A DNA stretch of 37,642 nt, taken from contig JAITPM010000106.1 of assembly GCA_031289425.1 (NCBI GenBank), forward strand, positions 1-37,642. The letters are read 5' to 3'. Shown piece by piece: positions 1 through 37,642 of the stretch (positions are counted from its first letter, which is position 1; each line of letters starts with the position of its first letter). A program made the position numbers and the translations under genes. This stretch comes from Fusobacteriaceae bacterium (GTDB taxonomy: Bacteria > Fusobacteriota > Fusobacteriia > Fusobacteriales > Fusobacteriaceae). Below the pieces are notes generated by a model, which saw nothing but the letters and a program-made list of their open reading frames with translations, was not told the DNA's origin and ran no database searches.

Positions 1-50
1 TTAAGAAATTTTTGATAGCCAGGATGTCCATCAGAATTAACAGGCAACAT
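1..50 (-). CDS. Possible 5' end of a leftward gene cut by the window edge
   Basis: On the minus strand an ATG at 50-48 is preceded by a good ribosome-binding site (GGAGGA, about 6 bases upstream) and opens a frame reading MLPVNSDGHPGYQKFL before the window ends. Only 16 codons are visible, so the product cannot be recognised. The same frame is also open upstream of the ATG back to a stop at 108-110 and reads as hydrophobic residues, so this could instead be the inside of a decayed gene. If real, it is divergent from the GTPase gene at 225. Confidence 0.35.
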   Translation of the reverse strand, partial: MLPVNSDGHPGYQKFL

Positions 51-224
51 AAAAAATCCTCCGAAAAAATAAAGTACAATTACATAGGCTGCGCCGCAAA
101 AATATGCCTATTTGTCAAGGGTTTTTTCACAAAAAGTGGAGGAAATTTTATAAAAATAAAAAAGGAGTCCCCAAATATCGGCGTTGGAGATTCCGAGAGG
201 ACTATAAAGTTATAAGGAGGAAAA

Positions 225-1325
225 ATGAGCGAATTTACAAATGAAGAGAAAAAATTATTTGAAGAAGAATTCAATAAATATCGATTTCTTAGGCCTACCG
301 TATTAGTTTGCGGAGGTACTGGTGTAGGAAAAAGTTCTCTAATTAATACAATGATAGGTGTTAATGCACCAATAAAAGATGGCACACCATGCACTCAAAA
401 ATTTGAAATGTATGAGAATGACCTTATCAGGATATTTGATTCACGTGGAATGGAAAAAGGAGAAACAGTAACAGATTTTGTAGATAAATTGAATGAATTT
501 ATTTCTGGTCATAGTTCAAAAAATGATTGGGATGTGAATATTCATATTGTTTGGTATGCTATAGGTGCAACAGATGCTAGAGTCACCGATGGAGATATAG
601 AAATCATTAATAGATTAAAAGAAATAGTCGTTAACAAAAACATAATCTTTGTACTTACTAAATGTGATTCTGCGAGACAGAATCAAATTGAAGCATTATC
701 AGAAATATTAAAAAACAAATGCGATACAACTGATAGCAGTATCCATGCCGTTTGTGACCAAGAGGGAATCGATAGTAATAGAACTCCTGAAGAAATAAAA
801 AAAGGAGTTAACGATCTATTAAATCATTCGATACAATTACTTTTTGATACATATGTAGAGGCTATGATTATGGCACAAAAAATTGATATTGAAAAGAAAA
901 TAGAAATGATTAAACAATTAAAAATAAAAGCTAAAAAAATCATTACTGAGACTGTAGCATTAACGGCAGCAACATCATTTGTTCCAATTCCTGTAGTTAA
1001 CGTTAATGCAACATTAACTACATCTATACAAATTGGGATGATTGCACGTTTAGCTGGAGTATATAGTGTCGGAATACAAAAAGAACAGATTTTACCTTTT
1101 ATAGCTGCGGCATTAGAAAAACAATCAACTGCTACTCTTATCAAACTTATTCCAATTATTGGCCCTATAATAAATAGTAATGCTATTAGTGAAATAACTA
1201 AAGGTATTGGTATGTATTGTGTATCTGTTTTTGAAAATGCTGCCATCGCAAAAATAAATGGTAAAAATATGGATATAAAGTTTGATATTACTTCATTAAT
1301 AAATTTTATAAATAACGATAAATAA
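225..1325 (+). CDS. GTPase with C-terminal DUF697-like hydrophobic domain, subfamily A copy 1
   Basis: A 366-residue P-loop GTPase of the TRAFAC/Era-like type. Visible motifs are G1 GGTGVGKS (residues 30-37), a possible G2 Thr in GTPCT (53-57), G3 DSRG (72-75) and G4 TKCD (145-148). A conserved HIVWYAI block lies at 107-113. Residues about 240-345 are Ala/Ile-rich with Gly and Pro breaks (VPIPVV, LIPIIGP), the pattern of the DUF697 domain thought to contact membranes. There is no signal peptide. The start has AAGGAGG 5 bases upstream. It is the first of five tandem paralogues and is closest to the gene at 1533. GTP binding is well supported; the biological role is unknown. Confidence 0.85.
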   Translation: MSEFTNEEKKLFEEEFNKYRFLRPTVLVCGGTGVGKSSLINTMIGVNAPIKDGTPCTQKFEMYENDLIRIFDSRGMEKGETVTDFVDKLNEFISGHSSKNDWDVNIHIVWYAIGATDARVTDGDIEIINRLKEIVVNKNIIFVLTKCDSARQNQIEALSEILKNKCDTTDSSIHAVCDQEGIDSNRTPEEIKKGVNDLLNHSIQLLFDTYVEAMIMAQKIDIEKKIEMIKQLKIKAKKIITETVALTAATSFVPIPVVNVNATLTTSIQIGMIARLAGVYSVGIQKEQILPFIAAALEKQSTATLIKLIPIIGPIINSNAISEITKGIGMYCVSVFENAAIAKINGKNMDIKFDITSLINFINNDK

Positions 1326-1440
1326 ATATATGAATTATAGTTACTTAATAAATATAGATATTATATACCTTAATATTTGAAGTTAATTTATTTTTTATCA
1401 ATTAATATTTTATAATAAAAATGTGATTTTATAAAAAGGT

Positions 1441-1521
1441 ATGATGATAAATTTAACCATACCACGAATAATGGCAACAAGAGCTCTCGTAATTTTGCAA
1501 AAAGCTATTAAAAATATATAG
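1441..1521 (+). CDS. Candidate 26-codon peptide before GTPase copy 2
   Basis: A short frame starting ATGATG at 1441 runs to a TAG at 1519-1521, which touches the Shine-Dalgarno sequence of the next GTPase. The peptide is basic and amphipathic, ending ATRALVILQKAIKNI. The only upstream ribosome-binding signal is a weak AAAAAGG. It could be a translated leader coupled to the GTPase, or chance; no homologue is recognised. Confidence 0.2.
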   Translation: MMINLTIPRIMATRALVILQKAIKNI

Positions 1522-1532
1522 GAGGCAATAAA

Positions 1533-2639
1533 ATGACAGACTTTACAAATGAAGAAAGAAAAAAATTTGATGAGGAGTATGAAAAACACAGAAAAGTATT
1601 TCGTCCAACAGTGCTTGTATGCGGAGGTACAGGTGTAGGTAAAAGCTCACTTATAAAAACTATGCTTAATGTAAATGTACCTATAAACGATGGTTCACCG
1701 TGTACTAAGAATTTTGATGTGTATGAAACCGATTTTATTCGTGTGTATGATTCAAAAGGGATGGAACGTGGTGAAACAACGGAAGAATTTGTTGTAAGTA
1801 TTAATGAATTTATAGCTGAACGTCGTACAAATGTAGATATAGAAAATAGGATACATCTTGTGTGGTATGCAATAGACGCAAGTGGTGCTCGTTGGCAAGA
1901 AGGAGATAAAGCAATTATTGATGAACTGGGCAAAATAGTAGGAAAAGGTAACATAGTTTTTGTATTTACAAAGTGTGATATTGCTAGAGAGCCTCAAATT
2001 GAAGCAATTAAAGAAAAATTAAAGACTGAATCTGGGATAGATGATAGAAGGATTATCCTAGTTTGTGATGACGAAGGGATGGAAAAAAGCAATGTTTCAC
2101 AAGAAATAAAAAATGGAGTTAAACATCTATTAGAACATTCTCTATTAATTCTTCCTGAAGCTTTGCATTTTGCAATGCTTATGGCACAAAAAATTGATAT
2201 TGATAAGAAAATAGAAACTATTAAAAGCCTAAAAGGGGAAGCTATTGCAATTGTATCATCAGCAACAGTTGCGGCTAGTGCAGCTGCACTAATTCCTATT
2301 CCATTTGTTGCCAATACGACAGTTATTACTCCAATACAAATCGGAATGGTCAGTGGATTAGCTGCAATTTATAGTATTGGTATATCGAAAGAATCAATTT
2401 TCCCATTTATTGCATCAGTTGTTGGTCGGCAAGCGGCAGCTTCATTAGTTACACTTATCCCAGGCTTTGGTTCTTTTATTAATGCTGGAATAGCCACAAT
2501 AATTACTGGGGGAATAGGGAGATATTGTATGACCATCTTTGAAAAAAGAGCAATTGCTAAGGCAAAAGGGGAGACTTTGCCTGAACTAAAATTAGATCTC
2601 TCTGTTGTAGGAGAATTTATAAAAAATTATGAAAAATAA
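1533..2639 (+). CDS. GTPase with C-terminal DUF697-like domain, subfamily A copy 2
   Basis: This 368-residue paralogue of the gene at 225 has the same layout: a short charged N-terminus, G1 GGTGVGKS near residue 31, G3 DSKG near 73, an HLVWYAI block near 107 and G4 TKCD near 146. A hydrophobic Ala/Ile-rich C-terminal domain follows (about 240-345, with IPIPFV and LIPGFG). All nucleotide-binding motifs are intact, so it should bind GTP. AGGAGG lies 7 bases before the ATG. A 16-bp-stem hairpin follows at 2702-2746. By eye the two genes agree at roughly half of positions, so the duplication is not recent. Function unknown. Confidence 0.85.
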   Translation: MTDFTNEERKKFDEEYEKHRKVFRPTVLVCGGTGVGKSSLIKTMLNVNVPINDGSPCTKNFDVYETDFIRVYDSKGMERGETTEEFVVSINEFIAERRTNVDIENRIHLVWYAIDASGARWQEGDKAIIDELGKIVGKGNIVFVFTKCDIAREPQIEAIKEKLKTESGIDDRRIILVCDDEGMEKSNVSQEIKNGVKHLLEHSLLILPEALHFAMLMAQKIDIDKKIETIKSLKGEAIAIVSSATVAASAAALIPIPFVANTTVITPIQIGMVSGLAAIYSIGISKESIFPFIASVVGRQAAASLVTLIPGFGSFINAGIATIITGGIGRYCMTIFEKRAIAKAKGETLPELKLDLSVVGEFIKNYEK

Positions 2640-2701
2640 TAATTCGGATAATATATGATATGAGAAATTGTTTGGTAATTGAATTAATATTATGAAAAAA
2701 A

Positions 2702-2746
2702 TTCCCTGAAATCAAAATAATCTTTTATTATTTTGATTTCAGAGAA
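2702..2746. repeat. Long perfect stem-loop between GTPase copies 2 and 3
   Basis: Arms 2706-2721 and 2727-2742 pair over 16 bp with no mismatch around a 5-base loop (CTTTT). A further 3 bp (2702-2704 with 2744-2746) pair beyond a single mismatch. No U-run follows on the plus strand, so it is not a standard intrinsic terminator. It could be a transcription stop for copy 2, an mRNA-stabilising hairpin or a protein-binding site. Confidence 0.8.
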
Positions 2747-2840
2747 ATGTTAAAAGAAAAATATTTTATGAATAATCATCTGGTTTGATATTTAAAAATA
2801 CCAATACCAATTTTATAAAAAATAAATAAAGGAGCTTATA

Positions 2841-3932
2841 ATGTCAAATTCAATAATAAGTATGGATGCAGTATCATCTTCAAAGCGTCCTACCATTTTG
2901 CTCTGTGGTGAAACAGGAGTTGGAAAAAGTTCACTTGTCAAAACAATGTTAAAGATTGATGTTCCAATAAGTGATTGGAATTCATGTACAAAGGAATTTA
3001 AATTATATGAAAGTAATAAAATTTGTATTTTTGATTCTATGAGGATTAGAAAAAGGGCAGAAAGTTGAAACTTTTTTAAAAATGATTAATGAATTTATTG
3101 ATGAACACAGAAGTGAGTATGATATAGAAAATAATATACATCTTATTTGGTATGCTATCGGAGCAGGCACTGCCAGAATAACTCAAGGTGATAGGGAAAT
3201 CATCAAAGGGTTATGCAACTTTATTGGAACCCAAAAAAAATGTTATATTTGTGCTTACTAAATGTGATGTTGCAAGAGATGACCAAATAAATGCATTAGT
3301 AAATACACTAAGAAATGATTGCGAAAGTAAAGATGAAAATATTTATAAAGTTTGCGATTCAGAAGGAATGTAAAGCAGTAGAACACCAGATAAAATAAAA
3401 GAGGGAGTTAAACAAGTTAGTAGAATATTCTATAAAAATATTACCAGAAGTTTTACAAATATCTTTATTAATGGTTCAAAAGTTAGGACTTGAAAAAGAA
3501 TCAGAAAAAATAAAAAAATTAATAGAAAAAATTAAAGATAAAAAAACAAATGCAAAAAAAATAGTAACTGCGGCTACTGTAAGTGCATCAGCTGCTGCGA
3601 TTGTCACTATTCCACTTGCCGGAATTGCGGTTATCACTCCTATACAAATTGCGATGGTAGTAAAACTTGCTTCAATGTATGATCTAGGAATTACTAAAGA
3701 GGCAATCGCTCCATTTATTGCAGCTGCTCTTGGAAGACAAGCAGCAACTTCATTGTTACACATTATACCATTTTGGGGGCAAGCAATAAATGCAACAGTT
3801 GCTGGGACTATTACTGGTGGGAACGGTATGTATTGTATGTCCGTTTTTGAAGAAGTTGCTATTGCAAAGCTATCAGGAGAAGAGATAAAAATTAATCTAA
3901 AAATTAGTGAAATCAAAAAATATTTTAGATAA
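2841..3932 (+). pseudogene. Broken DUF697-type GTPase, subfamily A copy 3
   Basis: The DNA aligns with copies 1 and 2 from end to end but the frame is destroyed. The start (2841) reads through G1 GETGVGKS. One extra base at about 3040 then shifts the frame exactly in G3; removing it restores DSRG followed by LEKGQ. A second shift falls in the run of eight A at 3233-3240. TAA at 3371 replaces what is probably a Glu codon after GM. A third shift at about 3416 precedes the C-terminal hydrophobic part, which is open from 3471 to 3932. G4 TKCD is still readable at about 3260. Four independent lesions, only one in a homopolymer, argue for real decay and not sequencing error. AAAGGAG is still present upstream of the start. 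Confidence 0.9.
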
Positions 3933-4023
3933 TAATGTTTTAATGGAAGTTGCATAGTTAAGTTAAATAGGTATTTTATAATATATCATCAAAAAATGTA
4001 TCTTAGAAGAATTTATTTGGAAA

Positions 4024-4083
4024 ATCATTGGGAGTACTATTTTTAGAGATTACAAGAAAAAAAGGAAAAGCAGGGGATTTAAG
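4024..4083 (+). pseudogene. Signal-peptide remnant fused in front of GTPase copy 4
   Basis: The 20 codons before the ATG at 4084 read IIGSTIF then a basic stretch, in frame with the GTPase but with no usable start upstream. IIGSTIF is the end of the signal peptide of the intact LprI-like protein at 8663 and also occurs in the remnant at 7114. It is best read as the scar of an lprI-like copy deleted during duplication. Confidence 0.65.
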
Positions 4084-5136
4084 ATGAAAGCAAATATATT
4101 AGTATGTGGAAAAATTGGAGCAGGAAAGACATCTCTTATTAAAGCTGTTACTCAATTAGATACTGTCCCAGATTCTGCCATTATCGTCAATAGATTGAAA
4201 ACTGATGGATTTGATATTTATGAAACCGACATAGCAAATTTTATTGATGCCGATGGAATGGAATCAGGGCAAACAATTAATGATTATATTGAGTTTATAA
4301 AAGAAAAAATGATAAATCGTTTAAATAATGCATCAGTGGAAAATTTGATTCATAATGTTTGGTTCTGTATTGATAGTAGTGATGAGCAAATTCAAAGTTC
4401 TGATGTCAACTTTCTTAAGGTATTAGATGATAAAGTTTTAGTTGTATTAACAAAATATGAAAAAATGCAAAAAAATCAATTTGATAACTTAGTAAAAGAT
4501 TTAGAAGAATTGATTTCACAAGAACGAATAATCGTTGTATCTAATGTAAAGAAAACAGGGTTAGAAAAATTACTAGATAAAGCACTGCATCTAATTGAGC
4601 AATGTATGAATGGGTCAAAGGAAGAAATTCAATCTTTTACTAATTGTTGGGATAATTATTATAGTAAAATGATAAATAGATGGAAAGAAAAAACAAATGC
4701 TGAGGCTGATGAGTGTATTAAATGGGGAGCATGTCGTGCAGCGACAATTGCAATTGTTCCATTACCTTTAGCAGATTTAGGCCCTCTTATCGTCAATGAA
4801 GCATATATGATTCATAAACTTGCAGGTATTTATGGATATGCTGCTGATAAATCAATTATTGCAATGTTAGGCGGCGTTGCAGGCGGAAGTTTTGCTGGGA
4901 AATTGCTTGCAAGCTTTTTACCGGGATTAAAGAGTGCTATCGCTGCAGGAGTGACCTATGGAGTGGGGAAAGCGGCAAAAGCATACTTTGAATCAGATAT
5001 GAGCTTGGATATAAATATGTTAAAAGAAAAATTTAAATTAGGAGAAAAAGAATCAAAAACTACTGATTGGGAAAAAATAAGGTTGCTGATAAAGAATTAT
5101 AGTAAGGCAGCAGTTGAATTGATCAATTTTGAATGA
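4084..5136 (+). CDS. GTPase with C-terminal DUF697-like domain, subfamily B copy 1
   Basis: A 350-residue protein that begins almost directly with the G domain: G1 GKIGAGKT at 9-16, G3 DADG at 55-58, and a VWFCID block at 92-97 equivalent to the VWYAI of subfamily A. The G4 position reads TKYE (123-126), with Glu in place of the Asp that normally reads guanine. The C-terminal domain (about 205-300) carries PLPLADLGP, LAGIYGYAADKS, GGVAGGSFAGK and FLPGL, a clear DUF697-type pattern. A possible ribosome-binding site (AGGGGA) lies just upstream. It is nearly a duplicate of the gene at 7200. Role unknown. Confidence 0.85.
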   Translation: MKANILVCGKIGAGKTSLIKAVTQLDTVPDSAIIVNRLKTDGFDIYETDIANFIDADGMESGQTINDYIEFIKEKMINRLNNASVENLIHNVWFCIDSSDEQIQSSDVNFLKVLDDKVLVVLTKYEKMQKNQFDNLVKDLEELISQERIIVVSNVKKTGLEKLLDKALHLIEQCMNGSKEEIQSFTNCWDNYYSKMINRWKEKTNAEADECIKWGACRAATIAIVPLPLADLGPLIVNEAYMIHKLAGIYGYAADKSIIAMLGGVAGGSFAGKLLASFLPGLKSAIAAGVTYGVGKAAKAYFESDMSLDINMLKEKFKLGEKESKTTDWEKIRLLIKNYSKAAVELINFE

Positions 5137-5201
5137 ATTATTCAATTAAAGCTAAATTATGTAGATCTAAATATTTATAAACTTGTATGGAGATGATCTA
5201 A

Positions 5202-5684
5202 ATGAAAAAAATATTTATGTTGGGAATTTTATTGTTTATATTAGGGAATATATCACTATTTGCAAGATCACCTGAAAAACCTTATGAAAATTGGGAAGCG
5301 GAAATAACATGGAAAATGGAAGAAACTATGATTAAAATTGATGAAGATATTAAGTTTATAAATGAAAATTATTTCGAAATAGCAAAGGCTATTAAGAATA
5401 ACAAACCAATTCCAGGTGGATATGATAAATGGCTATTTATAAATGATCCTAAACAAGACCCAGAAAATGCAAAACATATTGCCGCATTTACTAAGAAAAA
5501 TAATTCATATATAGATCCTTTTGTTAAGATAGCAGAGGAATGGATGGACGGTTTTGGGGTTCCAAAAAAGGACAGAGAAAGAGCTAATAATTATCTACAT
5601 GAAGAATTGGTTGGAAATATAGGCGATGGATTATATGAACTATCAGACGCATACGATAAAGTTACAACTGCATTAAACGAATAA
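5202..5684 (+). CDS. Small exported protein of unknown function
   Basis: 160 residues with a clear Sec signal peptide (MKK, then a Leu/Ile/Phe-rich core, ending ISLFA before RSPEKP). There is no lipobox, so the mature protein of about 140 residues is probably periplasmic or secreted. It is acidic, helical and rich in Lys, Glu and Asn, with Trp residues in WEAEITWKM and WMDGFG. The ribosome-binding site is weak (GGAGATG). It follows GTPase copy 4 by 65 bases and may share its transcript. I do not recognise the family. It does not resemble the LprI-like protein at 8663 beyond having a signal peptide. Confidence 0.7.
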   Translation: MKKIFMLGILLFILGNISLFARSPEKPYENWEAEITWKMEETMIKIDEDIKFINENYFEIAKAIKNNKPIPGGYDKWLFINDPKQDPENAKHIAAFTKKNNSYIDPFVKIAEEWMDGFGVPKKDRERANNYLHEELVGNIGDGLYELSDAYDKVTTALNE

Positions 5685-6009
5685 ATGAATAGGCGATAAT
5701 AAATTAGGCAATTTTCTAAGATTATATAAAATATAATTATAAATAATTTTATAAAAATAGTATTAAAGACGGAATATGTTTTTTGTTGTATACAAGGGGG
5801 TATATAATTGTGACCATAGATAAATGTAAATATTTATCGTAAATATTTATTTGATTGAAATAAAAATTATATTTTTTTGTTAATATCGTTGGAAAAATTT
5901 ACAAACAAATTAAAAAATTCAATAGGAATAAGGTGTTTAGCATTTCATAAATGTCTAATTTTTACCCAAGAAAGGGAGGATATAATATATAGTTATCATA
6001 TAAACTAAA
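5685..6009. other. A+T-rich intergenic stretch with a 12-bp direct repeat
   Basis: No coding frame is supported. At 5826-5837 and 5839-5850 the 12-mer GTAAATATTTAT occurs twice, spaced 13 bp centre to centre, each copy holding the palindrome AAATATTT; this could be an operator pair or an A+T-rich coincidence. A TATAAT at 5803-5808 lacks a good -35. A strong ribosome-binding sequence (AAAGGGAGGA) about 40 bases before the ATG at 6010 has no matching start codon, consistent with decay of the following gene. Confidence 0.4.
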
Positions 6010-6732
6010 ATGAATTTAAAAATTATAAATAATGATAAGAATTATAAATATGATAGTATTGGATTTGGGAGGAGTACAAAAGAATTTTTAACAGGCTTAA
6101 GCAAAAACATTTTTGAACAATCATATCAATTTTATAATGATGGAAGCGAGGTAGTCAGGTATGACTTGCCAATACTTATAAGTGAAAATAAATTATACTC
6201 AACTTTTGCAGTGGCATTAGATAAACTTATACATGTTCATCAATCTGAGGTGCATTTGAAAAGCAGTATCATAAAATATAAAAAAGAACCTAGATCTGTT
6301 GATTTTTAGTGTGAGTATAAAAAAATTGGATATTTTATAGAATTAAAACACTTTTTATATTCTATAGATATCAAAGATTATACATTGCCAGTCCATTTTG
6401 AAGATAAATTAGCCGTATTGTTTCAATAAATAAAAGGTTTGCAAAGAATAAAAAAAATTGAAATTTTATGGAATGATGGTAGGGTTGTTGTCGGAATTTT
6501 GATTGTTTTGGGAGTATATATTAAAAATAAAGGTGTAATTGAAGACTCAGAACAAAAACTATATGAAAATATTTTAAACAGAAAAGAAATAACAGAACTT
6601 TCATTACAGGTATTTTCTTCCACTTGGTATTTACCAGATGAAACAAGAAATGCAATGAAAGAAATGGTTAGTTGGAAAATAGCATATGATTGGATATCAA
6701 TTTTCTATTTTGTATATTCTGAAAAGAGATAA
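6010..6732 (+). pseudogene. Decayed hypothetical gene with two in-frame stops
   Basis: One reading frame spans the region but is cut by TAG at 6307-6309 and TAA at 6427-6429. The three segments (99, 39 and about 100 codons) are in the same frame and all look protein-like, so together they fit a single ancestral protein of about 240 residues. Each stop is one transition from a sense codon (TGG or CAG, and CAA). Around the first stop the sequence reads SVDF, stop, CEYKKIGYFIELKH. The spacing of Asp and ELK loosely recalls a PD-(D/E)xK nuclease core, but this is only a resemblance. A downstream restart at TTG 6439 is possible. The family is not recognised. Confidence 0.6.
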
Positions 6733-7005
6733 TAAAAAAGGAATTTCTTATTCCAAAAATTTGCTTACAAGAAAACTTATCATGCTGAATATATTGACAT
6801 AATAAAAAAATGTGTAAGAGCTATAAATTTGATGTGGTAAATATTAACTTTCGATATATAATTTCAAAATACTAGATATATAAACAAGTATGTGATAAAA
6901 TTTTTTCATGATACTAAATATGAGCTAATATTACTGATTCTTGGTAAATAGTGTTTGCAACAAATAAACCAAAAATTAACATTCATTTAATTCCTTTAAA
7001 TTTAT

Positions 7006-7034
7006 TTGTAAAAATATTAATATTGATTTATAAT
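7006..7034 (+). promoter_or_regulatory. Candidate sigma-70 promoter for GTPase copy 5
   Basis: TTGTAA (7006-7011) and TATAAT (7029-7034) are separated by exactly 17 bp. A 9-bp hairpin follows at 7058-7080, inside the predicted leader. It is oriented to transcribe the signal-peptide remnant and the GTPase at 7200. The -35 matches consensus at 4 of 6 positions in an A+T-rich background. Confidence 0.5.
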
Positions 7035-7057
7035 AATGAGATAAAAGAATTAATTAT

Positions 7058-7080
7058 ATTATGGTTTTTATAACCATAAT
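7058..7080. repeat. 9-bp perfect inverted repeat in the leader of GTPase copy 5
   Basis: ATTATGGTT (7058-7066) pairs with AACCATAAT (7072-7080) around a 5-base loop. Its place 24 bases downstream of a candidate -10 suggests an operator or a leader hairpin. There is no U-run, so a terminator is less likely. Confidence 0.6.
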
Positions 7081-7113
7081 TAAATACATATAACTGTATA
7101 TGAGGAGAATATT

Positions 7114-7203
7114 ATGATTAAAAAATTAATTTTTTAAATCGCACTCATCATTGGGAGCACTATTTTTGCAGATTATAATGAGAACCAAGGAGGTTTAAAA
7201 TGA
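7114..7203 (+). pseudogene. Truncated LprI-like gene start, coupled to GTPase copy 5
   Basis: The frame MIKKLIF is stopped by TAA at 7135-7137 and then continues as IALIIGSTIFADYNENQGGLK to a TGA at 7201-7203. That TGA overlaps the GTPase ATG by ATGA. The DNA from the ribosome-binding site through IIGSTIFA is closely similar to that at 8650-8720, the start of the intact LprI-like gene. The body of the gene is missing, and the GTPase ribosome-binding site AAGGAGG sits inside the remnant. This marks the breakpoint of a duplication or deletion. Confidence 0.7.
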
Positions 7204-8219
7204 AAGCAAATATACTAGTATGTGGAAAAACCGATGTAGGAAAGACTACTCTTATCAAAGCCGTGACTCAATTGGGAACTGTCCCAGATTCTGCCGTTGA
7301 CCACAGTAAACCAAAAACAAAGGAATTTGATATTTACGAAACCGACATAGCAAATTTCATTGATGCCGAAGGAATGGAACCGGGACAAACAATCAATGAT
7401 TACGCTGAATCCATAAAAGAGAAAATAATAAATAATCTAAAGACAGCATCAGAGGAAAATTTGATTCACAATATTTGGTACTGTATTGATGGTAGTAGCA
7501 ATGGAATTAAAAGTGCTGATGCCAATTTTCTTAGGACGTTCAATGATAAGACCTTAGTTGTATTAACAAAATCTGAAAAAATGCGAAAAAGTCAGTTTGA
7601 TAATTTGGTAGAAGACTTAGAAGAATTGGTTCCAAAAGAACAAATAATCATTGTATCCAGTGCACATAAGACCGGTTTGAAAAAATTGCTTGATAAGGCA
7701 TTATATCTATGCGAGCAATCTATGAATGGGACAAAGGAAGAAATTCAATTTTTTGCTAGTCGTTGGGATAATTATTATAGTAACATGGTAAATAGATGGA
7801 AAGACAAAGCAAATGCCGAAGCTGATGAGTGTATTAAGTGGGGAGCAGGTCGTGCAGCGGCAATTGCGTTTATACCGCTACCTTTGGCAGATATAGGGCC
7901 TCTTATAGCCAATGAAGCATATATGATCCATAGACTTGCAGGTATTTATGGATATGCTGCTGATAAATCAATTATTGCGATGTTAGGTGGCGTTGCAGGA
8001 GGAAGTTTCGCTGGGAAATTCTTGGCAAGTTTTTTACCTGGATTAAAGATAGCTATCGCTGCAGGAGTGACTTATGGAGTGGGAAAAGCGGCAAAAGCAT
8101 ACTTTGAATCAGATATGAGCTTAGGTATAGATGCGTTGAAAGAAAAATTCAAACTAGGGGAAAAAGAATCAAAAACTACTGATTGGGAGAAAAATAAGGT
8201 TGATGATGATGAATTATAA
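7200..8219 (+). CDS. GTPase with C-terminal DUF697-like domain, subfamily B copy 2
   Basis: 339 residues, close to the protein at 4084 (roughly four residues in five by eye). G1 is GKTDVGKT at 9-16, G3 is DAEG, the block corresponding to WFCID is IWYCID, and the G4 position reads TKSE, again with Glu for Asp. A G5-like SSAHKTG is visible. The DUF697-type region carries PLPLADIGP, LAGIYGYAADKS, GGVAGGSFAGK and FLPGL. The C-terminus differs from copy 1 because of one extra base in the A-rich stretch near 8188-8194; after it the DNA still resembles the sister gene, but the frame ends 11 residues early as NKVDDDEL. AAGGAGG lies upstream of the start. Probably functional as a GTP-binding protein; role unknown. 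Confidence 0.85.
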   Translation: MKANILVCGKTDVGKTTLIKAVTQLGTVPDSAVDHSKPKTKEFDIYETDIANFIDAEGMEPGQTINDYAESIKEKIINNLKTASEENLIHNIWYCIDGSSNGIKSADANFLRTFNDKTLVVLTKSEKMRKSQFDNLVEDLEELVPKEQIIIVSSAHKTGLKKLLDKALYLCEQSMNGTKEEIQFFASRWDNYYSNMVNRWKDKANAEADECIKWGAGRAAAIAFIPLPLADIGPLIANEAYMIHRLAGIYGYAADKSIIAMLGGVAGGSFAGKFLASFLPGLKIAIAAGVTYGVGKAAKAYFESDMSLGIDALKEKFKLGEKESKTTDWEKNKVDDDEL

Positions 8220-8269
8220 ATAATTTTACAAAACGATACACAATCACAAGAATACAGAGGAGTAAATAT

Positions 8270-8497
8270 ATGTTTAAGAAATTAATTCAACATGGAAATG
8301 ATTTAGCATTGATCATTGATAAACCTATCATAGAAATGTTGAATATAGATAGTTAGACAATATTTGAAATAACTACTGATGGTAAAAACTTGATACTTTC
8401 TCCACAAATTGGAAATAATCAGGAAAAAAATATTACGGAATCATTGGAAAAAATTAATAAAAAGTATAAAAATGTTTTAAAAAAGCTGGATGAATAA
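8270..8497 (+). pseudogene. AbrB/MazE-like antitoxin with an internal amber stop
   Basis: ATG at 8270 with ribosome-binding site GAGGAG opens MFKKLIQHGNDLALIIDKP, followed by IIEMLNIDS. That is the swapped-hairpin DNA-binding pattern of AbrB/MazE/SpoVT-type antitoxins (KL.khGNS.alvIdk..le.l.id). A TAG at 8354-8356 interrupts it, most simply from CAG. The frame then continues TIFEITTDGKNLILSPQ to TAA at 8495-8497, which completes a domain of normal length (about 75 codons). A truncated Doc toxin follows directly, so this is one half of a dead toxin-antitoxin pair. Readthrough of the amber codon cannot be excluded. Confidence 0.75.
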
Positions 8498-8499
8498 AA

Positions 8500-8640
8500 A
8501 TTATTAGGTTTTTAAAATTATCTGAAATTTTAATTATTTTAAAAGATCAAATAAGTAATTATGGTGGGAAATATGGTGTAAGAGACTTAAACTTATTAAG
8601 CTCCGCAATATATGTACCACAATCAGGCACATGTAACTAA
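8500..8640 (+). pseudogene. Truncated Doc/Fic-family toxin
   Basis: Starting just after the antitoxin stop, the frame reads IIRFLKLSEILIILKDQIS, then NYGGKYGVRDLNLLSSAIYVPQ, and ends at TAA 8638-8640. This matches the N-terminal part of Doc-type proteins (GG..GiRD..lLesAl..Pq). No ATG is present and the rest of the protein, including the Fic HxFx(D/E)GNKR active site, is missing, so it cannot be active. Type II antitoxin-toxin order is preserved. The break lies just before the ribosome-binding site of the LprI-like gene. Confidence 0.7.
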
Positions 8641-8662
8641 ATAAAAAGAGGAGAATGTTATT

Positions 8663-9076
8663 ATGAAAAAATTGATGTTTTTAATCATGTTCATCATTGG
8701 AAGTACTATTTTTGCAAGCTATACTGAAAACTTGACAGAAAGAATGTCTTTAGTAGAAGAGAAAATACAAAAAGTATACGATAAACCAAATGTCACTGAT
8801 GCTGAGATGACAAAAGCTTGTGAGTTAGGTAGAAAAGCTTGGGATAATGAATTAAATACCGTCTATCAATTGCTTATGAAAAAACTTTCAAAAGAATATC
8901 AAGAATTATTAAGAAAAGAAGAAAGACAATGGATAAAGGATAGAGATAAAGCAGCCAAAGAAGCCGGAGATGAATTCAAAGGCGGAACATTGGAACCGCT
9001 TATAATTACATCAACTCTTTTGGAAGAAACTAAAGCGAGAACCATACAATTGGCAGAAATGTATGATTCTTTTTGA
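8663..9076 (+). CDS. Exported LprI/DUF1311-like protein
   Basis: 137 residues with a signal peptide (MKKLMFLIMFIIGSTIFAS, no lipobox). The mature part fits the LprI/DUF1311 pattern: a Trp followed by LNTVYQLLMKKLS, then LRKEERQWIKDRDKAAKEA, GGTLEPL, and a final TKARTIQL. Family members occur in the periplasm or as lipoproteins, and some inhibit lysozyme. Only one Cys remains (KACELG), so the usual disulphide is absent. GAGGAG precedes the ATG. Partial copies of its 5' end lie in front of GTPase copies 4 and 5, linking it to the GTPase array. Lysozyme inhibition is not shown by the sequence. Confidence 0.75.
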   Translation: MKKLMFLIMFIIGSTIFASYTENLTERMSLVEEKIQKVYDKPNVTDAEMTKACELGRKAWDNELNTVYQLLMKKLSKEYQELLRKEERQWIKDRDKAAKEAGDEFKGGTLEPLIITSTLLEETKARTIQLAEMYDSF

Positions 9077-9119
9077 GATGTTTTTAAAGGATAAAATATG
9101 TTTTATATAAATTTTGCTT

Positions 9120-9177
9120 AACAAAATATGATATCAATTTTGCTATACTTACTGCAAAATCGATATCATATTTTGTT
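9120..9177. repeat. 24-bp inverted repeat upstream of the DUF4143 ATPase
   Basis: Arms 9120-9143 and 9154-9177 are reverse complements at 23 of 24 positions around a 10-base spacer. Each arm contains GATATC and CAAAAT/ATTTTG, so each is itself partly palindromic. The right arm ends inside the -35 box at 9176. The predicted transcript starts at about 9211, downstream of the repeat, so for the ATPase gene it acts as DNA, most simply an operator. It could also fold in the read-through RNA from the LprI-like gene and act as a terminator. Confidence 0.85.
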
Positions 9178-9204
9178 GACATATCAAATTCCCTATAGTA
9201 TACT
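9176..9204 (+). promoter_or_regulatory. Strong sigma-70 promoter of the DUF4143 ATPase
   Basis: TTGACA (9176-9181) and TATACT (9199-9204) are spaced 17 bp. A short leader with AAGGAGG follows before the ATG at 9227. The -35 overlaps the right arm of the inverted repeat at 9120-9177. Confidence 0.8.
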
Positions 9205-9226
9205 GTAAAGTGTAAGGAGGTTCAGT

Positions 9227-10516
9227 ATGCAAAGGTTATTGATGGAAAAACTTATAGAATGGAAAAATAACGCTGATAAAAAACCACTGATTGTCAGAGG
9301 TGTCCGTCAGTGTGGCAAGACTTATCTCTTGCAGGAATTCGGCAAAACATACTATGATGACGTTGTATATTTCAATTTCGAAGATACACCTCAAATATGT
9401 GAAACATTTGAGCGAGATTTGCATCCTCAACGGATTCTTAAAGAACTCAGTATTTTGCGAAACAAAACTATTGAACCCCACAAAACACTTATTATATTTG
9501 ATGAAATCCAACTTTGTGGTAAAGCATTGACTGCACTGAAATATTTTTATGAGAACACGCCGGAATATCATATTGTTTGCGCCGGCTCTCTTTTAGGTAT
9601 AGCATTAACCAAAAAAACTTCAGTTCCTGTTGGTAAGGTGGAATTTTTGACTCTTCACCCCTTGAATTTTTATGAGTTTTTGCTTGCAAATGGTAAAAAA
9701 TTATTAGTAGAAAATCTGAAAGAAGATAGTAAATTGACAGGGATATTTTCAGGAGAATTGAGAGAAAAATTATTGGATTTTTATATTGTTGGCGGTATGC
9801 CGGAAGCAGTCAAAACATGGATAGAAAGTAGGTATAACATTGAAAAAATAGAAGAAGTATTGTCTCGTATTCTGGACAGCTATCTTGTGGATTTTGCTAA
9901 ATACGCCCCCACGAAAGATTTCCCAAAACTTTTGGCTATATGGCGTTCAATCCCAAACCAACTTGCAAAGGAAAACAGTAAATTCATTTTCAGTCAAGTG
10001 AAGGATAGTTGGCGAGCAAAGGATTTGGAAGATGCAGTAGAATGGTTGATCGAAGCAGGACTTGTGTATAAGGTCGAAAAAATTGAAAAGCCGTTTATCC
10101 CTATATCTGCTTATGCAGATCACACTTTTTTTAAGTTGTATATGTGCGATGTAGGGTTATTGCGAAAGATGGCGGGCTTACCACCGAGTGTGATTTATGA
10201 TAAGAATAAGGCTTATACAGAATTTAAAGGTTCGTTATCAGAAAACTATGTGTTGTGTGAGTTAATGAATCTTTATCGGGAGACTCCCTTTTATTGGAAA
10301 TCAGGCAATAAAGCAGAGGTTGATTTTGTAATACAGGATGATGCTGATATTATACCGATTGAGGTCAAGGCTGAGCGAGCGACTCATGCCCATTCTATTA
10401 CGGAATATTGCAAAAAGTACCAACCACGAAAGTCCTTTGTTACTTCGATGGAAACAAAAGAGGGAACTATTCCGCTTTATATGATGTGGAGATTCAAGGA
10501 ATATTTAAAAGAATAA
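9227..10516 (+). CDS. AAA-type ATPase with DUF4143 domain
   Basis: 429 residues. The N-terminal AAA_14 ATPase has Walker A GVRQCGKT (25-32) and Walker B IIFDEIQ (89-95). The C-terminal DUF4143 region has a nuclease-like EVDFV (Asp366) and IEVKA (Glu379, Lys381), a PD-(D/E)xK-type arrangement, after KSGNK. Length is normal and all motifs are intact. The gene is visibly richer in G+C than its neighbours, which suggests acquisition by transfer. It is monocistronic behind its own strong promoter and a large inverted repeat. Proteins of this family are widespread in mobile and accessory regions; their cellular role is not established. Confidence 0.9.
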   Translation: MQRLLMEKLIEWKNNADKKPLIVRGVRQCGKTYLLQEFGKTYYDDVVYFNFEDTPQICETFERDLHPQRILKELSILRNKTIEPHKTLIIFDEIQLCGKALTALKYFYENTPEYHIVCAGSLLGIALTKKTSVPVGKVEFLTLHPLNFYEFLLANGKKLLVENLKEDSKLTGIFSGELREKLLDFYIVGGMPEAVKTWIESRYNIEKIEEVLSRILDSYLVDFAKYAPTKDFPKLLAIWRSIPNQLAKENSKFIFSQVKDSWRAKDLEDAVEWLIEAGLVYKVEKIEKPFIPISAYADHTFFKLYMCDVGLLRKMAGLPPSVIYDKNKAYTEFKGSLSENYVLCELMNLYRETPFYWKSGNKAEVDFVIQDDADIIPIEVKAERATHAHSITEYCKKYQPRKSFVTSMETKEGTIPLYMMWRFKEYLKE

Positions 10517-10553
10517 GGGATTGATTTTTTGATAAAAAATAAGGCTAATTTTA

Positions 10554-11022
10554 CTATAATTCCTTATACCTAACTTTCAATTCCTTCCCATGAAATGCGA
10601 TTGCAATCCCTAATATATTCTTTACACCTTTTTTGGATAAAAAAGTCCCATATTTTTTATCATCTATCTGTTTTATAGCATCATCCAATTTTTTTTCAAG
10701 ATTTCCCTCTGAATCAACTACTTTAAATTCAAATAGATACCCCATTCTTTCTATATTTTTTGGTTCTAATATCATTTTCTAATTTATATTCTTTTAACGC
10801 ATTATCAACTTCTTGTTCAGATAATCCAAAATAATTTTCGTAGTCTCTATTCAAAATTGTATCTACAGCAAGGTTATTGAGCCCAGAAAAAATACCTTCT
10901 TTTGAAATTTGCATTATCCCTGTCATTACAGCAAATTGCAAGTATTCATTATCTTTCAAAGCAGAACTATAAAAATTCTTAAAAAAATCTATGGCTTCAT
11001 CATAGTACTTATTTGCTTTAGT
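10554..11022 (-). pseudogene. Internally deleted remnant of an AAA-ATPase/DUF1703 protein
   Basis: On the minus strand the frame runs from about 11022 as KANKYYDEAIDFFKNFYSS, then LQFAVMTGIMQISKEGIFSGLNN and FGLSEQEVDNALKEY. This is the mid-part of AAA-ATPase-like (PF09820) proteins. Near 10775 it jumps, in another frame, to MILEPKN, YLFEFKVVD and GKELKVRYKEL, which is the extreme C-terminal DUF1703 nuclease-like end. The N-terminal ATPase and a large central block are missing. The remnant converges on the DUF4143 gene; both families are common accessory genes. Confidence 0.75.
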
Positions 11023-11123
11023 TTATTATATACTACATATCAGGTTCTTTCAATATTTATTTTTAAAATTCTTTATTATACAGACAAAGGTAATAAAATT
11101 TTGGTATATGTCCATATTTTCAT

Positions 11124-11152
11124 TTGACATCACTCAAAATTGATGATATTAT
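11124..11152 (+). promoter_or_regulatory. Promoter of the heptose-phosphate kinase gene
   Basis: TTGACA (11124-11129) and TATTAT (11147-11152) are spaced 17 bp, about 50 bases upstream of the ATG at 11205. A TATAAT at 11150-11155 overlaps but would be 20 bp from the -35. This is the start of the conserved housekeeping part of the window. Confidence 0.65.
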
Positions 11153-11204
11153 AATAGAAGTTATTCCCAGATAATATATCAAAATTAATAATTAGGAGTC
11201 TTCT

Positions 11205-12200
11205 ATGAAAACAAATTCCAAATTTATTGAAATAATAAAAAATCAATTTCCATTGAAAAAAATACTGGTCTTGGGAGATATTATGGTGGATAAATACACT
11301 ATAGGAAAAGTAGATAGAATATCTCCGGAAGCCCCCATTCCAATAATTGAATTTGAAGAGAGTAAATTAACTGCGGGGGGAGCATCAAACGTAACTAATA
11401 ATCTCGTATCTTTGGGGTGTAAAGTCATGTTATCAGGAACAGCAGCCGAAGATGAATATGGTGATTGGGTTAGGAAATATATGGAAAGTAAAGGTATAGA
11501 TGTAGGTGGGATAATATCAGAGGAAGGGAGACCTACGACTTTAAAGGAAAGATTCGCTACTAAAAGTCAGCAATTATTCAGAGTTGATAGAGAAAGAAAT
11601 GATGTCATAAAAAAGGAGACACAAGATAAAATCTTCTCATATTTAGAATCAGTTATAAAAGATTTGGACGCTGTCCTTTTGTCGGACTATAAAAAAGGAG
11701 TTCTTTCATCCTATGATTTTGTACAGAAAATAATTGCTCTTTGTAATAAAAATAATGTATCTGTAACAATAGATTCAAAAAGCAGTACTATCAGTGCATT
11801 TAAGAATGCTACTTTTGTAAAACCAAATAATCTAGAATTGGAACAAGCCGTAAATATTAAGATAATTGACGATGAGACTTTAAATATAGCAGGAAATATG
11901 TATTTAAAATCTTCTGGGGCAAAATATTTAATAGTGACAAGAGGAGATAAAGGAATCTCTGTCTTCAGTAACAATGAAGAAAGGAAAGATTTTTCTTCAA
12001 AAGCTTTACAGGTTTATGATGTGACAGGAGCGGGTGACACTGTGATAAGTACTATAACTTTGGGCATAGTGAGCGGACTTTCTCTTTATGATGCCACAGT
12101 TTTGGGGAATCTGGCAGCAAGTGTTGTGATAAGTAAAAAAGGGACAGCCACAGTGAATCAAGAGGAATTGATCAATAGAATTAAAGAAGAGAAAGTATGA
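11205..12200 (+). CDS. rfaE1: D-glycero-beta-D-manno-heptose-7-phosphate kinase (HldE N-terminal domain type)
   Basis: 331 residues of the PfkB/ribokinase fold. It has GDIMVDKY near the N-terminus, RISPEAPIPI, AGGASNV (57-63) and the catalytic VTGAGDTV block with Asp278 as general base. The PEAPIP and AGGA.NVA-like motifs are characteristic of RfaE domain I, which phosphorylates heptose 7-phosphate at C1 in ADP-heptose synthesis for the LPS inner core. The C-terminal nucleotidyltransferase domain of bifunctional HldE is absent, so a separate rfaE2/hldC gene is expected elsewhere. The start has an AGGAG site. Confidence 0.85.
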   Translation: MKTNSKFIEIIKNQFPLKKILVLGDIMVDKYTIGKVDRISPEAPIPIIEFEESKLTAGGASNVTNNLVSLGCKVMLSGTAAEDEYGDWVRKYMESKGIDVGGIISEEGRPTTLKERFATKSQQLFRVDRERNDVIKKETQDKIFSYLESVIKDLDAVLLSDYKKGVLSSYDFVQKIIALCNKNNVSVTIDSKSSTISAFKNATFVKPNNLELEQAVNIKIIDDETLNIAGNMYLKSSGAKYLIVTRGDKGISVFSNNEERKDFSSKALQVYDVTGAGDTVISTITLGIVSGLSLYDATVLGNLAASVVISKKGTATVNQEELINRIKEEKV

Positions 12201-12217
12201 CCCTTATTGTTATTTAT

Positions 12218-12246
12218 TTGATAAAAAATAAATATAATGTTATAAT
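12218..12246 (+). promoter_or_regulatory. Promoter of the CobS-like gene
   Basis: TTGATA (12218-12223) and a perfect TATAAT (12241-12246) are spaced 17 bp, some 50 bases before the ATG at 12297. No cobalamin riboswitch-like structure is evident in the short leader. Confidence 0.75.
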
Positions 12247-12296
12247 AGCAATAGGTACATTTTTAGATTTTATATCTTCAAAGGTGGAGGATTTTA

Positions 12297-13085
12297 ATGG
12301 ACGGAATAATACTTCTTTTTAAATTTATGACTAGATTTCCTATTTTTAAATCTTCAAAGGATAATGATGAAGAATTAGGAAAAAGTATAAAATATTTTCC
12401 CGTTGTAGGAATTGTAATAGGTATAGTATTATATCTATTTTATAGTATATTAAATGTTCTTTTTCATTTTAATTATTTAATTATTGCTGCTATTTTAGTA
12501 TCAATAGAAATAATAATAACGGGTGGGATACACTTTGTGGGATTATCTGTAACTTTTGACAGCATCTTCAAATACAGGAGTAAACAGAAGATGTTGGACA
12601 TGATGAAGGAAACCACACTTGGAGCCAATGGAGTGATGGTTCTAATAGCAACCATATTTTTGAAAATTTTATTTATATCAAGTTTTATCGTAAAAGAGCC
12701 TTTTATTATATTAATAATGCCGGTTATAAGCAGATTAAATAGTGTTATAAATTGTGCCTTTATAAATGGTGCCAAAAATACAGGAAAAGCCAAGTTATTT
12801 GCTGATAATACTTCAGTTCATGAGCTTACTTTGAGTACGATTATTACTTTTGCATACATAGTTATTGTATCCATATTTAAATTAACTTTTGAAAAATATA
12901 GCTTTTATGTATTTTTCCTTATTTTAATTTCACCTATAATCACAGTATTTTTGGGGTATATATATGGTAAGTGGATGAAAATACGTATTGGCGGTATAAC
13001 CGGTTATACATTGGGAGCTGTCATAGAATTAAGCGAATTAGTATTTTTATTTTTTTCTTATATATCATTAATGAGAATAAAATAA
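12297..13085 (+). CDS. CobS-like membrane protein with altered active-site motif
   Basis: 262 residues, multi-pass, with the CobS layout: FKFMTRFPI at 8-16, YFPVVGIVIG at 33-42, GGIHFVGLSVTFDS at 76-89 and GANGV at 109-113. CobS joins adenosylcobinamide-GDP to alpha-ribazole. However, the canonical GG.HLDGLADT.D motif has lost two acidic residues (Val81 and Val85 in place of Asp), keeping only Asp88. The usual IMRDSR.G is MKETTLG here. No other cobalamin gene is nearby. It may be a divergent CobS or a relative acting on another substrate. AGGTGGAGG precedes the start. Confidence 0.7.
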   Translation: MDGIILLFKFMTRFPIFKSSKDNDEELGKSIKYFPVVGIVIGIVLYLFYSILNVLFHFNYLIIAAILVSIEIIITGGIHFVGLSVTFDSIFKYRSKQKMLDMMKETTLGANGVMVLIATIFLKILFISSFIVKEPFIILIMPVISRLNSVINCAFINGAKNTGKAKLFADNTSVHELTLSTIITFAYIVIVSIFKLTFEKYSFYVFFLILISPIITVFLGYIYGKWMKIRIGGITGYTLGAVIELSELVFLFFSYISLMRIK

Positions 13086-13162
13086 ATTTGTGTCTATATC
13101 GAATATGAATTCTATTGTAGGGTAAGATTCTTTAATAAATAAAAATGGGTCAGGGTGAAATA

Positions 13163-13849
13163 ATGGGTGAATTTAGTAATAAAGGTCATAGGGAAAGATT
13201 GCGAGAAAAATATAAAAATGGTGGATATAAGGGATTTTTAGACTATGAAATAATCGAATTTTTACTGACATATGCTATAGACAGACGTGATGTAAAGCCT
13301 GTCGCCAAAGAATTATTGTCAAAATTTCAATCTATAGAAAATATTTTAAAAGCGGATTCTTTTGAACTTATGAAAATAGAAGGGATAGGGAATTCGACTA
13401 GTCTATTCTTAAATTTAATTGGGGATATTGCAACAAAAATTTATGAGGATAAAATTATTGATAAAGACATAACGACTATAGGTAGCAAAGCTGATTTGTT
13501 GTCTTATTTAAGAGGAAATATCGCATTTAATGCTGCTGAACAATTTATGGTAATGTATTTGGACACAAGGAACCATATTATTATTAACGAAGTATTGTTC
13601 AAAGGAACAATTGATAAAAGTACGATTTATCCACGGGAGATATTGGCAAATATATTCAGATATGGAGCAAAATCTATTATATTTGCTCATAATCATCCAT
13701 CTGGAAATGAGGATCCTTCTAAAAAAGATGTTGATTTTACTGCTAAAGTTTACAATATCTTGAATGAGTTTGATATAAAACTTATAGATCACATTATAAT
13801 TACAAAAGATTCATATTTTAGCTTTTTAGAATGTGGATTATTAAAATAA
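13163..13849 (+). CDS. radC: RadC family JAB/MPN domain protein (UPF0758)
   Basis: 228 residues from the preferred start. N-terminal helix-hairpin-helix-like part (IEGIGNSTSLFL) and C-terminal JAMM metalloprotease-like motif HNHPSGNEDPSKKD with the expected His, His and Asp ligands; it ends FLECGLL as usual for the family. An earlier in-frame ATG at 13145 has no ribosome-binding site, whereas the ATG at 13163 follows AGGGTGA and gives the standard GHRERLREKY opening, so I chose 13163. Despite the name, a direct role in DNA repair is not established. Confidence 0.9.
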   Translation: MGEFSNKGHRERLREKYKNGGYKGFLDYEIIEFLLTYAIDRRDVKPVAKELLSKFQSIENILKADSFELMKIEGIGNSTSLFLNLIGDIATKIYEDKIIDKDITTIGSKADLLSYLRGNIAFNAAEQFMVMYLDTRNHIIINEVLFKGTIDKSTIYPREILANIFRYGAKSIIFAHNHPSGNEDPSKKDVDFTAKVYNILNEFDIKLIDHIIITKDSYFSFLECGLLK

Positions 13850-13863
13850 ATTGGAGGAAAAAA

Positions 13864-14856
13864 TTGGAGAATACGAAAAATGATCAAGCAGTAAATAAGA
13901 TAGATTTGGAAAATATAATAGATTTGGCTACAAATACAGAAATAACTTCTGAGGAAAAAGGAGAAGCGGAAGAAAAATATTATAATATTTTAGGAATAAC
14001 GTTTGAGGTTACAAAAAAAAGATATTATTTTGAAGTTGTAGATGAAGAAGAATACCACAAAGGAGACTATGTAATAGTAGATACAATAAGAGGTCAAGAA
14101 ATAGGTCTTCTATATACTGAAAAGCTGTATTTGCCGGAAAATCAATTAGTTTTACCCTTAAAGCCTGTTTTAAAAAAGGCAAATCCAAAAGAAATGAAAA
14201 AATACCAACAATTGAGAGAAGAAGCCCAAAATGCTTTTAAAATATGTAAAGAAAAGATTCTAGAACATAAATTACCAATGAAACTAGTAGAATCGGAATA
14301 TACTTTCGATAAAAGTAAATTAATTTTTTATTTTACAGCAGAGGGACGTATTGATTTTAGAGATTTAGTAAAGGATTTAGCAAATATTTTTAAGCTGAGG
14401 ATAGAGCTTCGTCAGATAGGAGTAAGAGATGAGGCCAGAATTTTGGGGACTATCGGATTATGCGGTAAAGAACTTTGCTGCAGAACATGTATAAATAAAC
14501 TTGATTCTGTATCTATAAAAATGGTAAGAGATCAAGGAATTGTAATAAACCCATCAAAAATATCGGGTATTTGTGGACGACTTTTATGCTGTATGAATTA
14601 TGAATATCAACAATATGAGGAGGCCCTAAAGGATTACCCTGCTGTAAATCAACAAGTAAAAACTGAGCATGGAGACGGGAAAGTGATAAGTATCAGCCCT
14701 CTAAGTGGGTATCTATTTGTAGATGTGGAAAGTAAAGGGATAATGAAATTCGATTTAAATCAAATTTCATTTAATAAAAAAGAGGCAAGTAAACTTAAAA
14801 ATCAAGAAACACCTATCGAAGCAGAGATAGAAAAAGTATTACTAGATGAAGAATAG
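13864..14856 (+). CDS. ricT: PSP1-domain protein RicT (YaaT)
   Basis: 330 residues from a TTG start at 13864, chosen because TTGGAGG lies 7 bases upstream; the ATG at 13831 would overlap radC and lacks a site. The PSP1 core has seven conserved Cys: LCGKELCCRTC (200-209) and ICGRLLCC (236-243), with NPSKISG between. In Bacillus RicT joins RicA and RicF in an iron-sulphur complex affecting RNase Y and mRNA processing. The following yabB-like gene is 12 bases away, the order seen in many low-G+C bacteria. Confidence 0.85.
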   Translation: MENTKNDQAVNKIDLENIIDLATNTEITSEEKGEAEEKYYNILGITFEVTKKRYYFEVVDEEEYHKGDYVIVDTIRGQEIGLLYTEKLYLPENQLVLPLKPVLKKANPKEMKKYQQLREEAQNAFKICKEKILEHKLPMKLVESEYTFDKSKLIFYFTAEGRIDFRDLVKDLANIFKLRIELRQIGVRDEARILGTIGLCGKELCCRTCINKLDSVSIKMVRDQGIVINPSKISGICGRLLCCMNYEYQQYEEALKDYPAVNQQVKTEHGDGKVISISPLSGYLFVDVESKGIMKFDLNQISFNKKEASKLKNQETPIEAEIEKVLLDEE

Positions 14857-14868
14857 GAGATAAATGAA

Positions 14869-15570
14869 ATGTATGAAGACTCTATCAGAATTCTTGAAGA
14901 TGAGGATGTAACTCTTTTAGAGGATAATCATCAATTTATTCAAAAGAAAAGCGAATATAGATTTTCTATAGATCCTGTGATTTTGGTGGATTTTTTTGAA
15001 AATTTAAAAAATACAAAAAACAAAAAAATATTAGATATAGGCACAGGAAACGGTATTATTCCTGTGCTATTAAATATAAAGAATAAAGGGTATAATATTG
15101 ATGCAGTAGAAATCATAGAAAGGAGTGCAAAACTTGCCCGAAAAAACATGTTGATAAATGAAATTTCTTCCCATGTAAATGTAATAAATATGGATATAAA
15201 AGACTATAAGGCCGGGAATACATATGATTATGTTGTCTCTAATCCTCCCTACATGGAAATAGATGGCAAATTATTAAATGAAAACAAAGAAAAATCAATA
15301 GCAAGGCATGAGATAGCATTGACATTGGATGAATTTATTTCTTTAGCTAAAAGATTTTTAAAACCCGGTGGGAGTCTTTATTTCGTTCATAGAACATATA
15401 GGTTGCCTCAAATAATAAATATTCTTACAAAATATAATTTTAATATAAAGAGGGCTAAATTTGTATTTTATTCTATGGAAAATGATTCAAACTTAGTTTT
15501 AATAGAAGCTCTAAAGAATAAAAAATCTATTTTTATAGTAGAAAAACCTTTGTTTTTAGGAGAAAAATAG
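14869..15570 (+). CDS. trmN: tRNA1(Val) adenine-N6 methyltransferase family (YabB/TrmN6-like)
   Basis: 233 residues, class I SAM methyltransferase: SAM loop DIGTGNG at 56-62, acidic AVEI at 79-82, and catalytic NPPY at 125-128, the signature of N6-adenine methyltransferases. RHE after NPPY also fits the TrmN6/YabB group, which modifies A37 of tRNA1(Val) in E. coli. It sits between ricT and the aldo/keto reductase in a tight run of plus-strand genes; the substrate is inferred from family only. Confidence 0.8.
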   Translation: MYEDSIRILEDEDVTLLEDNHQFIQKKSEYRFSIDPVILVDFFENLKNTKNKKILDIGTGNGIIPVLLNIKNKGYNIDAVEIIERSAKLARKNMLINEISSHVNVINMDIKDYKAGNTYDYVVSNPPYMEIDGKLLNENKEKSIARHEIALTLDEFISLAKRFLKPGGSLYFVHRTYRLPQIINILTKYNFNIKRAKFVFYSMENDSNLVLIEALKNKKSIFIVEKPLFLGEK

Positions 15571-16416
15571 ATGAAAATAACAGATTGTTATACACTTTCA
15601 AATGGGGTCAAAATTCCAATCGTCGGATTTGGCACATGGCAAATACAAAATAAAGATATTATGAATTCTATAGTGGCGGCTATAGATTGTGGGTATAGGC
15701 ATATTGATACCGCATATATTTATGGGAATGAGGAAGAAATTGGACTAGCTATTAAAAAATCAGGAATTGAAAGAAAAAAACTATTTATAACCAGCAAATT
15801 ATGGAATACAGACCATAGTTATAGTAAAGTTTTAGCTGCTGTAGATAGGAGCCTAAAATTATTGAAAACTGATTATTTGGATCTATATCTCATACATTGG
15901 CCCAACCCCAAAGAAATAAGAGATAATTTTGAAAGTGCAATTATGAGTACCTGGGAAGGAATGGGAAATATATATAAAAACGGTAAAGTAAGAGCAATAG
16001 GGGTAAGTAATTTTATGCCGCATCATTTGTCGATTATAATAAATAATTCTTCGATACATCCTACAATCAATCAAATAAGATTATTTCCCGGAAGTCAGCA
16101 ATTTGATACAATAAAATTTTGCCAGGAAAAAAATATCCTATTGGAGGGATATAGTCCATTGGGTAGCGGTAAAATTTTTGAATCAAAAGAACTACTGCTA
16201 TTATCCAAAAAATATAACAAAACGATTTCTCAGATATGCGTCAGATGGAGCTTACAAATGGGGTTCCTACCTATTCCAAAATCAAAAACCCCATCTAGAA
16301 TAATGGAAAACATAGATATTTTTGATTTTGAATTGGAAAAAGAAGATGTTAAAAAACTCAAGGGAATCAAAAATTATTGTTTACCAAATCCAAATCCGGA
16401 TAGGGTTCATTTTTAA
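15571..16416 (+). CDS. Aldo/keto reductase
   Basis: 281 residues. The catalytic tetrad is visible: Asp46 in HIDTAYIYGNE, Tyr51, Lys76 in TSKLW and His109 in LIHWP. The cofactor segment IPIPKSKTPSRI binds the NADPH phosphate in AKR family members. Its length and motifs fit the AKR5/2,5-diketogluconate reductase-like group. The ATG directly follows the stop of the methyltransferase, so the two are translated from one mRNA. The substrate cannot be told. It converges on the exonuclease III gene with only 6 bases between. Confidence 0.9.
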   Translation: MKITDCYTLSNGVKIPIVGFGTWQIQNKDIMNSIVAAIDCGYRHIDTAYIYGNEEEIGLAIKKSGIERKKLFITSKLWNTDHSYSKVLAAVDRSLKLLKTDYLDLYLIHWPNPKEIRDNFESAIMSTWEGMGNIYKNGKVRAIGVSNFMPHHLSIIINNSSIHPTINQIRLFPGSQQFDTIKFCQEKNILLEGYSPLGSGKIFESKELLLLSKKYNKTISQICVRWSLQMGFLPIPKSKTPSRIMENIDIFDFELEKEDVKKLKGIKNYCLPNPNPDRVHF

Positions 16417-16422
16417 AAAATA

Positions 16423-17178
16423 TTATATATTTATTTCCAAAACAACAGGACAATGATCAGAACCTAATATTTCAGTTTTTATATCAGCTCCCACTAGAGT
16501 ATCTTTTAATCTATCCGATACAATAAAATAATCTATTCTCCACCCGGAATTGTTTTTACGAGCACTAAACCTATATGACCACCACGAATATATATTTTCT
16601 CTATCGGGGTAAAAATATCTAAAAGTATCAATAAAACCGCTTTCTAAAGCAATAGTTATCTTATTTCTTTCTTCATCTGTAAATCCCGGATTTTTTTTAT
16701 TTGATTTTGGATTTTTTAAATCAATTTCTTTGTGAGCAACATTTAAGTCTCCACAAAATATTACCGGTTTAATTTTATCCAGAGATTTTATATAATCTAG
16801 AAAATCATCTTCCCATTCCATACGATAATCAAGTCTAGCCAATTCCTCTTGAGAATTTGGTGTGTAGACTGTAACTATATAAAAATTCTCAAATTCCAGA
16901 GTAATTACACGACCTTCCGTATCATGCTTTTCGATACCTAGACCATAGGTTACATTTATAGGCTTAATTTTTGTAAAAATGGCAGTTCCCGAGTAACCTT
17001 TCTTTTGGGCATAATTCCAGTATTGATTATAAGAAGGTAAATCCAGATTAATCTGACCATCTTGTAGTTTTGTCTCTTGCAAACATAGAATATCAGGATT
17101 TTCATTGGTGAATATATCTAAAAATCCTTTTTGAACACAGGCTCTCAGGCCATTTACATTCCACGAAATTAATTTCAT
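16423..17178 (-). CDS. xth: Exodeoxyribonuclease III (AP endonuclease)
   Basis: 251 residues of the EEP nuclease fold: [17 protein letters not shown] with metal-binding Glu35, [37 protein letters not shown] and the terminal GSDHCPV. It cleaves at abasic sites and removes blocked 3' ends. I chose the ATG at 17178 because GGAGG lies 8 bases upstream; the earlier TTG at 17193 would overlap that site. Two GNAT genes lie upstream on the same strand. Confidence 0.92.
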
Positions 17179-17202
17179 TATATAAACCTCCAATTTATTT
17201 TG

Positions 17203-17688
17203 CTATATCACCTTTTGAAATGCTATACGTTCGGAACCATCTTCCCATTTTATTATTCCGCAATATATATAGCCGTTCTTTTCTAAAGTTTTTTGCATCG
17301 GGATATTATCACGATGAGTATCAATTCTAAGATTTTTACATTTTTTCAAGCACCAATCCAGGCACAGAGACGCAATTCCTCTGTTTTTTGCAGTCGTCGT
17401 TATTCTATGAACTACACCATAGGGAAGATCATTTAACCAATTGCCACCTTTAATGACTGAATAAGTAGGCTCTATTCCTTCAATAAAGCAAAAAGTCCCG
17501 ACTATTTGATCATCAATTATGCTGACATAACTAAATCCATTATCTATATCTCGTGTAAGTAATTCAATAGTTGGATATCCATTTATCCACTGATTAGGGT
17601 TACCGCTATCTGCCATGAATTTTCTTGATATTGAATATATCTCCAACAAAATAGGGAGATCAGAATATCTAGTTTTCCTTATTTCCAT
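17203..17688 (-). CDS. GNAT-family N-acetyltransferase
   Basis: 161 residues. It has the GNAT core: a beta strand with VGTFCFIEG, then VVHRITTTAKNRGIASLCLDW (the acetyl-CoA loop is RGIAS, a weak form of Q/RxxGxG/A), and a final EKNGYIYCG. It is related to the adjacent acetyltransferase at 17724; both have a Trp followed by GYP or IYP near residue 35-45. Substrate unknown. It is 10 bases upstream of the TTG preceding xth and probably co-transcribed with it. Confidence 0.85.
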   Translation of the reverse strand: MEIRKTRYSDLPILLEIYSISRKFMADSGNPNQWINGYPTIELLTRDIDNGFSYVSIIDDQIVGTFCFIEGIEPTYSVIKGGNWLNDLPYGVVHRITTTAKNRGIASLCLDWCLKKCKNLRIDTHRDNIPMQKTLEKNGYIYCGIIKWEDGSERIAFQKVI

Positions 17689-17723
17689 TTTAACCTCGCT
17701 CTTTAATTAATTTATATATATAT

Positions 17724-18227
17724 TTATAAAATTTTTTCCATTAGAATAAAAGCTCCCTTTCTGAGAGTCAAATCTCCTACATTTTTATAGCCCAGTTTCT
17801 GATACATCTTTATTGCGTAAGGATTTTTGGGGAATGCATCTAGCCTGATAGATTCTGTACCGGATTTTTTTAAGGTTCCTTCAATATGAGTAATAGTCCT
17901 CGAACCAATATTATTATTTTGAAATTTTGGGTTGACACATATTCTATGTAATACAATATATTTGTCCCCTTTATAAGACCAATTACCGTTTATATATCCG
18001 TCGAAACAGTTTTTATTTATAGTATATGCAACGGCAATTTCGTTATTAATCTTACCTACAGATAAATCTTCATTTTTTAAATCATTCTCTATGATAGTAA
18101 TGTCAGGATAAATCTCATCCCATTGCATAATTCCATTTTTTTCCATTTCAAGAATTGCACTTCTGAAAATTTTGAATATTTTTTCAATGTCTTCAACTTT
18201 TCCTTTTTCAAATATTAATTTTTCCAT
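17724..18227 (-). CDS. GNAT-family N-acetyltransferase
   Basis: 167 residues with GNAT features: IVLHRICVNPKFQNNNIGSR (the acetyl-CoA loop is QNNNIG), followed by SIRLDAFPKNPYAIKMYQKLGY. It is first in a leftward group with a second GNAT gene and exonuclease III. An extended -10 promoter lies about 25 bases upstream. The N-terminal MQWDEIYP segment matches other GNATs annotated only by fold. Substrate unknown. Confidence 0.85.
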   Translation of the reverse strand: MEKLIFEKGKVEDIEKIFKIFRSAILEMEKNGIMQWDEIYPDITIIENDLKNEDLSVGKINNEIAVAYTINKNCFDGYINGNWSYKGDKYIVLHRICVNPKFQNNNIGSRTITHIEGTLKKSGTESIRLDAFPKNPYAIKMYQKLGYKNVGDLTLRKGAFILMEKIL

Positions 18228-18251
18228 AATACGCCCCCGTACTTTATGTTA

Positions 18252-18260
18252 ATTATAGCA
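18252..18260 (-). promoter_or_regulatory. Extended -10 promoter for the GNAT-xth group
   Basis: On the minus strand TGCTATAAT, an extended -10 (TGnTATAAT), lies about 25 bases before the ATG at 18227. No good -35 is seen, as is usual for this type. Confidence 0.55.
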
Positions 18261-18330
18261 TATTTAGAAATATTATTATAGATATAAATTTGTGATGGAG
18301 AAAATAAAAATAAAATTTTACCTATAGATC

Positions 18331-18359
18331 TTTACTAATTTTATAAAAAATGATAAAAT
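18331..18359 (+). promoter_or_regulatory. Candidate promoter for azlCD
   Basis: TTTACT (18331-18336) and TAAAAT (18354-18359) are spaced 17 bp. This would leave a leader of about 130 bases before azlC (18498), in which I see no T-box or strong hairpin. Confidence 0.4.
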
Positions 18360-18497
18360 TGAGAGTAAGCTAAACTTTGCTATGTCTTAAGAAAAATGCT
18401 TTTGGATAAATTAAAATAAAAATTATATATTCATGAAATCATAGATATCAATAAAAACGATGATGTTGCCAAAAAATTAAAGGAGATTTTTTTATAA

Positions 18498-19217
18498 ATG
18501 AAAAAATTAATAAAAGAAACATTTATTGCGACATTACCCATATTATTTGGATATTTATTTGCCGGAATAGCTTTTGGAATATTGTGCCAAAGTCATGGAT
18601 TTAATTTAGTTTGGAATTTGATTATATGTGTTATTGTATATTCGGGCTCAATGCAATTTGTATTGTTAAATCTTTTGATATCCCATGCGGGGCCTATAGA
18701 AATAGCTATTGCGACTTTAGTTGTAAATTTTAGACATATTGTATACGGAATTTCTTTTATAAAATTATTCGATAAAATGAAAAAAATGGGTGTAATCACA
18801 AAGCCTTATATGATTTATTCTCTTTCAGATGAGGTTTATGCCTTTTTATCTTCTATAAAAATTCCTAAAGGGGTCAATAGAAAGAAATTTTATATTGCTA
18901 TATCAGTTACTGCTCAGTTGTATTGGTTTGCCAGTTGTTTATTGGGTGGTATATTGGGAAATTTTATAACATTTAATACTAGTGGGATTGAGTTTGTGAT
19001 GACTGCATTATTTACAGTGATTTTTATGGATCTTTTGAGGGGTGCAAAGAGTAAAACTCCGAGTTTTATCGGAATATTGGGTGGGTTAATTGGATTAATT
19101 GTTTTTGGCGATAAAGGAATGCTCGTATCGGCAATTGCACTTGTTTTGGGGTATTTTATTTTAAATAAAAAAAACGTTGAAAGACATGTTTTTAATGCGG
19201 TGAGGACAAATGAATGA
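18498..19217 (+). CDS. azlC: AzlC-family branched-chain amino acid exporter, large subunit
   Basis: 239 residues and highly hydrophobic. It carries AzlC family marks: PILFGYLFAGIAFGIL, SGSMQFVLLNLL, a NFRHIVYG segment, SDEVYAF and MTALFTVIFMDLL near the C-terminal third. With AzlD it forms a two-component exporter of branched-chain amino acids or their analogues. It overlaps azlD by 8 bases, so translation is coupled. AAAGGAG lies upstream. Confidence 0.88.
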   Translation: MKKLIKETFIATLPILFGYLFAGIAFGILCQSHGFNLVWNLIICVIVYSGSMQFVLLNLLISHAGPIEIAIATLVVNFRHIVYGISFIKLFDKMKKMGVITKPYMIYSLSDEVYAFLSSIKIPKGVNRKKFYIAISVTAQLYWFASCLLGGILGNFITFNTSGIEFVMTALFTVIFMDLLRGAKSKTPSFIGILGGLIGLIVFGDKGMLVSAIALVLGYFILNKKNVERHVFNAVRTNE

Positions 19218-19551
19218 TTTGAAGGTTTGGTATATATTATCCATGGTGTCTATAGCAGGAATCGTAACATTTGTGATAAGAGCATTTCCATTTATAGTTA
19301 TGAGTAAAAAAAATGAAAGTATGGAAAAATACATGATGTATTTGAGCAAAGTGTTACCGCCGGCTATTGTGGGAGTGTTGATTATATATTCATTAAAAGA
19401 TACAAAATTTCTTGTACCTTCTAATGTAATTCCAAAATTATTGGCTTTGATTGTGGTTATACTTCTACAACTATGGAAAAAGAATTCTCTCATCAGTATA
19501 TTCGCAGGGACAGTTCTTTATATGTTTTTAGTGCAAAAAATTTTTATATAA
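19210..19551 (+). CDS. azlD: AzlD-family transporter small subunit
   Basis: 113 residues, about four membrane segments, with the AzlD pattern TFVIRAFPFIV near the start and YLSKVLPPAIVGVLIIY in the middle. It follows azlC with overlapping ends, the standard azlCD arrangement. Confidence 0.85.
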   Translation: MNDLKVWYILSMVSIAGIVTFVIRAFPFIVMSKKNESMEKYMMYLSKVLPPAIVGVLIIYSLKDTKFLVPSNVIPKLLALIVVILLQLWKKNSLISIFAGTVLYMFLVQKIFI

Positions 19552-19576
19552 AATAAAGATTTAGGAGGTTTATTAC

Positions 19577-19879
19577 ATGAATAAGGAAAGTTCGCACACG
19601 GAAGAAATAAAGGAATTTTTAAAAAAAGAAATAAACTATCAGTTTGATCAACATGGTGGCGGGATAGAAATTTTATCTGTTGAAGATAATATTGTCAGAT
19701 TTAAATTGTTGGGTCCATGTCATAATTGTCCATCAGCGGCATCTGAAACAGAAGAATTTGTAGCTAAAAAAGTAAAGGAAAGATTCCCGGAAATAAAAGA
19801 TGTTATACTTATAACAGGAGTCAGTGATGAGCTTATAAATATGGCTAAAGAAATTTTGAACAAAGGAAAAAAATATTAA
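19577..19879 (+). CDS. NifU C-terminal-like Fe-S scaffold domain protein
   Basis: 100 residues, a stand-alone NifU C-terminal (Nfu) domain: QHGGGIEILSVEDNIVRF, then the cluster-binding LLGPCHNCPSA (Cys48, Cys51), and ERFPEIKDVIL. Such proteins carry or deliver 4Fe-4S clusters as dimers, two Cys from each chain. AGGAGG precedes the ATG. It is followed by another small Cys-motif protein, probably in the same transcript. Confidence 0.85.
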   Translation: MNKESSHTEEIKEFLKKEINYQFDQHGGGIEILSVEDNIVRFKLLGPCHNCPSAASETEEFVAKKVKERFPEIKDVILITGVSDELINMAKEILNKGKKY

Positions 19880-19923
19880 AAAAATATTAAAAAAATAATT
19901 ACTAGATTATGAGGTAAAATAAC

Positions 19924-20283
19924 ATGAAAGATAAAAATACAAAAGAAGAAAACATAAAGGGAAAAAATTTAAATATAAGTAATTTTAAAAAAAATATTTT
20001 TGAGATAGGTATAAAATATTGTGGTGGTTGTAATCCAAGATATAACAGAGTGGAAGAAGTAGAAAAGATAAAAAATAAATTAGAAAATCATATTTTTGAA
20101 TATGCCAAAGAAGACAAGACATATGATTTTATTTTGGTAGCTTGTGGTTGTTTAGCAGCATGTGCAACTCATAATAATTTAAAATTTAATATAAAAAAAT
20201 TTATATTATCATCATCTCAAGATTTTGTGGATGCATATGATATGATTTTTTGCTCGTTAAAGGGGCTTGATTCGCTATCATGA
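19924..20283 (+). CDS. Conserved small protein with CGGCNPRY and CGC motifs
   Basis: 119 residues. After a Lys/Asn-rich start it reads IKYCGGCNPRYNRVEEV (Cys33, Cys36) and later LVACGCLAACA (Cys74, Cys76, Cys80). The paired cysteine blocks suggest binding of a metal or an Fe-S cluster. I recognise the CGGCNPRY(D/N)R block as recurring in uncharacterised anaerobe proteins but know no function. It lies 44 bases after the NifU-domain gene and ahead of a terminator. Confidence 0.75.
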   Translation: MKDKNTKEENIKGKNLNISNFKKNIFEIGIKYCGGCNPRYNRVEEVEKIKNKLENHIFEYAKEDKTYDFILVACGCLAACATHNNLKFNIKKFILSSSQDFVDAYDMIFCSLKGLDSLS

Positions 20284-20327
20284 CAAAAGTTTGAAATATA
20301 CTAATTGAATTTAATAATTATGATTTT

Positions 20328-20351
20328 AAAAGGCGCATGATTGCGCCTTTT
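20328..20351. terminator. Bidirectional intrinsic terminator
   Basis: AAAAGGCGCA (20328-20337) and TGCGCCTTTT (20342-20351) form a perfect 10-bp stem with a 4-base loop, ending in a T-run on both strands. It lies between convergent genes ending at 20283 and 20363. Confidence 0.9.
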
Positions 20352-20362
20352 AGGATACTATT

Positions 20363-20893
20363 CTACTCCTCATTTAAATATTCCTTAATAACGTTCGCCC
20401 ACATCCCATTAGACTTCATAATAAGCTCTATAATCTCTCTTACAGCTCCTTTTCCACCATTCCTAGAAGCAACTATATGAGCCAATTCTTTGACCTCTAA
20501 TGAAGCATCAGCCGGAGCTCCAGATAACCCGACCCTGGACATTATACCTATATCATTTATATCGTCTCCGATATAGCAGACATTTTCCAATCCAATATTT
20601 TCTTTCTTCAATATTTCATTTAGGGCTGCTATCTTATTTTTTATACCTTGTCTTATATAGTTTATCTTTAATTCTTCTCCACGTCGATTTACTATATTAG
20701 ATATTTTGCCGGTAATTATAGCAACTTTCCCACCGTATTCTATCCATTTTACAATTATAAATCCATCCTTTACATCAAAAGCCTTTAAATTATTCTGGTT
20801 GTCATCGGTGTAAATTTTTCCGTCTGTCAACGTTCCATCTACGTCCAATGCAATCAATTTTATTTTATTTATCTTATCTTTTAAAATATCCAT
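20363..20893 (-). CDS. kdsC: 3-deoxy-D-manno-octulosonate 8-phosphate phosphatase
   Basis: 176 residues from the second of two adjacent ATGs (the first would leave too little room after AAAGGG). HAD superfamily, C0-cap KdsC type: nucleophile motif ALDVDGTLTDG (Asp17, Asp19), KDGFIIVKW, ITGK, and a final CYIGDDINDIGIM, then AHIVASRNGGKGAVREI, the KdsC signature tail. It releases KDO from KDO-8-P in LPS synthesis, so with the heptose kinase it supports a Gram-negative-type envelope. Upstream lies phoH. Confidence 0.88.
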   Translation of the reverse strand: MDILKDKINKIKLIALDVDGTLTDGKIYTDDNQNNLKAFDVKDGFIIVKWIEYGGKVAIITGKISNIVNRRGEELKINYIRQGIKNKIAALNEILKKENIGLENVCYIGDDINDIGIMSRVGLSGAPADASLEVKELAHIVASRNGGKGAVREIIELIMKSNGMWANVIKEYLNEE

Positions 20894-20913
20894 CATAACC
20901 CTTTATAATAATT

Positions 20914-22221
20914 TTATAATAATTCGACTGCTATATTAGCCACTTTAGAACGTTCACCTTTTTTAAGGTTGATATGTCCCACTATATCTTGATTTTTTAA
21001 TCTATCTGCCAGATATACCAATCCATTGGTACTTGCATCCAAATAAGGATTATCTATTTGTTGAGGATCTCCGGTAAATACTATTTTAGTATCTTCCCCG
21101 ACTCTCGTAATGATAGTTTTTATTTCTAATGGAGTAAGGTTTTGAGCCTCATCAATAATTATAAATCCTCTGGGGATACTACGGCCTCTTATATATGTGA
21201 GAGGTTCTATCTTCAAAACTCCCATAGATTCCAAGCCTTCTACTACTTTTTCCCCGGCTCTGTCATCTTTAGCTTCGCTCAAAAAATCTATATTATCAAA
21301 TATCGGTTGCATCCAAGGACGCAACTTTTCTTTTTCATCTCCGGGTAAATATCCCAAATCTTTTCCCATGGGAATGATAGGTCTTGCTATCAATAATTTC
21401 TTATATTTTCTTTTTTCTACTACTTGTTCCAATCCAGTAGCAACAGCCAATAAAGTTTTTCCGGTTCCGGCTCCTCCGACTAATGTCACAACTTTCACAT
21501 TATCATCAAGAAGAAGATCCATTGCAAATCTTTGTTCATCATTTCTCGCCCTAAGTCCCCATGCTGAAGAGTCTCCCAATAAGAATTTCTTGATTTTACC
21601 TTTTTCATATTTCCCTGTAAATACTTTTGAACCACATAAAAGCTTGAAATAAGAATTTGGTGTAGGTACTATTTCTCCCAAATTGAGATCATTTATATCT
21701 ATGGAACCGTGTTTATCATATTTTCCTGCTTGAGCGCTGGTAATCTCGACTTCAAAAAACCCATCGTATAATTCGTTATAATCCACTCGGTCAGTCTCAT
21801 AATCTTCCACTTCGATATCAAGAGAATCAGCTTTGATACGCATATTCAAATCTTTTGTTACAATTATTACACGTTTGTCGGGATTATCTTCAATAATTCC
21901 CAATGTTGCAGCGATTATATAGTTATCTACTACATCTTTTCTAAGAACATCAGGTAATTTTGTAAGATCATTTTTTATTTCTACCCAAAAAAATACGTCA
22001 TTTTCCAACATAACCCCTTTTGAAAGACTCCCTTTTTGACGGATTTTATCCAATGTTCTAGCTGCTAACCTAGCCTGAATTCCAGTGTTTTGATTCCTTT
22101 TTAATTTGTCAATTTCTTCAATTACATAAATAGGCAGAACTACATCATTTCCCCTAAAATTTTTGATGCAATTTGGATCATGAATCAAAACATTAGTATC
22201 CAATATAAATATTTTTCTCAT
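20914..22221 (-). CDS. PIN domain-PhoH family ATPase (YlaK-like)
   Basis: 435 residues. The N-terminal PIN nuclease domain has IFILDTNVLIHDP (Asp8), EEID and an acidic IIVTKDLN. The C-terminal PhoH ATPase has Walker A GGAGTGKT (249-256) and Walker B FIIIDEAQN (353-361), ending with GDPQQID and KGERS. This is the PhoH2/YlaK architecture, linked in other bacteria to RNA unwinding and cleavage. The start at 22221 follows GGGAG with proper spacing; a further ATG 15 codons upstream has no site. First gene of a kdsC-phoH pair, downstream of the thioredoxin reductase-like gene. Confidence 0.88.
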   Translation of the reverse strand: MRKIFILDTNVLIHDPNCIKNFRGNDVVLPIYVIEEIDKLKRNQNTGIQARLAARTLDKIRQKGSLSKGVMLENDVFFWVEIKNDLTKLPDVLRKDVVDNYIIAATLGIIEDNPDKRVIIVTKDLNMRIKADSLDIEVEDYETDRVDYNELYDGFFEVEITSAQAGKYDKHGSIDINDLNLGEIVPTPNSYFKLLCGSKVFTGKYEKGKIKKFLLGDSSAWGLRARNDEQRFAMDLLLDDNVKVVTLVGGAGTGKTLLAVATGLEQVVEKRKYKKLLIARPIIPMGKDLGYLPGDEKEKLRPWMQPIFDNIDFLSEAKDDRAGEKVVEGLESMGVLKIEPLTYIRGRSIPRGFIIIDEAQNLTPLEIKTIITRVGEDTKIVFTGDPQQIDNPYLDASTNGLVYLADRLKNQDIVGHINLKKGERSKVANIAVELL

Positions 22222-22280
22222 TCCATCACTCCCGTTGTTAAGAATAGTAATTTCTCTAATAGACATATTCTGAAAAAATT

Positions 22281-23198
22281 TTATTTTTTGAGGGATTCTT
22301 TGATTATCTCCAGAGCTGCAATTGTCCCATCATTAACCGCAGTAGTTATCTGCCTCACCTCCTTAGATCTTACATCGCCAACTGCATAGATATTTTCTAT
22401 TTTTGTTTTCATAAGATTGTCTGTAATTATAAATCCATGATTATCCAGGTCAAAATATCCTCCATATAGTTCTTTGTTATTTTTCGTTCCCAAATACATA
22501 AAGACAAAATCCATTGAATATTCTTTAATTTCCTCTGTTTTTTTGATTTTAACTATTATTTTTTCCACATATTCAGTGCCCTTTATTTCTAATAATTCGG
22601 CATCTAATATTATTTCTATTTTGTTATCAGCAAGAATTGCTCTTTTTAAGTCATTTTTACAAATAAATTCATTAGAATTTACAAAAATTTTGATAGAATC
22701 AGAAAATCTTGTGAGGGATAAAGCTTCTTCTCCGACCTCATCTCCTTTTCCAAATAAGGCTGTATTTAATCCTTTTGTAAAGGCTCCATCACATGTAGCA
22801 CAATACGAAACGCCTTTTCCTACAAATTCTTTTTCTCCTTTTATTTTAGATGTGCCAAAGAAATTTCCTGTAGCTATAACAATATATTTACCTCTATAAT
22901 TACCAGATGAAGTCTTAACTATTTTTATCTCGTTGGAAAAATCAAAATCCAGAACGGCACCTGTTACAAATTCTGCATTAAATTTTCTGCATTGTTTTTC
23001 CATCATATCATTTAATTCTGTTCCGCCTATACCATCCGGCATCCCCGGGTAATTATCTATTTTATGAGCCTTTGAAAGACTCCCGTATTTTCCCTTTGTG
23101 ATAATTAAAATCTTTAAGTCTGATCTTCCGGCATATATGCCTGTTGTCAATCCGGCCGGGCCTGACCCCAATATTATCAAATCATATATATTATCCAT
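22281..23198 (-). CDS. trxB: Thioredoxin reductase-like flavoprotein with atypical NAD(P) site
   Basis: 305 residues. FAD motif GSGPAGLTTGIYAGR (11-25), redox-active CATCDG (Cys133, Cys136) and C-terminal YAVGDVRSKEVRQ are all present. In the second nucleotide-binding domain the usual GGGDSA..EA is GKGDEVGEEA, and the HRRDxxRA motif that holds NADPH is not visible. It may therefore use NADH, ferredoxin or another donor, as some clostridial homologues do. The start at 23198 follows GGGAGGA; an upstream ATG gives 15 extra residues without a site. No thioredoxin gene is in the window. Confidence 0.82.
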   Translation of the reverse strand: MDNIYDLIILGSGPAGLTTGIYAGRSDLKILIITKGKYGSLSKAHKIDNYPGMPDGIGGTELNDMMEKQCRKFNAEFVTGAVLDFDFSNEIKIVKTSSGNYRGKYIVIATGNFFGTSKIKGEKEFVGKGVSYCATCDGAFTKGLNTALFGKGDEVGEEALSLTRFSDSIKIFVNSNEFICKNDLKRAILADNKIEIILDAELLEIKGTEYVEKIIVKIKKTEEIKEYSMDFVFMYLGTKNNKELYGGYFDLDNHGFIITDNLMKTKIENIYAVGDVRSKEVRQITTAVNDGTIAALEIIKESLKK

Positions 23199-23260
23199 TG
23201 TTCCTCCCTGTTTTAAATAGGATGTTTTTTCAGCAAGATACAATAGAGTGTCTCCTATCT

Positions 23261-23890
23261 TTAAAATAATCCAATCGTTTTCAAAAATTTTCTCTCTTCT
23301 CCAATAGTTGTATCCTCTGTATGACCGCTATAAACAACTGTATCATCAGGTAATGTGTCACATAATTTTTTGAGACTTTTAAACAAGCTCTCCCCACTGG
23401 ATGTCGGCATATCGTATCTTCCAAAGCTGTTTTTGAACATTGTATCACCTGATATGAGCATTTTGGATTCTTTTGCATAAAAACATTTGGAACCTACAGT
23501 ATGCCCCGGAGAATCTATCACTTTAAATTCTCCGATTATATCCCCTTCCTTTATTGTTTTATAATTGCCTTCATATACAAAAACACGCCCATCAATATAA
23601 TGAGCCAGATTATATTCTGGATTAGTAAAAAATTCTTGTTCTTCTTTTCCTATATAGACTTCTGCTTCCGGATATTTATTCACCAATAACTTTAATCCGC
23701 TTATGTGATCCCCATGACCATGAGTTAATATAATATATTTTAATTGGATTGAGTTCGTTTTTATATACGTTTCTAATCGTTCTACATTTGTTCCGCCACA
23801 ATCAAATAAATATCCAATTTTTTCTTCATTCCACACCAAATAACAATTAGTAGCCATTGGTCCCAGTGCAAAAGTTTTTATACGTAACAT
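23261..23890 (-). CDS. Metallo-beta-lactamase-fold hydrolase (glyoxalase II-like)
   Basis: 209 residues. Zinc-binding motif THGHGDH at 56-62, then SPGHTVGS, SGDTMF and YSGHTEDT give the remaining His and Asp ligands. The N-terminal FALGPMATNCYLV is typical of the short glyoxalase II/YcbL-type group. The substrate is undetermined. AGGAGG precedes the ATG. Divergent from trmL and probably co-transcribed with the thioredoxin reductase-like gene. Confidence 0.88.
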   Translation of the reverse strand: MLRIKTFALGPMATNCYLVWNEEKIGYLFDCGGTNVERLETYIKTNSIQLKYIILTHGHGDHISGLKLLVNKYPEAEVYIGKEEQEFFTNPEYNLAHYIDGRVFVYEGNYKTIKEGDIIGEFKVIDSPGHTVGSKCFYAKESKMLISGDTMFKNSFGRYDMPTSSGESLFKSLKKLCDTLPDDTVVYSGHTEDTTIGEERKFLKTIGLF

Positions 23891-23924
23891 TATGTTTTTT
23901 CCTCCTGATTTAACATGATTTTAG

Positions 23925-23953
23925 TTGATTTTTCTTCTATTTTATTATATAAT
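23925..23953 (+). promoter_or_regulatory. Promoter of trmL
   Basis: TTGATT (23925-23930) and a perfect TATAAT (23948-23953) are spaced 17 bp, about 40 bases before the TTG start at 23993. It excludes the in-frame ATG at 23915 as the start. Confidence 0.75.
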
Positions 23954-23992
23954 TATATCTGTACGATTTTAAATAATGAGGAGCTGCAAATT

Positions 23993-24445
23993 TTGAATAT
24001 AGTCCTTTTAAACCCGGAAATCCCCTATAATACCGGTAATATCGGCAGAACCGCCGTACTTACCAACACCAAGCTTCACCTTATAAAACCCTTGGGATTT
24101 TCTCTAGATATAAAGGAAATCAGGCGGGCAGGTCTGGATTATTGGCATCTGGTAGATCTAATAATTTGGGAGTCATATGAGGAATTTATGGAAAAAAATC
24201 CAAATATTACCATTTATTATGCAACTACAAAAACAAAAAACAAATATACTGATATAAAATTTGAATTTGATGATTATATTATGTTCGGTCCTGAATCCAA
24301 GGGGATTCCGGAAAAAATTTTACATTCTAATCTGAATCATTGTATAACCATTCCTATGATAGAAATGGGACGCTCACTAAACCTTTCTAATTCTGTTGTA
24401 GTAATTTTGTATGAGGCCTTAAGACAATTAAATTTTAATTTCTAA
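23993..24445 (+). CDS. trmL: tRNA (cytidine/uridine-34 2'-O)-methyltransferase
   Basis: 150 residues, SPOUT knot fold: LNPEIPYNTGNIGRT, then LIKPLGF, RAGLDYW, MFGPESKGIPE and the knot IPMIEMGRSLNLSNSVVVIL. The length fits TrmL (about 157). TrmL methylates the 2'-OH of wobble nucleotide 34 in tRNA-Leu. I set the start at TTG 23993: GAGGAG lies 8 to 9 bases upstream, the protein begins LNIVLLNP as in homologues, and the upstream ATG (23915) lies ahead of the promoter. Confidence 0.88.
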   Translation: MNIVLLNPEIPYNTGNIGRTAVLTNTKLHLIKPLGFSLDIKEIRRAGLDYWHLVDLIIWESYEEFMEKNPNITIYYATTKTKNKYTDIKFEFDDYIMFGPESKGIPEKILHSNLNHCITIPMIEMGRSLNLSNSVVVILYEALRQLNFNF

Positions 24446-24475
24446 AAAAGTGGACACTAAAAGGTCCACTTTTTT
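24444..24475. terminator. Bidirectional intrinsic terminator
   Basis: A perfect 12-bp stem (24444-24455 with 24464-24475) with an 8-base loop, six A at one side and six T at the other. It serves trmL and the convergent gene ending at 24477. Confidence 0.92.
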
Positions 24476-24476
24476 G

Positions 24477-24797
24477 CTAGGCTGGATTGCATTCTATGCA
24501 AGAAAACTTATAACTAACTTCTGCATAGTTTTCCTTTAGATAATTAAAGGAAGCCTTTACTTTATACGGAACATTTGTTACATCTACAAGTTTAGATATA
24601 TTCTTCCCACATTCTTTGTATATATTTGAGAACAGCAAGTATAAAAATCCAACAGTTACCCCTTGCACACCGCTAAAATCAATAGTAACATTTCTCCCTT
24701 TTTTAAGTTGATCCACTACTATTGCACCAAATTTAAGTGCTTTTTTAGGAGATGCTAAGACTAAAGTTTCTAAAACATTTGTTAAAACAAGATTCAT
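24477..24797 (-). CDS. STAS-like domain protein (DUF4325 type)
   Basis: 106 residues, alpha/beta, with VTIDFSGVQGVTVGFLYLLF in the middle, the pattern of STAS-like DUF4325 proteins (a beta strand ending in DFsgv, then a helix opening with Ser/Thr). Such domains often take part in regulatory protein contacts; the partner is unknown. AAAGGAGG precedes the ATG. A strong promoter 84 bases upstream and a terminator make it a single-gene unit. Two Cys near the C-terminus (SCIEC) are unusual. Confidence 0.65.
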   Translation of the reverse strand: MNLVLTNVLETLVLASPKKALKFGAIVVDQLKKGRNVTIDFSGVQGVTVGFLYLLFSNIYKECGKNISKLVDVTNVPYKVKASFNYLKENYAEVSYKFSCIECNPA

Positions 24798-24880
24798 AAA
24801 ACAAAAACCTCCTTTAAAAAGTTATGTTTTTTTTAACCTACGTTGTTTAAACTTCCCATCATTTCATTGTCCTACTATCA

Positions 24881-24909
24881 AGTATACTATTATTTTTTCC
24901 AATTGTCAA
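24881..24909 (-). promoter_or_regulatory. Promoter of the STAS-like gene
   Basis: On the minus strand TTGACA (24909-24904) and TATACT (24886-24881) are spaced exactly 17 bp, giving a leader of about 75 bases. Confidence 0.8.
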
Positions 24910-25009
24910 TTGATAATAATCAGGCTATTTTTCATGGTTGCGTAGGATTCGAATACATGAGGTACTATATTTACGTTACTACAAAAAATATGTAAAAACA
25001 AATTTTATG

Positions 25010-25474
25010 CTACAAATTTTGTTTTCTGGTCAATGTACCATTTTCATCATAGAATTCCCATAGCCCATAGGGTTTTCCCGTTGAAATCTGACCTTTTATC
25101 TGTATTTTTCCATTTGGATGATAAAGTATGTATTTGCCGTTATCTTCTCCGTTCAAATACGTTGTTTCCATAATCTTAGTTCCATTTTCATAGTAGAGCA
25201 CAAATTTACCATTTAATTTTCCATTCTCCCAATTTTCTATTGATTTCATAGCCCCGCTGGGATGAAATGTAATCCACTTACCATGAGGTTTTCCATTTAA
25301 ATAGTAATTCCTGTCCTTTATGTCTTTTATTTTCCCGGTAAATGGAACTGTTTCATCTCTATAATAAATGATACCATTCACATCTCTGATATCATTTACC
25401 AAGATTTCTGATGGAGCCGTTAATGTCATTGCTCCTGCAAATATCATTAAAATTATCAACAGTTTATTTTTCAT
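25010..25474 (-). CDS. Exported MORN-repeat protein
   Basis: 154 residues. A signal peptide (MKNKLLIILMIFAGAMTLTA) is followed by an Asn/Asp-rich region and four to five degenerate repeats of about 22 residues with the core NGK.hGkw..yh.nG (GKPHGKWITFHPSG, GKLNGKFVLYYENG, GEDNGKYILYHPNG, GKPYGLWEFYDENG). This is the bacterial MORN_2-type repeat. No lipobox Cys, so probably periplasmic or surface exposed. Such proteins are numerous in fusobacteria; the function is unknown. It lies divergent from pepA. Confidence 0.8.
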   Translation of the reverse strand: MKNKLLIILMIFAGAMTLTAPSEILVNDIRDVNGIIYYRDETVPFTGKIKDIKDRNYYLNGKPHGKWITFHPSGAMKSIENWENGKLNGKFVLYYENGTKIMETTYLNGEDNGKYILYHPNGKIQIKGQISTGKPYGLWEFYDENGTLTRKQNL

Positions 25475-25619
25475 TTACATCACCTACTTATATTTTACAA
25501 ATTTTTTTGAAAAATGCAAGAAATTTCTTCAAAAACTTAAGAATTTATGTTAAAATATATATTACGCTACTTATTTTTTAATTTAATATACTATATTTTG
25601 ATGATAAATTGGAGGATTT

Positions 25620-27089
25620 ATGGGGTTTAGTGTAATAAAAAAAACAAGTAAAAATTATGATTATATTGTACTTTTGGTAGAAGAAGATAAAATAAAAGAT
25701 GAAGACATTAAGTTTTTTAAAAATCTTACAATAGAGAATAAAAAATTTATTGAACATCTAATCAAAAAGGAAAAGTTTACAGGCAAAAAAAATGAAATAT
25801 TAAGTGCCAAATACTGTGATGAGAATATTATATACAGCATAATATTTGTTGGCGTTGGAAAAAAGAAATTCCTATCTTATGACTCGCTAAAAAATTCTAT
25901 ATATAGTGTAATAAAAAATTTAAAAGGAAATGTGCTCATAGAAAGCACAGATAGCTCGTTTATAGATATTGATATGCTCGGAATATTGGTAGAAAATGCC
26001 AATTATAATTTTAATAAATATAAATCAATTGATAAAAATAATAAAAAAGAAACCAAAAAAGAAAATAAAAAATTGAATTTAGAATATTTAAATACTAAGT
26101 TTAATTCTGAAACAATAGAAGGGGTCGAACTTGGGAAAATAACCAATATTGTGAGAGATTTGGTGAATGAACCTGCAAACTTCATGACTCCTGAGATTTT
26201 GGCTGAAAATGCTCTAATATTAGGAAAAGATTATGGATTTCAAGTAGAGATTCATGATGAAAGTGAAATAGAAAAATTAAATATGACTGCATTTTTATCT
26301 GTCGGGAGGGCATCCGTCAACAGACCTAGACTGATAGTGATGAAATATACAGGAAATAACTCTTCTAAAAATGCAATCGGACTTGTAGGGAAAGGTCTTT
26401 GCTATGATGCTGGAGGATTATCTATAAAATCTACAGGCAACATGCTTACAATGAAGAGTGATATGACAGGAGCGGCCACTGTGATAGGAGTTATGTGTGC
26501 TCTCGCTAAAATGAATATAAATAAAAATGTGGTGTCAGTAATTGCAGCTTGTGAAAATGTGATAGGAGGAAATGCTTACAAACCTGGAGATATTATCTAT
26601 ACAATGGCAGGAAAATCTGTGGAAATTACAAATACTGATGCTGAAGGTAGACTTACATTGGCAGATGCTATTACGTATACACTCAAAAATAATAAGATCA
26701 GTGAAATTATTGATATTGCCACTTTGACAGGAGCTGTTATAGTAGCTCTGGGAGAAAGTATTACGGGCGTATTTACAAATACATATTCCAACTTCGAAAA
26801 ATTAAAAAACGCTGGAGATAAATGGGGCGAAAAATATTGGAATATGCCTATGGATGATGAGTTTAAAGATATGATTAAATCATGCATTGCAGATATCAAA
26901 AATAGCGCAGGAAGTTTTGGAGGACCTAGCACAGGAGCCAAGTTTTTAGAAGAATTCATAGAGAATAAACCATGGATGCATTTAGATATAGCAGGAACAT
27001 CTTTTAGGGATGTCGATGGGAAATATTATAAAAAAGGTGCTACCGGAGAAGTTTTAAAAACTCTCTATACCTATATAAAAGGAGAGTAA
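25620..27089 (+). CDS. pepA: Leucyl aminopeptidase family M17 (cytosol aminopeptidase)
   Basis: 489 residues. The catalytic domain has VGKGLCYDAGGLSIKS (Lys258, Asp263, Lys270), DMTGAATV (Asp281) and NTDAEGRL (338-344), with the M17 dizinc ligands. The N-terminal 150 residues are the macro-like regulatory domain, with a Lys/Asn-rich linker near 133-155. CYDAGG stands where TFDSGG is more usual. It removes N-terminal residues from peptides in the cytoplasm. GGAGGA lies 4 bases before the ATG. Confidence 0.9.
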   Translation: MGFSVIKKTSKNYDYIVLLVEEDKIKDEDIKFFKNLTIENKKFIEHLIKKEKFTGKKNEILSAKYCDENIIYSIIFVGVGKKKFLSYDSLKNSIYSVIKNLKGNVLIESTDSSFIDIDMLGILVENANYNFNKYKSIDKNNKKETKKENKKLNLEYLNTKFNSETIEGVELGKITNIVRDLVNEPANFMTPEILAENALILGKDYGFQVEIHDESEIEKLNMTAFLSVGRASVNRPRLIVMKYTGNNSSKNAIGLVGKGLCYDAGGLSIKSTGNMLTMKSDMTGAATVIGVMCALAKMNINKNVVSVIAACENVIGGNAYKPGDIIYTMAGKSVEITNTDAEGRLTLADAITYTLKNNKISEIIDIATLTGAVIVALGESITGVFTNTYSNFEKLKNAGDKWGEKYWNMPMDDEFKDMIKSCIADIKNSAGSFGGPSTGAKFLEEFIENKPWMHLDIAGTSFRDVDGKYYKKGATGEVLKTLYTYIKGE

Positions 27090-27131
27090 AAATTTTATAT
27101 TAATTTTGTGTCATTGTTTATTATTTAAAGA

Positions 27132-27160
27132 TTGCAAAGTTCACTTTTTTATTATATAAT
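27132..27160 (+). promoter_or_regulatory. Promoter of the exported helical protein
   Basis: TTGCAA (27132-27137) and TATAAT (27155-27160) are spaced 17 bp, with a leader of about 50 bases and AGGAGG before the ATG at 27217. Confidence 0.75.
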
Positions 27161-27216
27161 ATCCTGTATTGTTAATAATAACTAATTTCAAAATAATTTT
27201 TTAGGAGGACATTGTA

Positions 27217-27687
27217 ATGAGAAAAAGATTTATGTTAGTGTTTGTTTTGATTTTGACGGTAGCATTTGGAGCATTCGCAGCTAAATTAGATGTTGCTGGA
27301 TACAAACAAGAAATTGGAAGGATTTTTAAAGCCGTAGAAGACGCTTCTAAGCCTTTGACTACTCTTAATCCTGCAGATGTTGCCGGCGCAGGTAAAGTTT
27401 ATAAGGGCGTTATAGAAACTGTAACTCCGTTATATAAAGAATTAGGTACTTTAGAAGCCCCTGATTCTCTAAAAGGAGCACATGAAAAATTAGTAGCTGG
27501 GTCTGATGCAACATTAGAGGCATTAAAAATAGCCACTGAAATGGTTGGAATTGCAGGGAATCCAAGTGCTACAGCTAATCCAGATACAATGAAAAAAATT
27601 CAAGAGTTACAAACAAAGGCCGGAAGCCTTGCACCAAAACTTTTAGGAATGCAAGAAGCTATGGTAGAAATAGAGGCAGCAAAATAA
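27217..27687 (+). CDS. Small exported all-helical protein of unknown function
   Basis: 156 residues. Signal peptide MRKRFMLVFVLILTVAFG ending AFA before AKLDV. The mature part is Ala/Lys-rich with predicted amphipathic helices (VEDASKPLTTL, LEAPDSLKGAHEKLVAG, MKKIQELQTKAGSLA) suggesting a four-helix bundle. There is no heme-binding CxxCH and no lipobox. It is a single-gene unit between its own promoter and a terminator, with a good ribosome-binding site, so it may be well expressed. Family not recognised. Confidence 0.75.
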   Translation: MRKRFMLVFVLILTVAFGAFAAKLDVAGYKQEIGRIFKAVEDASKPLTTLNPADVAGAGKVYKGVIETVTPLYKELGTLEAPDSLKGAHEKLVAGSDATLEALKIATEMVGIAGNPSATANPDTMKKIQELQTKAGSLAPKLLGMQEAMVEIEAAK

Positions 27688-27707
27688 AAATAATTTAAAT
27701 ATTTTAT

Positions 27708-27748
27708 AAAAATAGAAAAAAGTATGGAAATAACTTTTTTCTATTTTT
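27708..27748. terminator. Bidirectional A/T-rich hairpin terminator
   Basis: Arms 27708-27723 and 27733-27748 pair over 16 bp around a 9-base loop. A T-run ends the plus-strand stem and the mirrored run serves the minus strand. It separates the exported protein gene from the HPr gene ending at 27777. Confidence 0.8.
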
Positions 27749-27776
27749 TAATTTTTAATTTTTAATCTTTAAATCC

Positions 27777-28040
27777 TTAATCTTTTAAATTTTTCAATAA
27801 TTCTACTAATTTTTCTGAAGCCTCATTTTCATCAGAACCATCAATATAAAGAGTTACATTCATTCCTTTTTTTATCCCTAAAGACATGAGTTTTAAAAGA
27901 GATTTTCCATTAACTCTTTGTCCATCCTCATTTTCAACCTCAATCTTAGAAGAAAAAGTCTTAGATATACTCACAAATTCATTCCCGGGTCTTGCATGAA
28001 GCCCCGTCTCATTAACAATCGTTACTTTTTTACTAACCAT
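27777..28040 (-). CDS. ptsH: Phosphocarrier protein HPr
   Basis: 87 residues. Active-site His15 in NETGLHARPG receives phosphate from PEP-enzyme I and passes it to sugar-specific EII proteins. A second site, Ser47 in NGKSLLKLMSLGI, matches the position phosphorylated by HPr kinase in low-G+C bacteria. No ptsI is in the window; in this arrangement HPr is followed by glpX, another carbon-metabolism gene, 63 bases upstream on the same strand. Confidence 0.92.
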   Translation of the reverse strand: MVSKKVTIVNETGLHARPGNEFVSISKTFSSKIEVENEDGQRVNGKSLLKLMSLGIKKGMNVTLYIDGSDENEASEKLVELLKNLKD

Positions 28041-28103
28041 TAGTGTTTTTCACCTCATATTATTTTTTATAAATCCCTATATATAGATTATTTATAGAAT
28101 ACG

Positions 28104-29150
28104 CTATTTTAATAATTCCCCTAATCCTTCATCTTTAAAGTCCAGGTTATGTACTGAATTTATATATCTTATTGTCTTACTTTTACCTCTTATGACAAGG
28201 CTCTGAGTTCTTCCGATAGCACCTCTTCTTTTTACTCCATCTACCAAATCTCCCCTTGTTATTCCGGTAATAGAAAATAATATCTCGTCATCTTTTGCCA
28301 AATCATCCAATTTTAGTATATCTCCCACATTTAATCCCAATTTTTCGCACCTTGCTCTCTCAAAGGCCGATATTTTATTATTTTCTATTGAGACTCCTTT
28401 GACTTCATTTCTCAATTTTAATCTGGCCTGCATATCTCCCCCCAGAGCTCTTATAGCCGCTGCGGAAATGACTCCTTCTGGCGCCCCACCTATTCCATAC
28501 ATCATATCTACATCAGAATCGACTATTCCGCATAATACAGAAGCTGCAACATCACCATCAGGGAAAGCAAAGACTTTCATTCCAATCTTTTGGAGGTCCT
28601 TTATTATTTCTTCATGTCTTGGTTTGTCTAGTATTCCTATTGTCATATCTTTAATATCTTTTTTTATAGCCCTTGATATATTATTTATATTTTCTAAGAG
28701 AGGTTTATCTAGGTCGATTATTCCATTTGCTGCGCCTTGTCCTACCACAAGTTTTTCCATATACATATCGGGAGCTTTTAAAAAACTACCTTTTTGTCCT
28801 ACTGCTAATACTGCTACAGCATTGTCTTGCCCTTTTGCAGTCATCTTTGTTCCATCTATTGGGTCTACTGCTATATCCACCGGAGTGCAAAATATTCTTT
28901 CTTCTTCTTTCAAATTTTTATCAAAATATTTTCCTACTTTTTCGCCTATATAGAGCATAGGAGCTTCATCGATTTCACCTTCTCCTATTACTATTTCACC
29001 TTCAATCAAAATTTTATTAAGCATGATACGCATAGCATTTACAGCTGCTCCATCTGCTGCGTTCTTATCTCCTTTACCTATCCATTTGTAAGCTGCAAGA
29101 GCTGCTACTTCTGTCACTCTGGCAAATTCCAATGCCAATTCTCTTTTCAT
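28104..29150 (-). CDS. glpX: Fructose-1,6-bisphosphatase class II
   Basis: 348 residues, somewhat longer than the common 320-335. GlpX motifs are complete: GKGDKNAADGAAVNAMR, GEIVIGEGEIDEAP (51-64), VDPIDGT (95-101), FPDGDVAASV and GGAPEGVISAAAI. It makes fructose 6-phosphate in gluconeogenesis and needs divalent metal. Its ATG overlaps the stop of the FtsB-like gene by 4 bases, so they are coupled. Confidence 0.93.
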   Translation of the reverse strand: MKRELALEFARVTEVAALAAYKWIGKGDKNAADGAAVNAMRIMLNKILIEGEIVIGEGEIDEAPMLYIGEKVGKYFDKNLKEEERIFCTPVDIAVDPIDGTKMTAKGQDNAVAVLAVGQKGSFLKAPDMYMEKLVVGQGAANGIIDLDKPLLENINNISRAIKKDIKDMTIGILDKPRHEEIIKDLQKIGMKVFAFPDGDVAASVLCGIVDSDVDMMYGIGGAPEGVISAAAIRALGGDMQARLKLRNEVKGVSIENNKISAFERARCEKLGLNVGDILKLDDLAKDDEILFSITGITRGDLVDGVKRRGAIGRTQSLVIRGKSKTIRYINSVHNLDFKDEGLGELLK

Positions 29151-29467
29151 TCTTTTTCTGCCCCCTCTTCTATCAGTTTATATATTACCTCTCCTTTTTT
29201 TACCATTCTTAGTCTATTCCTTGCTAATTTTTCCCTATGAAACATAGTATTTAATTTTTCTATATCCTGCAAACAAATATCTAATTTCTTTGTTTCTGCA
29301 AGAATTCTTTCGTTTAATTTGTCTCTATCATCCATAAGTCTCTTTATGGTGAAAGCACTTTTGTACATCTCAGGCCATAATCTATAGAAAATTATTGCAG
29401 CTATCCCTATTAATAGACAAGTAGAGATATAATGTTTGTTTTTACCTGAATCTTTCCCCACTAGCAT
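29147..29467 (-). CDS. Septum formation initiator (FtsB/DivIC)-like small membrane protein
   Basis: About 106 residues from the ATG at 29467 (a GTG three bases earlier is possible). A short cytoplasmic start and one membrane segment (about 15-30, STCLLIGIAAIIFYRL) are followed by a coiled coil (RLMDDRDKLNERILAETKKL) and a C-terminal RNRLRMVKKGEVIYKL, the FtsB/DivIC layout (ar..lg.v.pgE.iy). It probably acts in the divisome. It overlaps def upstream and glpX downstream. Confidence 0.75.
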   Translation of the reverse strand: MLVGKDSGKNKHYISTCLLIGIAAIIFYRLWPEMYKSAFTIKRLMDDRDKLNERILAETKKLDICLQDIEKLNTMFHREKLARNRLRMVKKGEVIYKLIEEGAEKE

Positions 29468-29972
29468 CACCGTCTTCCTTTATAGCCACTTTCTTTAAAA
29501 GAGCTAATTTTTTCTTAATCATTCTTTTAGCTACCGGGGAGATTTTATCTACAAAAAGTATTCCATCTAAGTGGTCATTTTCATGCTGAACTACAACAGC
29601 TTTAAATCCTTCCAAATGAGTTTTAATATTTTTCCCATTTTCATCCTGATATAAAAGTGTTATTTTTTTAAATCTTTTTACATTTTTATAAACACCGGGT
29701 ATGCTCAAGCACCCTTCTTCATATTCTATTGTTTCATAATCCTCCGGGATAATAGTAGGATTAATAATCTTTTTTATTGTATCTTCTCCAACCATGCATA
29801 CAAACATACGCTTATTTATTCCTACTTGTGGAGCCGCCAAACCAACTCCGTTGTACTCTATCATGGTTTTTACCATTTCGTTTAAAGTTTCACGGATATC
29901 ATCATTTATGTCAGTCACCGTTACTGCCTTTTCTCTCAAAATTTCATTGCCATATTTTATTACCTCATACAT
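29442..29972 (-). CDS. def: Peptide deformylase
   Basis: 176 residues with all three motifs: GVGLAAPQVG (42-51), EGCLSIP (86-92, metal ligand Cys88) and QHENDHLDG (129-137, ligands His130 and His134, catalytic Glu131). It removes the formyl group from new proteins. Its C-terminal tail overlaps the FtsB-like gene. It is first in the group def, ftsB-like, glpX, HPr. Confidence 0.93.
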   Translation of the reverse strand: MYEVIKYGNEILREKAVTVTDINDDIRETLNEMVKTMIEYNGVGLAAPQVGINKRMFVCMVGEDTIKKIINPTIIPEDYETIEYEEGCLSIPGVYKNVKRFKKITLLYQDENGKNIKTHLEGFKAVVVQHENDHLDGILFVDKISPVAKRMIKKKLALLKKVAIKEDGDASGERFR

Positions 29973-30129
29973 TTTTGTTTTACCACTCCTTTCTCACATA
30001 AGTTTTACATCAGATATATTTTTTGGCAAATCGTATGAAAATATGCCTCTATACCCATACGTCTCTACATCATGTTGTAAATACAGATGATGAATATCAT
30101 TTTATTTATTATATTTTTTAGTATATAAA

Positions 30130-32484
30130 TTATATTAAATTAACCGGGTCTATATCAATAACAATTCTTACATTTTTTTCGTTCTCATAATTTGCTAATA
30201 TTTTAGCCAATTTTCTCTTGTAGTGTACAATCGCCTTTCTATCTCCCTTTATAAAAATATTGTATCTAAATCTATCACTTACCTTGTAAATCAAGGATTT
30301 CATAGGCCCAAGTATGATTACACTGGGGTCTTCTATTTCTTTTTTAAATTTTTTTAAAAAATCACCTAAATATTCTTCTATTTTAGACGATATTCCGATA
30401 TTTATAGTCTTAGAAAAAGGTGGATACTGAAGTAATTCCCTCATTTTTATTTCTGTTCTGTAAAAATCATCATAGTTCCCATCTTTTACAGATTGAAATG
30501 TATAATTCTCCGGTTGATAAGTCTGCACAATTACCTTTCCTTTCTTTTCACCCCTTCCGGCTCTTCCGGATACCTGAGTTATTATCTGGTATGTCTTCTC
30601 TCCCGATCTAAAATCCGGGAAATTAAGTATTGTATCTGCATTGATTACGCCTACCAATGTCACATTTGGGAAATGCAATCCCTTTGAGACTACCTGAGTT
30701 CCAATCATTATACTATATTTTTTGTCGGCAAAATCTCTGTATACTCTATTATAAAATTCTTTTTCTTTAGCTTTTTCAGAATCTACGGAAATTATAGGTA
30801 CATCAAAATATTTTTTGATTTCTTCCTCTATTCTTTCTATCCCTTTTCCACTATGAACTATGTTTTGGCTTCCACATTTGCTGCATTTTCCGGTGTACGG
30901 TCTTATATCACCACAATAATTGCATTTGTAAATACGTTGACTGGCATAATAACTATATTTTATGGAACAATGTTCACATTCTTCCACATATCCACAATCT
31001 GTACATTGTATATAAGTAGAATATCCTTTTCTATTTAAAAATAATATCACTTGTTCTTTATTCATCAAAGAATTTCTGATTTCTTTTAATAAAATTTTAC
31101 TAAAATAAATATTTTCTTCTCCTTTCATATCCACCATCTGTACTTCCGGCAAATAGGAGTCATTGTATCGTTTGTCCATTTTTACAAGGTCAAAAAGTCC
31201 TGTTTTTGTATAATAAAAACTTTCCACTGATGGAGTAGCCGAACCGAATATTACTTTTAAATTTTCCAATTGTGCTCTTTTTAATGCTACAAATTTGGCA
31301 TGATATCTAGGATTTGTATCTTGTTTATATGTCGTTTCGTGTTCTTCATCCAAAATGATATATTTCAAGTTCCTTACAGGAGCAAATATGGCTGATCGCA
31401 CTCCCAACACAATTTTTTTCTCTCCGGTATAAATAGAATACCATTCGTTAGTACGGTCTTTTAGTGTGAGGTGGCTATGTAAAATAGCTATGTTGTTCCC
31501 AAAAGTTTTCTTAAATCTAGAAATAAGTTGAGGAGTCAAAGAAATTTCAGGCACCAAAAATATACTGCCATTTCCGGATAAAAAGGCCTCTTTTATTATT
31601 TCTATATAAATTTCTGTTTTACCTGAACCTGTTATCCCCCGTAAAAGATAATATTGTTTACTTCCGTTTAAAATAGCATCTTTAGCTGTCTTTTGTTCAT
31701 CATTTAATTCTATTAATAGATTTTCTAATTTATTTTTTTGCTTATCTATATCATATACTTTATTTTCAAAAGGTGCAACCTCTGATAGTATATTTTTTTC
31801 AAAACGGTCTTTTATGTCTTTAACTTCGATAAATATTTTGTCCTTTAATAATTTTTCCCATCTATCTGCAAATGCACTTTTAAAGACATTGGACGATATT
31901 TTCATTCTTTTTTGAAAATATTCTATTACAGTTTTTTCATCTTGTTTAAAATCAAAATTATTGTTTTTATTATAGGTTTCTAAATCTAAACTTATTTTTT
32001 GAGAATTTTTTAAAAGGATTTTCGCCTCTATCATCCTATTTATTATTTCTTTGGGGAATTTTTTTAATAACGTAGCCTTTGTAGTCTCCAATCTTTTTCT
32101 TAGAAATAAGACAATGGGATCTAATATATTATATATAAACATATTTTTATCTGCAAGCTCATAATATATATCATATTGCACTTTTAGATTCTTTGGCATT
32201 ACAGCCCCCAGAATATTGCCTATTGGGCACATATAATAATCAGATATCCAGATTAGAAGCTCAATATATTTGGGTTCCAGTTTTATTTCATCATAAAGTT
32301 TTTCTTTTATAGGAAGTACATTGAAAGATTTATTTATATCTTCATCCGGAGCTACTATCATTCCGGATACCAGTTTATTCCTAAACTGTACCTTGACCCT
32401 ATCTCCAACTTCATATTGATTATTTTCATCTGAATAGGTAAAAAGATTCTTCGTATTATCCACGAATATTTTGTAGTATTTCAT
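30130..32484 (-). CDS. priA: Primosomal protein N' (replication restart helicase PriA)
   Basis: 784 residues. It has an N-terminal DNA-binding domain, Walker A GITGSGKT (283-290), DEEH (379-382), then eight zinc-binding Cys in four CxxC pairs (494, 497, 503, 506, 521, 524, 534, 537) inserted between the two helicase lobes, and SGRAGRGEKKG near the C-terminal third. PriA reloads the replisome at stalled forks. It lies 58 bases downstream of the class B PBP gene and is probably read from the same transcript. Confidence 0.95.
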   Translation of the reverse strand: MKYYKIFVDNTKNLFTYSDENNQYEVGDRVKVQFRNKLVSGMIVAPDEDINKSFNVLPIKEKLYDEIKLEPKYIELLIWISDYYMCPIGNILGAVMPKNLKVQYDIYYELADKNMFIYNILDPIVLFLRKRLETTKATLLKKFPKEIINRMIEAKILLKNSQKISLDLETYNKNNNFDFKQDEKTVIEYFQKRMKISSNVFKSAFADRWEKLLKDKIFIEVKDIKDRFEKNILSEVAPFENKVYDIDKQKNKLENLLIELNDEQKTAKDAILNGSKQYYLLRGITGSGKTEIYIEIIKEAFLSGNGSIFLVPEISLTPQLISRFKKTFGNNIAILHSHLTLKDRTNEWYSIYTGEKKIVLGVRSAIFAPVRNLKYIILDEEHETTYKQDTNPRYHAKFVALKRAQLENLKVIFGSATPSVESFYYTKTGLFDLVKMDKRYNDSYLPEVQMVDMKGEENIYFSKILLKEIRNSLMNKEQVILFLNRKGYSTYIQCTDCGYVEECEHCSIKYSYYASQRIYKCNYCGDIRPYTGKCSKCGSQNIVHSGKGIERIEEEIKKYFDVPIISVDSEKAKEKEFYNRVYRDFADKKYSIMIGTQVVSKGLHFPNVTLVGVINADTILNFPDFRSGEKTYQIITQVSGRAGRGEKKGKVIVQTYQPENYTFQSVKDGNYDDFYRTEIKMRELLQYPPFSKTINIGISSKIEEYLGDFLKKFKKEIEDPSVIILGPMKSLIYKVSDRFRYNIFIKGDRKAIVHYKRKLAKILANYENEKNVRIVIDIDPVNLI

Positions 32485-32542
32485 CTTTCACCTCGTAATA
32501 ATTTTCATGCTTGTATTGATTTAATATTGATTTAACAAAGAT

Positions 32543-34681
32543 TTAATTTAGTTTTATTATTACGTTTTTAATACCTTCTAAGTCCGTTCCCTCATCCGGG
32601 AATTGGCTCTCTACCAGGCCTTTACCCTCTATTTCCAGTTCTATTCCTGTTTCAAAGAATAAATTGATAACTTCTTTCGAGCTAAGTCCTAGTAAATTAG
32701 GCATTTTTCCTTCTAATTTTTTAAAATTTGTATTATTTCCACCAATTGGAGGAATGACTATGGTATCAATGTTTTTGATTTCTTGCACGTAGACACTTTC
32801 TTCAGACCATATGCTTTTTATTTTAGTTATTCTTTTTACTATATCAGCGAATGTTGGTGCAGCTACAGTTCCACCATATTTCTCGTTTATTTTTGCTCCA
32901 CTGTTTGGTTTTAAAAACATGAGTAATATAACATATTTGGGTTTATCTGCAGGGAAGAATCCTATAAATGAAGCCAAATAATCATCTTTCAAATATCCGC
33001 CCCTACTGCTTACTATTTGACCTGTACCTGTCTTTCCGCCTATTCTGAATCCATTCACTTGAGCCCTTGTCCCGGTTCCCTTATTGATTACATCCTCCAA
33101 GATTTCTCTCATCAGATCAGATGTATCAGTAGTCAATACTCTTTTTACGGCGGTGGGGATATTTCTTCTTACTACTACACCTTCCTCGTCTTCTATTCTA
33201 TCCACAATGTATGGTTTATATAATGTACCGCCATTTATTACAGCAGAAAAGGCAGTTATCATTTGTATCGGAGACACCGCTATTCCTTGACCAAATGACA
33301 TTGTATTTTTCTTTAGGCCATCCCATTTTTGACTTGGGGTAGCACGGGGTTTTATTTCATTGGGGAAATCTATTCCGGTTCCATCATAAAATCCATAATT
33401 TTTTAAATATTCTTCAAATAATTTATTTGTGAATTTTTCTCCAATTAATACCATCCCGGTATTACTGGATTTTATGAGTATATCTTCAGCGGTTATAGTA
33501 CCTTTTAATGAATTTGTAGTTTCCTTTATTGTATGCTCATGCCTTACAAGAGTTCCATTTCCTATATTAAATTTATCTTCTTTTTTTACAAATTTCTCAT
33601 TTAATGCTGCAGCCATTATGACACTTTTAAATATTGAACCCGGTTCCATTTGGTCTTGAAATATCCCATTTCTCAATGGTCTTTGTTTATCATAAAATGT
33701 AGCTGTAGCCAATACTCTGCCGTTATTAGGATCCATTACTACTCCGTAGGCTCCCTCAGATTTTGTCGCAGTAAACTGTTTTTTTACTTCTTCATTTAGA
33801 ACCATTTGAATATCGCTGTCTATAGTCAGGTATATATTCTTTCCATCTATTTGTTTTTGCATTTCGGGTTCTGATATAGGTATTTTGTGTCTGCCTCTGT
33901 CTACTCGCATTTCCCTCTTTGATTTTTTACCTTTGAGATACACATCATATTCTTTCTCCAATCCAAAAGTACCTATTTTTTCATCGTTATATTCATCTGT
34001 ATATCCTACAAATCCGACTATACTATTGTATAAATCATTTTTATAATACAATCTCTCTCCATTTTCTTGGATAAAAATTTCCTTTTTTGTTAATTTATAT
34101 TTTGAAATAATTGCGTCTATTTGATCTTTTTTATCTTCTGATAGACCTTTTTCTATTAATTTATATTTCCGTTTGTTGTTAAAAAATTCTTCTAAAGATT
34201 TAAAAAAGTCCTCTCTGTTTTCTTTTATAAAAGGTAAGTCAAATATTTCATTGGCAGCCATTAAAATCTTTTCATTACTGTAAGCCAGACTGGGATCCAT
34301 TGCTACTTCATATGTAGTACTGTTATAAGCCAGACTTTTTCCATTACTATCGAATATTTCTCCTCTTGTACCAAATCTTCTTACAAAGGCCTCACTTTGT
34401 CTCTTGATCCTCCTACTGTATTCGGCACCGTTTTTTATTTGTATTTGTATAAGTCTGCAAGTCGCCAAGAGAAAACAAAACAATATAATTCTTCCTGATA
34501 TAATAGCTCTTTGGCCAAAATAACCATAAGTTTTAGTTGCCTTACTTTTATAAAAAGCAAATAAAAAATACAAGAAAAATAGGATTGAATAAATTGACGA
34601 ATATAAATTTCCACTTAAGATATTCACTCCTACTAATATTATATTTATCAATAAAATTCCTATTTTTATATATTTAAACAA
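32543..34681 (-). CDS. ftsI: Class B penicillin-binding protein with PASTA domain (FtsI/SpoVD type)
   Basis: 712 residues from a TTG start at 34681, preferred because GGAGG lies 7 bases upstream. Unusually there appear to be three N-terminal membrane segments (about 4-22, 27-44, 59-76) instead of one. The PBP dimerisation domain (TRGEIFDSNGKSLAYN) follows. The transpeptidase has SIFK (Ser349, Lys352), SSN (405-407) and KTGTG (from 550), and ends in one PASTA domain (PNLLGLSSKEVINLFFE). It cross-links septal or elongation peptidoglycan. Upstream of priA. Confidence 0.9.
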   Translation of the reverse strand: MFKYIKIGILLINIILVGVNILSGNLYSSIYSILFFLYFLFAFYKSKATKTYGYFGQRAIISGRIILFCFLLATCRLIQIQIKNGAEYSRRIKRQSEAFVRRFGTRGEIFDSNGKSLAYNSTTYEVAMDPSLAYSNEKILMAANEIFDLPFIKENREDFFKSLEEFFNNKRKYKLIEKGLSEDKKDQIDAIISKYKLTKKEIFIQENGERLYYKNDLYNSIVGFVGYTDEYNDEKIGTFGLEKEYDVYLKGKKSKREMRVDRGRHKIPISEPEMQKQIDGKNIYLTIDSDIQMVLNEEVKKQFTATKSEGAYGVVMDPNNGRVLATATFYDKQRPLRNGIFQDQMEPGSIFKSVIMAAALNEKFVKKEDKFNIGNGTLVRHEHTIKETTNSLKGTITAEDILIKSSNTGMVLIGEKFTNKLFEEYLKNYGFYDGTGIDFPNEIKPRATPSQKWDGLKKNTMSFGQGIAVSPIQMITAFSAVINGGTLYKPYIVDRIEDEEGVVVRRNIPTAVKRVLTTDTSDLMREILEDVINKGTGTRAQVNGFRIGGKTGTGQIVSSRGGYLKDDYLASFIGFFPADKPKYVILLMFLKPNSGAKINEKYGGTVAAPTFADIVKRITKIKSIWSEESVYVQEIKNIDTIVIPPIGGNNTNFKKLEGKMPNLLGLSSKEVINLFFETGIELEIEGKGLVESQFPDEGTDLEGIKNVIIKLN

Positions 34682-34683
34682 CT

Positions 34684-34709
34684 TATTTCCTCCAATTATT
34701 TCCTCCAAT
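34684..34709. repeat. Tandem 13-bp duplication of a ribosome-binding site
   Basis: TATTTCCTCCAAT occurs twice back to back (34684-34696 and 34697-34709); on the minus strand each copy carries TTGGAGGAAATA. The copy nearer the gene positions the TTG start at 34681. The outer copy overlaps the candidate -10 and may lie at the very start of the mRNA. Confidence 0.8.
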
Positions 34710-34736
34710 ATTATTATATCAGAAATATTTAGTCAA
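34708..34736 (-). promoter_or_regulatory. Candidate promoter of the PBP-priA unit
   Basis: On the minus strand TTGACT (34736-34731) and TAATAT (34713-34708) are spaced 17 bp. The transcript would start near 34701, leaving a short leader with the inner ribosome-binding site. Confidence 0.5.
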
Positions 34737-34765
34737 ATCTATATAAAAATTCCTTTTCAATATTC

Positions 34766-35203
34766 TTATTCTACAGACACCAGATTTACCCTTGATACTC
34801 CGTCAATTTCGCTGACTCTGCGTATAAATCCCTCTAAAGTTACATTCATTTCGCTGACATCCATACATAGCGTAACTACTGCTTTTGTATGGATAGGTAA
34901 ATTTTGATTTATTGTAATAACGTTGCAATTGGATGCAAGCACCAATTTTAATACATTTGATAAAACGCCTTTTTTATGCGAGAGGATAAAGGAGATAACA
35001 GCCTTTTTTTGAATTATACTGGAACTTGGTAAAAATACATAGTCTTTGTATTTATAATATGCACTTCTTGATATTCCGACTTTTTTTGTGGCCTCAGAGA
35101 TATTACAAAATTCATGTTCTTCCATAAGTCTATTTACTTCTACTACTTTTTCAAAAATATCTGATAGCACCGATTTATGTACTATTAAATAATCCTCTAA
35201 CAT
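34766..35203 (-). CDS. PheB-like ACT-domain protein (UPF0735)
   Basis: 145 residues. A helix-turn-helix-like N-terminus (NISEATKKVGISRSAYYKYKD) is followed by a C-terminal ACT domain (ISFILSHKKGVLSNVLKLVLA, then VITINQNLPI). This is the UPF0735/PheB architecture, often found with threonine or phenylalanine pathway genes. It follows thrB by 31 bases and probably senses an amino acid. Its exact role is unproved. Confidence 0.85.
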   Translation of the reverse strand: MLEDYLIVHKSVLSDIFEKVVEVNRLMEEHEFCNISEATKKVGISRSAYYKYKDYVFLPSSSIIQKKAVISFILSHKKGVLSNVLKLVLASNCNVITINQNLPIHTKAVVTLCMDVSEMNVTLEGFIRRVSEIDGVSRVNLVSVE

Positions 35204-35234
35204 TTACTTACCTCCTGAATTTTTTTTATATTAT

Positions 35235-36113
35235 TTATAATATTTTTGCTCCATCTAAATCTATTTTCAATAACTTTGTTGTCCATCCAAATTTTAATTT
35301 TTTTAATTTTTCAGATATAACGTCTATATTGCGTACATCTTCTACTACGTTCATAAGAGTAGATCCGCTTCCTGATATAAAAAAACATATACTATCTATA
35401 TCTTTGCAAATTTGTTTAACTTCACTATATTCATGTATAATTTTTTCCCTGTAGGGTTCATGGATTTTATCTCCCATGGCAATATTTAAAAGATTCTTGT
35501 CATAATTTTCGAATGCTTTGAGAATTATTCCTAGTCTAGAGCTGCTATATACTACATCTCTCAAGTTATATCCACCCGGTAAAATTTTTCTGGCAGCATG
35601 AGTATTCGATTCAAAGTTTGGTATTAAAGCAACAAAATTAAATCGTTTATCAATATTGTATTTCACATGGTAAGATTTTTCATCTATCGTGCAAGAACAT
35701 GTGAGTCCGCCAAATATTGCCGGGGAAATATTGTCGGGGTGACCTTCTATTTTTGTTGCAAGAGCAAATATATCTTCCAAATCTATTTTTGTGTTTGTAA
35801 TCGCATAGGCACCCAGAATTCCACCAACTATACATGCAGAACTACTGCCCAATCCTCGTGAAATAGGTATATCAGAATTTACATCTATCGCAAGGCCATT
35901 GACTTTTTTTCCAATATGATTTAGACCTTTCAAAAAACTTAGATATATTAGATTGGTTTCATCTGCAAATTTTTTTTCATCTCCATTTATATGCAGGCCT
36001 TTATTTAACTCTTCAAATTTAAATTCGGCATAAATATTTACTGCCATCCCCAATGTATCGAATCCGGGTCCAATATTGGCGCTCGTTCCGGGAACCCTTA
36101 TTTTTGCTATCAT
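35235..36113 (-). CDS. thrB: Homoserine kinase
   Basis: 292 residues of the GHMP kinase family: PGTSANIGPGFDTLG at 8-22, the ATP loop PISRGLGSSSAC at 83-94, and FFISGSGSTLMNV near 245. It phosphorylates L-homoserine in threonine synthesis. Its ATG overlaps the thrC stop by 4 bases, so the two are coupled. Confidence 0.93.
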   Translation of the reverse strand: MIAKIRVPGTSANIGPGFDTLGMAVNIYAEFKFEELNKGLHINGDEKKFADETNLIYLSFLKGLNHIGKKVNGLAIDVNSDIPISRGLGSSSACIVGGILGAYAITNTKIDLEDIFALATKIEGHPDNISPAIFGGLTCSCTIDEKSYHVKYNIDKRFNFVALIPNFESNTHAARKILPGGYNLRDVVYSSSRLGIILKAFENYDKNLLNIAMGDKIHEPYREKIIHEYSEVKQICKDIDSICFFISGSGSTLMNVVEDVRNIDVISEKLKKLKFGWTTKLLKIDLDGAKIL

Positions 36114-37612
36114 TTTTCTATCCTCCCCAGTATATCCAATATAAGTTCTTCCATCTGAGAAATCTTGATTACATTGTTATGAAGTATTTTTTTATTGGCC
36201 AAATTTTTTAAATCATTAGGAATAGGTACTTTTGTCATCTCATATAATTGTTCCATTATCGTAAAAATATTTGTATCAGAAACATCCTTAAAGACATCCA
36301 TTACATCCTTTGAAAACTTATAAGGGGATGCAGTAGATAATATCACCGTTTCAAAACCTCCCAAAACATCCTTATGTTTTTCCATATAATCTGAAAATAT
36401 TTTATAAGCTACAGCAGTATGAGGATCTAGCAGATATTTCTCATTTTCAAAAACTTTTTTTATTGTATTCTTTGTATCCATATCATCTGCAAAACCACCT
36501 GCGAAATATTCTTTAATGTTTTCAAATATTTTGTTATTTACTTGATATTCTCCTTTTTCTTTGAGCTCATCCATTAATTGAGCCACATATTCATTATTAC
36601 AATTACTTGCATAATACAAAAGTCTCTCCAAATTGCTTGATATCAGAATATCCATTGATGGAGAAATTGTTGTTAAGAATTCTCTTTTTTTATTATAAAT
36701 TCCGGTATTTAAAAAATCATAGAGAACATTATTGCTATTGGAAGCACATATAAATTTATTTACAGGTAGTCCCATTTTTAGTCCATAATAACCGGATAAT
36801 ATATTTCCAAAATTACCTGTGGGCACTACAAAATTTATCTTATCGTCCATTTTTATCTTATTGTTTTCTACTAGTTTTATATAACTATAAAAATAATAGA
36901 CAGTCTGAGCAGCCAATCTTCCTATGTTTATAGAATTAGCACTGGATAATTGAATATTTTTATGATCTAATTTTTTTATAAAATTTTCATCAGTCAGTAG
37001 GTTTTTTACTCCATTTTGTGCATCATCAAAATTGCCTTCTATCGCACCTACTCCGACATTATTTCCCTCTTGAGTGAGCATTTGTAACTCTTGTATTTTG
37101 CTTACTTTCTGATATGGATAGAACACAATTATTTTTGTCCTGTCGACATTTTTAAAACCTTCCAGAGCAGCTTTTCCTGTATCTCCGGATGTAGCAGTAA
37201 GTATCAATATATCTTTTTTAAAACTAGATTTGACCAAGGCTTTTTTTATAAGTTGAGGAAGCATCAAAAGTCCAAAATCTTTAAAAGCGCTTGTGGGGCC
37301 ATTAAAAAGCTCCAAAATATGCGCATTTTTCAAAGTTACAAGGTTAGCAGGTTCATCTGTTACAAATTTTCCTTTATATGCATCAAAAATGCAACTATTG
37401 ATATCTTCATCATTAAAATCTAAAAATTTTTTTAATATTTCAGAAGCAATCTCATAATAATTTTTCCCTATTAAGCTATTTATATTTATTTTTATTTTGT
37501 CCAAATCTCTCAGTACAAATAATCCTCCATCGGGACTAAGTCCATTCAAAAGTGATTCAGATGGTGTTCTATTAATTTTTTTTGTTCGTGTACTTTCATA
37601 CATTAACGACAT
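36110..37612 (-). CDS. thrC: Threonine synthase
   Basis: 500 residues, the long form. It has the N-terminal SPDGGLFV, the PLP lysine in GPTSAFKDFG (Lys111), TATSGDTGKAA and VPTGNFGNILSGYY. It converts O-phosphohomoserine to threonine. The start follows AAGGAGG 9 bases upstream; a second ATG three codons later is possible. It is the first visible gene of a leftward thrC, thrB, pheB-like group whose promoter, and possibly a hom gene, lie past the right edge of the window. Confidence 0.93.
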   Translation of the reverse strand: MSLMYESTRTKKINRTPSESLLNGLSPDGGLFVLRDLDKIKININSLIGKNYYEIASEILKKFLDFNDEDINSCIFDAYKGKFVTDEPANLVTLKNAHILELFNGPTSAFKDFGLLMLPQLIKKALVKSSFKKDILILTATSGDTGKAALEGFKNVDRTKIIVFYPYQKVSKIQELQMLTQEGNNVGVGAIEGNFDDAQNGVKNLLTDENFIKKLDHKNIQLSSANSINIGRLAAQTVYYFYSYIKLVENNKIKMDDKINFVVPTGNFGNILSGYYGLKMGLPVNKFICASNSNNVLYDFLNTGIYNKKREFLTTISPSMDILISSNLERLLYYASNCNNEYVAQLMDELKEKGEYQVNNKIFENIKEYFAGGFADDMDTKNTIKKVFENEKYLLDPHTAVAYKIFSDYMEKHKDVLGGFETVILSTASPYKFSKDVMDVFKDVSDTNIFTIMEQLYEMTKVPIPNDLKNLANKKILHNNVIKISQMEELILDILGRIEK

Positions 37613-37642
37613 CTATAAAGGCCTCCTTCAATATATAATTAA

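Follow-up and report, generated by a model that had tools for sequence, protein, structure and literature searches.

Why should five related GTPase genes of two kinds lie together on one contig of a gut Fusobacteriaceae genome, and what might the two kinds do? An earlier note on the window (the whole stretch analysed, 37,642 nucleotides) had described four intact genes and one broken one at positions 225–8219, all on the forward strand, and the positions of the open reading frames match that description. The genes fall into two subfamilies, A (A1, A2 and the broken psi-A3) and B (B1 and B2), in the order A-A-psiA-B-B (Table 1). A1 and A2 are 51% identical (E = 1e-114) and B1 and B2 77% identical (E = 2e-171); both of these similarities, and also that of A2 to B1 (31%, E = 3e-27), are far beyond chance. 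In psi-A3 the part encoding the C-terminal domain is still open from 3399. The array begins 225 bases from the contig end and its left neighbour would lie beyond the contig. No further copies were found in a search of the whole genome, every match being on the array contig.

Table 1. Features of the GTPase array and its immediate surroundings (window coordinates).
Feature	Position	Strand	Description	Motifs
A1	225..1325	+	subfamily A GTPase, 366 aa	P-loop GGTGVGKS; G3 DSRG; block HIVWYAI; conserved Arg (DAR); G4 TKCD
A2	1533..2639	+	subfamily A GTPase, 368 aa	P-loop GGTGVGKS; G3 DSKG; block HLVWYAI; conserved Arg (GAR); G4 TKCD
Hairpin	2702..2746	strand-neutral	45 nt, 20-pair stem, between A2 and psi-A3	
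psi-A3	about 2841..3932	+	disrupted subfamily A copy, with an in-frame TAA in addition to three frame changes	
B1	4084..5136	+	subfamily B GTPase, 350 aa; DUF697 over cut-off	G4 TKYE
LprI remnant	7102..7185	+	degraded first part of a gene for an LprI-type secreted protein, immediately before B2	
B2	7200..8219	+	subfamily B GTPase, 339 aa; DUF697 over cut-off	G4 TKSE

The C-terminal domains had been described as DUF697-type. This holds for B1 and B2, which score 35.8 and 31.6 bits against PF05128, where Pfam sets the gathering cut-off at 27.7 bits. Despite scores below that cut-off (21.6 bits, E = 2e-4 and 18.4 bits, E = 2e-3, respectively), A1 and A2 align with the B proteins throughout, including the same helical region, which is hydrophobic at the A1 C-terminus, so that the A domains are better called DUF697-like; C-termini outside DUF697, the outcome named beforehand as fatal to the idea, were not what we found. 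The block reported as common to all copies is indeed shared, its exact form being H-x-[VI]-W-[YF]-[AC]-I, and the TKCD of subfamily A is present in both intact copies. The TKxE ascribed to subfamily B is seen in B1, B2 and most B proteins of Verrucomicrobiota but is not universal, since the B proteins of both congeners (G001 and G002) and of five Verrucomicrobiota have TKxD instead. Because most Verrucomicrobiota B proteins have TKxE, we reject the idea that it marks decay in the array. At G3, a motif of interest because DO-GTPases (discussed below) have a conserved Walker B glutamate, many B proteins have DSEG or DAEG and the A proteins DSKG or DSRG. Shortly after the W-Y-x-I block all A proteins with a readable motif carry an Arg, which is Arg120 in A2. 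Plasmid-borne relatives have it too, but it has been lost from all four fusobacterial B proteins, DEQ standing in its place in B1 and SNG in B2.

Both kinds can be placed on the septin/Toc/GIMAP side of the TRAFAC GTPases, and both carry a helical domain that is DUF697-like. A structure model of A2 (pLDDT 81) matches Toc33/34, the top match, as well as IRG, GIMAP7, septins and LeoA, while a model of B2 (pLDDT 73) matches YsxC, septins and IRG. Septins are the best sequence relatives of solved structure, with profile matches reaching E = 1.6e-10. Scores against the septin profile PF00735 (26.8–35.1 against a cut-off of 26.2) come from a best stretch that stops by about 195 of 280 (104–195 in A2), which is part of the G domain, rather than from a whole septin G domain with its septin-specific C-terminal part. 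For AIG1/GIMAP (PF04548, cut-off 27 bits) A1 reaches 24.3 bits, and no match is listed for A2, B1 or B2. Arg133 of Toc34 is an intermolecular arginine finger (PMC12973003); judged by motif position, not by residue-level superposition, the Arg of the A proteins appears to occupy a comparable place.

The relationship of A to B becomes clearer in other genomes. In 20 loci of Verrucomicrobiota, mostly Lentisphaeria, A is directly followed by B in invariant order; at 11 of these the two are fused into one protein. The Lentisphaeria loci came from a search of a genome collection with an alignment of B proteins. The exceptions in that phylum are three loci with A alone and one with B alone. Searching the collection with the A pair alone, for which only two short peptide patterns were available, gave no match, nor did a search of phage records with A2. 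In the tree, A and B form separate clades (support 93/85 and 100/100), within which A1 groups with A2 (99/99) and the fusobacterial B proteins group together (100/97). The A and B distance matrices correlate at r = 0.56, a value reached by 0 of 2000 permutations though confounded by species descent. Given the recurrence of A-then-B, the fusions and the separate clades, A+B is a conserved two-GTPase unit of which the array is an expansion. Their side-by-side or fused arrangement in other gut bacteria makes joint action of the two kinds very probable, and physical A:B pairing is well supported as a prediction from gene pairing, fusion and order. The proposal in the earlier note that these might be membrane GTPases working as hetero-oligomers thus gains strong support from the A-B pair.

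How might such a pair act? The most likely arrangement is that A and B bind each other by the G domain and form a hetero-dimer, or a larger oligomer, on the inner side of the membrane, which the DUF697-like helical domains would probably contact. GTP-loaded A and B would assemble there, with the conserved Arg of A placed where Toc34-type GTPases reach into the active site of the partner. The retention of this Arg in A and its loss from all fusobacterial B proteins suggest that hydrolysis may be asymmetric, A perhaps activating B. The switch itself would be assembly or disassembly. The threat that triggers it would most likely be an invading element, with envelope stress as the alternative, and the response would be a changed membrane state. 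We hold, with rather more belief than doubt, that this scheme of a membrane assembly switch against threat is correct as a whole and, jointly with it, that the array is a lineage-specific, expanded and partly decayed version of the A-B unit.

Most likely, then, the A-B unit is a stress or anti-virus switch, and a role in conflict is moderately supported. A WYL+WCX regulator lies near 13 loci in Verrucomicrobiota. WYL-type regulators are known to co-localise with phage-defence loci (PMC9122601), and also control DNA-damage genes. Type II restriction genes, a UvrD helicase and a NERD helicase are also among the neighbours of A-B loci. No member of the WYL regulator family turned up in the array genome or its congeners, draft genomes in which an empty result weighs little. 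Distribution is patchy (7–8 of 98 Fusobacteriota genomes and 16 of 137 in the Lentisphaeria order), and the array is not fixed in relatives, as it would be if the contrary expectation stated at the outset were right. The conflict-type selection that had been suspected from repeated duplication fares less evenly: patchiness, the WYL neighbours and the plasmid-borne relatives favour it, but dN/dS is 0.29 for B1/B2 and 0.31 for A1/A2, indicating purifying selection with no sign of positive selection on the array copies, and neither pair has a codon stretch with dN/dS above 1. No array GTPase gives a strong match over most of its length to a PADLOC 2023 component; there are only P-loop-level matches to LeoA, LeoBC and mad8 (E about 5e-3 to 2e-7). 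In its most specific form, the conflict reading makes the A-B pair an undescribed bacterial immune system, an obligate asymmetric septin/Toc/IRG-like hetero-dimer in which one subunit gives the other its catalytic Arg and which would assemble on the membrane of the infected cell, controlled in Verrucomicrobiota by a WYL-type infection sensor. This we offer tentatively, as a rather doubtful proposition in its full detail.

The congeners point in another direction. Each of the two has one B gene immediately ahead of yceG and telA, in the same orientation, and the GTPases could accordingly be accessory switches of a TelA/YceG (tellurite-resistance type) envelope or oxyanion stress pathway, the array being a dosage expansion that would act in trans with the TelA-YceG of a Ter operon elsewhere in the genome. 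Such an operon does exist on contig 28 of the array genome, with yceG, telA and two terD-like genes and no GTPase beside them, and the single fusobacterial B clade implies that the TelA-linked B genes and B1/B2 share an ancestor apart from other B. The congener arrangement suggests that B can work without A and that its role may be stress, not defence. Against this, the array B genes are encoded away from yceG and telA, B sits with A in Verrucomicrobiota, where neither TelA nor YceG is among the neighbour families examined, and subfamily A has no TelA link anywhere seen. The link may be specific to the two congeners, and we regard this explanation as possible but fairly unlikely.

Two further explanations strike us as improbable. 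The genes could be ordinary accessory paralogues, a duplicated septin/Era-like family decaying in an accessory region of low constraint and having no dedicated joint function here. One of the five copies is broken, other gene remnants lie at 5.7–8.7 kb and 10.5–11.0 kb, and the region near an rfaE-like gene is without the array in congeners; yet four intact copies remain under purifying selection with all G motifs kept, and the A-then-B order is that of a unit conserved, and fused, in another phylum. Alternatively, the products could be cytoskeletal or membrane-trafficking proteins with no conflict role: the two subunits would alternate in septin-like or Toc-like bacterial filaments and so give the membrane its shape or a scaffold. 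Septins do polymerise as hetero-oligomers, and the septin relationship and the Toc33/34 fold match of A2 are in keeping with this. The partial septin profile match argues against it, however, as does an occurrence too patchy for a housekeeping cytoskeleton.

Returning to the A-B unit as a membrane switch, it appears nowhere named. The earlier note knew of no named system with the array's layout, and this holds for Pfam, NCBIfam, PADLOC and PHROGs. The related kind is paired TRAFAC GTPases, such as those of the DO-GTPase (double-GTPase) conflict systems (Kaur et al. 2020, PMC7159879). In these, TRAFAC GTPases, often two paralogous copies thought to be dimeric, are encoded at loci that are mobile and patchily distributed, with membrane proteins frequently close by. 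To judge from the sequences, the A-B unit resembles these in encoding two paralogous GTPases as a pair, but the array GTPases are without zinc ribbons, their C-terminal domain is DUF697-like and the pair can be fused. Pfam contains DO-GTPase and GAP1 families; with matches accepted up to E = 1, none of the four array GTPases matched a DO-GTPase model, and no DO-GTPase or GAP1 model appeared among those neighbours that were scanned (in the window, the congeners and the Lentisphaeria loci). By these searches the A-B unit does not qualify as a DO-GTPase system.

Eukaryotic Toc33/Toc34–Toc159 and GIMAP/AIG1 proteins, which are membrane-linked and dimerise through their G domains, include the best fold matches of A2 and share the position of the Arg; they differ from the A proteins, where A1 stays below the AIG1 cut-off and a DUF697-like domain takes the place of a tail anchor. 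YcjF/HI0043-type DUF697 proteins (TIGR01620) have a similar hydrophobic helical C-terminal domain and give a weak match of about 50 residues, but its score is far below the TIGR01620 cut-off, and in A and B the domain comes after a septin-side G domain, in a unit of two subunits. Plasmids of Klebsiella, Cronobacter and E. coli encode related ‘GTPase/DUF697’ proteins, 27–29% identical over most of their length and with the same W-x-C-I plus Arg motif. Unlike A and B, these are single genes with no partner and fall outside both clades; they are carried on phage-plasmid-like records of about 50–140 kb and on 5-kb mobilisable plasmids, and on ~110-kb Klebsiella plasmids the lone gene lies among nucleotide-metabolism genes.

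In eukaryotes, paired immune GTPases such as those of the GIMAP, IRG and Toc types have been well studied, but their bacterial counterparts are mostly annotation labels. The A-B pair of bacteria shows a clear signal of joint action, including natural fusions; were the immune reading true, it would be a bacterial counterpart of the eukaryotic GIMAP/IRG immune GTPases, by descent or convergence. The residue pattern predicts which subunit would be the activating one, making the hetero-dimer mechanism directly testable with small proteins. DUF697 together with GTPases is barely mentioned in the open literature searched, where a single paper has both, and a functional handle on the domain would be useful for many genomes.

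The base composition of the array gives no signal of foreign origin: its GC content is 29.5%, and the contig from 11,205 onwards has 30.6%. The array genes are 150–210 nt apart, with B2 2.1 kb away, so that they may not be co-transcribed, and the hairpin after A2, terminator-like on the reverse strand only, suggests that the copies do not form one tight operon. The LprI remnant before B2 shares 80% identity with the beginning of the intact LprI-type gene at 8663, and a shorter trace lies upstream of B1 at 4024–4055. LprI was considered as a conserved partner of A-B and set aside; since the LprI-like look of proteins encoded near the A-B genes in L089 and L129 is unconfirmed by Pfam, we read the remnants upstream of B1 and B2 solely as what they look like, the footprint of a segmental duplication.

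The earlier note described five GTPase genes of two subfamilies, A and B, on one strand, a description that is correct, small corrections aside, since ORF positions, copy searches and identities agree with it. The window is the entire contig 36 of a draft genome (2.45 Mb, 123 contigs, 98% complete) and ends 225 bases before A1; searches across the whole draft genome found no further copies of the array GTPases. Identity is 51% between A1 and A2, 77% between B1 and B2, and about 30% between the two subfamilies. The P-loop, G3 and G4 are present in all four intact proteins, and the G domain is closest to septin and MMR_HSR1 in Pfam. The DUF697-like C-terminal domain scores above the Pfam cut-off in B1 and B2, but in A1 and A2 it falls below. 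Each protein has two to four 19-residue hydrophobic stretches in the DUF697 region, which would fit membrane association of A and B. In the A2 model (pLDDT 81) a helix at the N-terminus precedes the G domain, and the C-terminal domain is helical; among solved structures the model is best matched by Toc33/34, interferon-induced IRG GTPases, GIMAP7, septins and LeoA, a bacterial dynamin. The B2 model (pLDDT 73), less certain than that of A2, matches YsxC, septins and an IRG. By sequence profile, septins are the closest solved proteins.

Coordinates of the array genes and of other features discussed in the text
Feature	Position	Strand	Remark
A1	225-1325	+	intact GTPase gene
A2	1533-2639	+	intact GTPase gene
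A3 (psi-A3)	about 2841-3932	+	broken GTPase gene
B1	4084-5136	+	intact GTPase gene
B2	7200-8219	+	intact GTPase gene
LprI-start copies	4024-4055; 7102-7185		upstream of B1; of B2
Putative toxin-antitoxin remnant	8270-8640		frame-broken
LprI-family gene	8663-9076		intact
AAA_14/DUF4143 gene	9227-10516		intact
AAA/PD-(D/E)XK-type remnant	10560-11040	-	broken
A'-A-B array	L169 5268-9342		G484
Third B-type gene	L091 9105-10454		P-loop lost
Small acidic protein	L088 3179-3574; L129 8135-8512; L091 5908-6441; L131 5887-6591		next to A-B
Ter-type operon	L059 4058-13987		contig 28, window's genome
Septin-side GTPases	L052 7287-12317; L147 8711-11608		congener G002; G063
GTPase with N-terminal extension	L057 7848-13496; L055 8263-13415; L146 7635-10913		L057: Leptotrichia-like G053

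The B family, searched against named genomes, matched two Lentisphaeria, one rumen-type genome and one congener. In all three non-congener matches B is immediately preceded by an A gene, and in one of them the two form a single open frame. Every locus of a wider set was then scored with both A and B profiles, the label Verrucomicrobiota deriving from the titled Lentisphaeria records around which the loci were drawn; many come from draft or metagenome-assembled genomes. In 20 loci, four of them on contigs below 5 kb, B comes immediately after A in the same orientation; the order B-then-A occurs in no locus. Nine of the 20 have separate genes and 11 encode fused chains; elsewhere, three loci have A without B, one has B without A, and four are truncated by a contig end. 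Short of experiment, no available evidence speaks more strongly for joint action of two proteins than their natural fusion, and we hold it highly probable that A and B work as a pair, whose physical form would be an A:B hetero-dimer.

In a tree of 55 proteins, A and B form separate clades (support 93/85 and 100/100, respectively), plasmid and Leptotrichia-like relatives falling outside both, and A1+A2 and B1+B2 are lineage-specific duplications. Taken with the pairing elsewhere, the window array, A-A-psiA-B-B, is thus, to judge from sequence, an old A-then-B pair that has expanded. Such expansion is found outside Fusobacteriota too and is not window-specific, because G484 has a tandem A'-A-B array, where A' is an A-like GTPase that carries additional transmembrane segments; a NERD-helicase gene lies about 1.1 kb downstream of its B. 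At another locus a third B-type gene follows a fused A-B gene and likely encodes a pseudo-GTPase subunit. In the window, decayed copies of the start of the LprI-family gene are apparently a trace of B-segment duplication.

True B relatives are confined to three of 98 Fusobacteriota genomes, all of the window's genus, and close relatives of A to the window itself. This shows that the array is not fixed in Fusobacteriota, fixation being what the earlier note had held to speak against its proposal of conflict-type selection or hetero-oligomeric membrane GTPases. No array was found near the rfaE-like gene, its neighbour in the window, in either congener; both have a lone B gene directly before yceG and telA, genes of tellurite-resistance type. 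In the window's genome yceG, telA and terD-like genes lie on contig 28 in GTPase-free surroundings, within a full Ter-type operon that also holds phosphoribosyltransferase-like, ATP-grasp and HAD genes and has two terD-like genes.

Whether the A-B pair has a conflict role against invaders is evenly poised. We lean towards it because of neighbouring genes and a plasmid relative. Regulators of a WYL+WCX family occur near 13 A/B loci (10 divergent, three same strand; two A-only, the B-only and one cut by a contig end included); their distance from the GTPase domain is at most 2.3 kb in 11, and 4.3 and 5.7 kb in the other two. WYL regulators co-localise with phage-defence systems, yet also control DNA-damage responses (PMC9122601). 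Other neighbours, picked by eye in single or few loci, include a type II restriction enzyme along with its methyltransferase, a UvrD helicase that scores with GajB-type helicases, MoxR/VWA-type genes and a NERD helicase. A distant relative, present as a single gene on Klebsiella plasmids of about 110 kb that we read as SSU5-type phage-plasmids, has genes for thymidylate synthase and ribonucleotide reductase close by. Against a conflict role count the purifying selection on the array GTPases, the lack of WYL-family hits in the window's genus, and the TelA link in the congeners. In four Lentisphaeria-type loci A-B adjoins the gene of a small, very acidic protein that has a single transmembrane segment at its C-terminus and is a candidate membrane anchor or partner.

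Wherever the motif was read, A proteins, and likewise Verrucomicrobiota B proteins, have Arg after the W-Y-x-I block (in A GAR, DAR, SAR or similar); it is lost in all four fusobacterial B proteins (DEQ, SNG, ADG, SGV). Plasmid relatives carry the Arg as well. The G4 of most B proteins is TKxE, an atypical motif among GTPases that could signify changed base specificity; TKxD is found in others, including two TelA-linked and five Verrucomicrobiota proteins. In Toc34, Arg133 inserts into the active site of the partner (PMC12973003), and we judge from motif position that the A-protein Arg may correspond to it. If this equivalence holds, then, fusobacterial B having no Arg, A would supply the sole arginine finger in an A:B dimer of the window's organism and would therefore activate B. 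This asymmetric mechanism is possible but rather doubtful. The combined statement, in which a lineage-specific expansion of a conserved A-B pair acts, possibly through this mechanism, as an A:B membrane switch against a threat, we find slightly favoured overall; what would trigger the switch, and with what outcome, we only infer.

That no named system has such a layout, as the earlier note supposed, holds for PADLOC, NCBIfam, PHROGs and the open-licence literature, although a name published behind a subscription or in a preprint could have escaped notice. Of named concepts, the DO-GTPase conflict system comes closest; its paired TRAFAC GTPases are accompanied by a GAP1 partner and, often, by zinc ribbons (PMC7159879). 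The paired TRAFAC GTPases are common to both, but neither GAP1 nor zinc ribbons were seen with A-B, and its GTPases have no specific family in PADLOC, NCBIfam or PHROGs; for these reasons A-B is placed outside any named system.

Tandem septin-side GTPases beside a DUF3944/YaaW-like gene in two genomes of Fusobacteriota, four close together in the congener G002, are a second paired-GTPase arrangement, distinct from A-B. What looks like another patchy GTPase island consists of a GTPase with N-terminal extension followed by a small conserved protein, with a metallophosphatase-like gene, a glycine/alanine-rich membrane protein and a DUF697-only protein nearby. Downstream of the window array, one remnant reads as an AbrB-like antitoxin with a Doc/Fic-like toxin fragment, and the intact AAA_14/DUF4143 gene adjoins what is left of a gene for an AAA/PD-(D/E)XK-type protein.
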